Translations under genes and position numbers: made by a program | Assembly: GCA_903893815.1 (NCBI GenBank) | Contig: CAITNS010000070.1 | Location: 62,001-126,000, forward strand | DNA length: 64,000 nt | DNA from: an uncultured Bacteroidota bacterium | Lineage (GTDB): Bacteria > Bacteroidota > Bacteroidia > B-17B0 > Aurantibacillaceae | Direction: 5' to 3' | Part shown: piece after piece, positions 1 through 64,000 of the stretch | Numbering within the stretch: the stretch's first letter is position 1 | Layout of the letters: each line of letters begins with the position of its first letter | The notes under the pieces: model-generated | What the model was told of the DNA's origin: nothing | What the model saw: the letters and a program-made list of their open reading frames with translations, nothing else | Databases searched by the model: none

Positions 1-1003
1 CTGGGTTTACAAAATTCCAGGCAGAACGTGTACGTGTATTAAAAACACCTGATATTCCGTTACCTAAAGCATTCATGTTATTCCATTGTGTGTTTCCAAT
101 TTGCCATTGTCCCATTCCCGACCAATCAGCATCGGAAGCAATGATATAAAATAAACGAACATCTGTAGATGATGAACCTGCAACACGATTAATTGAGTGA
201 AAAAATAATGGATTCAAATCACATTCATTACCATCTGTTATTGTCCTGTCAAAACCCACTGTACTAGCATCCGTATTATTTAAACGTGCTACATAGGTAT
301 TAGCATTAGCACTTGTTGGTGTTAATTCAACTGGTCGGTAACGCAATATGCCAACACTTGAACCTGTTGGGAACAAATAAACAGAGGCCGAATTCGTTTC
401 TCTCGAAAATGTTCCTGGATTGATACTACTTACAAAACCTTCGCTACCTGGTGTAGTAATATTAGTAACAGCGTTCACATTTGTGTTTAAAACAAAAAAA
501 GTTTGGGTTTGTGTCTCAAGTTCCCTATCACCGATTACTAAATTTCCATTTATTCCTGTTGTTGCATCAACTGCTTGTAATGTTTTTTTTCGATTAATTC
601 CTACGCCTGTTCCTAATAACTCGAGATTATTAAAGGTTGTTGAAGTACCATTATTACTAGTAATAAACTGTTGAGTATTTCCAAATAATTTCACACTAGA
701 GTTTCCTGCATTAAATGTTGCACTATTTACCCAGTCCTGTTCTATACTATATGTTCCATTTCCTGAAACATTACTACTATTTTCAATATTAAAAGAACCT
801 GCAATAGGAAGAGTAGAATTTTTAGTGACAGTGATGTCACCATCATTTGAAAATGATGAGTTATTAGAAATATTCATTCCACCATTTACCCACATAATAG
901 CTCCAGAATTTACGTTAACAGTTGCCCCATTTGTATAAACTATTTGAGCTTGCGAAAGCAAGGAAATTAATGCATTAATAAAAATAAAATAGAATTTTTT
1001 CAT
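1..1003 (-). CDS. Large secreted/surface protein, 3' part beyond window
   Basis: The reading frame is open on the minus strand from an ATG at 1001-1003 to the left window edge, giving 334 codons with no stop. It begins with a Sec-type signal peptide (MKKFYFIFINALISLLSQAQ) and continues with Asn/Ser/Thr/Gly-rich sequence containing short beta-strand-like segments such as ATVNVNSGA, SFSNDGDITV and FNNLELLG. This composition is typical of Bacteroidota surface proteins exported by the type IX system, whose sorting domain would lie beyond the window. I recognise no catalytic domain. The plus-strand open frame at 420-674 is a shadow of this gene. That it is a secreted protein is well supported; its role is unknown. 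Confidence 0.8.
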   Translation of the reverse strand, partial: MKKFYFIFINALISLLSQAQIVYTNGATVNVNSGAIMWVNGGMNISNNSSFSNDGDITVTKNSTLPIAGSFNIENSSNVSGNGTYSIEQDWVNSATFNAGNSSVKLFGNTQQFITSNNGTSTTFNNLELLGTGVGINRKKTLQAVDATTGINGNLVIGDRELETQTQTFFVLNTNVNAVTNITTPGSEGFVSSINPGTFSRETNSASVYLFPTGSSVGILRYRPVELTPTSANANTYVARLNNTDASTVGFDRTITDGNECDLNPLFFHSINRVAGSSSTDVRLFYIIASDADWSGMGQWQIGNTQWNNMNALGNGISGVFNTRTRSAWNFVNP

Positions 1004-1284
1004 GCTGATTTGTAATGAAAATTTTAACTAATATAATAACAAAACTATAACTACCAACTATTACTTGTTTAAAATCTAGGCAAATAACTATTATAATGAG
1101 TGAAGACAGCTATACACTTATTAAAAGAGAATCCTATTAACAATTTTCTTTAATTACCTGTTAGTTAAAAAACCAAAAAGATCTTTTAAATTAACTCTTT
1201 ACAGTATAATTTAGAGAATTAGTTAAATCACCTATTTGTATACTTTGCTTTGACTTAGTGAGCATTGCGGTTAAATAAAAAAAT

Positions 1285-2604
1285 ATGAAAAAATTCTTCG
1301 CATCAAAAGTATTTCGCGCAATATGGTCATTAGGCTTAGCAGCGCTATTATATTATATCACGCCTTCTTGCTTTAGTAAAACCACCATTGGTGTTATTTT
1401 AGGAATACTGGTTCTCATCGTCAACGGTTCTAGTTTACTTAATAAATTCCCCATCATTACGCATATTTCACGAATTGCTGTGGGTGGTTTATTTATTTTT
1501 TCGGGATTTATTAAAGCCAACGACCCGTTGGGTTTTAGTTATAAATTACAAGAATACTTTGAAGTGTTTAAAGCTGATTCTGGTCTTGGTATCTTCGAAA
1601 GCTTTGCTCATATCGCCCTACCCTTAGCCATTTTATTGTGCGTAAGCGAAATGGCTTTAGGTTTTATGTTATTAGTTGGCTACAAACGTGATTTAACTTT
1701 ATGGTTGCTATTTACTCAAATTGCATTCTTTACGTTCTTAACTTTTTATTCGGCATGCTATAACAAAGTAACGACTTGTGGTTGCTTTGGCGATTTTTTA
1801 GTATTAAAACCTTGGACAAGCTTTTGGAAGGATGTTGCTTTACTCATATTAATTGCACTTTTAATTTCGGGAAAAGAAAGTATTGACAATTTGTTTTCAG
1901 AAATGATTACAATGTCGCTAACAGCCATTGCAATCATTCTGTCTTTTGCTTTCCCAATTTATGCTTACCGTAATTTACCTCCTTTAGATTTTAGAGCATA
2001 CAAAATTGGAGATAACATTAAAACTAATATGCAGGCTGGCGCAGATTATAAACCTGCCGAATATGAATCGGGCTTTATTTACGAAAATTTAAAAACTGGT
2101 GAGCAGAAACATTTCGATATGAAAAATTATCCTTGGGCAGATACTCTTAACTGGAAATGGATTGCTACTGATAATATTTTAATTCATGATGCTATTAATC
2201 CTCCAAAAATTGTGGATTTCTCTATTACTAATTTAGATGGAGAAGACATTAAAGACAGTGTTTTAAATAATAAGGATTATATGTTTTTATTAGTTTGCTA
2301 TGACCTAACAAAAACCGAAGATGATGAAACTCTAAACGCTAAAATAAACGATTTATATAAATTAGCAGATGGTGAAAACATAAAAATGTTAGCCTTAACA
2401 GCTGGTGATGCTAAACAAATTGATGATTATAAACATAAACATCAAGCTATGTATGACTTTGCAAATGCTGACGGTATTGTATTAAAAACCATGGTAAGAG
2501 CTAATCCAGGATTAATTTTAATTAAAGATGGAACGGTTATTATGAATTGGCACCACAATAATTTTCCAACTTACAGTGATGTGAAACAAAAGTTTATGAA
2601 GTAA
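1285..2604 (+). CDS. DoxX-type membrane protein with thioredoxin-like C-terminus (BT_3928 family)
   Basis: A 439-residue membrane protein. Residues 1-230 hold about seven hydrophobic segments; the stretch ISRIAVGGLFIFSGFIKAND followed by DPLGFSYKL is characteristic of the Bacteroidota DoxX/MauE-like family usually named BT_3928. Two cysteines in TTCGCFGDF lie after the fourth or fifth segment, as in MauE/DoxX redox proteins. The last 130 residues look like a thioredoxin-like fold without a CxxC, ending in NPGLILIKDGTVIMNW, a typical thioredoxin edge-strand pattern. It stands alone between a divergent surface-protein gene and a convergent methyltransferase gene. A role in membrane redox or quinone-linked chemistry is inferred from the family only. 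Confidence 0.8.
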   Translation: MKKFFASKVFRAIWSLGLAALLYYITPSCFSKTTIGVILGILVLIVNGSSLLNKFPIITHISRIAVGGLFIFSGFIKANDPLGFSYKLQEYFEVFKADSGLGIFESFAHIALPLAILLCVSEMALGFMLLVGYKRDLTLWLLFTQIAFFTFLTFYSACYNKVTTCGCFGDFLVLKPWTSFWKDVALLILIALLISGKESIDNLFSEMITMSLTAIAIILSFAFPIYAYRNLPPLDFRAYKIGDNIKTNMQAGADYKPAEYESGFIYENLKTGEQKHFDMKNYPWADTLNWKWIATDNILIHDAINPPKIVDFSITNLDGEDIKDSVLNNKDYMFLLVCYDLTKTEDDETLNAKINDLYKLADGENIKMLALTAGDAKQIDDYKHKHQAMYDFANADGIVLKTMVRANPGLILIKDGTVIMNWHHNNFPTYSDVKQKFMK

Positions 2605-2755
2605 ACATTCCAAAAGAATTTATTGGATAAATATCAAACAAAAAAACAATGGTCTAAAAGTTGCATTTAAGACTTCAATCCGCCATCATATTATTAAAAA
2701 GCTATAGAGTTTTTAAGCAAAGACTGATTATGATTCTCCTATGTGGTTAAAAAAA

Positions 2756-3934
2756 CTACAACCCCATCAACTTCTCCAAATAATGAGAGCCAATACCAAA
2801 ATATTTTTTTGTTTCTTTTAGCTTATTTAAAATCTCCTGCTTTTGAGATTCTGATTTCGATTTTTTCTCAGCAACAATCATTACATTTTTTGGTGTGTGC
2901 GCATCCGAAATAAACTGAAATACTTTTGTGCTATAGCCACAGTATTCTAATATCAATGATCTTAAACCATCTGTCAACATTTCGGCATGTCGTTCTAAAA
3001 ATATACCATGCTTTACTAAAAAATCCAAATCGTTTTTAGTTTTATGTTGTTCTAATTCTCTTCGTATTTGTTTGTGACAACAAGGTGCAACCACAATTAA
3101 ATCAGCATTTGATGTAATGCCTTTATAAATAGCATCATCCGTAGCGGTATCGCAAGCGTGCAACGCAATTAATACGTTAGACTGCGTTGTATCTGCATCA
3201 ATAATGGTTCCTTGCTGAAATTGTAAAGATTTGAAATTTGATTTTTTCGCAATATCATTACACAAATCCACTAAATCTTTTCTGTATTCTATACCCGTTA
3301 CTTTAGCATTTAAGTTTAATACATTGGTTAAGTAATCATATAAAGCAAAAGTTAAGTAGCCTTTACCTGCTCCCATATCAATAACTTCAAGAGTTTGGTG
3401 TTTCGGTAAATTCTTAATCAACGGGCTTAACAATTCCACATAATGATTAATCTGCTTGTACTTATCTTGAGCACTAGGAATGACCTGTCCGTTTGCATCC
3501 GTTATTTTTAACTGCTGTAAATACGATTTACCTTCCGCTGCAATCAATCTGTTTTTTTGAATGTTATGTTCTAAAGTTGGTAATTCAGTTTGAGTAGCTT
3601 TATTTTTTTTAAAAGAAGTTTTATTTTTATTTATGCATTCAAATACAGCGTCAAATTCTAATGTAAATAAAGTAGCATGTTTAAATTCAGCAGTCTCTAT
3701 AAAATTCTGAATGATAGAAACACCTTCCTCCATCGAATAATTTTTAACGATATCTTTAGTTTGGTAGCGATAAGTAAAACTCAGTTTATCTTCTTGTTTA
3801 ATGCGAACTATCTTCACATAACAGTTCTTTAAGCCATCTGCATTACCTTTATAATTACCCAACGATAATTTCACAAAGGTATTATCCTCAAGCGATTGAG
3901 TTAAAGCAGTTATAAATTCTTTTAAATGGCTCAT
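2756..3934 (-). CDS. SAM-dependent methyltransferase (METTL25-like, Methyltransf_32 type)
   Basis: The frame extends upstream to 4054, but I place the start at the ATG at 3932-3934 (MSHLKEFITALTQ). The longer version would run into the start of the divergent leucine-rich-repeat gene and adds a low-complexity Lys/Tyr-rich head. The 392-residue product has a class I methyltransferase core: EVIDMGAGKGYLTFALYDYL is motif I, LIALHACDTATD follows, and VVAPCCHKQIRREL is the Cys-Cys-His signature of the METTL25/RRNAD family. Residues before about 170 form a separate N-terminal domain. The substrate is unknown; tRNA or protein are possible. The gene is monocistronic. Confidence 0.8.
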   Translation of the reverse strand: MSHLKEFITALTQSLEDNTFVKLSLGNYKGNADGLKNCYVKIVRIKQEDKLSFTYRYQTKDIVKNYSMEEGVSIIQNFIETAEFKHATLFTLEFDAVFECINKNKTSFKKNKATQTELPTLEHNIQKNRLIAAEGKSYLQQLKITDANGQVIPSAQDKYKQINHYVELLSPLIKNLPKHQTLEVIDMGAGKGYLTFALYDYLTNVLNLNAKVTGIEYRKDLVDLCNDIAKKSNFKSLQFQQGTIIDADTTQSNVLIALHACDTATDDAIYKGITSNADLIVVAPCCHKQIRRELEQHKTKNDLDFLVKHGIFLERHAEMLTDGLRSLILEYCGYSTKVFQFISDAHTPKNVMIVAEKKSKSESQKQEILNKLKETKKYFGIGSHYLEKLMGL

Positions 3935-3997
3935 AGGGATAAAAATATCAGATTTATTTTTTTGTAAAGATAAGTTTGTATATTCGTTTAAGTACAA

Positions 3998-4852
3998 ATG
4001 ACTAAACTTTTTTTCATATTTATACTGATAACAAGTATTTGTTATGCGCAACATAATGAGTTTGATAAATATGGCCCTTTTGGCTCACAGGTGTTTACTG
4101 ACCTGAAAGTAGCTTTAGACGTTGAGAAAAATGTGTATAAAATGGATTTGAGCTACAAAAAACTGGAACCAAAACTATATGCAAAACTCAGCAAACTCAA
4201 AGATTTGCAAGCTCTTAAACTAAATGGGAATGAAATAAATACATACCCTCCAAACTTTGGCGACTTATATAACCTACTCTATTTTGCAAGCTACAATAAT
4301 GAGTTCACAAGCTTTCCATCCGATTTAAAAAAATTAGGAAACTTAAATTACTTAGAATTTTTTGGAAGTAAAATCGATAGTATTCCTGCAGACATTGCTT
4401 ATTTAAGCAAATTAAAAACATTTAAGTTTTCTTCTTCAAATGACACATTAAAACTTCCTACTACTTTAAAATGGTTAAAGAATTTGAAAGATGTGACAAT
4501 CGAAAACTGCGTATTGGATAGCTTTCCGAAAGAATTATTTAAGATACCAAACCTTACTTTTTTAAATATTACCAATGCTAATGTGTTTTATATCACTAAA
4601 CATTTTGAGCGCTTTACAAATTTAGAAGTGTTGGTTTTAGATGGTAATCAATTACAGAGCTTACCTTTTGATATTTACAAAGCAAAAAAATTACGATTCT
4701 TATCTGTAAAAAATAATCACCTGCAAAAAATGCCTGTTACGATTTGTCAGTTAGAAAACCTAACCATTTTAGATATAAAAGGAAACGGTTTTAGCAAAGC
4801 GTATATTGAGGAACTAAAAGCATTATTACCTGGTTGCGAGATTAGGTTTTAA
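3998..4852 (+). CDS. Secreted leucine-rich repeat protein
   Basis: A 284-residue protein with a Sec signal peptide (MTKLFFIFILITSICYAQ) and about nine leucine-rich repeats of roughly 23 residues, for example LKDLQALKLNGNEINTYPPN, LGNLNYLEFFGSKIDSIP and LENLTILDIKGNGFSKAYIE. The spacing LxxLxxLxLxxNxLxxLP matches the bacterial/plant-like LRR class. There is no sorting domain and no lipobox, so it is probably periplasmic or released. It is divergent from the methyltransferase gene, with 63 bp between starts. The function is probably protein binding; no partner can be named from the context. Confidence 0.85.
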   Translation: MTKLFFIFILITSICYAQHNEFDKYGPFGSQVFTDLKVALDVEKNVYKMDLSYKKLEPKLYAKLSKLKDLQALKLNGNEINTYPPNFGDLYNLLYFASYNNEFTSFPSDLKKLGNLNYLEFFGSKIDSIPADIAYLSKLKTFKFSSSNDTLKLPTTLKWLKNLKDVTIENCVLDSFPKELFKIPNLTFLNITNANVFYITKHFERFTNLEVLVLDGNQLQSLPFDIYKAKKLRFLSVKNNHLQKMPVTICQLENLTILDIKGNGFSKAYIEELKALLPGCEIRF

Positions 4853-4860
4853 AACCTAAC

Positions 4861-4940
4861 CGCAAAGAAATCAAAATTTCAGCGCAGAGTTCGCAAAAAT
4901 AATTTAAATATTTCTCAGCGCACTTTGCGAAAATTCTCCG
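4861..4940. repeat. Degenerate intergenic repeat with CGCAAAG/CAGCGCA words
   Basis: The gap between the leucine-rich-repeat gene and the thioesterase is filled with repeated words: CGCAAAG at its start, CAGCGCAGAG and CGCAAAA in the middle, then CAGCGCA and CTTTGCG, so that CGCAAAG at the left faces CTTTGCG at the right. The two genes converge here, so it may also work as a shared 3'-end structure. It resembles in vocabulary the other intergenic palindromes of this window. Confidence 0.5.
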
Positions 4941-4951
4941 CCCCTCTGAGT

Positions 4952-5362
4952 TTAGACAACAAACTTTTTCATAAATCCTTCCATAAACCAAGCTGGCGGT
5001 TGCATGGGTTTATTTTTTTGTTTATCGATAAACACAAGCGTCACAGAACCTGTATTTAGTAGTTCATTTTTTTGATTAAAACATTCGTAATGAAATGTAA
5101 TACGAACACCTGGCATTTCTTTTACTGTAGTTACAATTCTTACTTCATCATCATACTTTGCAGGCTTTTTATAATTAACCGTTAAATTAATGACTGGCAT
5201 CAAAACACCACTTTCTTCCATTTCGCGGTAACTAAAACCTAAACTACGCATCGCCTCTACCCTCCCTACTTCATAGTATTGTGCATAAACCCCATAATAC
5301 ACAAAGCCCATTTGATCGGTTTCTCCATAACGTACTCTTAACGTTGTTTCTGTTTTAATCAT
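4952..5362 (-). CDS. Acyl-CoA thioesterase, YbgC/4-hydroxybenzoyl-CoA thioesterase family
   Basis: A 136-residue single hot-dog domain, the usual length for this family. The N-terminal signature RYGETDQMGFVYYGVYAQYY contains the catalytic Asp in the position of the YbgC/FadM D-x-x-G-x-V-Y motif, followed by the helix with EVGRVEAMRSLG. It hydrolyses acyl-CoA thioesters in the cytoplasm; in Bacteroidota such genes are commonly named after YbgC, but the chain-length preference cannot be read from sequence. It is divergent from the 5'-nucleotidase C-terminal domain gene, with 46 bp between starts. Family assignment is firm, substrate is not. Confidence 0.87.
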   Translation of the reverse strand: MIKTETTLRVRYGETDQMGFVYYGVYAQYYEVGRVEAMRSLGFSYREMEESGVLMPVINLTVNYKKPAKYDDEVRIVTTVKEMPGVRITFHYECFNQKNELLNTGSVTLVFIDKQKNKPMQPPAWFMEGFMKKFVV

Positions 5363-5408
5363 ACAAATAATATATTATATTTAAGAAGTCTAATTTAGCT
5401 TTCTGTTT

Positions 5409-6161
5409 ATGCAATTACTATTTAAATTACTTTTTTTTTCAGCACTCATTAGTTTATATGCTTGTTCTAAAAAAACATCTGTCACTAATATTTCAGAATC
5501 ACACATTATTGTAAATAACTCAAAAATTGATAGTACGATTTACAAAGCTATGCTTCCTTATAAAAAAACGCATGATGAGCAAATGTATGCCGTTATTGCT
5601 AAAAGCGAGGACGCTTTAGTAAAGTCAGATGTAGAAAGCACCTTAGGAAACTTTTTTTGTGATGCGGTTATTTATGAAACAAAAAAAATACTTGGAAAAG
5701 ATTCTGCCATGTTGGATGTGGCCATTTTTAATAAAGGAGGTTTACGGAATTCATTACCTAAAGGAAACATTACTATAGGAAATGTTTTTGAATTAATGCC
5801 TTTTGATAATGAAGTCGTTTTATTAAAATTAAGCGGAGCGCAGTTTAAAGATATGTGTTATAAAATTGTAGAAAAAGGGGGTATTCCCATTGGTGGCATG
5901 CGCTTAACGATGAAAGGAACAACACCTACTGATATTACTGTAAAAGGAAAAGCATTTGATGAAACAAAAGACTATTGGGTTGTTACTTCCGATTACCTTG
6001 CAAATGGGGGTGATAGCTACAACTTTTTTAAAGATGCTAAAGAAAGAAAAATTATGAATGTGCTTTTAAGAAATATGATTATTAATTATTGTGAAGATAT
6101 TACCAAATTAGAACAAACTATAAAACCCAAGCTAGATGGCAGAATTCAATTATCAAAATAG
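5409..6161 (+). CDS. 5'-nucleotidase C-terminal domain lipoprotein (half of a split UshA-type enzyme)
   Basis: The 250-residue protein has a lipoprotein signal peptide ending in the lipobox LYAC (Cys about residue 19). The remainder matches only the C-terminal substrate-binding domain of UshA-type 5'-nucleotidases: NKGGLRNSLPKGNITIGNVF, LMPFDNEVVLLKLSG and TSDYLANGGDSYNFF are the family landmarks that hold the nucleoside. No metal-binding domain is present; that half is encoded by the next gene, which overlaps this one by 26 bp. The two products probably assemble in the periplasm. Order C-domain first, N-domain second is the reverse of the fused enzyme. Confidence 0.88.
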   Translation: MQLLFKLLFFSALISLYACSKKTSVTNISESHIIVNNSKIDSTIYKAMLPYKKTHDEQMYAVIAKSEDALVKSDVESTLGNFFCDAVIYETKKILGKDSAMLDVAIFNKGGLRNSLPKGNITIGNVFELMPFDNEVVLLKLSGAQFKDMCYKIVEKGGIPIGGMRLTMKGTTPTDITVKGKAFDETKDYWVVTSDYLANGGDSYNFFKDAKERKIMNVLLRNMIINYCEDITKLEQTIKPKLDGRIQLSK

Positions 6162-7068
6162 ACGAGATTTTTTGAAATATTTTGTAGGCACTTCGGCTGT
6201 ATTAGCTGGTTTTCCTGCTTTATCCAAAGAAGTATTATTAAGTAAAGATTTATCTCGCTTAACTATTTTATATACGAATGATATTCATAGTCGTATAGAA
6301 CCATTTCCTGAAAACGACCCTAAATTTGCAGGAAAAGGCGGTTTTGCTAGAAGAGCGGCAGTGATTGATGAATTAAAAAAAGAAAATGATAATGTATTAT
6401 TATTAGATGCAGGAGATATTTTTCAAGGCACGCCTTATTTTAATTTATATAGCGGTGAATTAGAGTATAAGTTAATGAGCATGATGGGATATGATGCCAC
6501 AACAATTGGTAATCATGATTTTGATTTAGGTGTAGATAATATTACCAAACAAATGCCTCATGCCAATTTTGCTTTTATTAATTGTAACTATGATTTTAGT
6601 AACACAAGCTTGCACGACAAAATAAGCCCCTATAAAATATTTGAGAAGCAAGGCATAAAAATTGGAGTATTGGGTTACGGAATTGAATTAAAGGGCTTGG
6701 TGGACAAAAAAATGTACAAAGAGACCATTTATCAAGATCCATTACCTATTGCTAATGCAACGGCTAAATTATTGAAGATGGATTTAGGCTGTGATTATGT
6801 AATTGCTTTATCACATTTAGGTTTTTCGTATCCAGATAAAAAATTAAGTGATATGAGCATGGCGCCATTAACAGAAAATATTGATTTAATCATTGGAGGA
6901 CATTCTCACACTTTCTTGGAACATCCAGTAAAATTAGCTAACAGAGTGGGCAAAGAAGTTTATGTAACTCAAGTAGGTTGGGCTGGAATTTGGTTAGGGA
7001 AATTAGATGTGTATTTTTCTTATAATAAGAAAAAAATCTCCCATAATTCAAATAACAGAAAAATTTAA
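6136..7068 (+). CDS. Metallophosphatase, N-terminal half of split 5'-nucleotidase, Tat-type signal
   Basis: A 310-residue calcineurin-like phosphoesterase. The metal ligands of the UshA N-domain are all visible: YTNDIHSR (Asp49, His51), LLDAGDIFQG (Asp94), TIGNHDFDLG (Asn126, His127), ALSHLG and IIGGHSHTF. The N-terminus has RRDFLKYFVGTSAVLAGF, a twin-arginine signal of the R-R-x-F-L-K type, while the partner encoded just upstream is a Sec lipoprotein. It starts inside the upstream gene (26 bp overlap), which suggests coupled translation. Together they would hydrolyse nucleoside 5'-phosphates in the periplasm. The C-terminus is short and basic, with no substrate-binding domain. Confidence 0.88.
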   Translation: MAEFNYQNRRDFLKYFVGTSAVLAGFPALSKEVLLSKDLSRLTILYTNDIHSRIEPFPENDPKFAGKGGFARRAAVIDELKKENDNVLLLDAGDIFQGTPYFNLYSGELEYKLMSMMGYDATTIGNHDFDLGVDNITKQMPHANFAFINCNYDFSNTSLHDKISPYKIFEKQGIKIGVLGYGIELKGLVDKKMYKETIYQDPLPIANATAKLLKMDLGCDYVIALSHLGFSYPDKKLSDMSMAPLTENIDLIIGGHSHTFLEHPVKLANRVGKEVYVTQVGWAGIWLGKLDVYFSYNKKKISHNSNNRKI

Positions 7069-7118
7069 AAAAGCAAGCCCAAACCGAAAATTTTCCAAAA
7101 TTATTTATTCATTTTTTT

Positions 7119-7149
7119 CTTGCGAGATTAAATAATCGGTATATATTTA
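7119..7149 (+). promoter_or_regulatory. Candidate Bacteroidota sigma-A promoter of dnaA
   Basis: TTG at 7120-7122 is followed after exactly 19 bp by TATATTTA at 7142-7149, close to the Bacteroidota -33 TTTG and -7 TAnnTTTG elements (the last base deviates). It lies 58 bp before the dnaA start. The 139-bp gap contains no clear DnaA box (TTATNCACA). Assigned by eye only. Confidence 0.4.
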
Positions 7150-7207
7150 CAAACTCGTACTTGTTAATAATACCAAACACTATATATTTAATAACTTATT
7201 TAAGACT

Positions 7208-8638
7208 ATGAAGGAAAAGACAGCGGAAACCGTGTGGAAGAATTGCCTAAGAGTAATTCAGGATAATGTAAGCCCTCAAAATTTTGCAACTTGGTTTGAA
7301 CCAATTAAGGCAATTAAAATTCAAGATAACGTTTTAAACATACAAGTACCATCTCAATTTTTTTATGAATGGTTAGAAGAACACTACATCACAATTATTA
7401 AAAAAGTAATTCGTAAAGAATTAGGTGCTGAAGGAAGAATTGAATATAGCATCGTTATGGATAATGGAACTGGTAAATCAGAAAAAGCAGTCATGCTTAA
7501 AGTTCCAAACATTAATACTAACTTAAGAAATAATCCAGTTTCAATGCCAATTGATAGTGGATCGATTAGAAACCCATTTATTATCCCAGGTCTTAAAAAA
7601 GTATCTGTTGAATCTCAATTAAACCCTAACTACTGTTTTGATAATTTTGTAGAAGGCGATTGTAACCGTTTAGCTCGTTCTGCTGGTTATGCTGTTTCTC
7701 AAAAACCAGGTGGTACTGCTTTTAACCCATTATTATTATATGGTGGTGTTGGTTTAGGTAAAACTCACTTAGCGCAAGCTATTGGTATTGATATTAAAAA
7801 GAACTTCCCAAACAAAACGGTTCTTTACGTTCAATCTGAGAAATTTATTGCTCAATTTATTGATTCCATCAAAAATAATAATCATAACGATTTCGTTCAT
7901 TTCTACCAAATGATTGACACGTTAATTATTGATGATATTCAATACTTAGCAGGAAAAGAAAAAACTCAAGATGTATTTTTCCATATCTTCAATCACTTAC
8001 ACCAATTAGGAAAACAAATCATCTTAACGGCTGATAGAGCTCCAGTTGAAATGCAAGGAATTGAGCAACGTTTATTATCTCGCTTCAAATGGGGATTAAG
8101 TGCAGATTTACAAACACCAGGTTTAGAAACTCGTATCGCTATCTTAGAGAAAAAAGTTTATAACGAAGGAATTCAATTACCAAAAGAAGTGTGCGAATAT
8201 TTAGCATACAGCATTACTTCAAACGTACGTGAATTAGAAGGTGCCTTAATTTCATTGTTGGCACAATCTTCATTAAACAAAAAAGTAATTACTTTAGAAT
8301 TAGCTAAGCAAATGATTGACAAATTTGTTAAGTCAACTGCTCGCGAAGTTTCTATTGATTATATACAAAAAGTGGTTTGTGATTATTTCGACTTAAACAT
8401 CGACTTAATGAAATCTAAAACCCGTAAACGCGAAGTTGTTCAAGCTCGTCAAATTGCGATGTATTTTGCTAAGTGTATGACTAAATCTTCTTTAGCAACC
8501 ATTGGTATGCATTGTGGTGGTAAAGATCACGCAACTGTTTTACACGCTTGCCGCACAGTAAACAATTTAATGGATACTGATAAACGTTTTAAAGCTTATA
8601 TTGAAGAATTAGATAAAAAAATTAGTATCAATAACTAA
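7208..8638 (+). CDS. dnaA: Chromosomal replication initiator protein DnaA
   Basis: A 476-residue DnaA of normal length. Domain I (residues 1-90) includes NFATWFEPIKAIKI, domain II is a short linker near 90-130, and domain III is the AAA+ ATPase with Walker A GGVGLGKTHL near residue 180 and Walker B TLIIDDIQYLAGKE near 240. Domain IV at the C-terminus carries the DNA-binding signature CGGKDHATVLHACRTV near 435. It binds DnaA boxes and opens the origin. No cluster of DnaA boxes is seen beside the gene and neither dnaN nor recF follows it, consistent with dnaA being separated from the origin in many Bacteroidota. The gene ends in a strong intrinsic terminator. Confidence 0.98.
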   Translation: MKEKTAETVWKNCLRVIQDNVSPQNFATWFEPIKAIKIQDNVLNIQVPSQFFYEWLEEHYITIIKKVIRKELGAEGRIEYSIVMDNGTGKSEKAVMLKVPNINTNLRNNPVSMPIDSGSIRNPFIIPGLKKVSVESQLNPNYCFDNFVEGDCNRLARSAGYAVSQKPGGTAFNPLLLYGGVGLGKTHLAQAIGIDIKKNFPNKTVLYVQSEKFIAQFIDSIKNNNHNDFVHFYQMIDTLIIDDIQYLAGKEKTQDVFFHIFNHLHQLGKQIILTADRAPVEMQGIEQRLLSRFKWGLSADLQTPGLETRIAILEKKVYNEGIQLPKEVCEYLAYSITSNVRELEGALISLLAQSSLNKKVITLELAKQMIDKFVKSTAREVSIDYIQKVVCDYFDLNIDLMKSKTRKREVVQARQIAMYFAKCMTKSSLATIGMHCGGKDHATVLHACRTVNNLMDTDKRFKAYIEELDKKISINN

Positions 8639-8656
8639 TTGAAAATAATACCTTAT

Positions 8657-8694
8657 TAAAAATCCTTCCGCCACTTGCGGGGGGATTTTTTTTT
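8657..8694 (+). terminator. Intrinsic terminator of dnaA
   Basis: A hairpin of about 14 pairs: AAAAATCCTTCCGC pairs with GCGGGGGGATTTTT (two G-U pairs in RNA) around the loop CACTT, followed by a run of T to 8694. It starts 19 bp after the dnaA stop. The next gene's ATG (8702) lies just after the T-run, so the longer TTG-initiated frame at 8675 would start inside the hairpin and is unlikely. Confidence 0.85.
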
Positions 8695-8701
8695 ACCACT
8701 C

Positions 8702-10060
8702 ATGCTCTCACCTAATCAAATATATTTATTGTTTCCTGTTTGTGGGGCTGTTTGTGGTGCTTTACTGTGGATTAATTTCTTTCAAAAAATAGATATTTTA
8801 GAGCCTGAACGTTTAAGAGATGTTATGCTTGCGTTTTGTATTGGATTTTTAACGCCAACTATTGCTTTATGGACATATCGCGGTTTAGATTCAATAGGAT
8901 TCGATTTTAATGGAGATCTTTTTAATGATTTAATGTACTCAATTTTTGGTGTTGGTTTAACAGAAGAGTTATCAAAACTACTGGGAGTTGGCATCGCATT
9001 TTTTCTACTTAAAAAAAGAATAAATGAACCAATTGATTATTTAATTTTTGGGGGGATCGTGGCATTAGGATTTTCCATTAGAGAAAATTTTATTTACTAT
9101 TCAAACTATGGGTCATTGGTTATAACAGGTCGTACATTAATTTCGTGCTTAGTTCACATCATTAATACTAGTATTTGTGTTTATGGTATATATAGGTTCA
9201 AAATTTTTCAAAAAGGAAACTCTTATTTGAATTCAATTATAGGAATTTCAATTGCAGTGGCATCCCACGGGCTTTTCGATTTTTTTTTAACGCATCAAAT
9301 CATTGGGTTTTTTACACCTTTTTTAGCAACTATTGTTTATTTAATTGGTGTAAATTTCTGGATTCAAATGTTTAATAATGCTATCAACTACTCACCATTT
9401 TTTAATTACACCAAACTATTTTCAACAACAAAATTATATCAAACCATATTACTTTGGTATGGGGTAACAGTGGTTATTGAATTTGCCTATGCCAATTTTT
9501 ATAATGGGTTTGACATAGCAGTTAGTAAAACGTTGGCTAACATTTTTAAAGAGGGTATTTTGCTTACTATTGTAGCATTAAGAACTAGTCGTTTAAAAAT
9601 CAGTAAACGAAAGTATTTTCCTGTTAAAATCCAATCCCCTATTTACATAACGAGAAATGGTGATGAAGATTATAAGATTCTAGGGATACCATTAAAAATT
9701 AGAGGGGAAAACGAAAAAGAATTTCGTTTTTTAGAATATATGGCAAAGGATATACAAGTTTGCCCAACATCCAAACAAAATTCAATCTTTAAGGGAAATC
9801 AAAAAGCTCGATTGCTAAAAAAATATTTTCTAAAAAATGATGTTGTAGCCTATTTAATCGAAATTTACTATCAGGACGAAACGCCAAATCAAATTTATTT
9901 ATTAAAACCAAAAACTAGTGGAATTACAATATTTAGTGGGTTATACCCTATTGGAACTTTAATGAATTACGATAATCCTTCAGCATTTCAAAAAGGCCAA
10001 AATAACCTTTCTATTAAAGATTTAAAAAAAATAGAAGAGGTATATTTAAAAGTTTTATAA
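8702..10060 (+). CDS. PrsW-like intramembrane metalloprotease
   Basis: I start this gene at the ATG at 8702 (MLSPNQIYLL), giving 452 residues. The first 260 residues hold about eight transmembrane segments carrying the three PrsW/CPBP motifs: TEELSKLLG (Glu88, Glu89, Lys92), SIRENFIYY (Glu128) and SHGLFDFF (His189, Asp193). PrsW-type proteases cleave anti-sigma factors or act on membrane proteins. A ninth or tenth hydrophobic region lies near 260-300, and the last 140 residues are a soluble Lys-rich tail with no recognised domain. It follows dnaA but is separated from it by the terminator. The substrate cannot be inferred from the neighbourhood. Confidence 0.8.
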   Translation: MLSPNQIYLLFPVCGAVCGALLWINFFQKIDILEPERLRDVMLAFCIGFLTPTIALWTYRGLDSIGFDFNGDLFNDLMYSIFGVGLTEELSKLLGVGIAFFLLKKRINEPIDYLIFGGIVALGFSIRENFIYYSNYGSLVITGRTLISCLVHIINTSICVYGIYRFKIFQKGNSYLNSIIGISIAVASHGLFDFFLTHQIIGFFTPFLATIVYLIGVNFWIQMFNNAINYSPFFNYTKLFSTTKLYQTILLWYGVTVVIEFAYANFYNGFDIAVSKTLANIFKEGILLTIVALRTSRLKISKRKYFPVKIQSPIYITRNGDEDYKILGIPLKIRGENEKEFRFLEYMAKDIQVCPTSKQNSIFKGNQKARLLKKYFLKNDVVAYLIEIYYQDETPNQIYLLKPKTSGITIFSGLYPIGTLMNYDNPSAFQKGQNNLSIKDLKKIEEVYLKVL

Positions 10061-10151
10061 TTGTAAAAGAATAAAAGTAATATTGTAAAATAATTCTATT
10101 AATAAATATCTAGGTAATATGATCAAAAAATTAAATCAATTTTAAACCACT

Positions 10152-12746
10152 TTACTTATTTAAAAACACAAATTGTTTATCAATAACATCTAAAACAATT
10201 TCTTTAGATTTATCTACCTTATCGGATAATAATTGTTTCGACAATTCATTTAACACTTGTTTTTGAAGTACACGTTTAACAGGTCTTGCACCATAATGAG
10301 GATCGTATCCTAATTCTGCTAACCATTCAATCGCTTCATCTGTAGCCGTAATCGTCATGTGTTGTTCAGCTAATCTTTCCGCAATTTGTTTGAATTGAAT
10401 TTTCACAATGTCAGCTACGTCTTCTCTATTTAAAGGTTCAAACATAATCACTTCATCAATACGATTTAAAAACTCAGGACGAATCGTTTTTTTCAATAAT
10501 TCAAATACCTCTGATTTAGTTTTAGCTAAAACTTCGTCTTTATTAATCTCTGTTAAATGGTCAAAATTTTCTTGTATTAAATGCGAACCAATATTAGAGG
10601 TCATAATAATAATCGTATTTTTAAAATTCACCGTTCTCCCTTTATTGTCTGTCAATCGTCCATCATCTAATACTTGCAATAAAATATTAAAAACATCAGG
10701 ATGTGCTTTTTCTATCTCGTCTAATAAAATCACAGAGTATGGTCTTCTTCTTACTGCTTCTGTTAATTGCCCTCCTTCATCAAAACCTACATATCCTGGA
10801 GGTGCACCAATTAAGCGGCTCACCGCATGGCGTTCTTGATATTCACTCATATCAATACGAGTCATTGCATTTTCGTTATTAAATAAATAATCCGCTAATG
10901 CCTTTGCTAGTTCTGTTTTACCAACACCAGTTGTGCCCAAAAATATAAATGAACCAATTGGTTTTTTCGCATCTTGTAATCCTGCTCTACTTCTTCTCAC
11001 GGCATCGGCAATACTTTCAATAGCTTGATGTTGACCAACCACACGTTTATGTAATTCATCTTCTAAAAACAATAGTTTTTCTTTTTCGCTTTGCATCATT
11101 CTCGAAACTGGAATACCAGTCCAAGCACTAATCACATCTGCAATATCTTCGCTATCTACTTCTTCTTTCAATAACTGAGAACCATTTGCTTTCGCCTCAC
11201 TTAATTTATCTTCCAATGAGGTTAACAAAGCTTCTGCTTCTTGAATTTTACCATAACGTATTTCTGCTACTTTTCCAAAATCGCCTTGTTTCTCATAATT
11301 AGAAGCTTCTTGTTTGTAATCTTCAATTTGCGCTTTCACTTTTTGAACACCTTCAATCGCTTCTTTCTCACTTTGCCACTTAGCTTTCAAAGCAATACGC
11401 TTGTCGCTTAAATCAGCTAACTCTTTATTTAACGTTTCCACTTTTGCATCTTCTTCTTCACGTTTCATCGCTTCACGTTCAATTTCCAATTGCATAATTT
11501 TACGTTCCAACTCATCTAACTCTATTGGCATAGAGTTAATCTGCATGCGTAATTTCGATGCAGCCTCATCCATTAAATCAATAGCTTTATCTGGCAAAAA
11601 ACGATCACTAATGTAACGTTGAGATAATTCTACTGCTGCTATAATGGCTTCATCTTTAATACGCACTTTATGATGTGCTTCGTATTTCTCTTTAATACCA
11701 CGTAAAATAGAAATCGCATCTTCTTCAGTTGGCTCATTCACCATTACTTTTTGAAAACGACGTTCTAAAGCTTTATCTTTTTCAAAATACTTTTGATATT
11801 CATTTAAAGTCGTTGCGCCAATAGCCCTTAATTCGCCTCGAGCTAAAGCTGGTTTTAAAATATTAGCAGCATCCATCGCTCCTTCTCCTCCACCGGCACC
11901 AACCAAAGTATGAATCTCATCAATAAACAACACCACGTCGCCATCGCTACCAATCACCTCCTTAACAACTGACTTCAATCGATCTTCAAATTCACCTTTA
12001 TATTTTGCTCCCGCAATTAATGCACCCATATCCAATGAATACAATTGTTTTGACTTTAAATTTTCAGGAACGTCGCCTGCAATAATACGATGTGCTAAAC
12101 CCTCTGCAATGGCCGTTTTACCAACACCAGGTTCACCAACTAAAATTGGATTGTTTTTAGTACGACGAGATAAAATTTGTAATACTCTTCGTATCTCTTC
12201 ATCACGGCCAATAACTGGATCTAATTTACCATTACGAGCCTGTGTATTTAAATTAACAGCGTATTTATTTAACGCATTGTAATTTTCATCTGCCGATTGA
12301 CTCGTCGCTGTTGAACCTTTTCTTAATTCGGTAATAGCAGCATTTAGCTCTTTCTCTTTAATTCCATTATCTTTCATTAACTGAGCAACAGAATCTCCAC
12401 TAGCTAAGATCCCTAATAATAAATGTTCAATAGAAACGTATTCATCCTTAAACTCTTTCAAATAGCTAGTAGCTTTTGATACTGTTTTATTGGCGTTGTT
12501 TGATAAGTAAGGCTGACCTCCACTTACTTTTGGATAAGAGATAACAATGGCATCAACCGTTTTAGAAAACATAGATTGATTAACCCCTAATTTTTTTAAT
12601 ATAAATGGCGTTACATTTTCATCTACCTCCAAAATAGCTTTTAAAATATGTCCATTTTCGATTGCTTGTTGACCATTAACGGTTGCAATTTGCATTGCCT
12701 GTTGAATGGCTTCTTGTGATTTAATTGTAAAGTTATTTAAATTCAT
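10152..12746 (-). CDS. clpB: ATP-dependent disaggregase ClpB
   Basis: An 864-residue ClpB of full length. The N-domain (1-145) is followed by the first AAA+ module with Walker [14 protein letters not shown] at about 204-212 and Walker [16 protein letters not shown]; a coiled-coil middle domain (about 400-525, rich in Glu/Lys/Ala) is the feature that separates ClpB from ClpA/ClpC; the second AAA+ module has Walker [14 protein letters not shown] near 605 and the arginine-rich [20 protein letters not shown]. With DnaK it resolves heat-induced aggregates in the cytoplasm. The gene stands alone; I see no CIRCE inverted repeat in the 5' region. Confidence 0.98.
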
Positions 12747-12882
12747 AATAATGTTTTTTTTGTTAGAGACCTCAAATTATAGTCCAAGTGAAGTTATCTG
12801 AAATAAAGTCTTAAAAAGATGATTGAGGTGGACGTATTGACTGATTTTAATCATAAAAACTGACGATTTGTGCATAAAAATT

Positions 12883-13021
12883 AACCACATAGGCGCATAG
12901 AATATAATATTAGGCTGTGCGTAAAGGTCTCATAGAATTGAAGCATCGCTTCAATTGACTATGTCTATCTCAGCAACTTTTTACAATAAAATCATAATAA
13001 AAACTATATGTCTATGTGTTT
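12883..13021. repeat. Imperfect palindrome with CACATAG arms and an inner hairpin
   Basis: Most of the 294-bp gap between clpB and the YdcF gene. The outer arms, ACCACATAGGCGCATAG near 12886 and CTATATGTCTATGTGTTT near 13004, are imperfect inverted copies. Inside, CATAGAATTGAAGC at 12931-12944 pairs with GCTTCAATTGACTATG at 12948-12963, leaving a three-base loop. No open reading frame of note lies here. The structure would be bulged when folded as RNA or single-stranded DNA. Confidence 0.65.
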
Positions 13022-13040
13022 AAAATAACTAAATTAGTAC

Positions 13041-13808
13041 ATGTTTTTTATTCTATCTAAAATATTAGCGTTCATTATTGCGCCCTATACTTGGCTATTT
13101 TTTGGGTTACTATTTATACTAAAAAAAATATGGAATACACCATTTAAAAAATGGGTATTAGGCTTAACTATATTTACTTATGTGATATCCAACTCTTTTT
13201 TAATGGATGAAATTGTAAGAGCTTGGGAATATTGTGATGATGACATTTACTTAAAAAACACTCAATACGATATGGCAATTGTATTAGGAGGTATGAGTAG
13301 AATTGATGAACGTCAAAACAAAGCTGATTTTAATTTTTCGGGAGATCGTTTGTTTCAAACCTTAGAACTGTATCATAAAGGGAGAGTAAAAAAACTATTT
13401 ATTACTGGAGGCTCTGGTAGCATTAATCATCCCGAACATAGAGAAGCCGTTTACATCAAAAAATATCTAAAAAACATAGCGATTCCTGATAGTAACATTA
13501 TTATTGAAAGTAACTCCAAAAACACCTACGAAAACGCTGTATTTAGCAAACACCTATTAGATAGTATGCAATTTAAAGGGTCGGTTTTATTAGTAACTTC
13601 TTCTTTTCATATGCGAAGAGCCTTAGCTATCTTTAATAAAGCTGGCTATAAAAACATAACTCCCTTTGTTACTAATAAAATTACTGGGGAACGAAAATTT
13701 GAATTTGACTATTGCTTCATACCAAATGTAGAAGCTATTTTTAGTCTTAACCTTATTTTACATGAAATGGCCGGTTATTTAACCTATAAATTGAAGGGTT
13801 ATTTATAA
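13041..13808 (+). CDS. YdcF/SanA family membrane protein (DUF218)
   Basis: A 255-residue protein with two N-terminal transmembrane segments (residues 1-60) followed by the DUF218 domain. Landmarks are MAIVLGGMSR, FITGGSGSIN, ESNSKNTYENAVFSKHLL and VTSSFHMRRALAIFNKAGY, the usual YdcF/ElyC pattern with its conserved Glu, Asn and Arg residues. ElyC and SanA affect cell-envelope integrity in Enterobacteria, but the biochemical activity is unsettled. It precedes the alpha-2-macroglobulin gene by 60 bp on the same strand; both products are envelope proteins and may be co-transcribed. Confidence 0.85.
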   Translation: MFFILSKILAFIIAPYTWLFFGLLFILKKIWNTPFKKWVLGLTIFTYVISNSFLMDEIVRAWEYCDDDIYLKNTQYDMAIVLGGMSRIDERQNKADFNFSGDRLFQTLELYHKGRVKKLFITGGSGSINHPEHREAVYIKKYLKNIAIPDSNIIIESNSKNTYENAVFSKHLLDSMQFKGSVLLVTSSFHMRRALAIFNKAGYKNITPFVTNKITGERKFEFDYCFIPNVEAIFSLNLILHEMAGYLTYKLKGYL

Positions 13809-13868
13809 AAAATAACTTTTTATGGAATTAGTTCATCACTAGCATCTAAACATTAAAATTTAAATTTT

Positions 13869-16800
13869 ATGAAGCTTAAAAAAATCACTAACCTTGCTTT
13901 ATTGTGTATCGCCAGCACTTTAATTTCGTTGGGTTACTTTTCAAACGTGTTTACCAAACCTTCAGAAACTCAATTGAGTTTTAATAAAGGAGATAGTTAC
14001 GAAAAGCTATGGAAAAGAGTAGATAGTTGTGAAAACAAGGGCTTAACAGAATCTGCTTTGAAAATAGTAAATGGTATTTATACCAAAGCAAAACTAGACA
14101 ATAATGCATCTCAGTTTGTAAAAGCTATTTTACATCGTATGAAGTTTGAAAGTTATAAAGAAGAATTTTCTTTAGAAAAATCCATTTTCAAATTACGCGA
14201 CGAAGCCAATGAAGCAAAATATCCTATCAAACCAGTTTTACAAAGTTTATTAGCAGATGCTTTTTGGCAATATTTTCAAAATAATCGCTGGAAATTTTAC
14301 AATAGAACAACTGCTGTTAATTTTAAAAACGATGATATTGAAACCTGGGATTTAAAAGCTATTACCAATGCTGTAATTAGCAACTACAAAGCATCATTAA
14401 CAAATGTAGATAGCTTAAAACGAACCAAAGTTGATATTTATGACGATATAATCAACAAGGGAACAGTTGAATGCCGTGCATGGCGACCAACATTATATGA
14501 TTTTTTAGCACACCGAGCTTTAGGTTTTTTATTGAGTTCGGAACCAGATGTTTCAAGACCCGCGAATCGTTTTACCGTAAATAGCGATGATTATTTAAAA
14601 CCTTATGTAGATTTTGTAAATCTTAATATTACCAATCCATCCGATTCATTAGAGACAAAATATTACGCCTTAAACATTATGAAAGATTTAACCGTGTTTC
14701 ATAAAAATGATGCCAATCCAAATGCCTTAATTGACATTGAATTATTTCGCTTAGATTACATCTATGCTAATTCTCAAAATACTAAAAAAGACACATTGTA
14801 TTTTAATTCATTAAAAGCATTACAAACTAAATTCTCAAGCAACGAACGTGTTACCGAAATTGATTTTAGAATTGCTAACTGGTACTTACAAAAAGCTTCA
14901 AAATATAAACCATTGGAAGGCGATAGCTATAAATGGTATAAAAAAACTGCCAAAGAAATTTGTGAATCGGCTATTGCTAAGTTTCCAAAATCGTATGGTG
15001 CTTTAGAATGTAAAAACATCCTAAATGCCATTCACTCAAAATCGTTTAATTTAATCATTGAAGAAGTTAATGAACCCAATAAACCATTTAGAGCATTAGT
15101 GAGTTCTCAAAACATTAATAAAATTTATTTCAAAATTGTAAAAACTTCTAGTCAAGAGTTACGCGAGTTGTCGAGACAAAAATACGGACAAGAGTTATAT
15201 GCAAAATATAAAACCTTTCCAGAGGTAACCACTTTCTCGCAAGATTTTATTAATGATGGTGATTATCAAAATCATTTAACGGAAATTAAAATACCTGAAT
15301 TAGCAGTTGGTTATTATGTGATCTTAACTTCATTAACCGAAGATTTTAAATACGCCAATAACATTACGGCTTATAGCACTTGTATAATGTCAGATATGGC
15401 TTCAACAGAAAGAAGAAGAGATAATGGATCTTATGACTTTTACACTTTACATCGTCAAACTGGTGAAGCTTTAAAAAACATCACCGCTCAAGTATGGTAC
15501 GAAAATTACGATTATAAAGTGAGAGAGTACGTTGTAAAAAAAGGGCCGTCTTACAAAACAGATGATAAAGGTTTTTTAAACATTAGTTACGAAACCATCG
15601 AAAACAAAAGTTTTTTTATCGAATTTATTAATGGTAGTGATCATTACTTTAACAACAATAGCTACTATACTTACAAACCTTATGAAAAGAATTATAACGT
15701 TGTTAGTTCTCATATCTTTACAGATAGAGGAATTTATCGCCCTGGTCAAACAGTCTATTTCAAATCTATTGTATTAGAATCCATTAATGGAAAGAACCAT
15801 CAATTAAAAACAAATTACCCTGTTACGGTTACATTCTATGATGTAAACTATCAAGTGGTAAGTTCATTGCCATTAGTGACAAATGAATTTGGAACAGTTA
15901 GCGGTTCGTTTACAGCACCGCAAAATGGACTAAACGGACAAATGCATATTACGGATGGACATGGCAATGCATATATTTCAGTAGAAGATTATAAGCGACC
16001 TAAATTTGAAACTGATTTTAATCCTGTAAAAGGCAGCTACAAAATTAATGATGAAGTTACTGTTACTGGTTTAGCAAAAGCTTATGCAGGAAATGTGATT
16101 GATGGCGCTAAAGTAGCCTACCGTGTGTTACGAAATGTAAATTATCCATATTGGTATTGGTGGTACAGACCTTATAATGTAGGCTCAACCGAAACTGAAA
16201 TTACCAATGGAGAAATTACAAGTAATGATACAGGAACATACATTATTAAGTTTAAAGCTTTGCCTGACGAATCGGTTTCAAAAACAAGTTACGCAACTTA
16301 TAATTATAAAGTAACAGCTGATGTCACCGATATTAATGGAGAAACCCATAGCACCGAAACAAATGTAACCGTTGGTTATCAAGCATTACAATTAGCGATT
16401 TCGAGTGATGCTATTGTTGAAGTGAATAATACAAAACCAATTTACATCACCACAAATAACTTAAATGGTGTTAAAGAAAATACGAAAGGAAATTTCTCTA
16501 TCTACAAATTAAAGCAACCTAATAAAGTTTTCAGAAGTCGTTTATGGCAACAAGCTGATAGACATAGCTTAACTAAAGAAGATTACTACACAACTTTCCC
16601 AAATGATTTGTATGCTGACGAAAACAATAAATACAAATGGGAAAAAGAAACCAAAGTATTGGATAAAGCATTTGATACAGGCTTAAAAACGGACTATGAT
16701 TTATCAGCTGAATTCAAATCATTTAAACCGGGTGTATATGTGATTGAAGCTAATTGCAAAGATAAATTTGGTGAAGACATTAAAGCTTTTAGCTACATTA

Positions 16801-19800
16801 CTGTATTTAATAAAAACAATAATGAAATTCCTGAGCAAACAGCGGATTGGTTTTACTATCCTAAAACCATGGCTGAGCCTGGAGAAAAGGTAAATTATAT
16901 TTTAGCTTCTGGTTACAGTAACGTGAATTATTTATTTGAATTTGAGCATCAAGGTAAATTGGTTAGTTCAAAAACAGAACAAGCTTCGATGAAATCCAAT
17001 GAATTGCAAGTAGAAGAAATTCACAGAGGTAACTTTGCATTTCACACGAGCTTTATTAAAAACAATCGCTTTTATTATCATAGCAGTATTGTAACAGTGC
17101 CATACACCAATAAAAAATTAGACATTGAGTTTGAAACCTTCCGTAATAAATTATTACCAGGACAAGCTGAAGAATGGAAATTAATTTTAAAAGATAAAAA
17201 AGGAGAAAAAGCTGCAGCAGAAATGGTAGCGACCATGTATGACGCCTCCTTAGATGCTTTTAGAGCAAACAATTGGTATTTTAATATTTTACAAAGTTAT
17301 TATGCTCGTTTAAATTGGTCGTCACGAATTTCGCAGACCGTTAATTCAAATGAACTCAACAATATTTCTGTGGATTATTATTCTTTACCTACACGCCAAT
17401 ATGATGCTTTGAATTATTTTGGTTTAGGATTCTATAATGGTTATGGAGAAGGCACTGGCTCTGGCCCTATACTTTCTTATGCTCAAAGTGAATTATATGA
17501 CAGAATCGAAGCCGATGAAATGGCTGTTGGTCAAACTAAAAGTGCTGCCGCTCCTAAGTTGATGAAAAACAAAGAAGAAGCAGAAAAGAAAGGCAATATA
17601 ATATCTTATCAAAATGCCAGGTTTTTAGATGGAGATGATGATAAAGATGCGACAACAATTTCTGCTGGTGAATCCATGAACGGAAAAGGTGGAAGAGAAC
17701 AAACAAATAAGCAAGCTGATTTATCTGCTGTAAAAGCACGTTCTAACTTTAATGAAACTGCTTTCTTCTTCCCTCAATTACAAACCAACTACAAGGGAGA
17801 AGTTGAAATTAAATTTACAGTGCCAGAAAGTTTAACGAAATGGAAGGTGATGGGTTTTGCTCATACCAAAGATTTAAAATATGGTCAGTTTGAAAAAGAA
17901 GTCATCACCCAAAAAGAATTGATGGTTCAACCTAATGCTCCTCGTTTTTTCAGAGAAGGAGATAACATTACTTTTATCAGTAAAGTATCAAACTTATCTG
18001 TTAAAGATTTAACGGGTAATGCTGAATTAAAATTATATGATGCTTTAACCGATAAAGAAATATCTGCCAGCATAATAGAAGCCATGCATGGCAACTTCCC
18101 TACTATTGGCTTTAGAGAATTCACCGTTAAAAAAGGATTAAGTACTTCTATCGAATGGAATTTACACATCCCTGAAGGTTATTCTGCTATTAAATATAAA
18201 GTAGTAGCAAAAGCCAATAATTTTACAGACGGAGAAGAAACAGCAGTTCCCGTATTAACGAATCGAATGTTAGTAACAGAGAGCATGCCAATGCCAATTA
18301 GAAGCAATCAAACCAAAGAATTTAATTTCACAAAGTTTACGAATCAAAATAACAATTCTACGACTTTAAAGAATCATTCTTACACCCTAGAGTTCACGGC
18401 CAACCCAGCTTGGTATGCGGTGCAAGCGCTCCCTTACTTAATGGAATATCCTTATGAATGTGCAGAACAAACCTTTGCTCGTTATTACGCCAACAGCTTA
18501 GCGACTTATGTGGTTAATTCTAAACCAAAAATCAAAGCTATTTTTGATGCTTGGAAAACGGCTAGTCCTGATGCTTTTTTATCAAACTTAGAAAAAAACC
18601 AAGAATTAAAAGCAGTTGTGTTAGAAGAAACTCCTTGGGTATTGCAATCTAAAAGTGAAAGCGAAAATAAAAAACGCGTTGGTTTATTATTTGATTTAAA
18701 TAAAATGAGTAACGAACAAATTCAAGCCTTTAAAAAATTAAAGAAAAAACAATCTTCTAATGGCGGTTTTGTTTGGTTTGATGGTGGCCCAGATGATTGG
18801 TACATTACTCAACATATTGTGACTGGTTTTTCTCACTTAGATAAGTTAGGTGTGATTAAAGCCAGAGAAAATGGTGAAGTTTGGAGCATGATTACTCAAG
18901 CTGTGGAGTATTGCGATAATCGCATGCGCGAAGAATATGAATGGGTTAAAAAATATAATCCAAAATATAAAACAGAAAATCATTTGAGTTATATGGCAAT
19001 TCAGTATTTATACATGCGTAGTAATTTCCAAGATATTAATTTAGACAAACGTCACAAAGAGCATTTTGATTATTATAAAAAACAAGAGCAAACCTACTGG
19101 CTGCAAAATAGCCGCTATATGCAAGGTATGATTGCTTTAAGTTTACACCGATATAAAGATGCAACTCTTCCAAAAGACATTTTAAAATCATTGAAAGAAA
19201 ACAGCATCAATAGCGAAGAAATGGGAATGTATTGGAAAGAGAATTATGGTTACTCATGGTACGAAGCTCCAATTGAAATGCAAACTTTAATGATTGAAGC
19301 GTTTGATGAAATTAATAACGACACCAAATCGGTAGATGATTTAAAAACATGGTTAGTGAAGAGTAAACAAACCCAACATTGGGGAACCACTCGTTCAACC
19401 ACCGATGCCGTTTATGCTTTATTATTAAAAGGAACAGACTGGTTAGCGACTGAACCCAATTTAGAAATTACCGTAGGCGATATCAAACTAGATCCTAAAA
19501 ATGATAAATCATTAAACTCTGAACCAGGAACGGGTTACTTTAAAAAAGTATGGAGTGGTTCTGATATTAAACCATCAAGCATGGGGAAAATTAAAGTAGA
19601 GAAAAAAGATGTGGGTGTAAGTTATGGCGCTATGTATTGGCAATACTTTGAACAATTAGATAAAATTACTCCTCACGAAACACCTTTAAAACTCAAAAAA
19701 CAATTATTCTTGCAGAAAAACACAGCAAGCGGTCCAGTAATAGAACCAATAACCTCAGCTACCAAACTAAAACTAGGCGATAAAATAAAAGTAAGAATCG

Positions 19801-20108
19801 AATTACGAGTTGACAGAGACATGAGCTACGTCCACATGAAAGATATGCGCGCTTCTGGCTTTGAGCCAACCAACGTGATGAGTGGTTATAAATACCAAGA
19901 TGGATTAGGTTATTATGAAAGCACCAGAGATGCGGCGACCAACTTCTTCTTCTCATACTTAAATAAAGGTACTTACGTTTTTGAATATCCTTTGGTTGTT
20001 AATCATTATGGAGATTTCAGTAATGGCATTACGACTATTCAATGTATGTATTCTCCTGAATTTACCAGTCATAGCGAAGGCATCAGAGTGAAGGTGATGA
20101 AGCAATAG
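13869..20108 (+). CDS. Bacterial alpha-2-macroglobulin family protein with CxEQ thioester
   Basis: A 2,079-residue exported protein. The N-terminal hydrophobic segment (residues 7-28) acts as a signal or anchor; no lipobox is visible. About 600 residues of helical sequence precede the macroglobulin domains; MG2 begins near 616 with the landmark FTDRGIYRPGQTVYFKS. A glycine/alanine/lysine-rich linker near 1210-1290 precedes the A2M domain (FFPQLQTNYKGEVEIKF, then SLTKWKVMGF). The thioester domain contains CAEQ at residues 1531-1534, so the bait-trapping bond is retained. Bacterial A2Ms trap foreign proteases in the periplasm; in Proteobacteria they pair with penicillin-binding protein 1C, which is absent here. 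The C-terminal ~200 residues resemble a receptor-binding-like domain. Confidence 0.92.
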   Translation: MKLKKITNLALLCIASTLISLGYFSNVFTKPSETQLSFNKGDSYEKLWKRVDSCENKGLTESALKIVNGIYTKAKLDNNASQFVKAILHRMKFESYKEEFSLEKSIFKLRDEANEAKYPIKPVLQSLLADAFWQYFQNNRWKFYNRTTAVNFKNDDIETWDLKAITNAVISNYKASLTNVDSLKRTKVDIYDDIINKGTVECRAWRPTLYDFLAHRALGFLLSSEPDVSRPANRFTVNSDDYLKPYVDFVNLNITNPSDSLETKYYALNIMKDLTVFHKNDANPNALIDIELFRLDYIYANSQNTKKDTLYFNSLKALQTKFSSNERVTEIDFRIANWYLQKASKYKPLEGDSYKWYKKTAKEICESAIAKFPKSYGALECKNILNAIHSKSFNLIIEEVNEPNKPFRALVSSQNINKIYFKIVKTSSQELRELSRQKYGQELYAKYKTFPEVTTFSQDFINDGDYQNHLTEIKIPELAVGYYVILTSLTEDFKYANNITAYSTCIMSDMASTERRRDNGSYDFYTLHRQTGEALKNITAQVWYENYDYKVREYVVKKGPSYKTDDKGFLNISYETIENKSFFIEFINGSDHYFNNNSYYTYKPYEKNYNVVSSHIFTDRGIYRPGQTVYFKSIVLESINGKNHQLKTNYPVTVTFYDVNYQVVSSLPLVTNEFGTVSGSFTAPQNGLNGQMHITDGHGNAYISVEDYKRPKFETDFNPVKGSYKINDEVTVTGLAKAYAGNVIDGAKVAYRVLRNVNYPYWYWWYRPYNVGSTETEITNGEITSNDTGTYIIKFKALPDESVSKTSYATYNYKVTADVTDINGETHSTETNVTVGYQALQLAISSDAIVEVNNTKPIYITTNNLNGVKENTKGNFSIYKLKQPNKVFRSRLWQQADRHSLTKEDYYTTFPNDLYADENNKYKWEKETKVLDKAFDTGLKTDYDLSAEFKSFKPGVYVIEANCKDKFGEDIKAFSYITVFNKNNNEIPEQTADWFYYPKTMAEPGEKVNYILASGYSNVNYLFEFEHQGKLVSSKTEQASMKSNELQVEEIHRGNFAFHTSFIKNNRFYYHSSIVTVPYTNKKLDIEFETFRNKLLPGQAEEWKLILKDKKGEKAAAEMVATMYDASLDAFRANNWYFNILQSYYARLNWSSRISQTVNSNELNNISVDYYSLPTRQYDALNYFGLGFYNGYGEGTGSGPILSYAQSELYDRIEADEMAVGQTKSAAAPKLMKNKEEAEKKGNIISYQNARFLDGDDDKDATTISAGESMNGKGGREQTNKQADLSAVKARSNFNETAFFFPQLQTNYKGEVEIKFTVPESLTKWKVMGFAHTKDLKYGQFEKEVITQKELMVQPNAPRFFREGDNITFISKVSNLSVKDLTGNAELKLYDALTDKEISASIIEAMHGNFPTIGFREFTVKKGLSTSIEWNLHIPEGYSAIKYKVVAKANNFTDGEETAVPVLTNRMLVTESMPMPIRSNQTKEFNFTKFTNQNNNSTTLKNHSYTLEFTANPAWYAVQALPYLMEYPYECAEQTFARYYANSLATYVVNSKPKIKAIFDAWKTASPDAFLSNLEKNQELKAVVLEETPWVLQSKSESENKKRVGLLFDLNKMSNEQIQAFKKLKKKQSSNGGFVWFDGGPDDWYITQHIVTGFSHLDKLGVIKARENGEVWSMITQAVEYCDNRMREEYEWVKKYNPKYKTENHLSYMAIQYLYMRSNFQDINLDKRHKEHFDYYKKQEQTYWLQNSRYMQGMIALSLHRYKDATLPKDILKSLKENSINSEEMGMYWKENYGYSWYEAPIEMQTLMIEAFDEINNDTKSVDDLKTWLVKSKQTQHWGTTRSTTDAVYALLLKGTDWLATEPNLEITVGDIKLDPKNDKSLNSEPGTGYFKKVWSGSDIKPSSMGKIKVEKKDVGVSYGAMYWQYFEQLDKITPHETPLKLKKQLFLQKNTASGPVIEPITSATKLKLGDKIKVRIELRVDRDMSYVHMKDMRASGFEPTNVMSGYKYQDGLGYYESTRDAATNFFFSYLNKGTYVFEYPLVVNHYGDFSNGITTIQCMYSPEFTSHSEGIRVKVMKQ

Positions 20109-20121
20109 ACTTTAATAGTTT

Positions 20122-20313
20122 GGGCGTGCCCCTTTGGGTCGGGCTGTCGCTTCAATCTTTTGTTCGTGCCTCTCAAAAGGATTTTCGCTTGCATCCCTCA
20201 CGCAGTTTGCAAATTTAAGTCCGCGTTAGGGATTGAACGAAAATCCTTTTACGAAACGGAGTGGAGTAAAAGATTGCAGTGAAAGCCCGGCCCGCCAGCT
20301 GGCGGGAACGCCC
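20122..20313. repeat. Long nested palindromic intergenic element (copy 1)
   Basis: This fills most of the 312-bp gap after the alpha-2-macroglobulin gene. The ends are GGGCG and CGCCC, and three successive blocks are repeated inverted: CGGGCT with CAATCTTTT, then AAAAGGATTTTCG, then a CCCT-ACGC block. A perfect 16-bp palindrome, CCCGCCAGCTGGCGGG, lies at 20291-20306. The segment 20138-20204 is nearly identical to the reverse complement of 54581-54648. It is visibly richer in G+C than its surroundings, and no protein-coding frame is supported. Confidence 0.85.
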
Positions 20314-20362
20314 TAATTACAAGAATAACAATACTATATCTAAGACAACACTTACAAAAAAC

Positions 20363-20393
20363 AAAAAAGGAGATAAAATATATCTCCTTTTTT
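20363..20393. terminator. Bidirectional intrinsic terminator
   Basis: AAAAAAGGAGATA at 20363-20375 pairs with TATCTCCTTTTTT at 20381-20393 around a short A/T loop, with T-runs on both strands. It lies between the plus-strand alpha-2-macroglobulin gene and the minus-strand SirB1-type gene, whose 3' ends converge, so it can serve both. Confidence 0.85.
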
Positions 20394-20420
20394 GTGTAAT
20401 TAAAATAAACGTAACCAGTA

Positions 20421-21290
20421 CTACAAATTCTTCTCTAATTGTTTTAATTCTTGAACCTTTTCAGCATAACCCATTTTATCGAATGAATAAATTAAGTTAT
20501 TTAAAATTCGTTTGATGATATCTAAGTTAGAACAAGGTAAATAGTGTTTCGTTTCAGGCTCTACATTTAATTGTTTAATAAAAGCATCTACATCTCCTCT
20601 ATTAAATATCAAGCCTTTACTGAATGGATTTACATAAAATAAAATATTATCTGACAATGTTTTATCTGAAGGGTCAATTAAATTAGCGAAATCATTCACG
20701 TAAGCTAGTACAAAATGCTGTGGCAAGTTTACACCGTAAATAGGAATAGCGAGTTCTTTGCAAATTAAAGCGTAAACCACGCTTAACATCACAGGATTTC
20801 CTTTTTTAGTTTCAAGTACAACATTGATAAATGAGTTTTGAGGAGCGTGGTAGTTGGTGATGTTACCACCAAACTGATGCACTTCAAATAAAATATGATT
20901 GATGATTTTTACTTTTTCAATAGCCGTTAAATCATCATGTAACTCCAACCACACATCTTGCTTAATTTGATGCAGTTGTTTTTTTAATTTGTTTTCGTCT
21001 AAATCAGGATATTGGTAACGAGCTATAATAGCACATCCTTTAAATAAATCATCCTGTTCGTTTTCTGCCCAATGTTTTAATGCATTTTGTAAAGCCTTAA
21101 ATTGAATGGTATGAATAATCCCTTCAATGCGTTTTTGCATTAAGGCATCAAAGCTGTTTTCCCATGCCGTTTCTAAATGCGGAATAGCAGGCGGACCTAA
21201 TATTATAAACCTATTCTTTACCTCAGAATAAATTCCGTCATCCGGATCATCTAATAAAGTAATTAAGGCAATTACTTCTTTCAGGTTCAT
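20421..21290 (-). CDS. SirB1/transglutaminase-like protein (Transglut_core2)
   Basis: The open frame extends to a TTG at 21320, inside the terminator hairpin of the upstream gene. I prefer the ATG at 21290 (MNLKEVIALITLLDDPDDG), giving 289 residues; an ATG at 21311 is also possible. The DDPDDGIYSEV start and the core GNPVMLSVVYALICKEL followed by GVNLPQHFVLAYVN are diagnostic of the SirB1 (UPF0162) family, a transglutaminase-like fold in which the catalytic Cys is usually missing, as here. The biochemical role is not known. It ends at a bidirectional terminator. Confidence 0.82.
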   Translation of the reverse strand: MNLKEVIALITLLDDPDDGIYSEVKNRFIILGPPAIPHLETAWENSFDALMQKRIEGIIHTIQFKALQNALKHWAENEQDDLFKGCAIIARYQYPDLDENKLKKQLHQIKQDVWLELHDDLTAIEKVKIINHILFEVHQFGGNITNYHAPQNSFINVVLETKKGNPVMLSVVYALICKELAIPIYGVNLPQHFVLAYVNDFANLIDPSDKTLSDNILFYVNPFSKGLIFNRGDVDAFIKQLNVEPETKHYLPCSNLDIIKRILNNLIYSFDKMGYAEKVQELKQLEKNL

Positions 21291-21319
21291 TTCGTTTTTC
21301 TTAGGTCTCATACATAACA

Positions 21320-21346
21320 AAAATAGCCCCGAATTGGAGCTATTTT
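21320..21346 (-). terminator. Intrinsic terminator after the nucleoside phosphorylase gene
   Basis: Read on the minus strand, AAAATAGC and GCTATTTT pair (with an internal A/C mismatch and two further G-C pairs) around AATTC, and are followed by TTTTTG. It lies 28 bp after the nucleoside phosphorylase stop and separates that gene from the SirB1-type gene. Confidence 0.65.
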
Positions 21347-21373
21347 AAGGTTCAAATTATATTTTCTTAACAA

Positions 21374-22246
21374 TTAGGCTGTTAATCGTTGTAAACTTTC
21401 TTGTATTAATATCTCTACACTCTTCGTGTAATCGTTGGTAAACTCTTTACGGACGCGGTTTGCGATAATTACACAGGCTGTTAAACAATTGTGGTTTAAT
21501 AACTTTCCTAAACCGTATAAAGCCGAAGTTTCCATCTCGAAGTTCGTAATACGATGTTCACCCATTTTAAAATCCGTTAAAAACTCGTTTAAATTAGGCA
21601 TTGCTGCTTTTAGGCGAATTTGTCGCCCTTGAGGACCATAAAAACCTGGTGCAGTAGCTGTAATGCCAATATGAGTACCTTGTTGAAACTTAGAAATCAA
21701 ATTATCCGAAGCTTTCACACAATATGGATAAGGCAAATTCGATTTCCAGCCTGTATGTTTGATGAAAGACTCGCTAATGGGGTTTTCACAAACGCTTTCC
21801 CAATTATCGTAGAAGTTTAATAAACCATCTAAACCTAGTCCATGAGAGCTTACCACAATTCCGTTTACCGGAATATCAGCTTGTAAAGCGCCACTAGTTC
21901 CTAAACGAATCACATTTAAGGAACGGTGAGTTGGATTTAGCTCCCTTGTTTCTAAATTAATATTAACGGCTGCATCCAATTCATTCATCACGATGTCGAT
22001 ATTATCCGTACCAATACCAGTTGATAAAACCGTAATACGTTTTCCATTAAAAATACCCGTATGAGTTACAAACTCACGATGCTCAGTTTTAAATTCAATT
22101 TTACTAAAGAATTTAGAGATTTGAGCCACACGATGCTGGTCACCAACAACTATGACATCATCTGCAATATCTTCGGCTTTTAAATTGATATGATAAACAC
22201 GATTTTCTTTGGTAAGAATTAATTCGGTTTCTGGAAATTGAGACAT
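21374..22246 (-). CDS. Nucleoside phosphorylase, uridine phosphorylase type
   Basis: A 290-residue cytoplasmic enzyme of the PNP/UDP family. GDQHRVAQISKFF holds the phosphate-binding region, VLSTGIGTDNIDIVMNELDA the central glycine-rich strand, VIRLGTSGALQ the family glycine signature and ITNFEMETSALYGLG the ribose-binding Glu-Met-Glu that is typical of uridine phosphorylases. It cleaves pyrimidine nucleosides phosphorolytically for salvage. The gene starts 5 bp after the diacylglycerol kinase gene and is likely the last of that operon, ending in an intrinsic terminator. Uridine specificity is inferred from similarity of these motifs. Confidence 0.85.
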   Translation of the reverse strand: MSQFPETELILTKENRVYHINLKAEDIADDVIVVGDQHRVAQISKFFSKIEFKTEHREFVTHTGIFNGKRITVLSTGIGTDNIDIVMNELDAAVNINLETRELNPTHRSLNVIRLGTSGALQADIPVNGIVVSSHGLGLDGLLNFYDNWESVCENPISESFIKHTGWKSNLPYPYCVKASDNLISKFQQGTHIGITATAPGFYGPQGRQIRLKAAMPNLNEFLTDFKMGEHRITNFEMETSALYGLGKLLNHNCLTACVIIANRVRKEFTNDYTKSVEILIQESLQRLTA

Positions 22247-22251
22247 GATAT

Positions 22252-22617
22252 TTAGTTTTCAAATAGTAAAGCTAGAATATATTTTCCAAATATCATAATT
22301 CCAATTAACGCCGAAATAATAGAAAACACAAGCACTGCGCCCGCAGCTAAATCTTTAATGGCGCCTGCTTTTGGATTATAATTGGGTTCTACTAAATCCA
22401 CCAGATGCTCAATGGCAGTATTAATCATTTCGAGAGCAAGAACAGCTCCAATACAAATTAAAATCACAAACCATTCCATTATCTCAATATCAAATAAAAA
22501 GCCTAAAGCGATACTCAATGCCGTTGCTACTATATGAATTTTAAAATGCTTTTCATGCCAGGCCAATTTCAAGCCATTAACGGCAAAGGAAACAGATTTA
22601 AAAAAACTAGGCTTCAT
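22252..22617 (-). CDS. dgkA: Diacylglycerol/undecaprenol kinase family membrane protein
   Basis: A 121-residue protein, the usual DgkA length, with a cytoplasmic N-terminal amphipathic helix and three transmembrane helices. The signature ALEMINTAIEHLVDLV, with its catalytic Glu and Asn, and the conserved AGAIKDLAAGAVLVFS place it in the prokaryotic DAGK family. It phosphorylates diacylglycerol or undecaprenol at the inner membrane; the sequence alone does not separate the two. It overlaps the upstream DUF1361 gene by 11 bp, indicating translational coupling. Confidence 0.93.
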   Translation of the reverse strand: MKPSFFKSVSFAVNGLKLAWHEKHFKIHIVATALSIALGFLFDIEIMEWFVILICIGAVLALEMINTAIEHLVDLVEPNYNPKAGAIKDLAAGAVLVFSIISALIGIMIFGKYILALLFEN

Positions 22618-23236
22618 GGTGTTCTGACTTTAATAATGGTTTTGAAATATAGTACAAGAACGCTAAAAAAATTGAAAAAATAAAGGTAAAAGCAATGGTA
22701 TCTTTTTCAAAGAGAATACCAAAACTTTGACGCATTAATTGAAAAGGATGATTGATCACATTCCAACTATTAAAGCGAAGGTATCTTCCTAAATACAAGC
22801 CAAAGGAAATTAACCAAAAGATAAAAGGTATAATGATAGCTAAATAAACAGGCTTGATATATTTCTGCAACATACCAAACATGTCTTTCAAAGATTTCAA
22901 AAATACCATCATTCCAATTAGAGCAAAAGACAATACCAGCACTAAGTCGTACCATAAGGGAAAATATTCTCTGGGACGTAAATGAAATAAATCCGTTAAG
23001 ATGTAAGGTGAGTTTGGTAAAAATAATAACCATAACACCAATAATGGAATATGAACAAACCCCAGACGCTCTTTCTTTTTCAAATAATTACTAATCCACC
23101 AAGGAATGAAAGCGAGAAATAAATTCCACGCTAAAAATATAAAGCTAAATCCTTCGCTTTTATAAATACGATATATTAATAAACTGGTGCAAAAAGCCGT
23201 GAACAAATAGATGAGTTGTTTGAATGATAATTTCAT
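22607..23236 (-). CDS. DUF1361 membrane protein
   Basis: I use the ATG at 23236 (MKLSFKQLIYL), giving 209 residues; a start at 23266 would add ten polar residues. There are about six transmembrane helices. The conserved motif WLLFLPNSPYILTDLFHLR is the recognised DUF1361 core. The function is unknown. Its 3' end overlaps the dgkA start by 11 bp, so the two are probably co-translated, which hints at a link to lipid or envelope metabolism. It lies 92 bp downstream of the paired small membrane proteins. Confidence 0.8.
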   Translation of the reverse strand: MKLSFKQLIYLFTAFCTSLLIYRIYKSEGFSFIFLAWNLFLAFIPWWISNYLKKKERLGFVHIPLLVLWLLFLPNSPYILTDLFHLRPREYFPLWYDLVLVLSFALIGMMVFLKSLKDMFGMLQKYIKPVYLAIIIPFIFWLISFGLYLGRYLRFNSWNVINHPFQLMRQSFGILFEKDTIAFTFIFSIFLAFLYYISKPLLKSEHHEA

Positions 23237-23328
23237 ATGGTTTAGTTTATTGAGTTGGTTTGTCACATGGTATAGCCAGTTTAACTATTTGTCTTTATAA
23301 TTGAGGCGAACATGGCTATTTCATGATT

Positions 23329-23757
23329 TTATAATTTTTGAGTTAAAGAATGATTGATTTCTATTGTGTTTTTACGTTTTACAAAAACAATCTTGATGCA
23401 ATACCAAATGGCGATGCCCCATGCTGCGAATACCCAAAAGATAAGTGCAATCATTAAATAAGTGTACCATTGAAATCTTTCATGATAATTATCGTTAGCA
23501 GATAATGTATCTAAACGAAATGCACTGATGACAAGATACTGAGCAAAATACAAACCGAAGAATAATAAAAAATAAACCCCAACTATAATCCAATAGGTTT
23601 TTAATTTACCTATCGCTTGTTTATTATTGATGCAAATGATCGTTCTTATCAAAGCACCTAATACTTGAATAGCTGCTACAGCAATTTCTAATAAAAATAT
23701 TCCTACAATTATCGAAAAAATTAAATCTCCATAACCAGCGGGTGAATTATCTTCCAT
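23329..23757 (-). CDS. Small membrane protein, paralogue of upstream neighbour
   Basis: A 142-residue protein with four predicted transmembrane helices. I do not recognise a named family. It shares with the preceding gene product the pattern IQVLGALIRTII, a polar loop, YWIIVGVYF, and a final helix ending IAIWYCIKIVF, followed by a short Lys/Arg-rich tail. The two genes are 11 bp apart and so form a tandem duplication within one transcription unit. The copy here has a longer second loop, with YHERFQWYTYL. Confidence 0.75.
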   Translation of the reverse strand: MEDNSPAGYGDLIFSIIVGIFLLEIAVAAIQVLGALIRTIICINNKQAIGKLKTYWIIVGVYFLLFFGLYFAQYLVISAFRLDTLSANDNYHERFQWYTYLMIALIFWVFAAWGIAIWYCIKIVFVKRKNTIEINHSLTQKL

Positions 23758-23768
23758 GTATTTACTTT

Positions 23769-24092
23769 TTAATTATTATCAATACTAACACTATCCTCTT
23801 TAGGAAGCACTATTTTGATGCAATACCAAATGGCAATTAGCCAGGCAAATGGAATCCAAATTATAATATTCCAATGATTGTAAAGAAAAAGTTCCCAAAT
23901 AGAAAAGTAAACCAAAACCATTGCCCAATAGATTCCTAATTTTTGACGGTCAGTTTTATCAAATAATGATATAATGGTTCTGAAAATTGCCCCAATAATT
24001 TGAATAGCGCCAACCATAAACTGGAATAACCCAATCAAAAAATACCAATCGTCATCATTACTCATATTTGCTTCTAAAAATAATGCTGTCAT
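23769..24092 (-). CDS. Small membrane protein, paralogue of downstream neighbour
   Basis: A 107-residue protein with three or four hydrophobic segments. The motif IQIIGAIFRTIISLF near residue 30, YWAMVLVYFSIWELF in the middle and LIAIWYCIKIVLPKED near the end line up with the following gene product. The start at 24092 lies 4 bp after the DUF4173 stop; a second ATG at 24065 (MSNDDDWYFL) is also plausible. The function is unknown. It is a member of the regulator-led membrane operon. Confidence 0.7.
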   Translation of the reverse strand: MTALFLEANMSNDDDWYFLIGLFQFMVGAIQIIGAIFRTIISLFDKTDRQKLGIYWAMVLVYFSIWELFLYNHWNIIIWIPFAWLIAIWYCIKIVLPKEDSVSIDNN

Positions 24093-24096
24093 ATCC

Positions 24097-25572
24097 TTAT
24101 TTTTTATGATAAATACTTCTTACAATTTCCTGATCCCTTAAATCAAAACTTCGCCAATCATTATTATAATCTGAGATAAAATGATACACCTTATCTCTTA
24201 ACTGCTGCACAAATGTTTCCGTATGATATCTGCTCTCCAAATCACCTGTGTAATTCTTTAATCTTGAATCTGCTAAATTAAAATCCTTTCGTTTGGTAAC
24301 AGCCAACAACTCAGGTAAATTGGCATCTGACAAAGAAAACAAATAATAAAAGTCAACTTGCGCTAAAGGTTTGTTTTGAATATTGTAATTGGTAATTAGT
24401 TTATCCCAATTCAAAGTACTTGATAAAACCAATACCGAAAACCAAAGCGCCACATTAGTTCTAATTAAATACCAATTAGATTGTTTTTTATAAATTTTAT
24501 AAAATAATACACATAAACCAAAGGCTGCTAATACCAACCATACATACACGCCAATACGTTTGTAAGTGAAATTAAAATCGTGGATATAAATTTGGTTTCT
24601 AAAAGCGGTTGACGATAACATCAATACGTTTTGAATAATCCACAAATAGGCAAATGCCATTAAGGCTTTATTATTTTTGGTATATGTAAATTCACTTCTA
24701 AATAAATACATCATTAAACTCGTGGCAATGATAATCGACAAAATGATAATCCCTACTCCACCGTGCACAAAATCAGAATGCGTAACATTTTTTGGCAAGC
24801 CTCCGTTAAAATATAAGGTTTGAATATCACCTATATTTAAAATCACCAACATTAAGTTCAATAACACAAACAATAGCAAGCCTGCGTATCGCTCTGTTTC
24901 AAAACGCTTTTGATTTTGTTCGTCTTGGATAGCTTCTGCATTTGCTAAAGGCAACTTGTTTTCCCAGGCTTCAATGGGTGCAATAGTTCGGTGATAGAAA
25001 AACGCATAAGCCAATAAAAAGCCACTGATTGTAAAACAAATCCAGGTGAAACTAATGAAATCAAAATTGATCCACTTGGTGTTTTCGGCGAACAAAGGAT
25101 TAGAACTTTTGTACATATTGAAAAACAAAATGCTCAACAATAAAACGCCTGCCGTTGCAATAGCTTTGTGATTTTTTTTATTACCAGACGCATCTGTTTT
25201 TGGTTGCAATCGTTTAATAGAATCAATGGCAATATACACCACACACGATGTTACCGAATAACAACTAAACGCAAAAGAAAACAAACTCGAGGTCGCTACA
25301 TTAAATGATACTGCCGACAATAGCAATAAACTGGCAACGTTTGCTATAATACTCAATGCACTCGAATGCACAAAAATAGCAACAGCACTTATCAAACACA
25401 TCAGCGCACTCCAAATCCATTTTTTGTTCTTGAGTAAATTAACATTCTTGAGAATTAATACCACAAGCAATACGATATTGAATAACAAGAAATTGATTCC
25501 TGCGTTTTGTTGGTAAAATAAACCGCTGTAAGCTCCTGTGGCTGCTAGCAATAGATAATCATTTTTTTTCAT
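24097..25572 (-). CDS. DUF4173 multi-spanning membrane protein
   Basis: A 491-residue polytopic protein with about 12 hydrophobic segments. The C-terminal half contains FTYKRIGVYVWLVLAAFGLC followed by a region with SDANLPELLAV, the conserved core of DUF4173. DUF4173 proteins are frequent in Bacteroidota and Actinobacteria but have no assigned activity. The C-terminal cytoplasmic or periplasmic tail (about 80 residues) is rich in aromatic and acidic residues. The gene sits between the Coq4-like gene and the small paralogue pair, all on the minus strand and probably one unit with the winged-helix regulator. Confidence 0.78.
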   Translation of the reverse strand: MKKNDYLLLAATGAYSGLFYQQNAGINFLLFNIVLLVVLILKNVNLLKNKKWIWSALMCLISAVAIFVHSSALSIIANVASLLLLSAVSFNVATSSLFSFAFSCYSVTSCVVYIAIDSIKRLQPKTDASGNKKNHKAIATAGVLLLSILFFNMYKSSNPLFAENTKWINFDFISFTWICFTISGFLLAYAFFYHRTIAPIEAWENKLPLANAEAIQDEQNQKRFETERYAGLLLFVLLNLMLVILNIGDIQTLYFNGGLPKNVTHSDFVHGGVGIIILSIIIATSLMMYLFRSEFTYTKNNKALMAFAYLWIIQNVLMLSSTAFRNQIYIHDFNFTYKRIGVYVWLVLAAFGLCVLFYKIYKKQSNWYLIRTNVALWFSVLVLSSTLNWDKLITNYNIQNKPLAQVDFYYLFSLSDANLPELLAVTKRKDFNLADSRLKNYTGDLESRYHTETFVQQLRDKVYHFISDYNNDWRSFDLRDQEIVRSIYHKK

Positions 25573-25594
25573 GGTTTTATTTTTTAAGGTTTTG

Positions 25595-25670
25595 TCCCGC
25601 AGATTGCGCTAATCTTCGCGGATTTATTTTTTCATTGTCCTAATCTGTGTCATCTGCGAAATCAGCAGGA
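25595..25670. repeat. Imperfect intergenic palindrome with TCCCGCAGATT arm
   Basis: The left arm, TCCCGCAGATTGCGCTAAT, and the right arm, ending AATCAGCAGGA, are imperfect inverted copies around an A/T-rich middle. The left arm is nearly identical to the one at 26207, also in an intergenic gap of the same operon. No gene is present in this 104-bp gap. Confidence 0.65.
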
Positions 25671-25676
25671 AATTTT

Positions 25677-26180
25677 CTAATTAAACAAAGAAGCTTTTAC
25701 TTGATTCAAATCTTGATTTAACATGGATTTAAAATTGTTGACTGAAATGTCTTTACATGTTTTACCTCTTTCGTAGGCTGCTTTTAAGTATTTCCACTCG
25801 GTTGGTAACAAACACCAAGCACCAATGAGTGTAATGATGGAGGCAATAGATTTATTGCCATTACCATGTAAAAAAAACTGCAAGGCTACTTCATCTTTAA
25901 ACGAAATAGAGTAATCAAACAATACATGATGTATATCGTGGTACTCCGCTCCTACTAACAATTCTACTTCATGTTGCTTTAAAAATTCGCCCAAGGTTTT
26001 ACCGAGACTCCCTTCAGGATATTGAAGCAACTGAGCGGTACTAATATTCCAGTTCATATCCTTTGAACCAAAATTAAATACCATGGGTCCTATCATTCCC
26101 GCTACCCAAGATGATGTTTTATGATGTATCCAAAACGCATAATCGATGATGGTTTTCGGTTGTTTGTTTATTGTTTTCAT
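25677..26180 (-). CDS. Coq4-like protein with intact metal-binding motif
   Basis: A 167-residue soluble, helical protein. It contains the signature of the Coq4 family, HDxxHx11E: His81-Asp82-x-x-His85 (in AEYHDIHHVLFDY) and Glu97 after exactly eleven residues. Coq4 binds a divalent metal through these residues and in ubiquinone-producing organisms acts on the benzoquinone ring precursor. Bacteroidota generally use menaquinone, so a ubiquinone role is doubtful and a different lipid or quinone substrate is likely. The rest of the sequence agrees only in general with Coq4. It lies within a membrane-protein operon, between DUF4173 and a four-helix protein. Confidence 0.7.
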   Translation of the reverse strand: MKTINKQPKTIIDYAFWIHHKTSSWVAGMIGPMVFNFGSKDMNWNISTAQLLQYPEGSLGKTLGEFLKQHEVELLVGAEYHDIHHVLFDYSISFKDEVALQFFLHGNGNKSIASIITLIGAWCLLPTEWKYLKAAYERGKTCKDISVNNFKSMLNQDLNQVKASLFN

Positions 26181-26206
26181 ATTTATTTATTTTTTGTCCC
26201 GCAGAT

Positions 26207-26325
26207 TGCGCGGATTATCGCTGATTTTTAATCTATATTAATGTGCAAGATTTGCAGGGATTTATTTCAAGTGTTTAGTTAGGTTGATTTTATACTGTTC
26301 TTAAATCTGCGAGATTTGCGGGAAC
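26207..26325. repeat. Imperfect palindrome reaching into the 3' end of a gene
   Basis: The left arm, TCCCGCAGATTGCGCGGATT at 26207-26226, faces GATTTGCAGGGA at 26249-26260 and again AAATCTGCGAGATTTGCGGGA at 26303-26323. The last arm lies inside the preceding (minus-strand) coding region and encodes its final residues PANLADL. The left arm closely matches the palindrome at 25595. Confidence 0.6.
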
Positions 26326-26781
26326 CTGTTTTTCTAATTGCTTAATCTTGTGTTTGATATAGAACAGTGGAATCAATCCCAACAGCCCAAAGCAACAATC
26401 AATGACTTGATGATAAAAAGGAATATCGCGAATTGGTCCGCAGATAAAGGCTAAAGGAAAAACTGCTACACAAGCAGCGATACCAACGTTAATACTAAAC
26501 TTATTTCTGATGGGGTCTTGGTAAACCCCAACAAAAAATAAAGAAATAATAATGTGTGCAAAAGCTAACCAATCGGTGCCATACAATACAATAGAAGGTG
26601 TTGCATGAACGGCATCATAGACCTTATAAATCCACACATGAAAAAAAGTTGGGAAAGATTGAATGTTTGCTACCATCCAATTCACTTCCGTGACTAATGG
26701 AAAAGCAGTGACTCCGCTTAACACTAATAACACAATAAACACTAAAACAACTTGTCTGATTTTTTTGATTTCTGTTTTCAT
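26290..26781 (-). CDS. Four-helix membrane protein of unknown function
   Basis: A 163-residue protein with four transmembrane helices: residues 10-30, a middle pair near 65-115, and one near 125-145. I do not recognise a named family. The C-terminal cytoplasmic tail is Lys-rich and then reads PANLADLRTV, which is encoded by an arm of an intergenic repeat, so the original C-terminus may have been altered. The gene lies 68 bp downstream of the winged-helix regulator gene and 109 bp before the Coq4-like gene, and is probably controlled with them. Confidence 0.72.
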   Translation of the reverse strand: MKTEIKKIRQVVLVFIVLLVLSGVTAFPLVTEVNWMVANIQSFPTFFHVWIYKVYDAVHATPSIVLYGTDWLAFAHIIISLFFVGVYQDPIRNKFSINVGIAACVAVFPLAFICGPIRDIPFYHQVIDCCFGLLGLIPLFYIKHKIKQLEKQVPANLADLRTV

Positions 26782-26849
26782 GGTTTCTATTTTTATATAT
26801 TTATTTTAAAAGTACTTTGCATTTCAAAGTTTAATAACAAAAAAAAGGT

Positions 26850-27146
26850 TTATCGTCCTTTCAGTAATATTTCAAGCGCATCCAAGTGATCGTTAAAAGC
26901 TTTCATCCCCACTTTAGTAACCGAATAAGTGGTCAAAGGTTTCTTCCCAACAAACTCTTTCTTCACATGAATGTAGCCTTCTTTTTCTAAAGCTGTAATG
27001 TGACTGGCAAGGTTTCCATCAGTAATGTCTAAAGTTTCTTTCATCGCACTAAAGTCCACACTATCGTTCACCATCAACACACTCATAATACCCAAACGTA
27101 TTCGATTTTCAAATGCTTTATTTAAGTTATGTATGTATGTTTTCAA
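26850..27146 (-). CDS. Small winged-helix transcriptional regulator
   Basis: A 98-residue single-domain winged helix-turn-helix protein of the HTH_34 type (MarR/ArsR-like). RLGIMSVLMVNDSVDFSAMK leads into the recognition helix TDGNLASHITALEKEGYIHV and the wing KKPLTTYSVTKVG. There are no metal-binding cysteines, so it is not an ArsR metal sensor. In Bacteroidota such proteins are commonly encoded beside small membrane-protein genes, which they are thought to control. Here it is the second gene of the minus-strand membrane cluster, 70 bp after a six-helix membrane protein gene. DNA target and signal are unknown. Confidence 0.85.
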   Translation of the reverse strand: MKTYIHNLNKAFENRIRLGIMSVLMVNDSVDFSAMKETLDITDGNLASHITALEKEGYIHVKKEFVGKKPLTTYSVTKVGMKAFNDHLDALEILLKGR

Positions 27147-27216
27147 TTCTTAATTTTGATTTATGATAAAAGATGAATGATACAAGAATCGCTTGTCCAT
27201 CTTCTATCCTTTGTCA

Positions 27217-27879
27217 TTAATCTTTTATCTGTTTTCGCTCGTACTTAAACCACATTACTGCTCCATAAACAATATGCAATACTCCAAATCCAAGCGACCA
27301 ATATAGTAAGCCATTTCCTAAATTAAAAGCATTTATTAATCCCAAGATGATTTCGCAGATACCGAAGTAGCGAATATCATCGTAAGTATATTTACTCGCA
27401 TTAATCAAGGCCATGCCGTAAAACAACAACATACAAGGGGCAATAAAAACAATGGCGCCATGATATAATAAAGCCAAGCAAAATAAACCACCAGCTACTA
27501 ATGGAATACATAAATTAATTAAAACACGAATAGCGGTATGATCAAATAATTTATGTCCTTCTCTTTTTGCCTTGCGATTGGAGAAAACATATGCGGTTAC
27601 AATGGAGGCCACTAAAATAGCAGCAGCTAATAATACATAATCAACATACAAACCAAACAGCCTTTCCTTTACACTCATTCCAGCATCTCTACTAACATCA
27701 TCTCTAAATGACGCCGCAAATTCGCCTAACATTATATAGGCGATATAAGCTCCAATTAAAGCATATATACCGGCAAATACACCCGACAAACCACTCAGTG
27801 ATAAAAAACGGGTTGATTTTTTCATCATGTTACGAATATCCTGTATCGCTTCGAGGTGTTGGCTGTTTTCCGTTGTCAT
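27217..27879 (-). CDS. Polytopic membrane protein, first gene of regulator-led cluster
   Basis: A 220-residue protein with six hydrophobic helices and a soluble N-terminal 35 residues (MTTENSQHLEAIQDIRNMMK). The first helix begins LSLSGLSGVFAGIYALIGAY. I know this pattern from Bacteroidota proteins encoded next to HTH_34 regulators, but no activity is assigned. It is divergent from ruvX, with 109 bp between the starts, and is the first gene of the run that continues with the regulator, a four-helix protein, the Coq4-like protein and DUF4173. The conserved pairing suggests that it senses or supplies the signal for the regulator; this is inference. Confidence 0.75.
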   Translation of the reverse strand: MTTENSQHLEAIQDIRNMMKKSTRFLSLSGLSGVFAGIYALIGAYIAYIMLGEFAASFRDDVSRDAGMSVKERLFGLYVDYVLLAAAILVASIVTAYVFSNRKAKREGHKLFDHTAIRVLINLCIPLVAGGLFCLALLYHGAIVFIAPCMLLFYGMALINASKYTYDDIRYFGICEIILGLINAFNLGNGLLYWSLGFGVLHIVYGAVMWFKYERKQIKD

Positions 27880-27988
27880 ATTAAAAGCACTTTGTGATAC
27901 AAAGTTATAATATATTTTAATACCTGCAATTTATTTTAACGTTTTTTGATAAATATTATATCAACACTAATTTACTTACCTTTACCAC

Positions 27989-28405
27989 ATGGCAAGAATT
28001 TTAGCAATAGATTATGGGAGCAAACGCGTTGGTTTAGCGGTTACTGATCCTTTACAAATTATTGCCAGCGGTTTAACTACCGTGCACAGTAAAGATTTAA
28101 TTGCCTACCTAGAAGAGTACTTAAAAAAAGAACAAGTAGAGTGCATCGTCGTCGGAGAACCAAAAACCTTACAAAACGAAGCCTCTGATAGTGCCCGTTT
28201 TATTGATCCTTTCGTAACTCACTTAACACGTAAATTTCCTCACATAAAAATTGCGCGTTACGATGAGCGCTTTACCTCTACCCTCGCCCACCAAGCGATG
28301 TTGATGGGTGGTTTGAAGAAGAAAGCTCGTGCTAATAAAGATACAGTGGATATGGTGAGTGCCACCATTATCCTTCAGGATTATTTGAGTTTTATGGGGA
28401 AGTAA
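27989..28405 (+). CDS. ruvX: Putative Holliday junction resolvase RuvX/YqgF
   Basis: A 138-residue RNase H-fold protein of the usual RuvX length. The first strand LAIDYGSKRVGLAVTD has the catalytic Asp, IVVGEPKTLQNEASDSA the loop with the conserved Glu, YDERFTS the next acidic residue and VDMVSATIILQDYL the final Asp. YqgF-type enzymes act in pre-16S rRNA 5'-end maturation and possibly in Holliday junction cleavage. It is monocistronic and followed by a REP-like inverted repeat. Confidence 0.93.
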   Translation: MARILAIDYGSKRVGLAVTDPLQIIASGLTTVHSKDLIAYLEEYLKKEQVECIVVGEPKTLQNEASDSARFIDPFVTHLTRKFPHIKIARYDERFTSTLAHQAMLMGGLKKKARANKDTVDMVSATIILQDYLSFMGK

Positions 28406-28419
28406 TCACCCTACGAACG

Positions 28420-28484
28420 CTTCGACTCCGCTCAGCGTCGGCAATTTTCAATCGGTAGATGATGGTGGCTGAGCGGAGCCGAAG
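28420..28484. repeat. REP-like inverted repeat after ruvX
   Basis: CTTCGACTCCGCTCAGC at 28420-28436 is repeated inverted at 28468-28484 with one mismatch, around a 31-bp spacer. A related form, CTTCGACTTCGCTCAG, lies inside the long palindrome at 54474. It sits between the 3' ends of ruvX and the convergent saccharopine dehydrogenase-like gene, so it may also serve as a terminator. Confidence 0.75.
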
Positions 28485-28500
28485 TCACCGATATAAAAAA

Positions 28501-29829
28501 CTAAGCCTCTTTCTCCGAAAAAATAATATTCAAACTCTCCAATTCAGAAAGCATTGGTTCGTAAATTTCTTTTACTAAAGGAATTTGAACACCATATAAT
28601 TTGAATTTCCCGGTTAAGAAATTTTTAATGGTAATAGCTAATGGCAAGCCTACAGTTTTGGCCATCGCTGTATGAACCTCGTCATCACCAATAACGACTA
28701 AGGAAGAATTTAATTTGTGTTTAGCGCCTTTCAACTCGTATTCAAATTGGTGTTGCATCACAATCATATCTTTATCGCCTGCTTTCAATAACCATTTTTC
28801 TTCCAATAAATTTTGTAATAACTCTGCTGGAGAACCTTCTTTTAATTTAATAGCTTTGTTAGAAAACAATTCTAAATATTCTAACTTCGTCATTACCTCA
28901 GCATCTAGCTCAGTTCCCATAAAGGCGGCTAATTTTTCTTTTACAGCATCATTTCCTTTTGGCAAAAACGATGATAATAAATCGGTATACGTTAATGTAT
29001 TGGCATTTTTAATTTTATAGGAATCGTCGGTTAAACCTAATTTTACAAATACATTCCATGCTTTGCAATAGCCAGGGAAACGCAAGGTTCCACGCAACAT
29101 CGTTTGCGCATCATTCAAACCATAAGGTTCTTTGTAACCAATACTATCGCGGTTAGCGTAAGCATCAAATTTACCGTAACCTTCGACGTCGATGGTTTCT
29201 ATTTGTGTGTACACACGGTTGTATGGAATGAATTTTAATTTGCCTTCTTCAATAAATTGCGCAGTGCCTTGTCCTGCTAAAATAACGTTACGTGGGTTCC
29301 AACTAAATTTATAACCCCAAGGATTATCGTTACTTTCTGGCGCTACCAAGCCTCCACAAAAAGATTTGAAGCTGGTGATTTTTCCACCTTTATCTTGTAT
29401 CTCGTGAATCACTTTCATAGCTGAAGCATGATCGATACCTGGATCTAAACCACATTCGTTTAATAAAATTAAGTTCTTTTGTTTGGCTTCTGCATCCAAG
29501 TCTTTCATATCCTGACTCACATAACTTGCCGTAGCAATATGTTTCCCTAAACGCACGCAATCTCTTGCCACATCACCGTGCATAAATGCTGGCAACATGG
29601 ATACCACGAAATCAGAATTCTTAATCAACTCTTCTCTTAATTGCGCATTATTTACATCAAACTCTACTGCTGCAGCCACATCTTTATACTGAGCAATCTT
29701 AGATTCTACTGCTACTTTATTAGCATCGGCAATGGTAATATGCCAGCTATGGGCTTTAGCGTTTGATAATAAATAATCAATTAGGCTTGAAGAAGAGCGT
29801 CCAGCTCCTATAATTAATAGTTTGCTCAT
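28501..29829 (-). CDS. Saccharopine dehydrogenase family protein
   Basis: The start is the ATG at 29829 (MSKLLIIGAGRSSSSLIDYL), which puts the Rossmann glycine motif GAGRSSSS at residues 8-15; the longer frame to 29871 would add an unlikely 14-residue head. The 442-residue product has the saccharopine dehydrogenase N-terminal NAD(P) domain, then NECGLDPGIDHASAMKVI, the family signature, and the catalytic C-terminal domain. Family members act in lysine catabolism or biosynthesis, but Bacteroidota use the diaminopimelate route, so the actual substrate is uncertain. It is divergent from the DUF4476 gene and convergent with ruvX. Confidence 0.88.
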   Translation of the reverse strand: MSKLLIIGAGRSSSSLIDYLLSNAKAHSWHITIADANKVAVESKIAQYKDVAAAVEFDVNNAQLREELIKNSDFVVSMLPAFMHGDVARDCVRLGKHIATASYVSQDMKDLDAEAKQKNLILLNECGLDPGIDHASAMKVIHEIQDKGGKITSFKSFCGGLVAPESNDNPWGYKFSWNPRNVILAGQGTAQFIEEGKLKFIPYNRVYTQIETIDVEGYGKFDAYANRDSIGYKEPYGLNDAQTMLRGTLRFPGYCKAWNVFVKLGLTDDSYKIKNANTLTYTDLLSSFLPKGNDAVKEKLAAFMGTELDAEVMTKLEYLELFSNKAIKLKEGSPAELLQNLLEEKWLLKAGDKDMIVMQHQFEYELKGAKHKLNSSLVVIGDDEVHTAMAKTVGLPLAITIKNFLTGKFKLYGVQIPLVKEIYEPMLSELESLNIIFSEKEA

Positions 29830-29844
29830 AATATAAATTCTACG

Positions 29845-29852
29845 CAAAAATA
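29845..29852 (-). promoter_or_regulatory. Candidate -7 element of the saccharopine dehydrogenase-like gene
   Basis: Read on the minus strand this is TATTTTTG, an exact fit to TAnnTTTG, 15 bp before the start codon. A TTTTG lies 16 bp upstream, a little closer than the usual 19 bp. The short leader that results makes this a tentative call. Confidence 0.3.
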
Positions 29853-29881
29853 ACCTTAAATTTGAAATCAAAACAGATAAT

Positions 29882-30979
29882 ATGTTGCTAAAAATAAAAG
29901 TCCTTATTTATTTCCTTTTTATGGGTTTTGCTGTTTTAGCTCAAAACAATTCGTTGGTGATATTTAGTGCTTCAGGAAATCCTTTTTATGTGACTTTTAA
30001 TGGGGAAACTATTAATTCGGTGGCTCAATCTAATGTCAAAATATTTGATGTCAATGCAGGCTGGAACACAATTGAAATAAAGATCCCTAGTGTTATTAAA
30101 GAATTAAGATTTAAAGATTCAATTTTATTGAGCAGTAAATCAAAATTCGTCAACAAAGAATTTACCTATGTATTAATTGAAAAAGGAGAAAAATTAGAAC
30201 TTGAATTCAAATCGGTTTCAGAATTATCAGGACCAAAAACACCTCCTGTTCCGCCAGAACCAAAAGAAGCAGCGCCATTAGTGGATAATAGTATTTATGG
30301 AAACTTATATCAAGCGGTCAATAATAAACCTAAGTTTTATGAAAATTATGATAAAGAGACTTCTACTTGTAAAGTAGTATTAACCGATAAAGAAATAAAT
30401 TATGCGATTAAATTAATGGCAAAGGCAAATGATAAAGAAGCTGCTTATCGTTACCTCACACAAATTATTGATTTGAACTGTTATAATACAATGCAATTAA
30501 AAGAATTGCTGGAAACAGCACCCATTGATATGGATAGATTGAATTCGGCAAAGAAAGCTTATACGCATGTAACCGACCCGCAAAATATCAATATGATTTT
30601 ATCGGTGTTTAAATACCCAGCCATGAAAGAATCGTATGCGGCCTTTTTAAAAGAAGAAGAAAATACGATTAAGCAAAAGAATTTGAATTGCAAGGAGCCC
30701 GCTAGTGAAGAGAAGTTTAATACAGTTTATACAAAAATTAAAAATACACCTTACGAAAACGAAAAATTAAATATCTCTAAAAAACTTTTGGTGGATGTGT
30801 GTTTATCGAGTGTTCAGATAAAAAAAATAAGTGAGCTCTATACGCATGATAGAGAAAAATTAGAGTACATGAAATGTGCTTTAAACATTTTAACCGATAA
30901 AGAAAATAATAAAAATTTGGTGGATGAATTTCAATTTCAAGGCACTAAAGATGAATTTTTAAAACACATTTCGAAATAA
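29882..30979 (+). CDS. Secreted DUF4476 protein
   Basis: A 365-residue exported protein with a signal peptide ending near VLAQ (residue 21). Residues 25-110 form a beta-rich domain, followed by a Pro-rich linker (PKTPPVPPEPKEAAP). The second half is helical, with the DUF4476 repeat: LTDKEINYAIKLMAKANDKE and IDLNCYNTMQLKELLETAPI and DMDRLNSAKKAYTHVTDPQN, then a related second copy ending KLEYMKCALNILTDKENNKN. DUF4476 proteins are known only as domains. It is followed 1 bp later by the DUF423 gene. Confidence 0.8.
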   Translation: MLLKIKVLIYFLFMGFAVLAQNNSLVIFSASGNPFYVTFNGETINSVAQSNVKIFDVNAGWNTIEIKIPSVIKELRFKDSILLSSKSKFVNKEFTYVLIEKGEKLELEFKSVSELSGPKTPPVPPEPKEAAPLVDNSIYGNLYQAVNNKPKFYENYDKETSTCKVVLTDKEINYAIKLMAKANDKEAAYRYLTQIIDLNCYNTMQLKELLETAPIDMDRLNSAKKAYTHVTDPQNINMILSVFKYPAMKESYAAFLKEEENTIKQKNLNCKEPASEEKFNTVYTKIKNTPYENEKLNISKKLLVDVCLSSVQIKKISELYTHDREKLEYMKCALNILTDKENNKNLVDEFQFQGTKDEFLKHISK

Positions 30980-30980
30980 G

Positions 30981-31391
30981 ATGAACAACAATAAATTAAT
31001 CACCATTGGCTTATTAGGCGCTATTGCGGTGGCATTAGGAGCACTAGGCGCACACTTTTTAAAAAGTAAATTAGATACAGGATTAATTACTCCTGACCAA
31101 TTAAATGGTTTTGATACGGCTGTTAAATACCAAATGTATCATACGCTAGCGATGTTGGGATTGTTTTTGTTTTCGAAACAACACCCTCACAAATATATCA
31201 ATTGGGCATTCAATAGTTTTTTAATAGGTATAGTGATGTTTTCGGGTTCTTTGTATTTTTTATGTACTCGCAATTTATTGGGAACAGAAGGGCTGAAAGT
31301 ACTAGGACCAATTACACCTATTGGTGGTTTGTTTTTTATTGCAGGCTGGATTTTTATTGCATTAATCGGTTTAAAAAAACAATCTAACTAG
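30981..31391 (+). CDS. DUF423 membrane protein
   Basis: A 136-residue protein with four transmembrane helices. The N-terminal LLGAIAVALGALGAHFLK, the central YQMYHTLAMLGLFLF and FSGSLYFL, and the PITPIGGLFFIAGW segment are the DUF423 (YgdD/YwdK) landmarks. The activity is unknown. It starts 1 bp after the DUF4476 gene and its TAG stop overlaps the GTG start of the next gene, indicating a three-gene operon. Confidence 0.88.
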   Translation: MNNNKLITIGLLGAIAVALGALGAHFLKSKLDTGLITPDQLNGFDTAVKYQMYHTLAMLGLFLFSKQHPHKYINWAFNSFLIGIVMFSGSLYFLCTRNLLGTEGLKVLGPITPIGGLFFIAGWIFIALIGLKKQSN

Positions 31392-32326
31392 TGAATTTAA
31401 GTGGAGAACTGATTGCGCTAATCACCACACTTTGTTGGAGTTTAGGCATTTTTCTATTTACAGAAGCCGCTAAACGTATTGGCTCTGCTCCCTTAAATCA
31501 ATACCGTTTATTATTAGCGTGGATTATTATTTCTATCATTTTATTTTTTTGGAATGATTTAAATTTTGTTGAACTATTTACCGAACCTCAACCCTATCAT
31601 TTTATCTTTTTAGGATTATCGGGTATTATTGGCTTTAGTATTGGTGATTATTGCAGTTTTAATTCTTTTAAATTATTAGGTCCTAAATTAGCGAGCTTAT
31701 ACACAACCTTTGCACCAGGAGCCGCTTTACTAATCGGGTACATTGCTTTAAACGAAAGTGTAAATCTTATTGGCATTTTTGGTATTTTAATTACGGTGTC
31801 GGGTGTTATTTGGTTAACCTTATCTAAAAAAGATTCAAATGCTGCCACGCAAGTTGGATATACTAGAGATAAAAGAGGAATTATTTACGGCATTATTGGA
31901 GCTTTATGTCAAGGAACAGGCTTAGTGCTTTCAAAATACGGCATGGATTATTATGAAGTAAAGCTACAAACCATGCACGCTGTTTGGATCCGTTTGTTAT
32001 TTGCATTTTCGGCAGCATTTATTGTTTCGTTATTGGCAGGGAAATTAAAAGCTAACAGCAAACCAATTTTCACAAACGAAAAAAACAATTTACCGTTTCT
32101 ATTTTTTGGAACCATTTTAGGTCCAGTAATGGGTGTTACACTTTCTTTATTTGCAATTCAAAAATTAGAAGTAGCAGTTGCTCAGACCATTTTCGCTCTT
32201 TTACCTCTTTTTGTATTACCAATTAGCCTAATTGTTTACAAAGAAAAAATAACCCTCCAATCTGTTTTTGCTTGTCTACTAGCATTATCGGGGGTATTGT
32301 TATTGATTTGGAGGAATGAATTTTAA
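31391..32326 (+). CDS. EamA/DMT-family transporter
   Basis: A 311-residue permease with ten transmembrane helices in two EamA repeats (residues 1-145 and 160-305), the normal DMT arrangement. Each half ends with the typical SGVIWLTLS and SGVLLLIWR. The start is a GTG at 31391 that overlaps the preceding TAG by one base; no in-frame ATG lies nearby. It exports or imports a small metabolite; the substrate is not predictable. It is the last gene of the unit with DUF4476 and DUF423. Confidence 0.88.
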   Translation: MNLSGELIALITTLCWSLGIFLFTEAAKRIGSAPLNQYRLLLAWIIISIILFFWNDLNFVELFTEPQPYHFIFLGLSGIIGFSIGDYCSFNSFKLLGPKLASLYTTFAPGAALLIGYIALNESVNLIGIFGILITVSGVIWLTLSKKDSNAATQVGYTRDKRGIIYGIIGALCQGTGLVLSKYGMDYYEVKLQTMHAVWIRLLFAFSAAFIVSLLAGKLKANSKPIFTNEKNNLPFLFFGTILGPVMGVTLSLFAIQKLEVAVAQTIFALLPLFVLPISLIVYKEKITLQSVFACLLALSGVLLLIWRNEF

Positions 32327-32412
32327 TTAAATTAAGATTCTGTTAATTTTCTGAATTTTGCGGTAAAAAAAATAAAAAGTCTTATCTTGGAGAGTTCAAA
32401 AAAATCAGAAAA

Positions 32413-35400
32413 ATGAAAGTTCTATATACTATTACGTTGCTTGTATTAAGTTTAACTATTTTTTCTCAAAAAGGAAAAAACGGATCATTAAGCGTTTCAA
32501 CCGCGAATGTGAGAATAAATGAATTTACTACCTTAACATCGAATGCAAGTACTGGAAATACTACTATTAATGTAGCTGCAAGTTCCTTAAATGCTAATTC
32601 ACGTTTTTCCTCTCCATTGGCGCCGGGAGATTTGATTATGATTATCCAAATGCAAGGAGCTTTAGTGAAATTAAAACCTTACAATCCTTGGGAAGCTTAT
32701 GTAACTGATAGTCTTTATGGACAGATTTACAGTTATCAAAATTGTGGAAACTATGAATTTGCTCAGATTAAAACCGTTATTTCTGCCACTCAAATTGAAC
32801 TAGAGTGTGGGCTAACTTATGACTATTCGGCAACAGGTAAAACACAAATTATTCGTGTGCCAAGGTATAATGCTTTAACGGTAAATGGAACGGGCACATT
32901 AACCACCGATTCTTGGAATGGAACAACTGGAATTGGAGGCGTTTTAGTTGCAGAAGTAGATGGCAATACAACAATTAATGGCCTTATTACCGCTACTGGC
33001 TTAGGTTTTAGAGGCGGTTTACCAGCAGCTTCTGGTGGAACTGATTTTTTTCCATTATCCTCTGCTACGCCAACCAATAAAGGCTCTGAGAAAGGAGAAG
33101 GAATTGGAAGTGATCGACTCAATAACTCTATTGATTCACTAGGAAGATATTGTAAAGGAGCCCCAGGAAATGCAGGTGGTGGTGGAAATGCCAATAACTG
33201 CGGCGGCGGGGGCGGCGGTAACGGCGGCGTTATTACAAATTATAATGGTCATGGAAATCCCGGAGCTGGCTTCAATACAATTTGGAATTTGGAATGGCCT
33301 GGAAAAGCCTCTGTAACATCAAGTGGTGGCGGAAAAGGTGGTTATGGTTCTTCAACAACTACCACTACAAATATTAATTCTGTTGGTCCAAATAGCACAT
33401 CATGGGGAACATTCAGACGTATTAGTGGAGGTGGATTTGGCGGAAGACCTCTAGACTACTCAATAGGTAAACTATTTATGGGCGGCGGCGGCGGCGCAGG
33501 GCATACTACTTCAGGACAATCTAATGGTGCTGGTGCATGTGCTGGCGGTGCAGGTGGGGGACTTATCTTCTTATTAAACTACGGTACAATTTCAGGATCT
33601 GGATCCATTGCTTCAAATGGAGCTAACGGAGGTAATGCTTTTGGAATAGGAAATTTTACTAATCCACAGCAAGGTATTGATGGCGCAGGCGGTGCAGGTG
33701 CTGGCGGAACTATTGTCTTAAAATCTAATGGAGCCATTTCAGGTATCACAGCCAATGCAAGCGGAGGTAACGGAGGAAATCAGATAAAATCAGGTACTAC
33801 TAATAGTGAAGCTCAAGGACCAGGTGGTGGTGGAAGCGGTGGTTATATTGCTGGAAACGGAAGTGTGTTTACCCAAAATGTAAATGCCGGTGCTAATGGT
33901 ACAACTAACGCAACTGCTTTTGCTTCTTTCCCAATGAATGGTGCAACTTCTGGAGGTATTGGAACAAGTAATCAAGTTATTACTCCTTCATTTTCATTAA
34001 CAGCATCAGCTAATCAAACCTTATGTACTAACCAATCAACAACCTTAACAGCTACTTCAACTAATAGTACAACAACGGTGCTTTGGTATAATGCAGCGGC
34101 TGGGGGAAACTCTGTGGCTTCAGGAACAGTATACACAACTCCAACATATACAGCAACTGGAACTTATACCGTTTATGCAGGTTCTTGTCCAGGTTTATAT
34201 CGCTTACCAATTATTATTACTGTTGGAAGCGGTGCCACAATTACAGTTAATAGTCCAACTATTTGTCCAGGACAAACAGTTACTTTAACAGCAAACGGCG
34301 CTACAACTTATACATGGAACACTGGGCCAACAACTAATACTATTTCAGTTTCTCCTTCCTCTACAACTATTTATACAGTAAATGCAACAAGCGGTACCTG
34401 TGCAGGAACTCAAACTACACAAGTTTCCGTATCCCCTACTCCAACTGTTTCCGTTGCAGGTGCAACTATTTGTTCTGGAAATTCTGCTACTTTGACAGCT
34501 ACTGGAGCCACTAACTATACTTGGTCACCTGGCGGGCAATTAACGACAAGTGTTGTTGTAACTCCTACAAATAATACAACCTATACCATTACAGGTGCCA
34601 ATGGAACTTGCACCAATTCGACAACTGCAACAGTTAGCGTAACATCCACACCAACGTTATCAACTAGCTCAGTAACAATTTGTGCAGGACAAGTAGCGAC
34701 CTTTACCGTTAGTGGGGCAACAACATACACTTGGAATCCAGGAAGTGTAACAGGATCTACTTATACAACCAGCCCTGCTTCATCAGGAACCGTTTCAGTA
34801 ATTGGTGCTAATGGAACTTGTACTTCACAAGTCACCACATCAATTACCGTTACTCCAAATCCAACAGTTGCAGTAAGTAATCAAACAATTTGTTCAGGAC
34901 AAACTGCCATCTTAACTGCTACTGGCGCAACAACTTATAGTTGGAATACAGGAGCAACAACCAATACGATTTCAGTTTCGCCAACATCTTTAACTATTTA
35001 TACAGTTGTAGGCACAACAAATGCTTGTACAAATACAATAACTGTTAGTGTAACGGTTAACTCTCAACCTACAGTGGCTGTTGCTAATGCAAGTATTTGT
35101 TCGGGTAACTCAACCATTTTAACTGCTACTGGAGCGACCAATTATACGTGGATGCCAGGTGGACAATTAACGAATACAGTTTCTGTAAACCCTGGTTCTA
35201 CAACTATTTATACCATTACGGGAGCAACCGGAACTTGCAGTACTTCAACAAATGCAACAGTTAACGTAACCTCCACTCCAACATTAGCTGCCAACTCAGC
35301 AACAATTTGTCCTGGACAAACAGCAACATTAACTGCAAGTGGCGCAACAACATACACTTGGAATCAAGGAAATATTTCAGGAACTACGTATACAATTGCT

Positions 35401-38400
35401 CCAGCAAGTAATACAACGGTTTCAGTTATAGGCGCTAATGGAACTTGCACAACAGCAGCTACGGTTTCTGTTACTATTGGTACAGGAATTTCAATCTCAG
35501 TAAATAATCCAACTATCTGTTTAGGCCAAACTGCTTCGTTAACAGCAAGTGGAGCAACTTCTTATACTTGGAGCACTGGACCAAATACAAATACATTAAA
35601 TGTATCACCTGCAACGACTACAACTTATGTTATTTCTGGAACAAGCGGTGCTTGTACAGGAAGTAATACAGCAGTTGTCAGCGTTGTTTCAGTTCCTTCT
35701 GTAACAGTAGCCAATGCATCTATCTGTTCTGGAGGTACTGCTACATTAACTGCGAGCGGTGCTCCTAGTTATACGTGGATGCCTAACGCACAAACGACTC
35801 CTAGCATTACTGATAGTCCAACATCAACCACTATTTATACGATTACTGGTTCAAATGGAATTTGTTCTAATACTACTACAGCAACTGTTAGTGTAACAGC
35901 TACTCCTACTTTAGTTGTTGCATCAACCACTATTTGTCCAGGGCAAACAGCCACTTTAACAGCAAGTGGAGCTACAACTTATACTTGGAATCCAGGAAAC
36001 GTAATAGGAAATACATTTACATTGAGTCCTGCGAGTAACACTGTTGTAACCATTACAGGTGCAAATGGAACATGCACTAGTTCTACAACAGCATCTATTA
36101 CTATCGGTTCGGGACTTTCAATTACGGTTAATAGTCCAACTATTTGTACTGGCGAAACCGCTACATTAACTGCTAGTGGAGCAACATCTTATTCATGGAA
36201 TCCAGGAAACTTATCTGGTTCATCTGTAACGGTAGCACCTACATCAAATACAACTTATACAGTTGTTGGAGTAAATGGAGCTTGTTCCGGAAGTAATACA
36301 GCTGTTGTAACAATTGCTGCTACTCCAACATTAGCATCTAACTCAACCACTATTTGTGCAGGACAAACAACAACCTTAACAGCGAGTGGAGCTACTACTT
36401 ATACTTGGAATCCGGGTAACTTATCGGGCGCATCTGTAACTGTAACACCTGCTTCCAATACAACGTATACAGTTGTTGGAGCAAATGGAACTTGTACTAA
36501 TTCGGCGACGTCTTCTATAGCTTTAATTAATTGTAATAACCCTTGTCAGTTTAGTTTAGGGCGAGATACAGCATTTTGTTCTCCAATGAATTATACTATT
36601 AACGGACCTGCTGGTTACAACTCTTACTCTTGGACACCAGGAGGAGCAACTACACAAAATATTACTGCTATAACAACTGGCACTTACATTTGTACAGCAG
36701 ATATATTAAGTAATGACTTAGTAGCTAATGGCGATTTCAGTTTAGGAAATACGTTATTTACAAGCAACTATATTGTACCAACTGTGCCAGGAGCTTTCGG
36801 TTTATTAACAAACCCAGGCACCTACTTAATAACAACGAGTCCTAATTTAGCTCATAATAATTTTATACCATTTGGAGATCATACTGCTGGAACAGGAAAT
36901 ATGATGGTTTGCAATGGTTCGGCTGTAGCTAATGACATTGTTTGGAGTCAAACGATAGCTGTTTCTCCAAATACGAATTACAATTTCTCGGCTTGGGTTG
37001 CCTCAGTTTATAACACAACAGCTGGTAACGAAGCTCAATTACAGTTTTCTATAAATGGAAGCTTATTAGGTTCTACTTATAGCGCTCCATTCACAGGTGG
37101 CGTATGGGCAAATTTTGCCACAAACTGGAACTCAGGGTTTAGTACTTCAGCTGTTATAACGATTGTTGACCAAAACTTTACAGCGCCAGGAGCTAATGAC
37201 TTTGCGTTAGATGATATTTTCTACCAACAAGTATGTTCTCATTCTGATACAATTATTGTTACTGAAAATGTAACACCAACTGTAACAGCTAGTTCTACTA
37301 ACTCAGTTATTTGCAATGGAAATTCAACAACATTAACCGCAAGCGGTGCTGCTACTTATACCTGGACAAGCGGTATAATTAATGGCGTTAGTTTCACACC
37401 AACAGTAACTACTACCTATTCTGTAATTGGAACATCCGCTGAAGGTTGCACAAATACAGCCATACAAACTGTTACGGTAAATTCTACTCCAACAATTGCT
37501 GTAAATAGTGCAAGCATTTGTTCGGGTCAAACTGCTACTTTAATTGCTACTGGAGCAAGTACGTATACATGGTCGAATAGTGTAAGCGGAAGTATTCAAA
37601 CAGTGAGTCCTTCAGCAACAACAATTTATACCGTAACAGGAACTGATGTAAATGGCTGTGTTAGCACATCTGCTGCATCTGCAGCCGTTGGCGTTTCTGC
37701 TACTCCAACAATTACAATTAACTCGGCATCAATTTGTGCGGGGCAAACAGTAACATTAACTGCAACAGGAGCTTCTAGTGTTACTTGGAATACCTCAGAA
37801 ACAACTGCTAGTATATTTACATCACCAGCTTTCACAACCACGTACTCGGTTGTTGGAAATAATGGAGGCTGTTCATCTACCCAATCAACAACTGTATCGG
37901 TAACACCTTTACCTACGATTACAGTAAGTGTAGCATCGCTTAGTGGGTGCGCACCTTTCTGTACAACTTTTAGTGATGTAGTAAGCGCTTCTGCAACAGA
38001 AATTACTTACAACTTTGGTGATGGAAGTACTGCTAATATCAATAACCCAAATCATTGCTATTTAACTGAAGGTAGTTATACAGTTACTGCAACCGCTACA
38101 AATTCAGTATTAGGATGTTCTAGCACTTTTACATTGCCTGTAATTGATGTTATAATAAGACCAACTGCCAACTTTAATATTTCAGAAGGAAACGTAGTAA
38201 ACGTTGGCACACTTGTAAATTTTGTAAATACAAGTACTAATGCCAATACCTATTTATGGAATATATCATGTAATGGATCTTCTTTAACAAGCCAAAATTT
38301 TGCTGCAACCTTTGTTGATACTGGAAGCTGTTGCATTAATTTAGTAGCTGAAAACACTGCTGGTTGTAGCGACACAACTTACAAGTGCATTAATGTAGTT

Positions 38401-38682
38401 AGAGAAGCGGTTGTTGTTATTCCAAATGTATTTACTCCAAACGGTGATACTAAAAATGATGTGTTTAAAATTAATTCGACCGGATTAAAAAGTTTACGCT
38501 GCGTTATTTTTAATCGTTGGGGATTGAAAATGTATGAATGGGATGGCTTAAATGGATTCTGGGACGGAAGTGCTCAATCTGGAAAAGCACCAGACGGAAC
38601 TTATTTTTATATCGTAGATTACACCGATTTATTAGACAATAAAACCACCGAAAAAGGATACTTAAATTTATTTAATGACTAA
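32413..38682 (+). CDS. Giant repeat-containing surface protein with gliding/T9SS C-terminal domain
   Basis: A 2,089-residue exported protein. It has a signal peptide (to about residue 19), then a 500-residue glycine-rich beta domain with Gly runs near 257-275 and 355-365. An Ig-like module at about 525-605 is followed by 11 tandem repeats of about 70 residues (607-1372), each with the pattern TICxGQTATLTASGATTYTW. A domain with NGDFSLGN and FALDDIFYQQ, resembling a galactose-binding or carbohydrate-binding fold, occupies about 1430-1616, then three more repeats (1620-1834), a PKD-like domain (SYNFGDGS-type, here TYNFGDGSTANIN) and a C-terminal CHU_C sorting domain (PNVFTPNGDTKNDVFKI). It is presumed to be anchored at the cell surface through the type IX system and to work in adhesion. 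Confidence 0.92.
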   Translation: MKVLYTITLLVLSLTIFSQKGKNGSLSVSTANVRINEFTTLTSNASTGNTTINVAASSLNANSRFSSPLAPGDLIMIIQMQGALVKLKPYNPWEAYVTDSLYGQIYSYQNCGNYEFAQIKTVISATQIELECGLTYDYSATGKTQIIRVPRYNALTVNGTGTLTTDSWNGTTGIGGVLVAEVDGNTTINGLITATGLGFRGGLPAASGGTDFFPLSSATPTNKGSEKGEGIGSDRLNNSIDSLGRYCKGAPGNAGGGGNANNCGGGGGGNGGVITNYNGHGNPGAGFNTIWNLEWPGKASVTSSGGGKGGYGSSTTTTTNINSVGPNSTSWGTFRRISGGGFGGRPLDYSIGKLFMGGGGGAGHTTSGQSNGAGACAGGAGGGLIFLLNYGTISGSGSIASNGANGGNAFGIGNFTNPQQGIDGAGGAGAGGTIVLKSNGAISGITANASGGNGGNQIKSGTTNSEAQGPGGGGSGGYIAGNGSVFTQNVNAGANGTTNATAFASFPMNGATSGGIGTSNQVITPSFSLTASANQTLCTNQSTTLTATSTNSTTTVLWYNAAAGGNSVASGTVYTTPTYTATGTYTVYAGSCPGLYRLPIIITVGSGATITVNSPTICPGQTVTLTANGATTYTWNTGPTTNTISVSPSSTTIYTVNATSGTCAGTQTTQVSVSPTPTVSVAGATICSGNSATLTATGATNYTWSPGGQLTTSVVVTPTNNTTYTITGANGTCTNSTTATVSVTSTPTLSTSSVTICAGQVATFTVSGATTYTWNPGSVTGSTYTTSPASSGTVSVIGANGTCTSQVTTSITVTPNPTVAVSNQTICSGQTAILTATGATTYSWNTGATTNTISVSPTSLTIYTVVGTTNACTNTITVSVTVNSQPTVAVANASICSGNSTILTATGATNYTWMPGGQLTNTVSVNPGSTTIYTITGATGTCSTSTNATVNVTSTPTLAANSATICPGQTATLTASGATTYTWNQGNISGTTYTIAPASNTTVSVIGANGTCTTAATVSVTIGTGISISVNNPTICLGQTASLTASGATSYTWSTGPNTNTLNVSPATTTTYVISGTSGACTGSNTAVVSVVSVPSVTVANASICSGGTATLTASGAPSYTWMPNAQTTPSITDSPTSTTIYTITGSNGICSNTTTATVSVTATPTLVVASTTICPGQTATLTASGATTYTWNPGNVIGNTFTLSPASNTVVTITGANGTCTSSTTASITIGSGLSITVNSPTICTGETATLTASGATSYSWNPGNLSGSSVTVAPTSNTTYTVVGVNGACSGSNTAVVTIAATPTLASNSTTICAGQTTTLTASGATTYTWNPGNLSGASVTVTPASNTTYTVVGANGTCTNSATSSIALINCNNPCQFSLGRDTAFCSPMNYTINGPAGYNSYSWTPGGATTQNITAITTGTYICTADILSNDLVANGDFSLGNTLFTSNYIVPTVPGAFGLLTNPGTYLITTSPNLAHNNFIPFGDHTAGTGNMMVCNGSAVANDIVWSQTIAVSPNTNYNFSAWVASVYNTTAGNEAQLQFSINGSLLGSTYSAPFTGGVWANFATNWNSGFSTSAVITIVDQNFTAPGANDFALDDIFYQQVCSHSDTIIVTENVTPTVTASSTNSVICNGNSTTLTASGAATYTWTSGIINGVSFTPTVTTTYSVIGTSAEGCTNTAIQTVTVNSTPTIAVNSASICSGQTATLIATGASTYTWSNSVSGSIQTVSPSATTIYTVTGTDVNGCVSTSAASAAVGVSATPTITINSASICAGQTVTLTATGASSVTWNTSETTASIFTSPAFTTTYSVVGNNGGCSSTQSTTVSVTPLPTITVSVASLSGCAPFCTTFSDVVSASATEITYNFGDGSTANINNPNHCYLTEGSYTVTATATNSVLGCSSTFTLPVIDVIIRPTANFNISEGNVVNVGTLVNFVNTSTNANTYLWNISCNGSSLTSQNFAATFVDTGSCCINLVAENTAGCSDTTYKCINVVREAVVVIPNVFTPNGDTKNDVFKINSTGLKSLRCVIFNRWGLKMYEWDGLNGFWDGSAQSGKAPDGTYFYIVDYTDLLDNKTTEKGYLNLFND
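33200..33230 (+). repeat. GGC-triplet-rich tract encoding polyglycine
   Basis: A short GC-rich run made mainly of GGC/GGG triplets inside the glycine-rich domain of the giant surface protein. A second GGC tract lies at 33481-33496. Elsewhere in the same protein most glycines use GGA or GGT. Triplet slippage would change the length without breaking the frame. Confidence 0.7.
34231..36530 (+). repeat. Eleven tandem ~210-bp coding repeats arranged as an ABC super-unit
   Basis: Eleven repeats of about 70 codons lie in tandem. By subtype, repeats 1, 4, 7 and 10 (A) mostly begin with SITVNSPTIC-like sequence; 2, 5 and 8 (B) contain a W-M/S-P-G-G-Q-type segment; 3, 6, 9 and 11 (C) begin PTL and contain GNISG/GNVIG-like turns. 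The order is A-B-C, A-B-C, A-B-C, A-C, so the growing unit was three repeats and one B appears to be missing in the last set. Confidence 0.75.
37273..37914 (+). repeat. Three further coding repeats of the adhesin
   Basis: Three repeats of about 70 codons of the same TICxGQ...YTW type, separated from the main array by a carbohydrate-binding-like domain. They are more divergent from the main array than its members are from one another, for example VTWNTSETTAS in place of the YTWNPG segment. Confidence 0.8.
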
Positions 38683-38735
38683 AATCACGTAAAAAAAAAG
38701 CAAACAAAGATTATTCGAGAACTAAAAATGCTTGC

Positions 38736-38743
38736 TATCTTTG
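38736..38743 (+). promoter_or_regulatory. Candidate -7 element before the fatty acid hydroxylase gene
   Basis: TATCTTTG, an exact match to the Bacteroidota TAnnTTTG element, lies 24 bp before the ATG and is followed by CA, as in many promoters of this phylum. No clear TTTG is present at the -33 position. Confidence 0.45.
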
Positions 38744-38766
38744 CATTGCAATTTATTTAATAATTC

Positions 38767-39651
38767 ATGAACGAATTTAGAGAAGAACTTCTTGTATTAA
38801 TTTCTATACCTATTTACACAATTGTGATAGGAATAGAAATTTTATATAGCTTTTTAAAACACAAAGGATTTTATAGTACTAAAGGAATTTTATCAAACTT
38901 ATACTTAACCTCTCTTAATTTATCTTTGGATGTATTAGTAAGAGGTATTTGCTTGGCTGTGCTTTGGTATTTTTATCAGTTCAAATTTACAGCTATTAAT
39001 AAATCTATTCATCCAATACTATACTGGAGTGTGTTAGTTTTAGCAGAAGATTTTATGTTTTATTGGATGCATCGTGTAGATCATTATTGTCGTTTTTTTT
39101 GGGCAGTGCATGTTACGCATCATTCATCTGAAGAGTTTAACTTAACCGTTGGTTTCCGTTCTTCGGTGTTTCAGCCATTATATAGATTCGTTTGGTTTAT
39201 TCCAATTGCACTAGTTGGTTTTGACCCATTAGATATTATGTTTATGTATGCTGCTACTCAAATTTATGGTATCTTAATTCACACAAAAACAGTTAGCAAA
39301 TTAGGTCCTTTAGAATGGGTTTTATCAACTCCTTCACATCACCGTGTTCATCACGCTAGTAATATTAAATACTTGGATAAAAACATGGGAATGATTTTAA
39401 TTATCTGGGATAGAGTATTTGGAACCTTTGCTAAAGAGGAAGAAGAAGTGGTTTATGGCTTAACAACTAACATCAAAACTTATAATCCCATTACGATGGT
39501 ATTTCACGAATGGAAAGCCATCTATGAGGATTTAAATAAACAAACCTCCTTTAAAAACAAAATCATGTATGTATTTGGTCCTCCGGGATGGAGTCATGAT
39601 GGCAGCCGCAAAACTTCTAGTCAACTAAGAGCTGAATTAAAATCTAAATAA
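38767..39651 (+). CDS. Sterol desaturase/fatty acid hydroxylase family protein
   Basis: A 294-residue membrane enzyme with four or five helices and the three histidine clusters of the di-iron fatty acid hydroxylase superfamily: MHRVDHYCRFFW, HVTHHSSEEFN and SPSHHRVHH, with an additional His in ILIHTK. It introduces oxygen or a double bond into a lipid at the inner membrane; in Bacteroidota the substrate is probably a fatty acid, hopanoid or ether-lipid-related molecule rather than a sterol. It is followed 42 bp later by the BrkB-type gene on the same strand. Family assignment is firm. Confidence 0.9.
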   Translation: MNEFREELLVLISIPIYTIVIGIEILYSFLKHKGFYSTKGILSNLYLTSLNLSLDVLVRGICLAVLWYFYQFKFTAINKSIHPILYWSVLVLAEDFMFYWMHRVDHYCRFFWAVHVTHHSSEEFNLTVGFRSSVFQPLYRFVWFIPIALVGFDPLDIMFMYAATQIYGILIHTKTVSKLGPLEWVLSTPSHHRVHHASNIKYLDKNMGMILIIWDRVFGTFAKEEEEVVYGLTTNIKTYNPITMVFHEWKAIYEDLNKQTSFKNKIMYVFGPPGWSHDGSRKTSSQLRAELKSK

Positions 39652-39693
39652 GCCATTTAAAATCTACTTAGGATTGTTTATATTTACACTATT

Positions 39694-41025
39694 ATGGCAA
39701 ACGTAGTTACTCTTTTTAAACGCATCTCTCATTTTTTGAACCATAACCTATGGAGAGTACGATTAGATAAGCTTGAAAAAAAACAAAGTATTTTCATCAG
39801 ACAACTTCGAATTTTTTCATTGGCTATTAATGGCTTTAACGAAGATAAATGTTTATTAAAAGCTACAGCCCTCACCTACTATACTTTATTTTCTATTGTT
39901 CCAATCATTGCGTTAGCATTTGCTATTGCCAAAGGATTTGGTTTTGAACAATCGCTCCAAAAAGATTTATTATTAAAATTTCAAGATCAAAAAGATATTT
40001 TAACTCAGGCCTTTGTTTACGCTGATAAAATGTTAGCCAACACTCAAGGCGGTTTAATTGCTGGAGTGGGTATTGTTTTATTATTATGGTCAATTATAAA
40101 ATTATTAAGTAGTATTGAGGATAGCTTTAATGAAATTTGGGAAATAAAACGTGACAGAACTTGGACTAGAAAAATTACAGATTACTTATCCATCATGCTC
40201 ATTGGGCCCATTTTTATTATTTTATCTGGCGGCTTAACCGTTTGGTTAAAAACAGGATTAGATACAGTTGCGTCAAATGTAGAAATCATAAGCCCTGTGA
40301 CTGTTGTATTTTTAAAATTCTTTGCCTTTGGTTTAATGTGGAGCATGTTTATTTTTTTATACATGGCTTTGCCAAATACCAAAGTCACATTAAAAGGTGC
40401 AGCCATGGGCTCATTGATTGCTGCTATTTTATTCGAATTATTGCAATGGGCTTATGTATCATCTCAAATAGGTGTTGCCTCTTACAATAAAATTTATGGA
40501 AGTTTTGCAGCTTTACCATTATTTTTAATTTGGATTCAGTACTCGTGGTTTGTTGTATTATTTGGAGCCGAATTAACTTTTGCTCATCAAAACGTTGATC
40601 ATTACGAATTAGAAAGTGATATTACAAATATTAGCGATCGTTACAAACGTGTTATTGCATTATTAATAGCCAATATGATAGTGAAAAATTTTAACGAAGG
40701 AAAACCAGCTTTAACTTCTGTTGAAATTGCTCATAAATTAGATTTGCCATTGCGACTAGCAAGAGTCATCATTAATGAATTTATTGAAACAGGAGTATTC
40801 AATGAAGTGAAAATGGCTACTGACAATGAAATAGGCTATCAACCTGGTATTACAGATTCTAAACTAACCGTGAAATTCATCATTGATAAACTGGATGAAA
40901 AAGGAGTAAATGTATTACCAATAGACGATAGTAAAGAATTAGCTACTGTCAATCGATTAATGAAAGATATGGACGAAGTTTTAAATACTTCGAAAGGAAA
41001 TACATTAGTTAAAGATTTAGTGTAA
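39694..41025 (+). CDS. YihY/BrkB-family membrane protein
   Basis: A 443-residue protein of the YihY family, formerly called RNase BN. The first 45 residues are soluble, the next 270 hold six transmembrane helices, and the landmarks are LKATALTYYTLFSIVPIIAL, FNEIWEIKRDRTW, KIYGSFAALPLFLIWI and VVLFGAELTFAHQN. The C-terminal 140 residues are soluble; IAHKLDLPLRLARVIINEF looks like a winged-helix segment, common in Bacteroidota members. The function is unsettled. A TATATTTA at 39679 may be its -7 element. It ends 9 bp before the DUF2279 gene. Confidence 0.88.
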   Translation: MANVVTLFKRISHFLNHNLWRVRLDKLEKKQSIFIRQLRIFSLAINGFNEDKCLLKATALTYYTLFSIVPIIALAFAIAKGFGFEQSLQKDLLLKFQDQKDILTQAFVYADKMLANTQGGLIAGVGIVLLLWSIIKLLSSIEDSFNEIWEIKRDRTWTRKITDYLSIMLIGPIFIILSGGLTVWLKTGLDTVASNVEIISPVTVVFLKFFAFGLMWSMFIFLYMALPNTKVTLKGAAMGSLIAAILFELLQWAYVSSQIGVASYNKIYGSFAALPLFLIWIQYSWFVVLFGAELTFAHQNVDHYELESDITNISDRYKRVIALLIANMIVKNFNEGKPALTSVEIAHKLDLPLRLARVIINEFIETGVFNEVKMATDNEIGYQPGITDSKLTVKFIIDKLDEKGVNVLPIDDSKELATVNRLMKDMDEVLNTSKGNTLVKDLV

Positions 41026-41034
41026 ATTATAGAG

Positions 41035-41931
41035 TTGAAAAAAATAAACATATTTATTTTATGCCTTTGTTTAATTTCAACTAAAACATATTCAAGCGAT
41101 TCTCTTTCTATTTTCAAAAAAAGAAAGCTAGCATTAGGTATTTCATCTTTAGCATTAACATCTGGTTCTCTGGTTTACTTAAATCAAGCCTGGTATCAGG
41201 AATATAATACTTCTAAATTCCATAGCTTTGATGATAACGATGAATGGTTTCAGATGGATAAATATGGGCACATCTTAACCACCTATCAAACTGGGCGATT
41301 GATGATGAATGCCATGGAATGGGCAGGCTATACTAAAAATAATCAATTACTCATTGGAGGATTAAGTGGCTTTGCATACATGAGTGCTATTGAAGTCATG
41401 GATGGCTACAGCTATGGATGGGGCTTTAGCTGGGGCGACATGCTTGCTAATGCTTTAGGTACAGGCATGGCAATAGGACAAAAGTTAGTATGGAAAGAAC
41501 AACGCATTCAATTAAAATTTTCATTTTATGCTTCTCCCTATGCTAAATACCGACCAAATTTATTAGGCGATGAAATTTACCTGCAAATATTAAAAGACTA
41601 TAACGGACAAATTTATTGGCTGAGTGTTAATCCCTCAAGTTTTATGAAAAAGGAAACTAAATTTCCAAAGTGGTTAAATGTTGCTTTTGGTTATGGTGCC
41701 AACGGAATGATTGGAGCGAGATACAACAATATAGTCATTCAAGATGAAAGCGGAAATGTAACATCCTTTAATCGTTACCGACAAGGTTATTTTTCGTTAG
41801 ATGTAGATTTAACAAGAATAAAAACTAAATCTCGTTTTCTGAAATCTGTTTTTTCGTGTTTAAATATTATTAAAATTCCTTTTCCAAATTTAGAAGTGAG
41901 TGAAGGAAAATTGAAGTTTAATTATTATTAA
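41035..41931 (+). CDS. DUF2279 exported protein, TTG start
   Basis: A 298-residue protein. The start is a TTG at 41035: the Sec signal peptide (KKINIFILCLCLISTKTYSS) begins right there and no in-frame ATG occurs for about 75 codons. The DUF2279 landmarks are MDKYGHILTTYQTGRLM, GFAYMSAIEVMDGYSYGWGF and SWGDMLANALG. Such proteins are periplasmic or outer-membrane associated and of unknown function. The C-terminal half is rich in aromatic residues with an alternating pattern. It follows the BrkB-type gene by 9 bp. Confidence 0.83.
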   Translation: MKKINIFILCLCLISTKTYSSDSLSIFKKRKLALGISSLALTSGSLVYLNQAWYQEYNTSKFHSFDDNDEWFQMDKYGHILTTYQTGRLMMNAMEWAGYTKNNQLLIGGLSGFAYMSAIEVMDGYSYGWGFSWGDMLANALGTGMAIGQKLVWKEQRIQLKFSFYASPYAKYRPNLLGDEIYLQILKDYNGQIYWLSVNPSSFMKKETKFPKWLNVAFGYGANGMIGARYNNIVIQDESGNVTSFNRYRQGYFSLDVDLTRIKTKSRFLKSVFSCLNIIKIPFPNLEVSEGKLKFNYY

Positions 41932-41938
41932 AATATTT

Positions 41939-42058
41939 AATAGAACGCTGATTACGCATATGGTTATGATAAATATTATGATCTTGATTAAATAATTCCT
42001 AAACAATAATAATCATTATTTTAAAATCATAAAAAATCAGCGTCATCTGCGTTCTATT
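41939..42058. repeat. Imperfect intergenic palindrome with TAGAACGC ends
   Basis: TAGAACGCTGATTACGC at 41941 and its imperfect inverted copy GCGTCATCTGCGTTCTA ending at 42056 bound the element, and inner words TTATGAT and ATCATAA also pair. This fills almost all of the 171-bp gap before the metallo-beta-lactamase fold gene. It folds to a long bulged hairpin. Confidence 0.75.
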
Positions 42059-42102
42059 CTAAAATTCTCTTTATCTTTAATTCATAAAATCACTAATCAA
42101 TC

Positions 42103-42942
42103 ATGCAACTATACTCTATAAACACCGGACATTTTAAACTAGACGGAGGCGCCATGTTTGGCGTGGTTCCAAAATCTATTTGGCAAAAATCAAATCCTGC
42201 AGATGATAACAACATGTGTAGCTGGGCCATGCGTTGCTTATTGATACAAGATGGCAAACGTTTGATATTAGTAGATAATGGTATGGGCAACAAACAGGAT
42301 GATAAGTTTTTTGGATACTACTTTATGCATGGCAACGATACCCTAGATTTATCTTTAGCAAAATATGGTTTTCATAGAGATGATATTACGGATGTATTTT
42401 TAACGCATTTACACTTTGATCACTGCGGTGGCAGTATTGAATATAATGCCAACAGAACAAAACTAACTCCTGCTTTTAAACATGCAAAATACTGGTGTAA
42501 CGAAAAACATTGGGAATGGGCAGTCAATCCTAATCCTCGTGAGAAAGCTAGTTTCTTAAAAGATAACATCATGCCCATTAAAGAAAGTGGGCAATTGAAT
42601 TACATTGATACAAGCAAAGACTTTATGGATGGTTTTAAAATGTATGAAGCAAACGGACATACAGAAGCCATGATGTTACCCTTATTAAATTATAAAGGAA
42701 CAACGGTTGCTTTTATGGCAGATTTAATTCCTTCTGTGGGGCATATTCCATTACCTTATGTGATGGGTTATGACGTTCGCCCACTAAACACAATAAAAGA
42801 AAAAGAATATATTTTAAAACAAGCTGCAGAAAATAATTGGGCTTTATTTTTTGAACACGACCCTACCATTGAATGCTGCACGGTTATTCAAACAGAAAGA
42901 GGTATCAGAATGGATAAGCGTTTTGGATTAATAGAATTGTAA
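42103..42942 (+). CDS. Metallo-beta-lactamase fold hydrolase
   Basis: A 279-residue cytoplasmic enzyme. The zinc-binding motif FLTHLHFDHCGG (His102, His104, Asp106, His107) is intact, and the later ligands are supplied by the GHTEAMM segment, the Asp in FMADLIPSVGH and the His of FFEHDPTIE. There is no signal peptide. It belongs to the lactonase/YtnP-like branch, but the substrate cannot be told; quorum-quenching or ester hydrolysis is possible. It is followed 9 bp later by the SRPBCC gene. Confidence 0.88.
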   Translation: MQLYSINTGHFKLDGGAMFGVVPKSIWQKSNPADDNNMCSWAMRCLLIQDGKRLILVDNGMGNKQDDKFFGYYFMHGNDTLDLSLAKYGFHRDDITDVFLTHLHFDHCGGSIEYNANRTKLTPAFKHAKYWCNEKHWEWAVNPNPREKASFLKDNIMPIKESGQLNYIDTSKDFMDGFKMYEANGHTEAMMLPLLNYKGTTVAFMADLIPSVGHIPLPYVMGYDVRPLNTIKEKEYILKQAAENNWALFFEHDPTIECCTVIQTERGIRMDKRFGLIEL

Positions 42943-42951
42943 TTAATTTTA

Positions 42952-43428
42952 ATGCCAACTATTCAACTAGAAACTATTATCGATGCTGATATCAAAATTT
43001 GCTTTGATTTATCTAGAAGCATTGACTTGCATCAAATATCAACTGCAAAAACTAATGAAAAAGCTATTGCAGGTGTAACAGCAGGGTTAATTAATTTAAA
43101 TGACACTGTAACATGGGAAGCAGTTCATTTTGGCATTAAACAACAATTAACATCAATAATAACTCAATTTGAGAATCCAATACATTTTAGAGATGAACAA
43201 CAAAAAGGTGCTTTTAAATATTTTTTTCACGACCATTATTTTAAATCTCAAAATGGAAAAGTAATCATGACTGATCGTTTCGAATTCTACTCACCTTATG
43301 GAATCATAGGGAAATTGTTCGATAAACTAATACTAACCAGTTACATGAAATCATTTCTTTTAGAAAGAAACCAAGTAATTAAAGAATTTGCAGAAACGGA
43401 TAAATGGAAAAAGGTTCTTAATTCATAA
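42952..43428 (+). CDS. SRPBCC-fold lipid/ligand-binding protein
   Basis: A 158-residue protein of the polyketide cyclase/START-like (SRPBCC) superfamily. The N-terminal LETIIDADIKICFDLSRSID, the middle FHDHYFKSQNGKVIMTDRFEFYSP and the C-terminal helix LTSYMKSFLLERNQVIKEFAE agree with cell-division-inhibitor-like annotations in Bacteroidota. A hydrophobic ligand is expected, but its identity is unknown. It is probably co-transcribed with the preceding hydrolase. Its last 11 bp overlap the convergent 104-residue gene. Confidence 0.83.
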   Translation: MPTIQLETIIDADIKICFDLSRSIDLHQISTAKTNEKAIAGVTAGLINLNDTVTWEAVHFGIKQQLTSIITQFENPIHFRDEQQKGAFKYFFHDHYFKSQNGKVIMTDRFEFYSPYGIIGKLFDKLILTSYMKSFLLERNQVIKEFAETDKWKKVLNS

Positions 43429-43732
43429 TCAATTCAGGTAATCCCATTGGAGCTGAATCGAAGAATGCTAGTTCAAAAATCTCCACTTTCACATCCTTGA
43501 TGATAGGGAAAGTCGCTAATACATCCATAATCGTTTCTTGGTCTTTAGCCTGCATGGTTACCCATAAATGGCTACGTTCCATGTCCAAGGCGTAATTTAA
43601 AATCACACGCTCTTCTAATAGCTGATTAACGCGCTCACGTTGCTGAGGAATTAAAGCGGCAAAACGACGGGTAAATATATCGGGTAATTTTATATGAACC
43701 TGAAAAGTGTTGATGATATGCATTGAATTCAT
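43418..43732 (-). CDS. Small ferredoxin-like-fold protein (muconolactone isomerase-like)
   Basis: A 104-residue soluble protein. The beta-alpha-beta pattern (INTFQVHIKLP, LIPQQRERVNQLLEERVIL, HLWVTMQAKDQETIMDVLAT and VKVEIFELAFF) resembles the dimeric alpha+beta barrel/muconolactone isomerase-like proteins, but I see no catalytic residues that would settle the reaction. The start at 43732 (MNSMHII) or the ATG at 43723 are both possible. Its 3' end overlaps that of the SRPBCC gene by 11 bp, tail to tail. Confidence 0.7.
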   Translation of the reverse strand: MNSMHIINTFQVHIKLPDIFTRRFAALIPQQRERVNQLLEERVILNYALDMERSHLWVTMQAKDQETIMDVLATFPIIKDVKVEIFELAFFDSAPMGLPELIMN

Positions 43733-43823
43733 TTTTTGTTCTTAATTTATAGTAAATGTAGTGAAGCTATTGGGATTTTGAGTTAAATTTGTCGAAATTT
43801 AGATAATTTAAGATTTAACACAT

Positions 43824-44537
43824 ATGGGACGTATTTTTCAGACCAGAAAAGCAACAATGTTTAAACGCTACGCTAAAATGGCGAAGCAATTCACTAAAAT
43901 CGGAAAAGAAATTGTGATGGCCGTAAAGCTTAGCGGTCCTCACCCGGAGCTTAATCCACGTTTGAGAGCGTGTATTGCCAATGCAAAAGCAGTTAATATG
44001 CCTAAAACAAATATTGATGCAGCTATTAAACGTGCTTCCGAAAAAGATACTAGTAATTATGATGAGGTGATTTATGAAGGATATGGTCCTTTTGGAGTTC
44101 CCGTTTTAGTCGAATGCGCTACCGATAATCCTACTCGTACTATTGCTAATTTACGTTTATATTTTAGTCGTGCAAATGGTTCTGTTGGTACAACTGGTTC
44201 TGTAAGTTTTATGTTTGAACGTAAAGGTTTATTTAAAATAGACTCTACAGGCTTAAATCATGATGATGTTGAATTAGATATTATTGATTACGGCGCCGAA
44301 GATTTAACTTGGGATGATGAAGCCAATGAATTAATTGTACAAGTTGCTTTTACTGATTTTGGAGCCATGCAAGCTGGTTTAGAAGAAAAAAAATATGTTG
44401 TAAAAGAAACCATCAAAACATTTATTCCAACAACTACTAAAGAATTAACCGAAGAACAAGAAGTTGAATTTCAAAAAATGTTAGATAAAATGGAAGACGA
44501 TGATGATGTGATGGCGGTTTATCATAATATTGGGTAA
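43824..44537 (+). CDS. yebC: YebC/PmpR-family protein
   Basis: A 237-residue member of the YebC/TACO1 family. The N-terminal GRIFQTRKATMFKRYAKMAK and the following ACIANAKAVNMPKTNIDAAI are the conserved domain 1, while YEGYGPFGVPVLVECATDN and SVSFMFERKGLF lie in domains 2 and 3. The C-terminal tail is acidic (KMEDDDD). Members have been described both as transcription regulators and as translation factors that help ribosomes on polyproline. The usual N-terminal 'GHSKW' is replaced by a divergent start, as in other Bacteroidota. It is followed by recJ, 37 bp later. Confidence 0.92.
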   Translation: MGRIFQTRKATMFKRYAKMAKQFTKIGKEIVMAVKLSGPHPELNPRLRACIANAKAVNMPKTNIDAAIKRASEKDTSNYDEVIYEGYGPFGVPVLVECATDNPTRTIANLRLYFSRANGSVGTTGSVSFMFERKGLFKIDSTGLNHDDVELDIIDYGAEDLTWDDEANELIVQVAFTDFGAMQAGLEEKKYVVKETIKTFIPTTTKELTEEQEVEFQKMLDKMEDDDDVMAVYHNIG

Positions 44538-44574
44538 TACTATTGAAAGTTTAGAATTTAAAATTATTTTATTA

Positions 44575-46281
44575 GTGGAGAATAAATGGAACATACATCA
44601 AATACAAAATGTAGAAGAAGTTTCTTCATTGCAAGCTGTATTAGCCGTTGATAAAATAATTGCCAAATTATTATCATTAAGAGGTGTTAAAACATTTGAT
44701 GACGCCAAATATTTTTTTCGTCCGAGTTTGGACATGTTGCACGATCCTTTTTTAATGAAAGGAATGGGTGTGGCTGTCGACCGCATTGTACAAGCCATTG
44801 CTAATAAAGAAAAGGTATTAATTTTTGGAGACTATGATGTTGACGGAACCACCTCGGTGGCTTTAGTATATAGCTTCTTCAAAAAATACATTCCCGAAAT
44901 GCGTTATTATATTCCTGATAGATATGCCGAAGGTTATGGTATTTCCTTTAAGAGTATTGATTATGCTGCCGAAAATAATTATTCGTTAATCATCGCTTTA
45001 GATTGTGGAATTAAAGCCAATGATAAGATTGATTACGCGAATTCTAAAAACGTTGATTTTATTATTTGTGATCATCACTTACCTGGCGATGAAATTCCAA
45101 ATGCAGTTGCTGTTTTAGATCCCAAACAACACGATTGCCCCTACCCTTACAAAGAACTAGCCGGCTGTGGCATTGGCTTTAAATTAGCACAAGCTTTTTG
45201 TATACAAAATGGTATTGACGAACAAGAAGTGTTTGAATACTTAGATTTAGTAGTGACGAGTATTGCGGCTGATATCGTTCCTATTACTGGCGAAAACAGA
45301 GTGTTGGCACATTACGGATTAAAAAAATTAAATGCCGATCCTCGTCCGGGTTTAAAAGCATTATTAGCATTAAACAAACAACAGGATAGAGAATTAGATA
45401 TTAATACTCTAGTATTTACGATTGCACCTCGTATTAATGCCGCAGGACGTATTGAACATGGTTCTAAAGCAGTAGAACTTTTAATAAGCGATACGGATGA
45501 AGCCACGGAGTTTTCAAAAAAAATAAACGAAACCAATTCTCAACGCCGCGATATTGATATTAGTATTACCGATGAAGCCTTTGAAACCATGGATTTAGAT
45601 CCTATTACCCCTTTCAAAAAATCAACAGTATTATTTAATCCTAGTTGGCATAAAGGCGTAGTTGGTATTGTTGCTTCTCGTATGATAGAGCGTTACTATA
45701 AGCCTACTATTATCTTAACTGAATCAAATGGTATGGCAACAGGTTCGGCTCGCAGTGTAAAAGATTTTGATGTGTATACGGCTATTGAAAATTGCAGCCA
45801 TTTATTAGAACAATTTGGCGGACATAAATTCGCCGCTGGTTTATCATTAAAAACAGAAAATGTAAAAGCTTTTATTGAAGCTTTTGAAAATGAAGTATCT
45901 AGAAGTATTAAACCTGAGATGTTGATTCCAACTGTAGAAATTGATTTGGAAATTGCTTTAGACGACATTAATGATAAATTAATTCGTATTTTAAATCAGT
46001 TTGCTCCACATGGCCCACATAATATGACACCTGTATTTGTAAGTCGCGCCGTGTTAGATACTGGCTTTGCCAAAATGGTGGGTGCTAATCATTTAAAATT
46101 AGAAGTGTATCAACCCAACACACAACTTACAAAAATAGAAGCCATCGCTTTTGGTAAAGGTGACTTTTTAAATTTCTTTAAACGCAACATCCCTGTTGAC
46201 ATTGTTTACAAAATAAAAGTAAATGAGTTTAGAGGTGTTACTTCTATTCAATTGATAATTGAAGAAATAAAGGCTGCTTAA
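44575..46281 (+). CDS. recJ: Single-stranded-DNA-specific exonuclease RecJ
   Basis: The start is the GTG at 44575 (VENKWNIHQIQN), which matches the M-E-K-x-W start of RecJ proteins; the TTG-initiated frame from 44530 would add 15 residues and overlap yebC. The 568-residue product has the DHH motifs: IFGDYDVDGTTS (motif I), ALDCGIKAND, and FIICDHHLPGDEIP (motif III), followed by the DHHA1 domain with FGGHKFAAGLSL and the RecJ OB-like domain at the C-terminus. It degrades single-stranded DNA 5' to 3' in recombination and mismatch repair. Confidence 0.95.
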   Translation: MENKWNIHQIQNVEEVSSLQAVLAVDKIIAKLLSLRGVKTFDDAKYFFRPSLDMLHDPFLMKGMGVAVDRIVQAIANKEKVLIFGDYDVDGTTSVALVYSFFKKYIPEMRYYIPDRYAEGYGISFKSIDYAAENNYSLIIALDCGIKANDKIDYANSKNVDFIICDHHLPGDEIPNAVAVLDPKQHDCPYPYKELAGCGIGFKLAQAFCIQNGIDEQEVFEYLDLVVTSIAADIVPITGENRVLAHYGLKKLNADPRPGLKALLALNKQQDRELDINTLVFTIAPRINAAGRIEHGSKAVELLISDTDEATEFSKKINETNSQRRDIDISITDEAFETMDLDPITPFKKSTVLFNPSWHKGVVGIVASRMIERYYKPTIILTESNGMATGSARSVKDFDVYTAIENCSHLLEQFGGHKFAAGLSLKTENVKAFIEAFENEVSRSIKPEMLIPTVEIDLEIALDDINDKLIRILNQFAPHGPHNMTPVFVSRAVLDTGFAKMVGANHLKLEVYQPNTQLTKIEAIAFGKGDFLNFFKRNIPVDIVYKIKVNEFRGVTSIQLIIEEIKAA

Positions 46282-46341
46282 TTAAAAGACCTTGATTGGT
46301 GGTTATATCTTGTTGCATAGATCAATAAGTTAAATTAGTAT

Positions 46342-46363
46342 TATTTGCATTTTTTTGCAAATA
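46342..46363. other. Perfect small hairpin downstream of recJ
   Basis: TATTTGCA and TGCAAATA form a perfect 8-bp stem around six T residues. A T-run does not follow the stem, so it does not look like a standard intrinsic terminator. The remainder of the 250-bp gap (46282-46531) contains a second TTTGCAAAT word near 46428 but no supported gene. Confidence 0.4.
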
Positions 46364-46531
46364 CCTTGATTTTGGTTAGGAAATATCCCAAGACATCCAT
46401 TTTAAAAGCGTTGAAGTATACTCTATTTGCAAATTGAGCCACAATGCCAGTTACGGCTGCTAGAAGCAATTATAAAAACGCTTGCCTTGTCTCTAATTTT
46501 GATGAAGAAATAAACATTAAAACCAAAGACA

Positions 46532-47350
46532 ATGAACAAATACCTCTTACTCATTCGATTATTTTTAGCAGGTCCTTTCGCTTTTTCTCAAAACTACGTC
46601 GACTTATTAAAAGTAAGCGCAAGCACTACTCAAAATAATACATTTGATTCGAGTGATGTTAAAACAAGAATAAATAATTTGTTGGCTGACTTTACAGTTC
46701 CAGTAAAAATAAACGAAAACTTTTCTGTTTTAACGGTTGTGATTTATAAAGATATGCAAACCAAATTATTTGCAGATGGCATCGTAAAAAACTTTGGTTC
46801 TACGACAATTAAATTAGGTTTCAATAAACAATTGACTGAAAAATGGTCAACCACGGTTATTGCATTACCTAAAATAGCTTCTGATTACAATTCATTTACT
46901 AATAAAGATTTTCAAGTTGGTGGTATTGATTTATTCAAATACAAAAAACGAGATAACTTAAATTTCAAAACAGGTTTATATTATAACTCCAAATTATTTG
47001 GTCCTTTATTCGTTCCCATGCTAGGGATGTATTACCAAAATCCTAATAAAAAATTAGAAGCAAATGTTATTCTGCCCTTACAAGCAGATGTGAATTACCA
47101 AATATTACCATTTATGAATATGGGATTTAACTTTAATGGACAAATTCGTTCTTATCATTTAAACAATCTAACTTATGCCAATCCTAATACTTACGTTACA
47201 AAATCCACCAACGAATTATTTGCTTATGTAAATTTCACCGTCACAAAAAGTATCTGTCTGCAAACTAAGCTTGGTCAATCGTTTGGGAGAACATATAAAG
47301 TTTATGATGAAGCAGATAAAGTGAATTTTGGTACCAGCAACATTTATTGA
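46532..47350 (+). CDS. Outer-membrane beta-barrel protein (DUF6268-like), 3' frameshift
   Basis: The 272-residue reading frame has a signal peptide (MNKYLLLIRLFLAGPFAFSQ) and alternating beta strands of an outer-membrane barrel, such as STTIKLGFNKQLTEKWSTTV, LNFKTGLYYNSK and FMNMGFNFNGQIRSYHL. It stops at a TGA at 47348-47350 right after FGTSNIY. In the next frame, from 47340, the sequence continues as TFIDDKRQKLNSNFSNG, then MIFQVTLLYRLHLN, and stops at 47433-47435. That segment has the expected last barrel strand, so the gene is probably frameshifted by one base near 47338-47341. Confidence 0.75.
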   Translation: MNKYLLLIRLFLAGPFAFSQNYVDLLKVSASTTQNNTFDSSDVKTRINNLLADFTVPVKINENFSVLTVVIYKDMQTKLFADGIVKNFGSTTIKLGFNKQLTEKWSTTVIALPKIASDYNSFTNKDFQVGGIDLFKYKKRDNLNFKTGLYYNSKLFGPLFVPMLGMYYQNPNKKLEANVILPLQADVNYQILPFMNMGFNFNGQIRSYHLNNLTYANPNTYVTKSTNELFAYVNFTVTKSICLQTKLGQSFGRTYKVYDEADKVNFGTSNIY

Positions 47351-47435
47351 TGATAAACGCCAAAAGTTAAATTCTAATTTTTCAAATGGAATGATTTTTC
47401 AAGTGACTTTGCTTTATCGATTGCATCTTAACTAA
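47340..47435 (+). pseudogene. Out-of-frame C-terminal end of the barrel gene
   Basis: Thirty-one codons in the +1 frame relative to the main open frame, ending in the alternating hydrophobic strand MIFQVTLLYRLHL, which has the form of the last strand needed by outer-membrane barrels for assembly. A single extra base in the short AGCAACA context, or a deletion of two, would explain the shift. Sequencing error is possible and cannot be excluded here. Confidence 0.65.
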
Positions 47436-47436
47436 A

Positions 47437-47529
47437 AATAGGAACACGGATTTAACAGCTTGGGTTGATGTTCACTGATTTTTTTTATTCGCATTAATCT
47501 GTTATATCAATTCTATCCGCGTGCCTATT
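47437..47529. repeat. Imperfect intergenic palindrome with AATAGG ends
   Basis: AATAGGAACACGGAT at 47437 and its inverted copy ATCCGCGTGCCTATT ending at 47529 frame an A/T-rich middle that includes CACTGATT and ATTAATCTG. It lies between the convergent barrel gene and the propeller-SpoIIE gene and begins 2 bp after the out-of-frame stop. Confidence 0.7.
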
Positions 47530-47541
47530 ACAAAAATAAAA

Positions 47542-50500
47542 TTAAACTCTAACGCCTATTAAACACACATCATCGACTTGTTCGTTATTGCCTTTCCATT
47601 CGATAAATAATTTTTCGAGTTGTTCTTTTTGTTCGTGCACTGGTAAATGAGCTATAGACGATAATATTTCGCGCAAACGTTTACTCATAAATTTTTTGCC
47701 TTTATCACCACCAAACTGATCGGGGAAACCATCTGTTAAGGTATACACCATATCGTTTTCTTGTAAATCAAACTCATGCTGAGTAAAAGAGATATCTTGC
47801 TTATCGTGTTTACCTACCGGCATTTTGTCCGCTTTAATTTCAATAGTTTTATTTCCTCTAATTATCCAAACTGGATTGTTTGCAGACGACACAGTCAATT
47901 TTTTATTTTTTAAATCATAAATCGTCAAGCTAGCATCCATCCCATCTTTACCACCTTCTACACTTCCGTCTAAAGCAAGCGTATCAATAATCAGTTTACG
48001 AGTACGGTTTAAAATTTCTGCAGGTTGTAAAATACCTTCCTTTACCGATTCTTTTAAACAAGAAATATTTAAGATACTCATAATAGCACCAGGCACACCG
48101 TGTCCAGTGCTATCAGCAGTTAATAAAGCAAAGTTTCCATTACTTAATTTAGCGGCTCTATAAAAATCTCCACTAACCACATCTTTAGGTTTAAATAAAA
48201 TAAAATAGTCTTTTAAATTTTCATCTAGCAATTCTTTAGTGGCTAATAAACTTCGTTGAATCCGTTCTGCATAATTAATACTATCTGTAATTTCTTTATG
48301 CTTCTCTTCAATCATGTGTTTTTGTTCCACCACTTCGGCTGTTCTTTCTTCAACTGTTTTTTCGAGTTTTAATTTTTCGGAAACTAGTTTGCGCTCTCGA
48401 CTTTTGATAAAATACCAAACAGAACCAATTATCACTAACAGCACTAAAATTCTAAACCACCAAGTTTGCCAAAACGGAGGACGAATAGTAAAGACATATT
48501 CTACAGGCTGACTCCAATAGCCTTCGCTATTCATCGCTTTTACTTTGAAAATATAATCGCCATGTGGTAAGTTACCATAAGGTGCCGAGTTACGATTACT
48601 AACCGCACTCCAGTTTTCATCTAAGCCTTCTAAAATATATTGATACTTTACCTTCTTAGGTTGGTTCATAGTAACACCAATAAAGTTAAAGGTGATATAA
48701 TTATTATTGTAAACTAAGCTCAATTTTTCGGGTAAATTATTCCAGTTGGTAATCCCATCAAATTGAAAATTGCCAACTCTTACACCATTTCCTAAAAGAA
48801 AACTCGTATCTTTTTTATTTTCGAAATTTGCCCAAGAAATACTTTGGTTAAATAACTCAATATTACTTAACTGAATACTTGGCGCATTGGTGTCTGGTTT
48901 TTCGCCACCTACAGGTGGATGATACACCATCAATCGATCATTAGCCGCCATCCAAATACTTCCATCTTTTGATTCTTGCATGGTTTTACCGCCATTTACA
49001 CCTGCACCTAAAAACCCATCCTGGTATGTATAGTTTTTAAAAATAACATCGCTTTCTGATAAAGTATTGCGCTTAATTTTTTTGATGACTTCGTTCAATT
49101 TACTTTCGGTAAGTTTACTTACACCAAAACGAGTTCCAAACCAAATGTTCCCAATTTTATCTTGCAAAATACTCCAGACAACATTATGACTCAATCCATC
49201 TTTCTCTGTAAAATCAGTAAAGTTAAAACCATCATACATCGTCACACCATCAAACGTAGCAAACCAAATATTTCCTGTTTTGTCCTCAATCATGTATTTT
49301 ACATCGTTATTAATGAAACCATTTTTCTCATTAAAATTAGTAAAACCTTTACTGTCATATTTCGAAACACCACCACCCGCAGTTGCAAACCAAATACAAC
49401 CTTTACTATCTTGCAACATGGCGTTAATAAAATTACTAGCTAAGCCTTGCTCCTCCGTATATTTTGTAAATGATCGTCCATCAAATTTACAAATTCCACC
49501 TCCTTCTGTCCCAAACCATAAGTTTCCTTTTTTATCTTCGATGATAGAAAACACAATATTGTTACTCAAGCCATCTTTTTCAGTATAGTGTGTAAAAGTA
49601 TAACCATCAAATTTGCTCACTCCTCCTCCATAAGAACCAAACCAAATATTTCCTCGTCTATCTTGAATAACCGTTTTTACATCGTTATTATTTAAACCTT
49701 CTTTATCGGTAAAATGTGCAAATGATTTTCCATCATACTTGTTTAACCCCATATAAGAGCCAAACCACATATTCCCAGATTTTTCTTCTAAAACAGAAAA
49801 CACTAAGTTGTTACTTAAGCCTTCTTTGTCTGTAAAATGCGTAAATGTTTTTCCATCATACTTACTTAAACCACCTGCATTTGTTCCTACCCAAATGTTA
49901 CCCGACTTATCTTCTAGTAAAGACAAAATTTCGTTACTATTTAAACCTTCTTGTTCTGTAAAGTGTGTAAAACTTTTACCATCATATTTATTTAAACCAC
50001 CACCCGAAGTTCCAAGCCATATATTGCCTGTTTTGTCTTGTAAAATACAACTCACGGCTTGGTTACTTAAACCTTGATCTACACCCAAGTGATTAAATGA
50101 TTTGCCATTATAAACAGTAACACCTCCTTGATAGGTTCCAAACCACAAATGACCTTGCTTATCTTTTAAATTACATAATACTGTATTATCACTTATACCC
50201 TGACTAGTTGTATAATTTGAAAAGGATTTTCCGTCAAATTTACTAATACCAGCTCCTGTTCCAATCCATAAATTATTAGCATCATCTTCGATGATACTAT
50301 ATACCACACTATTACTTAATCCCTCTTTAACTGTGTAATTTGTAAATTTTTTTTCATCATACTTAGAAAGTCCATCTGCAGTTCCAAACCACAAAATTCC
50401 ATTATGATCCTGAAAGATACTCGTCACATATTTATTACTTAAACCATCTTGTTCTGAAAAATGAGTAAAGAATTTACCCTCGTATTTACATACACCACCA

Positions 50501-51132
50501 TCTACAGTTCCAAACCAGAGATTACCAGCTTTATCTTCAAAAATAGTATTAACTGAATTACTATTCAATCCTTCTTCTACAGTAAAGTGTGTAAATGATT
50601 TACCATCGTATTTTGTGATGCCTCCACCAGCCGTTCCTAACCAAATATTTCCACGATTATCTTCTAGCAAGCAATTAATACTACCATGTTTTAATCCTTG
50701 TAATTTACCAAAGGTGCTAAAGTTGTTAGGATTTTGATCTTTTGTAAAAGGATCTTTCGCGATTACTTCCTCAGGAATACCAACTCTATTTTTTACAACA
50801 GCTTCCGTTTTAATTTGAATAATCTTAGGTAACGAAAACGTATCCTTACCAGGAACAAATACTTGAGGATTACCAGGAATAACCATTTTTTCTTTACCTA
50901 ATACATGAACATTAGTGTTAGTAGGAAACACCATTGGTTTACCAACGGGTACTTTCAACAACTTGCTTTCATCAATAAAAACAATAGCAGGTTTTTCCAT
51001 ACTATCTTTAGCAACCACATAGCCATTTGCTTTATGAACTTTTATGGAATGTATACGCACGTTTTGATTGTCTTTTTCTTTACAAGAAATAAAGGCAAGC
51101 AATACAAAAAAATATAGGTATATAAATCTCAC
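47542..51132 (-). CDS. Two-component-regulator propeller protein fused to SpoIIE phosphatase
   Basis: A 1,196-residue signalling protein. The signal peptide ends in a lipobox-like FISC (Cys17). Fourteen propeller repeats of the type LEDKSGNIWVGTNAGGLSKY occupy about residues 140-740, enough for two seven-bladed propellers. A Y_Y_Y domain (about 790-880) precedes one transmembrane helix (WWFRILVLLVIIGSVWYFI), a coiled coil, and a SpoIIE-type PP2C phosphatase with KPKDVVSGDFYRAAKL, LTADSTGHGVPGAIMSILN and SSANNPVWIIRG. Periplasmic sensing would thus control a cytoplasmic serine phosphatase instead of a histidine kinase. It is monocistronic; no anti-sigma partner is encoded nearby. Confidence 0.9.
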   Translation of the reverse strand: MRFIYLYFFVLLAFISCKEKDNQNVRIHSIKVHKANGYVVAKDSMEKPAIVFIDESKLLKVPVGKPMVFPTNTNVHVLGKEKMVIPGNPQVFVPGKDTFSLPKIIQIKTEAVVKNRVGIPEEVIAKDPFTKDQNPNNFSTFGKLQGLKHGSINCLLEDNRGNIWLGTAGGGITKYDGKSFTHFTVEEGLNSNSVNTIFEDKAGNLWFGTVDGGVCKYEGKFFTHFSEQDGLSNKYVTSIFQDHNGILWFGTADGLSKYDEKKFTNYTVKEGLSNSVVYSIIEDDANNLWIGTGAGISKFDGKSFSNYTTSQGISDNTVLCNLKDKQGHLWFGTYQGGVTVYNGKSFNHLGVDQGLSNQAVSCILQDKTGNIWLGTSGGGLNKYDGKSFTHFTEQEGLNSNEILSLLEDKSGNIWVGTNAGGLSKYDGKTFTHFTDKEGLSNNLVFSVLEEKSGNMWFGSYMGLNKYDGKSFAHFTDKEGLNNNDVKTVIQDRRGNIWFGSYGGGVSKFDGYTFTHYTEKDGLSNNIVFSIIEDKKGNLWFGTEGGGICKFDGRSFTKYTEEQGLASNFINAMLQDSKGCIWFATAGGGVSKYDSKGFTNFNEKNGFINNDVKYMIEDKTGNIWFATFDGVTMYDGFNFTDFTEKDGLSHNVVWSILQDKIGNIWFGTRFGVSKLTESKLNEVIKKIKRNTLSESDVIFKNYTYQDGFLGAGVNGGKTMQESKDGSIWMAANDRLMVYHPPVGGEKPDTNAPSIQLSNIELFNQSISWANFENKKDTSFLLGNGVRVGNFQFDGITNWNNLPEKLSLVYNNNYITFNFIGVTMNQPKKVKYQYILEGLDENWSAVSNRNSAPYGNLPHGDYIFKVKAMNSEGYWSQPVEYVFTIRPPFWQTWWFRILVLLVIIGSVWYFIKSRERKLVSEKLKLEKTVEERTAEVVEQKHMIEEKHKEITDSINYAERIQRSLLATKELLDENLKDYFILFKPKDVVSGDFYRAAKLSNGNFALLTADSTGHGVPGAIMSILNISCLKESVKEGILQPAEILNRTRKLIIDTLALDGSVEGGKDGMDASLTIYDLKNKKLTVSSANNPVWIIRGNKTIEIKADKMPVGKHDKQDISFTQHEFDLQENDMVYTLTDGFPDQFGGDKGKKFMSKRLREILSSIAHLPVHEQKEQLEKLFIEWKGNNEQVDDVCLIGVRV

Positions 51133-51187
51133 AGCAAATAAATATAGGAAATTTATCCGAAAAATAAGCTCATAAATTTTCAGGAAA

Positions 51188-51640
51188 TTATTCTCTTTTT
51201 TTTGAATCCATCAAAATAGTCACAGGGCCATCATTTACTAAACTCACTTTCATATCAGCACCAAACCGCCCAGTTTTAATCGGTTTATTGAGGAGCTGAG
51301 ATAATTGTTGAATGCAGTACTCGTATAAAGGAATTGCTACATCTGGCTTCGCAGATTTGATGAATGAAGGACGATTACCTTTTTTAGTAGAGGCAAATAA
51401 GGTAAACTGAGAAACTAATAATACATCACCTTTGATATCTTGTAGCGACAGATTCATTTTATCATCTGCATCCGAGAAAATGCGCATCCCAATCAATTTT
51501 TGACAAAGCCAATCTGCATCTTCCTTGGTATCGGTTTCTTCAACGCCAACTAGTACTAAAAAACCTTTTTCAATCTCGGAATAAATAGTTCCATCAATTT
51601 TCACAGAAGCTTCAGAAACTCGCTGAATAACAAAACGCAT
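51188..51640 (-). CDS. dtd: D-aminoacyl-tRNA deacylase
   Basis: A 150-residue DTD of standard length. VSEASVKIDG opens the fold; the two active-site motifs LLVSQFTLFAST (Ser-Gln-x-x-Thr) and NDGPVTILMDS (Gly-Pro cross-subunit motif) are intact. It removes D-amino acids mischarged on tRNA. The gene starts 3 bp after the dsbD stop on the same strand, and is followed by the divergently placed start region of the propeller gene. Confidence 0.97.
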   Translation of the reverse strand: MRFVIQRVSEASVKIDGTIYSEIEKGFLVLVGVEETDTKEDADWLCQKLIGMRIFSDADDKMNLSLQDIKGDVLLVSQFTLFASTKKGNRPSFIKSAKPDVAIPLYEYCIQQLSQLLNKPIKTGRFGADMKVSLVNDGPVTILMDSKKRE

Positions 51641-51643
51641 GAT

Positions 51644-53782
51644 TTACTTTTTGTTTTTGAAATTAGTTAAACCAGAGTTTAACCATGCGGCAAATATTTT
51701 TTCATCCTTTTCGGTTCCTATTGTTCCTGGCGTTGCATTAGATTCGTCGTGATTAAGAATAACGTATTGTGGTTGCGAACTTGAATTATACTTTGTTATT
51801 TGCAGGAACGCATTTTTATTTCCTACAGTTTCCAGCATACGTTGTTTACCCGACCATAATACTTCTTTTTGTTCACTCGCTGGTAAATCAACTCTACTAT
51901 CAACATATAAAGAAACAATAACTACATCATTTTTCAATATTGGTAATACTTCGGGAGTAACCCATACATTTGATTCCATATAGCGGCAATTAACGCAAGC
52001 ATTACCTGTGAAATCAACAAACAACGGCTTGTTTACTAATTTAGCATATTTCAAAGCACTTTCGTAATCATCTTTAAAAAGTTTAATACCATCTGGTCCA
52101 GTTACTCTTTTGCTCTCTAAAGCAGCAATTTCTGGAACAGTTGATGTACTAACAGCTGATGCAGTTACACCGACATGTCCACCAAAACCATCAGGAGATT
52201 CTGAATAATGATGTGGAGGTGGAAATGAAGATATTATTTTTAAAGGCGCTCCCCATAATCCTGGAATTAAATAAATTGTAAACGCTAAACTAATAGTAGC
52301 AAACATGATTCTACCAACCGAAATATGTTTTAACTCACTATCATGAGATGTTTTGAACATTCCCAATAAATAAAAAGTCATCATACCAAAAATGGCAATC
52401 CATAATGTAATAAATACTTCTCTAGTAATAAAGCCCCATTCGTTTACATTATCTGCATTCGCTAAAAACTTAACAGCTAATGCTAATTCAATAAAAGCAA
52501 CTGTTACTTTAAATGTGTTCATCCAGCCGCCAGATTTTGGTAATGAATTTAGCATAGATGGGAAAAATGCAAACACCATAAAAGGTAAAGCTATACCAGT
52601 TCCAAACCCAGTAAAACCTGCAAGCGGACACATATAACTATTTCCTTCTGCTAAATTAGCTAATAAAGTACCTAAGAATCCGGCAGTACATGAAAATGAA
52701 ATAACTACTAATGTAGCGGCCATAAAAAATATACCTACCACACCACCTTTATCAGCTTTTGCATCTAATTTGTTTCCCCATGAACTAGGCAAAGTAATTT
52801 CAAATAATCCAAAAAATGAAAGCGCGAAAACAATAAATAGAATAAAGAAAAATAAATTTAACCATGTGTTTGTTGCAATATTACTCAATGCATCTGGCCC
52901 AAATGCAATAGTGATTAACATCGTTGGAATTACAAATGTGATTATAATAAAGAAGCCATACAGTAAAGAGTTTTTAATTCCTGCTGCTCTGCTTGTGCTT
53001 CTTTTAACAAAAAACGAAACGGTTAAAGGAATTAATGAATAGATACAAGGCATTAATACGGCTCCTAATCCTGCAACTAATCCTAATAAAAATTTACTGA
53101 ACGGATGACATTCTACATCTTCTTTTGTTACCGCTTCAGAAACAACTGTTTCATTAGTGTTTTCAGATTTAACATCAGTTGATGCTGCTGTTGAATTTAT
53201 ATTTTGCTTCAAAGCATTTGCCGATGCTAAAATAGCTTGGGTATCGCACAAACATCCTGCGGTTTGGTCTATTGCCGCAATCATATCATTAGTTGCAGCT
53301 GCTGCGTTTAAACAAACAGGTGTTCCTTGTAATTGAAACTCAAAAGTTTCGCCTGGAGGAGATACTTCGCATTTTACATCAGTACAAACCTGCCATTCGT
53401 ACTTACCTTGTATAGCAATCTTTTTATCTGTTTTTAATTTTATTTTTTGAGTGAAGCTTGCCGTATGAGAATAAAACTCAACTTTTGCATCAAAAATTTT
53501 ATCAAACTCAACGATAGGTTTACTTTGAGTTACTTTACCTACCAATTCATAATCCTTTGATTTATTAAAAGTAAATACTGTTGGCAATGGACCATCTTCT
53601 GTTTTATTTAAAGAATACATGTGCCACGTATCTTCAATTTCTGCATTAAACTTTAGATCATATTCGCAATCGGATATTTTTTTAGTTGTAAATTTCCATT
53701 TCACATGAGCAACTTGTGAAAATAAAGAAGTGCTAATTACAAGTAATAAAAGCAGAGAAGATATTTTTTTTAGCATAACCAA
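51644..53782 (-). CDS. dsbD: Thiol:disulfide interchange protein DsbD
   Basis: A 712-residue protein. It has a signal peptide, an N-terminal DsbD-alpha domain (about 25-160) with the cysteine pair CTDVKCEVSPP, a membrane domain of eight helices whose redox cysteines lie in LMPCIYSLIP and FSCTAGFLGTL, and a C-terminal thioredoxin domain with the active site NACVNCRYMES. It moves electrons from cytoplasmic thioredoxin to the periplasm. A start at the second Met (MLKKISS) is also possible. The upstream gene encodes a free copy of the alpha domain. dtd follows after 3 bp. Confidence 0.95.
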   Translation of the reverse strand: MVMLKKISSLLLLLVISTSLFSQVAHVKWKFTTKKISDCEYDLKFNAEIEDTWHMYSLNKTEDGPLPTVFTFNKSKDYELVGKVTQSKPIVEFDKIFDAKVEFYSHTASFTQKIKLKTDKKIAIQGKYEWQVCTDVKCEVSPPGETFEFQLQGTPVCLNAAAATNDMIAAIDQTAGCLCDTQAILASANALKQNINSTAASTDVKSENTNETVVSEAVTKEDVECHPFSKFLLGLVAGLGAVLMPCIYSLIPLTVSFFVKRSTSRAAGIKNSLLYGFFIIITFVIPTMLITIAFGPDALSNIATNTWLNLFFFILFIVFALSFFGLFEITLPSSWGNKLDAKADKGGVVGIFFMAATLVVISFSCTAGFLGTLLANLAEGNSYMCPLAGFTGFGTGIALPFMVFAFFPSMLNSLPKSGGWMNTFKVTVAFIELALAVKFLANADNVNEWGFITREVFITLWIAIFGMMTFYLLGMFKTSHDSELKHISVGRIMFATISLAFTIYLIPGLWGAPLKIISSFPPPHHYSESPDGFGGHVGVTASAVSTSTVPEIAALESKRVTGPDGIKLFKDDYESALKYAKLVNKPLFVDFTGNACVNCRYMESNVWVTPEVLPILKNDVVIVSLYVDSRVDLPASEQKEVLWSGKQRMLETVGNKNAFLQITKYNSSSQPQYVILNHDESNATPGTIGTEKDEKIFAAWLNSGLTNFKNKK

Positions 53783-53869
53783 TATTTATGTGGTAAAAGT
53801 AAAACTAATTAGATAATTGAGGCTTTGAGTTTACAATTCAAATCCCATGATTATATGATTCCTAAAAGC

Positions 53870-54340
53870 CTATTTTTTTGCTCCACCTTCAGGCACTAAA
53901 ACCTGAAACTCAAGAGTGGCGGGAGGTAAGCATTGAACGTCGCTACAAGTCATGAACTCTAAAGCTGTTTTTATAGTTAAGCTTTTTTGATTTTTTAACT
54001 TAACTTTTTGCTTAAACACTGCTTTATTCGAAAACACAAATACTTTTGCTTCAAATGCTGCTACGTATTCTTCGTGCGCTTGCTCCTCTTCAACTTTACC
54101 AACTAATTCAAAATCTGCACCTGGTGTTACTGTAAAAGATGTAGGAATAGGACCAACATCTGTAGGACGTTGAGAATAAATATGCCATTTTTTATCAATG
54201 GTTGCCGTAAAGTGAATTTCGCCTTCAGTTGCATTAGTGGCAAAATAAACAGCATTCCAAGTCACAGGTTTTAAAGGTGGATTTTGAGAAAATCCAACAA
54301 AGCTTATTAAAGAGAATAAGATTAAAAAGATACGGTTCAT
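53870..54340 (-). CDS. Free-standing DsbD N-terminal (alpha) domain protein
   Basis: A 156-residue exported protein consisting only of a signal peptide (to about residue 18) and a DsbD-alpha-like immunoglobulin domain. IDKKWHIYSQRPTDVGPIPT aligns with the equivalent region of the following DsbD (WHMYSLNKTEDGPLPT), and the cysteine pair CSDVQCLPP corresponds to CTDVKCEVSPP there. It would receive electrons from the DsbD membrane domain and pass them to another periplasmic acceptor. The gap to dsbD is 87 bp. Duplicate alpha domains have been noted in Bacteroidota; the partner here is unknown. Confidence 0.87.
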   Translation of the reverse strand: MNRIFLILFSLISFVGFSQNPPLKPVTWNAVYFATNATEGEIHFTATIDKKWHIYSQRPTDVGPIPTSFTVTPGADFELVGKVEEEQAHEEYVAAFEAKVFVFSNKAVFKQKVKLKNQKSLTIKTALEFMTCSDVQCLPPATLEFQVLVPEGGAKK

Positions 54341-54424
54341 AGGTTCTAATTTTTAGTGAAAATAGGGATTAATCTTTAGTTTGAAGGGACGGATTTCTTA
54401 AAAAATGTTACAGCTTAGGACGTG

Positions 54425-54693
54425 TCCGCCAGCTGGCGGATTGGGCTTTCGGCACTCGCTTTTTTATTTGCTCTTCGACTTCGCTCAGTGTCCAATAAAA
54501 AGAGCTCAAACAATGCCTCTATCCCTCACGCAAACTCTATTTCAAAAATCGAAGTTTAAGCTTCGACCTTACAGCAAGCTTGCGTGAGGGATGCAAGCGA
54601 AAATCCTTTTTATGAGTTACGAATAAAAGATTGAAGCGACAGCCCGACGGCGCCTTCTCTTTTGCGCCGGCACGCACAAAAAAGAAACGCCCT
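54425..54693. repeat. Long nested palindromic intergenic element (copy 2)
   Basis: This occupies most of the 366-bp gap between the DsbD-alpha gene and sppA. It has a perfect 16-bp palindrome, TCCGCCAGCTGGCGGA, at 54425-54440, then inverted blocks including CCCTCACGCAA against TTGCGTGAGGG and GAAGTTTAAGCTTC in the centre, and ends with CGCC...GGCG and CGCCC. Segment 54581-54648 is the reverse complement of 20138-20204 with about six differences. It contains CTTCGACTTCGCTCAG, the word also found in the REP-like repeat after ruvX. Short open frames inside it are not supported. Confidence 0.85.
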
Positions 54694-54706
54694 CCGTACC
54701 TAACGA

Positions 54707-56482
54707 CTATTCAATAATCATTTCGTATGGTAAACGAGCTTGAACGCCTTTCATTTGTAATACATTTTTAATTTGTTTTACATATAAATAGGTTTCTCCT
54801 AAATTAGATTTCATAGAACGAGTTTCCATTTCTTCTTTGGTGTTTCCTAATAATTCTTGTAATGGATCCTTTTGTTTTGGTAATTCTAATAACTTATATT
54901 CATTCAATTTAGCTTGTTTAGCAGCATAAGCAATAGCATCATTAATACCACCTAATTCATCTACTAAATTTATTTTTATTGCATCTGCCCCGCTCCACAC
55001 GCGTCCTTGCCCAATACTATCAATGTTATTTTTAGTGGTTTTACGGCCTGTAGCTACTTTAGTAATAAACACATCATAAATATGTTCTACACTTTGTTGA
55101 ATATATTCGTATTCAACAGTAGTAGCGCCTCTTAAAATAGTTCCTACATCGCTGTGTTTATTTGTGTTTACAGTATCAATCGTAATTCCTAATTTTTCTG
55201 ATAATGCTTTTTGAGCATTTGGTATCATTCCAAATACGCCAATAGAACCCGTTATAGTATTTGGTTGAGCAAAAATACGATCAGCTGCGCAACTAATATA
55301 ATAACCACCACTAGCAGCTACATCACCCATCGATACAATAAATGGCTTTGCTTTTTGAGCTAAAACAGTTTCTCTCCAAATAACATCTGATGCTAAAGCG
55401 CTTCCTCCTGGTGAATTAACACGTAATACAATTGCTTTTACATCTTTATCTAAACGCGCATCTTTAATAGCTTTGGCAATACGCTCACTACCAATTTTTT
55501 CGTCATCTCCTTCTCCACTCTCAATTTCGCCAACCGCATAAATCACAGCAATTTTATTTTTAGAAACTTTAGTATCGGTATTTGCCTCCGTATAATCAGT
55601 TAAAGAAGCAAAGGTAATTTTATCCGTTTCGGCTATCTTAATATTTTTTTTGATAGCACTAAACACTTCATCTTCGTATTTTAACTCATCAACTAATTTA
55701 TATTTCACCGCGTCTTGTGGGCTTCTGATTAATAAATTATTTGCCATATCATTAATATCTTTTGAAGTCATGCCTCTGCTTTTAGCCATACCATTCACCA
55801 TGTGATTCCATAAGGAGCCTAAATAGGTTTCTACTTGAGCTCTATTAGCCTCACTCATTTTATCTAACATAAAAGGCTCAATAGCACTTTTAAATTTACC
55901 ATGTCTAAAAATTTGAACTTCAACACCTGTTTTTTCCAACATTTTTTTAAAGAACATCATTTGAGAACTTAAACCTTTTATTTCTAAACCACCTTCTGGA
56001 TTTAAATATAATTTATCAGCTGTAGTAGCCAAGTAATAGGCCTTTTGAGAATACCCCTCAGAATAAGTGTAAATAAACTTTCCTGATTTTTTAAAATCTA
56101 ATAAAGCGTTACGCACTTCTTCTAAAGTTGCAAAACCGGCAACTGGATTACTAACTTCTAAGTAAATTCCTTTGATATTTTTATCAGTTTTAGCAAATTT
56201 TAAACTCTCAATAATATCACCAATACCTAATGTTTCTTTAGGCATAAAAGGACCTAAATCAACATCTCCAAAAGGATTTTCGATACTACGCTCTTTAATG
56301 TCACCATCTAAATTAATTTTTAGCACAGTATTTTCTTTAGCGGTATAGCCATTATCCTTTTTCATATTAATAGCATCAGAGAACATACTTGCCACAGATG
56401 CAATAACAATTAACGTAATTACAACGCCAGTAATTAAAATCCCTAAACATGAGCCAAAAAATGCTCCAAAAAATTGTTTCAT
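54707..56482 (-). CDS. sppA: Signal peptide peptidase SppA, 67K type
   Basis: A 591-residue inner-membrane serine protease, full length for the two-domain type. An N-terminal transmembrane helix (FFGAFFGSCLGILITGVVIT) is followed by two ClpP-like domains. The catalytic Lys is expected in FRHGKFKSAIEPF in the first half and the Ser in VSMGDVAASGGYYISCAADR in the second. It clears cleaved signal peptides from the membrane. It is divergent from folK, with 98 bp between starts, an arrangement that I have often seen in Bacteroidota. Confidence 0.95.
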   Translation of the reverse strand: MKQFFGAFFGSCLGILITGVVITLIVIASVASMFSDAINMKKDNGYTAKENTVLKINLDGDIKERSIENPFGDVDLGPFMPKETLGIGDIIESLKFAKTDKNIKGIYLEVSNPVAGFATLEEVRNALLDFKKSGKFIYTYSEGYSQKAYYLATTADKLYLNPEGGLEIKGLSSQMMFFKKMLEKTGVEVQIFRHGKFKSAIEPFMLDKMSEANRAQVETYLGSLWNHMVNGMAKSRGMTSKDINDMANNLLIRSPQDAVKYKLVDELKYEDEVFSAIKKNIKIAETDKITFASLTDYTEANTDTKVSKNKIAVIYAVGEIESGEGDDEKIGSERIAKAIKDARLDKDVKAIVLRVNSPGGSALASDVIWRETVLAQKAKPFIVSMGDVAASGGYYISCAADRIFAQPNTITGSIGVFGMIPNAQKALSEKLGITIDTVNTNKHSDVGTILRGATTVEYEYIQQSVEHIYDVFITKVATGRKTTKNNIDSIGQGRVWSGADAIKINLVDELGGINDAIAYAAKQAKLNEYKLLELPKQKDPLQELLGNTKEEMETRSMKSNLGETYLYVKQIKNVLQMKGVQARLPYEMIIE

Positions 56483-56580
56483 AGTATTATTATTTAATTT
56501 ATTTAGTTATAAGAATTGATATATTTTCACAACTATGACTCTAAATTAGGTTACTTTCTGTTATTTTTACCAATAATTAT

Positions 56581-57078
56581 ATGAACGTTACGTATTTATG
56601 TTTAGGCGGTAATATTGGTGATAGAGAAAAAGCTATTTACCTTGCTTTGTTAGAAATAAGCCAACTAGTTGGGGAAATTACTTCTCAATCAAAAATATAT
56701 GAAACTGAAGCCTGGGGCGTTGAAAACCAGCAAGCTTACCTCAACCAATGTGTAGAAGTAAAAACTCTTTTAAGTGTAAATGAGTTAATTACAGCTTTAC
56801 TATCGATTGAACAGCATTTGGGTCGTATACGATCTTTAAATGAAGTGTACGAGCCAAGAACTATTGATATTGATATTTTATTCTATAACCAAGAGGTGAT
56901 AGATAATGAACTGTTAAAAGTTCCTCATCCTAGATTACATTTAAGGAAATTTGTTTTAATCCCATTAAATGAAATTTGTTCCAACTATTTGCATCCTTTA
57001 TTAAATACAACTATCTTTAATTTGTTAAGCCACTGCGAAGACGAATCGGAAGTTAAATTATTTAAATCAGAGCGTTAA
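56581..57078 (+). CDS. folK: 2-amino-4-hydroxy-6-hydroxymethyldihydropteridine diphosphokinase
   Basis: A 165-residue FolK of standard length. The sequence begins NVTYLCLGGNIGDREKAIYL, has ETEAWGVENQQAYLNQCVEV in the substrate-binding region, and contains the signature YEPRTIDIDILFYN with the two metal-binding Asp. It transfers pyrophosphate from ATP to the pterin in folate synthesis. The next gene, a deoxynucleoside kinase, starts 1 bp after its stop, so the two are co-translated. Confidence 0.96.
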   Translation: MNVTYLCLGGNIGDREKAIYLALLEISQLVGEITSQSKIYETEAWGVENQQAYLNQCVEVKTLLSVNELITALLSIEQHLGRIRSLNEVYEPRTIDIDILFYNQEVIDNELLKVPHPRLHLRKFVLIPLNEICSNYLHPLLNTTIFNLLSHCEDESEVKLFKSER

Positions 57079-57079
57079 T

Positions 57080-57682
57080 ATGTTCATTTGTATAGAAGGT
57101 AATATTGGTTCAGGAAAAAGTACACTTGCCAAAGCCTTAGCAAAAAAATTAAAAGCAACTTATTTACCCGAACAGTTTGAAGACAACACTTTGTTGCCTT
57201 TATTTTACAACGACAACAAAACCTTTGCTTTTCCTACAGAATATTCTTTTTTAATTGACAGACAAAAACAATTAACTAATTATTTTAACTCTGTAAAAAA
57301 AGGAACCATTACTATTAGCGATTTTCATTTCGATAAATGCTTGTGTTTTGCAAACGCCAATTTATCCTCTAAAGATTTTTCGTTTTTCAAAAAGCACTTT
57401 AAGCCTTTAAAGAAAACCATACCAACACCACAATTAGTAGTGTATTTAGATACAACGACTGAATTACTCACGAAAAATATTCAAAAGCGAGGCAGACTAA
57501 TAGAAAAGAACCTAAAGAAAAGTTATTTAGAGAAACTGAAAAAATCATTAGATAGGTATTATATGCTTGATGGCAAAATAAACACATTCGTTCTTATTTT
57601 AACCATAAAGGAATATAATGCCTCGGTTTTAGAAAATTGTTGCAAAGAAATTATTGAAATCATAGAGAAAACAAAAAAATAA
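57080..57682 (+). CDS. Deoxynucleoside kinase
   Basis: A 200-residue P-loop kinase of the dNK/dGK-dAK family. The Walker A motif is CIEGNIGSGKSTLAK at residues 4-18, followed by LPEQFEDN with the conserved Glu, YSFLIDRQKQL, TISDFHFDKCL with the DR/DF substrate Asp, and the lid region KRGRLIEKN. It phosphorylates deoxynucleosides for salvage. It lies 1 bp after folK and 13 bp before the OmpA gene, so it is inside one transcription unit. Confidence 0.93.
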   Translation: MFICIEGNIGSGKSTLAKALAKKLKATYLPEQFEDNTLLPLFYNDNKTFAFPTEYSFLIDRQKQLTNYFNSVKKGTITISDFHFDKCLCFANANLSSKDFSFFKKHFKPLKKTIPTPQLVVYLDTTTELLTKNIQKRGRLIEKNLKKSYLEKLKKSLDRYYMLDGKINTFVLILTIKEYNASVLENCCKEIIEIIEKTKK

Positions 57683-57695
57683 TATATATTTATAT

Positions 57696-59654
57696 ATGCT
57701 TATTCAGAGAACTTTATTTTTTATTACGCTTTTATTATGCAGCTTTTTAGCAAAAGCACAATATGATGGCGACCTTCAATTTATTGGCAGAAACTATATT
57801 AATTATAAACCTCTTACAAATACCAAAATTAAGGTTGTTAGTAATGGCAAAACCCTTTCGGAATTTGACACAAAAAAAGGTAACGATTTTAGAACCAAAC
57901 TAGATTTCGGAAATGTGTATGATGTTTATTTTATAAATGAACAATGCCAAACCATGTTTATTAGAGTTTATGCGGATGGTGTTCCAGAAGATAAACGTTA
58001 CATAAAAATGAATTATGCTATAGATATTCCTTTTTTCTCAAAAGACCCTAACCTAATTGATACTGTTCAATTTAATAAACCATTTCACCAAATTTATTTT
58101 AATGGTAAATCAAAGTTTGTTGATGATACGGTATACATGAATAAATTCATTAAAAACATTTATGCAAAAAAACCTGTTGTTAAAAAAGATACGACTGCTC
58201 CTATTTTAACGACTGAAAAAATAAAAGAATATTTACAACTAGCTGGTAAGTTAAGTTTAAATAACGATAAAAACACACCACTAAAAAATAAAACGGTAAA
58301 GTTATTAAATAAAAAAGGAGAGGTTATCTCTACCTCACAGACCACAAACCACGGAGCCTTTGTATTTCAGCATGTAGATGCAGAACAAGCCGATGGTGTA
58401 ACAGTTGCTTTGAGTAGCACCGATAATCCAAATAATGATAAAGTTAAACTACAAAGTACCAAAGGCGAAAAAATAGATGTTGCAAGTGCAAACGCCGATC
58501 AAACATATACGTTTAAATATAAAATGGAAAATGATTTAGTTACGAAATTAACCGACAACAATTTCGGTTTCAATATTGCAGGTAAATTAATCGCCATTAA
58601 TGGGGCTGACAAAATTGTAGCATCAGACAAAACAATTTACTTACTAAATGAAAAAAACACAGTGATAGCTAAAACAAAAACCAATGTTTTAGGAACCTTT
58701 TTATTTCCAAATATTTCACCAGATCGCGAATATGGCATTGCCTATGATAGTGCGGATGCGATTCCGAATTATGTGATGAGTTTATTTACGGTTAAAGATA
58801 AATTTGTAAAACGGTTAGATTCCTTATCCAAAAACAAGTTTGTTTATAAATTCATTTCTATTACCGGCAGTTCTTTTAACGACTTTGTAATGGATGATTC
58901 TGAATTAAAAATGAATATCAATGGTCGTTTATATGGTAATAACAAAAATAATCCATTAGCTGACATGAAAGTGCTATTACTAAACGATAAGTATCAAACC
59001 ATTGATTCAGCAACAACAACAAAAGACGGAGGTTTTTCCTTCAAGCATCTACCTTATACTAAGCAATTACTCATTAACGCCGCCAACGAAAAAAGTATAT
59101 TAGAATCGTTTGACAATATTTTAGTTTTTGATAATGCTAATAATTTAATTAAAATTGTTTCACAAGTAAAAGGACAAAAATTTAATTACAAACCTTTAGA
59201 AACAGAGCAATACAGATTTACTGAAGTTTATGTAGATGATCCATGGTTATCTATTATTGAAAAAGAAAATGCTGATAAAAACAAGGCAGGTGATCAAGCC
59301 ACTATTATAGAAAATATTTTATTTGAGTTTAATAAGGATGATTTACTTGAGCAATCTAAACAAACGTTAGATAAAGTTATTTTAGCGATGAAGAGCAATC
59401 AAAAATTTAATATTGAATTAAGTGCCCATAGCGACAGTAAAGGTAGCGATGCCTATAATTTAAAACTAAGTCAGCAACGTGCCGAATCATCCAAAAAATA
59501 TATTATTAGCAAAGGTGTTAGTGCGGATAGAATTGTGGCAAAAGGTTACGGAGAATCTAAATTATTAAACAACTGTGGTAATGATGTGAAATGTAGCGAT
59601 GATGAACATGCTGTTAACCGTCGTTTAGAATTTAAATTGAACTTTACAAAATAA
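57696..59654 (+). CDS. OmpA-family protein with three carboxypeptidase-regulatory-like repeats
   Basis: A 652-residue exported protein (signal peptide to about residue 22). After an N-terminal beta domain of 150 residues there are three related beta modules beginning LAGKLSLNNDKNTPLKNKTV, IAGKLIAINGADKIVASDKT and INGRLYGNNKNNPLADMKVL, each with LLN and a Gly-x-F pattern as in carboxypeptidase-regulatory domains. The C-terminal 110 residues are OmpA-like: ENILFEFNKDDL, ELSAHSDSKGSD and HAVNRRLEFKLNF. It probably anchors to peptidoglycan. It ends 1 bp before the pseudouridine synthase gene. Confidence 0.9.
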   Translation: MLIQRTLFFITLLLCSFLAKAQYDGDLQFIGRNYINYKPLTNTKIKVVSNGKTLSEFDTKKGNDFRTKLDFGNVYDVYFINEQCQTMFIRVYADGVPEDKRYIKMNYAIDIPFFSKDPNLIDTVQFNKPFHQIYFNGKSKFVDDTVYMNKFIKNIYAKKPVVKKDTTAPILTTEKIKEYLQLAGKLSLNNDKNTPLKNKTVKLLNKKGEVISTSQTTNHGAFVFQHVDAEQADGVTVALSSTDNPNNDKVKLQSTKGEKIDVASANADQTYTFKYKMENDLVTKLTDNNFGFNIAGKLIAINGADKIVASDKTIYLLNEKNTVIAKTKTNVLGTFLFPNISPDREYGIAYDSADAIPNYVMSLFTVKDKFVKRLDSLSKNKFVYKFISITGSSFNDFVMDDSELKMNINGRLYGNNKNNPLADMKVLLLNDKYQTIDSATTTKDGGFSFKHLPYTKQLLINAANEKSILESFDNILVFDNANNLIKIVSQVKGQKFNYKPLETEQYRFTEVYVDDPWLSIIEKENADKNKAGDQATIIENILFEFNKDDLLEQSKQTLDKVILAMKSNQKFNIELSAHSDSKGSDAYNLKLSQQRAESSKKYIISKGVSADRIVAKGYGESKLLNNCGNDVKCSDDEHAVNRRLEFKLNFTK

Positions 59655-59655
59655 C

Positions 59656-60363
59656 ATGTTCCCTGCATCCGAAGTTATTGAGGCTACTCAGATTATTTAT
59701 GAAGATAATCACTTAATTATTATTAATAAAAAAGCTTCTGAAATTGTACAAGGTGATAAAACAGGCGACATGCCTTTATCCGAAAAAGTAAAAAACTTTA
59801 TCAAACAACGAGATAATAAACCTGGCAATGTATTTTGCGGCGTTTGTCATCGTTTAGATAGACCTGTTTCTGGGATTGTCATTTTTGCGAAAACGAGTAA
59901 AGCCTTATCTCGTATGAATGAATTATTTAGAGATAAAACCATTCAAAAAACATATTGGGCCGTGGTGAAAAATAAACCACCACACATCACTCAACGTTTA
60001 ACTCATTATTTAATTAAAAACGAGAAAACAAATACCTCTAAAGCTTTTGTTACTGAACGTCCCGGAGCTTTAAAAGCTGAGTTATCTTACACATTGATTG
60101 CCTCTATTTCTAATTACCATTTACTTGAGATTAATTTATATACGGGGCGTCATCATCAAATCCGAGCCCAGCTATCTGCTATTGGCTGCCCCATTAAAGG
60201 CGATTTAAAATATGGTTTTGATAGATCTAACCAAACGCCTTTTATACATTTACATTCTTATAAAACGGAATTTATACATCCTATTAAACAAGAACCTATC
60301 AGCGTAACTTGCAAACCTAGAACAGATGACACGGTTTGGAATGAATTAACTAAATTGGTATAA
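59656..60363 (+). CDS. RluA-family pseudouridine synthase
   Basis: A 235-residue enzyme. The catalytic motif CHRLDRPVSGIVIFAKT has the active-site Asp68, and the later ETxxHHQIRAQLSAIGCPI-type segment (TGRHHQIRAQLSAIGCP) and the final LHSYKTEFIHPI are also family landmarks. There is no S4 domain, so it belongs to the short RluA-type group. It modifies uridines in rRNA or tRNA; the exact site is not predictable. It lies in the unit starting with folK, 1 bp after the OmpA gene and 4 bp before a small lipoprotein gene. Confidence 0.92.
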   Translation: MFPASEVIEATQIIYEDNHLIIINKKASEIVQGDKTGDMPLSEKVKNFIKQRDNKPGNVFCGVCHRLDRPVSGIVIFAKTSKALSRMNELFRDKTIQKTYWAVVKNKPPHITQRLTHYLIKNEKTNTSKAFVTERPGALKAELSYTLIASISNYHLLEINLYTGRHHQIRAQLSAIGCPIKGDLKYGFDRSNQTPFIHLHSYKTEFIHPIKQEPISVTCKPRTDDTVWNELTKLV

Positions 60364-60367
60364 AAAA

Positions 60368-60634
60368 ATGAAAGCTATAATTATCGCATTACTTTTAGGA
60401 CTAACCACATTTTCATGCAAAACTAATAAACAAAACACTTCTGCCTCAACAATGGATAATGGATTAATTAAAGATTGTCCAGAAGAGTTAATTAGTAATC
60501 AAATGCCTACGCTTGACAAATCAAAAAGAAATTCCAAGTACTACATTTATAAAGGCGAGCGAAAAGAGATTAATGAATTTGATTCCGTTTGGGTTACTAA
60601 AAACTGTAAAGTAAAAGTAACTATTGTTCAGTAA
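60368..60634 (+). CDS. Small lipoprotein of unknown function
   Basis: An 88-residue protein with a lipoprotein signal peptide (MKAIIIALLLGLTTFSC), the lipidated Cys being residue 17. The mature 72-residue part has two further Cys (in IKDCPEELI and KNCKVKVT) that could form a disulfide, and a predicted small beta domain. I do not recognise a family. It is the last gene of the folK unit. The 3' end is only 6 bp from that of the convergent barrel gene. Confidence 0.8.
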   Translation: MKAIIIALLLGLTTFSCKTNKQNTSASTMDNGLIKDCPEELISNQMPTLDKSKRNSKYYIYKGERKEINEFDSVWVTKNCKVKVTIVQ

Positions 60635-60640
60635 TAGTTC

Positions 60641-61267
60641 TTAAAACTTTGCTTGAAAACCAAATCCAAAGTTTACACCACCTCCTGTTAAATCCAAAAT
60701 ATCGCTCTCGTTATAAAATGTATTTTGAAAATCCATGTTTTTATAACCATAATGCACATAAGCCAAATTAATAAACATACCAATATGATCTCCAAAATAA
60801 AAACGAGGCTGCAAATGTAAATCGTATACTAAACCACCTCCTTTTGCTGCAGAAATATATTGATCTCTTGCCTCCCAGCGCATTGTAGAATATCCTAAAT
60901 TAAAACCTACTAGCATATCTACACGTTTAGATCTAACAAAATGGGCATTTACTAATAAAGTTGCATCTAAGGCTTTAACCGAAGGCTTTGAATTAGTATT
61001 AGTGTCTTTTTCTGTAAAATAATCTGATAATTGAAGTTTTGCACCAACTCCCAACCAATTTAAAACACCACGTTCGTAGTACAAGTTTAACATTTTATTA
61101 GCCGCTACGCTGTTATCTGAAGTAGCACTTGACGCAATTTTTGAGGTATAATTATAAATACCTAAGTCTAAACCAAAGGCAACAACATTAGCATTTTTTT
61201 CAAAACTTTTTTGTGCATTTACCTGTAAGGAAATAATAAGGACTAATAAGATTGAAATTTTTTTCAT
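60641..61267 (-). CDS. Outer-membrane beta-barrel protein
   Basis: A 208-residue exported protein with a signal peptide (to about residue 18, ending VNAQ). The remaining sequence alternates hydrophobic and polar residues in about eight strands, for example VVAFGLDLGIYNYTSKIA, WLGVGAKLQLSDYF and LQPRFYFGDHIGMFINLAYV, and ends GGGVNFGFGFQAKF with a terminal Phe, the usual last-residue pattern for BAM-dependent barrels. It lies 25 bp downstream of the OmpA-PD40 gene, which suggests that the two work in the same envelope complex. No ligand is known. Confidence 0.85.
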   Translation of the reverse strand: MKKISILLVLIISLQVNAQKSFEKNANVVAFGLDLGIYNYTSKIASSATSDNSVAANKMLNLYYERGVLNWLGVGAKLQLSDYFTEKDTNTNSKPSVKALDATLLVNAHFVRSKRVDMLVGFNLGYSTMRWEARDQYISAAKGGGLVYDLHLQPRFYFGDHIGMFINLAYVHYGYKNMDFQNTFYNESDILDLTGGGVNFGFGFQAKF

Positions 61268-61292
61268 AATATTTATTTTAATATAAAGATAA

Positions 61293-63341
61293 CTATTTTG
61301 CTGTAATTAAAAATTCAGTACGTCTGTTCTTAGCTCTTCCATCTTCCGAAGTATTTTCAGCAATTGGTTTATTTGGTCCAAAACCCTTAGCCGTAATACG
61401 TTTACCATCTACTCCTTTCTCTTCTAAATAGGCTTTAACCGTATAAGCACGATTGGCAGATAAAGCCTCGTTAGCTTTGGCAGCTCCCACATTATCTGTG
61501 TGTCCTTGTATTTCGATAGTAATACTTGGATTCTCTGTTAAATATTCTGCAAACGATTCTAAAACAACAAACGATTCTTTTTTCAAATCAGCTGAGTTAG
61601 TATTGTAATATAAATTATTTAAAACAAATGAACTGCCAGCCGCTGCTTCATTTATTTCTATTTTAACAGGCGTTGGTTGCTTTTCAAATGTCGCTTCTTT
61701 AATACTTACAACTTTTGATGAAAACGCATAATTATCTTTTTTAACAGTAATCAATAAATCATCTTTCTTTTTTAGATTAACCGCCACCATAAATGTTCCT
61801 TTGGTTGAATCAACAACGGCTAATGTTTTTTCTTTAGTTACGGTATTGGTTACTTCTACTTGAGCACCTTCAATTATATTTCCTGACTTATCTTTCACTT
61901 CTCCACTCATGAAAGTAGTTTCTTGAGGACGAGCTTCTTTATATAATTCAAACGAATATAAATCATACTTCCCTACTCCTTTGCCTTGCATTTTACCTTC
62001 ATTATATGAAAAGAAATAACCCGTTTTACTATCAGTACTTACTAAAAATCCCACATCATCCGCTTCTGTATTAATAGGATAACCAATATTCTCCGCTTCT
62101 AACCAATCGCCTTTATCATTTTTACGAATAAAGAAAATATCCATGCCTCCAAATCCAAAATGGCCTCCATCTCCTTGACGGTTAGGTCCGCTACTAAAGT
62201 ATAAGGTTTCGCTATCTGAGTGAATGAATGGCGTTTTTTCATCACCTCTTGTATTTATTTTTGGACCAACATTTTGTGGTACTCCCCACACCCCCGTTTT
62301 AGGATCTTTTTTAGTTACATAAATATCTATACCACCATAACCGCCTGGTCTATCACTTGCAAAGTATAAAGAATTACCATCCGCACTTAATGTTGGTTGA
62401 GAGTCCCAATACACAGGATGGTTAACGTTAGCACTTATTTTACTGATATCACTCCAATAATCATCACCCTCGTTTTTACTCATATAAATATCACAATTAG
62501 GCTGATTTCCGCCCTCAAAACGACTCATAGCAAAATACAATACTTTGTTGTCGATTGATATTGTACAACCTCCTTGGTTATCATCGGTTGTATTAAATGG
62601 AGGCGACATTTGTAAGCCTGCATTAAACAGTCCTGTTTTATCGCGAGCTGCCACCATAAACACTTCTTTTTCTCCATCTAATGCTTTTACCGTATTCATT
62701 GATTTTAAGGGCACTTTACGAGTAAAGAAACACATTTTATCATCGGGAGAAATATAGGCTAAATACTCATCTACTTTAGTAGAAATCCCTGTAACAACTT
62801 TAGGATCGAATGGAACAATTTTCTTTTTAAGTTCAGTTTCTTTCTTTGCAAACTTCACCATCTCTTTTGAGTTGTACATTTGCGTTTCATATTCTTTACT
62901 AAACTTCAATCCATCCTCATCTCTAAACTTAATAAACTGCTGTAAGTATTTTACAGCTGAATCATTTTTAGCTTCTTCGTAATAACTAAACCCAATATAG
63001 TAATATGGTTCTGAATGAATTTGCGGACAAATAGCAATGGCCTTTTTTAAGTAGGGAACAGCTGGTGCATAAGGTTTATTTTCTAATCGGCAATGAACAA
63101 TAATTTCTCTGGCCATAAATAAATTAGCCTCTGCAAAATCTGGCTCTTCAGCCAAACATTCACGAATAAAAGCTAATCGTTCTGGCTTTTTGTATTTCTT
63201 TTTATCCGTCGCTTTTTCATAAAGCTTTAAGGCCTTTTTGTTATCAATTTCCACACAAAATTTAGGAGCACCTTCCTCCTCATCTTGAGCAAAGAATGAA
63301 ATAGAATAAATTAAAAAAAAGGATAGTATAAGTTTGTTCAT
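61293..63341 (-). CDS. TPR-PD40-carboxypeptidase-regulatory-OmpA protein (PorE-like architecture)
   Basis: A 682-residue exported protein. A signal peptide is followed by a TPR-like helical region (about 25-160) with AIAICPQIHSEPYYYIGFSY, then PD40/WD40-like repeats (about 185-470) with QPTLSADGNSLYFASDRPGG and DEKTPFIHSDSETLYFSSGP, a carboxypeptidase-regulatory domain (MSGEVKDKSGNIIEGAQVEV) and an OmpA domain (NLYYNTNSADL, EIQGHTDNVGAAKANE, GRAKNRRTEFLI). This order is that of PorE of the type IX system, but no lipobox is present and Bacteroidota have several paralogues, so the link is not established. The barrel gene follows it. Confidence 0.9.
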   Translation of the reverse strand: MNKLILSFFLIYSISFFAQDEEEGAPKFCVEIDNKKALKLYEKATDKKKYKKPERLAFIRECLAEEPDFAEANLFMAREIIVHCRLENKPYAPAVPYLKKAIAICPQIHSEPYYYIGFSYYEEAKNDSAVKYLQQFIKFRDEDGLKFSKEYETQMYNSKEMVKFAKKETELKKKIVPFDPKVVTGISTKVDEYLAYISPDDKMCFFTRKVPLKSMNTVKALDGEKEVFMVAARDKTGLFNAGLQMSPPFNTTDDNQGGCTISIDNKVLYFAMSRFEGGNQPNCDIYMSKNEGDDYWSDISKISANVNHPVYWDSQPTLSADGNSLYFASDRPGGYGGIDIYVTKKDPKTGVWGVPQNVGPKINTRGDEKTPFIHSDSETLYFSSGPNRQGDGGHFGFGGMDIFFIRKNDKGDWLEAENIGYPINTEADDVGFLVSTDSKTGYFFSYNEGKMQGKGVGKYDLYSFELYKEARPQETTFMSGEVKDKSGNIIEGAQVEVTNTVTKEKTLAVVDSTKGTFMVAVNLKKKDDLLITVKKDNYAFSSKVVSIKEATFEKQPTPVKIEINEAAAGSSFVLNNLYYNTNSADLKKESFVVLESFAEYLTENPSITIEIQGHTDNVGAAKANEALSANRAYTVKAYLEEKGVDGKRITAKGFGPNKPIAENTSEDGRAKNRRTEFLITAK

Positions 63342-63420
63342 TGTTTTATGTTAAAGTTGTCAAGATAAAGTTGCAAGATAATATGACTTTATCCATACTA
63401 CTTTACACTTTTTTTTAAAC

Positions 63421-64000
63421 TTACTTAGGTTTATAAATCGCTTTTTGCTTGTTTGGCTCAGGTTTTTTAGCATCGTCATTTCTATCTTTATCTTTTCGGA
63501 TATCAATAGCGGGTTCGTATACCCATGTTCCTTTTTTCATGGATAAAGCGTCAAAGCTACCATCTGGTCCGTAATACTGATGTTGACCTTCTAATGTGGG
63601 ATCCAGCGTATTGGGGGCCAAATGACTAAAAATAATTTGTTTTCTACTAGAGTTATACTTTAATGACATGGCTACTTCTCCAGCATATTCAAACATGATA
63701 CGTTTGGCAAATTTACCAGGAAATTTAAATACATCTTTTCCAAACATAGGTGTACCATCTGGCTTGAAATATAAAATATCAATAAACTTACGTTGCGTTA
63801 ATTTATCATTGCCATCCCAACCAAATAAAGTATAAAAATCATCGTCTGATTTTATGACATCGTAATACAACATCCCAAACCATTTACTTGGATCGGATAC
63901 ATAATTTTCGGGAGTTTTAACGGATGCTGATTTATCCAATAATGGAAAATATTCGTACTGGGAAGTTGTTTCTTTTTTAAACATCCCTTTTTTAATGGTT
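63421..64000 (-). CDS. Conserved Bacteroidota protein, 5' end beyond window
   Basis: The frame is open on the minus strand from its stop at 63421 to the right window edge and shows TIKKGMFKKET before the internal Met at 63984, so the true start is probably outside. The visible ~193 residues include FYTLFGWDGNDKLTQRKFID and ILYFKPDGTPMFGKDVFKFP and GQHQYYGPDGSFDALSMKKG, a pattern I associate with an unnamed Bacteroidota family. No catalytic motif is visible. The C-terminal 25 residues are Lys/Asp-rich. It probably heads a unit with the OmpA-PD40 gene, 79 bp downstream. Confidence 0.78.
   Translation of the reverse strand, partial: TIKKGMFKKETTSQYEYFPLLDKSASVKTPENYVSDPSKWFGMLYYDVIKSDDDFYTLFGWDGNDKLTQRKFIDILYFKPDGTPMFGKDVFKFPGKFAKRIMFEYAGEVAMSLKYNSSRKQIIFSHLAPNTLDPTLEGQHQYYGPDGSFDALSMKKGTWVYEPAIDIRKDKDRNDDAKKPEPNKQKAIYKPK

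Follow-up and report, generated by a model that had tools for sequence, protein, structure and literature searches.

Flavo-1 repeats of Bacteroidota look more like small mobile DNA foldbacks than RNA genes

The window analyzed here is a 64,000-nt stretch of contig CAITNS010000070.1 from an uncultured Bacteroidota bacterium. It carries two long palindromic elements, each of which we read as a full dimer of a foldback repeat that is dispersed throughout Bacteroidota and has the Rfam motif Flavo-1 (RF01705) as its core. In our view, these repeats have more in common with a small mobile DNA foldback than with a gene for an RNA. We consider the element to be, quite probably, a non-autonomous foldback DNA element that resembles the REP doublets (REPIN/BIME), lies outside the described REP families and is moved by an enzyme. 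The Flavo-1 core was already known; new here are the closing stem and the side hairpin H1 of the unit, its tail-to-tail heterodimers and the empty sites in related species.

Two elements of inverted units and their match to Flavo-1

The first element (20119-20316) lies wholly inside the intergenic gap between two convergent genes, one for an alpha-2-macroglobulin (A2M; stop at 20108) and one transglutaminase-like (stop at 20421). No gene runs over it, as the first-pass annotation had noted. That annotation described a nested palindrome; the element is indeed palindromic, but it actually consists of two whole inverted units around a 19-nt centre, as delimited by matches to R1, a covariance model built from 32 hand-picked units. 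Unit 1, of the 'G-type' (20119..20203, plus strand, with Flavo-1 on the minus strand; 89.3 bits), is ordered as TTTGGGCGTG, the H1 hairpin CCCCTTTGGG, TCGGGCTGTCGCTTCAATC, a second hairpin in the context TTTT-H2-AAAA, and GGATTTTCGCTTGCATCCCTCACGC. The centre (20204..20222, no strand) compares with about 48 nt in most full elements. Unit 2, of the 'T-type' (20223..20316, minus strand, with Flavo-1 on the plus strand; 81.5 bits), has CCCGCCAGCTGGCGGG as its H1 at about 20291-20306. As RNA, 20118-20318 is predicted to fold with -95.7 kcal/mol (z = -8.2), a value equaled by none of 200 shuffles. The element sits between the A2M stop and an intrinsic-terminator-like hairpin (20361..20395, no strand), which we assign to the host because it is also present in relatives without the element.

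The second element (about 54418-54680) follows the same plan. The earlier reading had rightly recognized its similar core, but the element is a full dimer that includes a divergent left half. This half is an 'S-type' unit recognized by sequence (54418..54531, plus strand; GGGCTTTCGGCACTCGC...GCCTCTATCCCTCACGC, with TCCGCCAGCTGGCGGA as H1), followed by a centre of about 50 nt (54532..54581, no strand) and a 'G-type' unit as the right half (54582..54680, minus strand; R1 match of 92.0 bits). The pairing of an S-type with a G- or A-type unit is seen again at three further loci (L302, L310 and L334). Other details noted earlier for the two elements were borne out: 20138-20204 and the reverse complement of 54581-54648 agree at 63 positions of a 67/68-nt alignment that needs one gap (93% identity, E=2.8e-21 in a genome-wide search), both elements contain the palindrome GCCAGCTGGC (at 20294 and 54428), and both are richer in G+C (0.53 and 0.48) than the window (0.33). 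Among the copies at 54428 and 20294 in the window and at L029, L300 and L302, the hairpin CCGCCAGCTGGCGG serves as H1 in some and takes the place of a section of the unit stem in others, which looks like a modular exchange of hairpins.

An Rfam scan of the window at the gathering threshold gave no match. In E-value mode, the unit is recognized as Flavo-1, with three matches in the window: 20133-20215 (minus strand, 38.7 bits), 20214-20296 (plus strand, 39.8 bits) and 54573-54653 (plus strand, 38.4 bits), with E-values from 5e-5 to 1e-4. The default scan misses these copies because 38-40 bits fall below the Flavo-1 gathering score of 42 bits. In the whole genome there are 37 Flavo-1 matches, almost all at places found with R1, and 10 of them exceed the gathering score. 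The sub-threshold copies align end to end with the unit model R1, and because of this continuity the window copies are assigned to Flavo-1; judged by these model matches, the units belong to that family. The conserved core of the Rfam motif occupies the same places as our units, whereas the stretch matched by the Rfam model reaches neither H1 nor the closing stem's 5′ strand. Flavo-1 was listed by Weinberg et al. in 2010 as RNA 'y' and cis-regulatory 'n', from Bacteroidetes (PMC2864571). In the literature consulted it appears as single units; here the units are paired tail to tail into heterodimers that some species have and others lack.

Folding of the unit and pairing into dimers

A unit is about 85-115 nt long and forms a self-contained folded arm, with a closing stem that extends the Rfam model. 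This stem reads GCGTT/AACGC or GCGTG/CACGC. Its covariation was tested on independent data, namely named genomes of the phylum retrieved with a pattern that leaves the base concerned free. In about 75 units among the matches listed, GCGTT is paired with AACGC in 49 and GCGTG with CACGC in 22, against two exceptions, one per mismatched cell (P=2e-16), and a wobble in 1/75. Near the arm base, outside the stretch matched by the Rfam model, stands the hypervariable side hairpin H1. The arm continues up to H2 as a long stem, in which the mismatches GGGC/ATCCC, CGCT/CGCT and AATC-TTTT/AAAA-G-GATT are conserved. The unit edges GGGCG, TCGGGCT and CCCTMACGC are conserved, and H1 and H2 are hypervariable yet still palindromic. 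Given 25 full dimers, RNAalifold chose pairing within each unit, not from unit to unit, and found double changes at 27 of 42 consensus pairs. A unit variant occurs at L007, L024, L030 and L308, where the H2 stem AATCTTTT/AAAAGGATT is swapped on both sides for AAGTCCTC.../...GTGGGCTT.

In H1/H2 stems, about 1% of cells are wobble or A-C (about 2.5-2.8% under a second rule that takes the longest stems) vs 8.3% in strictly defined terminator hairpins, a comparison that depends on the choice of control hairpins; a looser terminator control admitted many spurious hairpins, leaving the strict control as the only yardstick. Such a low share is not what an RNA helix usually shows, and it agrees with palindromes being maintained at the DNA level. 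Quasipalindrome correction is an established mechanism that may, for example, keep H1 and H2 palindromic. The two strands are not equivalent: the Flavo-1 strand folds better by about 3 kcal/mol in 125 of 147 units (0 in the shuffled control), and the few wobbles in H1/H2 favor the same strand (11 vs 2). Because of this bias in folding, the units are likely under some strand-specific constraint, acting on RNA or on single-stranded DNA (ssDNA).

In this lineage, units are joined into strict dimers. All 14 two-unit clusters of the window's genome are arranged tail to tail ('+-'), and adjacent pairs across the genus comprise 51 tail-to-tail, one head-to-head ('-+') and five same-strand arrangements. 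The spacer between the two units has a median of 48 nt (mostly 43-53 nt in the genus), and the dimer ends are conserved as ATTTGGGCG...CGCCCAAAT. Linked markers in two places tell the G-, T- and A-types apart, and 38 of the 43 typed dimers combine different subtypes. A preference for heterodimers, likewise unexplained, has been reported for REPs (PMC3733652). The literature on flavobacterial palindromic repeats yielded no description of the dimer. Two complete Flavobacterium-like genomes, with 38 and 30 matches, have no two matches less than 250 nt apart, so the dimer looks like a feature of the lineage. The Flavo-1 cores of the complete Flavobacterium-like genome G201 (L402-L421) stand in other outer flanks (GGAGCTAATCCCGCT...ATCGGGGCTAGGGC) and occur as single units only, with H2 palindromes that are perfect and hypervariable.

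Distribution, empty sites and the search for a mobilizing enzyme

The first-pass annotation compared two copies and would have been refuted had these been the only ones, with no covariation; searching the genome with R1 revealed 46 units in 32 intergenic clusters, and the family shows covariation. The 21 clusters viewed with their flanks all lie between genes, which are tandem in nine cases, divergent in eight and convergent in four (from rough ORF calls), so that no orientation is preferred. Across 19 genomes of the genus, the number of units per genome ranges from 0 to 122. Copies in unrelated flanks reach 95-96% identity; none of the family copies exceeds 96%, and present activity is therefore not proven. 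A sequence-pattern scan over 84,980 species, with the closing-stem base left free, found Bacteroidota only among the matches listed (Flavobacteriales, Sphingobacteriales, Chitinophagales and Bacteroidales). An even sample of the phylum has the repeat in 28 of 198 genomes, and Flavo-1 matches were found in 0 of 14 control genomes. Plasmid and phage collections gave no match to the one Flavobacterium unit used as query.

Mobility was assessed by locating the genes that flank the genome's own copies in related species of the genus, where flanks have about 72-90% nucleotide identity. A relative was scored as having an empty site if it had both flanks, no more than 65 nt apart, and no unit between them. 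Such sites exist in at least one relative at 12 of the 21 own loci, whose gaps measure about 160-330 nt. At the A2M/transglutaminase gap (L001), 256-279 nt stand against 12-29 nt in four species, with the host terminator kept. Three more gaps behave alike, with 327-331 nt vs 5-11 nt in relatives (L019), about 191 nt vs 8-9 nt (L027) and 287 nt vs 25-27 nt (L024). At L001, one relative (G008) has an independent element that points the other way. By this comparison of aligned gaps, the element appears as a block that is present or absent between related species, with junctions that diverged intergenic DNA keeps from being read to the single base. The empty state is shared by several relatives, so that acquisition in the lineage leading to this genome would be the simpler reading. 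Comparing the flanks for target duplications, as had been proposed, returned none above shuffled pairing in 41 dimers (k = 2-9, several offsets).

Some of these intergenic sites hold other repeats. At L238, L275 and L252, other species have a different long inverted repeat (TTAACCACATAGAGACATAG...CTATGTGGTTAA) in the gap of the empty site, and at L240, L242 and L244 further dispersed hairpins (TTCGAGCGAAG..., TCATTGCGAACGAAGTGAAGCAATCTCA...) stand where the window's genome has a Flavo-1 unit or dimer. Intergenic sites thus appear to be common to several repeat families.

The first-pass annotation had offered a mobile repeat or a structured RNA, with a TnpA_REP as a possible partner. Both halves of that alternative find support, in the Flavo-1 motif on the one hand and in the empty sites and the 0-122 copies within the genus on the other, but the partner does not. 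Y1 transposase genes are absent from the element-rich genomes G006 (73 units, 99% complete) and G009 (27 units) and present in the element-poor G003 (three genes, four units). A unit lies within 1.5 kb of only 2 of the 54 Y1 loci, about the background density, and no correlation of Y1 genes with units was found across genomes. Phyletic pattern and neighborhood together led us to reject a RAYT/Y1 transposase as the probable driver. One locus (L119) was considered as an autonomous copy, as two inverted units bracket a 3-kb interval there, but this interval contains ordinary genes. Among the Y1 genes and the L119 interval, neither a mobilizing enzyme nor an autonomous copy was found. Elsewhere (L032 1270-1500; G000 contig C85), an IS200-like Y1 gene is immediately preceded by several small palindromes (TTGCTCCTAAAGGAGCAA, CCTCAGCGAGGCAA and CCCCAGCGGGGCGA). 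Gene and palindromes are a candidate RAYT/REP pair for Bacteroidota and are unrelated to the Flavo-1 element.

Mobile DNA, structured RNA or host palindrome

In the mechanism we propose, each unit is a folded arm held by its closing stem, GCGTG/CACGC in the form given here, as the covariation shows. A unit or dimer would be gained between genes as a discrete block, as the empty sites indicate. Single-stranded or cruciform DNA may fold into the arm or arms, a putative trans-acting nuclease or transposase would recognize the folded arm, and the block would enter A/T-rich DNA between genes without duplicating its target. Transposition would thus proceed via folded ssDNA, the dimer would function like a REP doublet (REPIN/BIME), and the RNA annotation would be a by-product of folding at the DNA level. 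Against a mobile-DNA reading stand the bias of folding and wobbles towards the Flavo-1 strand, a pattern expected if selection acts on one strand only, be it RNA or ssDNA, and the failure to find an enzyme, an autonomous copy, a target duplication, or a plasmid or phage match.

The bias in folding is also among the arguments for Flavo-1 as a functional structured RNA (an sRNA or borne on mRNAs, in line with its Rfam type) that was multiplied by ordinary duplication, its dimers being two divergent RNA genes. The existence of RF01705 and the compensatory changes in the stems point the same way, as do some 5′ transcribed regions of F. psychrophilum that overlap Flavo-1 matches, within data that are equivocal overall (PMC9723704). 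In that transcriptome, however, matches lie sense or antisense to transcripts indifferently and often outside them (PMC9723704). Copy number varies from 0 to 122 within a single genus, relatives have empty sites, neither a side of genes nor a strand is favored, and G-U pairs are very scarce; we regard this explanation as unlikely. A role as terminator, 3′-end stabilizer or chromosome-organizing palindrome, kept for host function instead of mobility, would suit own-genome copies that, where examined, are all intergenic, G+C-rich and stable. Divergent gaps are, however, occupied as often as others, the same gene pairs exist in related species without the element, and terminator-like hairpins rarely adjoin units, making this the least probable of the explanations considered. 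Their rarity near units also led us to reject insertion beside intrinsic terminators.

Strict-sense REPs moved by a RAYT/TnpA_REP (a Y1 HUH transposase) share more with the element: REPIN/BIME are likewise short, intergenic, multi-copy palindromic units in inverted dimers, with heterodimers preferred (PMC3733652) and without target duplication. By definition, however, a REP unit measures 20-40 bp and has GTAG or CGTC as a tag where its hairpin begins (PMC3733652), whereas the units here are two to three times longer (85-115 nt), comprise two hairpins and a closing stem, conserve neither tag and lack an association with RAYTs. Given G006 and G009 without Y1 genes and the near-chance proximity of Y1 loci to units, a strict REP identity seems improbable, even more so than the RNA gene. 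Bacterial MITEs resemble the element in being non-coding, a few hundred bp long and present or absent between species, and in having long inverted ends with conserved termini (here inverted units, with the ends ATTTGGGCG/CGCCCAAAT). In contrast to MITEs, neither a target duplication nor, with L119 examined, a parent transposon was found here, and units also occur singly.

The fullest version of the mobile-DNA reading is one that we put forward tentatively, as somewhat less than an even prospect: that Flavo-1 is a phylum-wide, RAYT-independent foldback mobile DNA, whose units in one lineage are obligately joined as tail-to-tail heterodimers, and that an undescribed enzyme moves it by recognizing a single strand in its folded form. 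Flavo-1 has been listed for more than 10 years among the abundant orphan 'sRNA' families of Rfam, and a transcriptome study could not explain its positions (PMC9723704). Our results point to a DNA foldback in dispersed copies, add the closing stem and H1 to its structure and reveal a dimeric form. If this is true, the sRNA annotation used throughout Bacteroidota would be misleading, and there would be a new mobilizing enzyme to be found.
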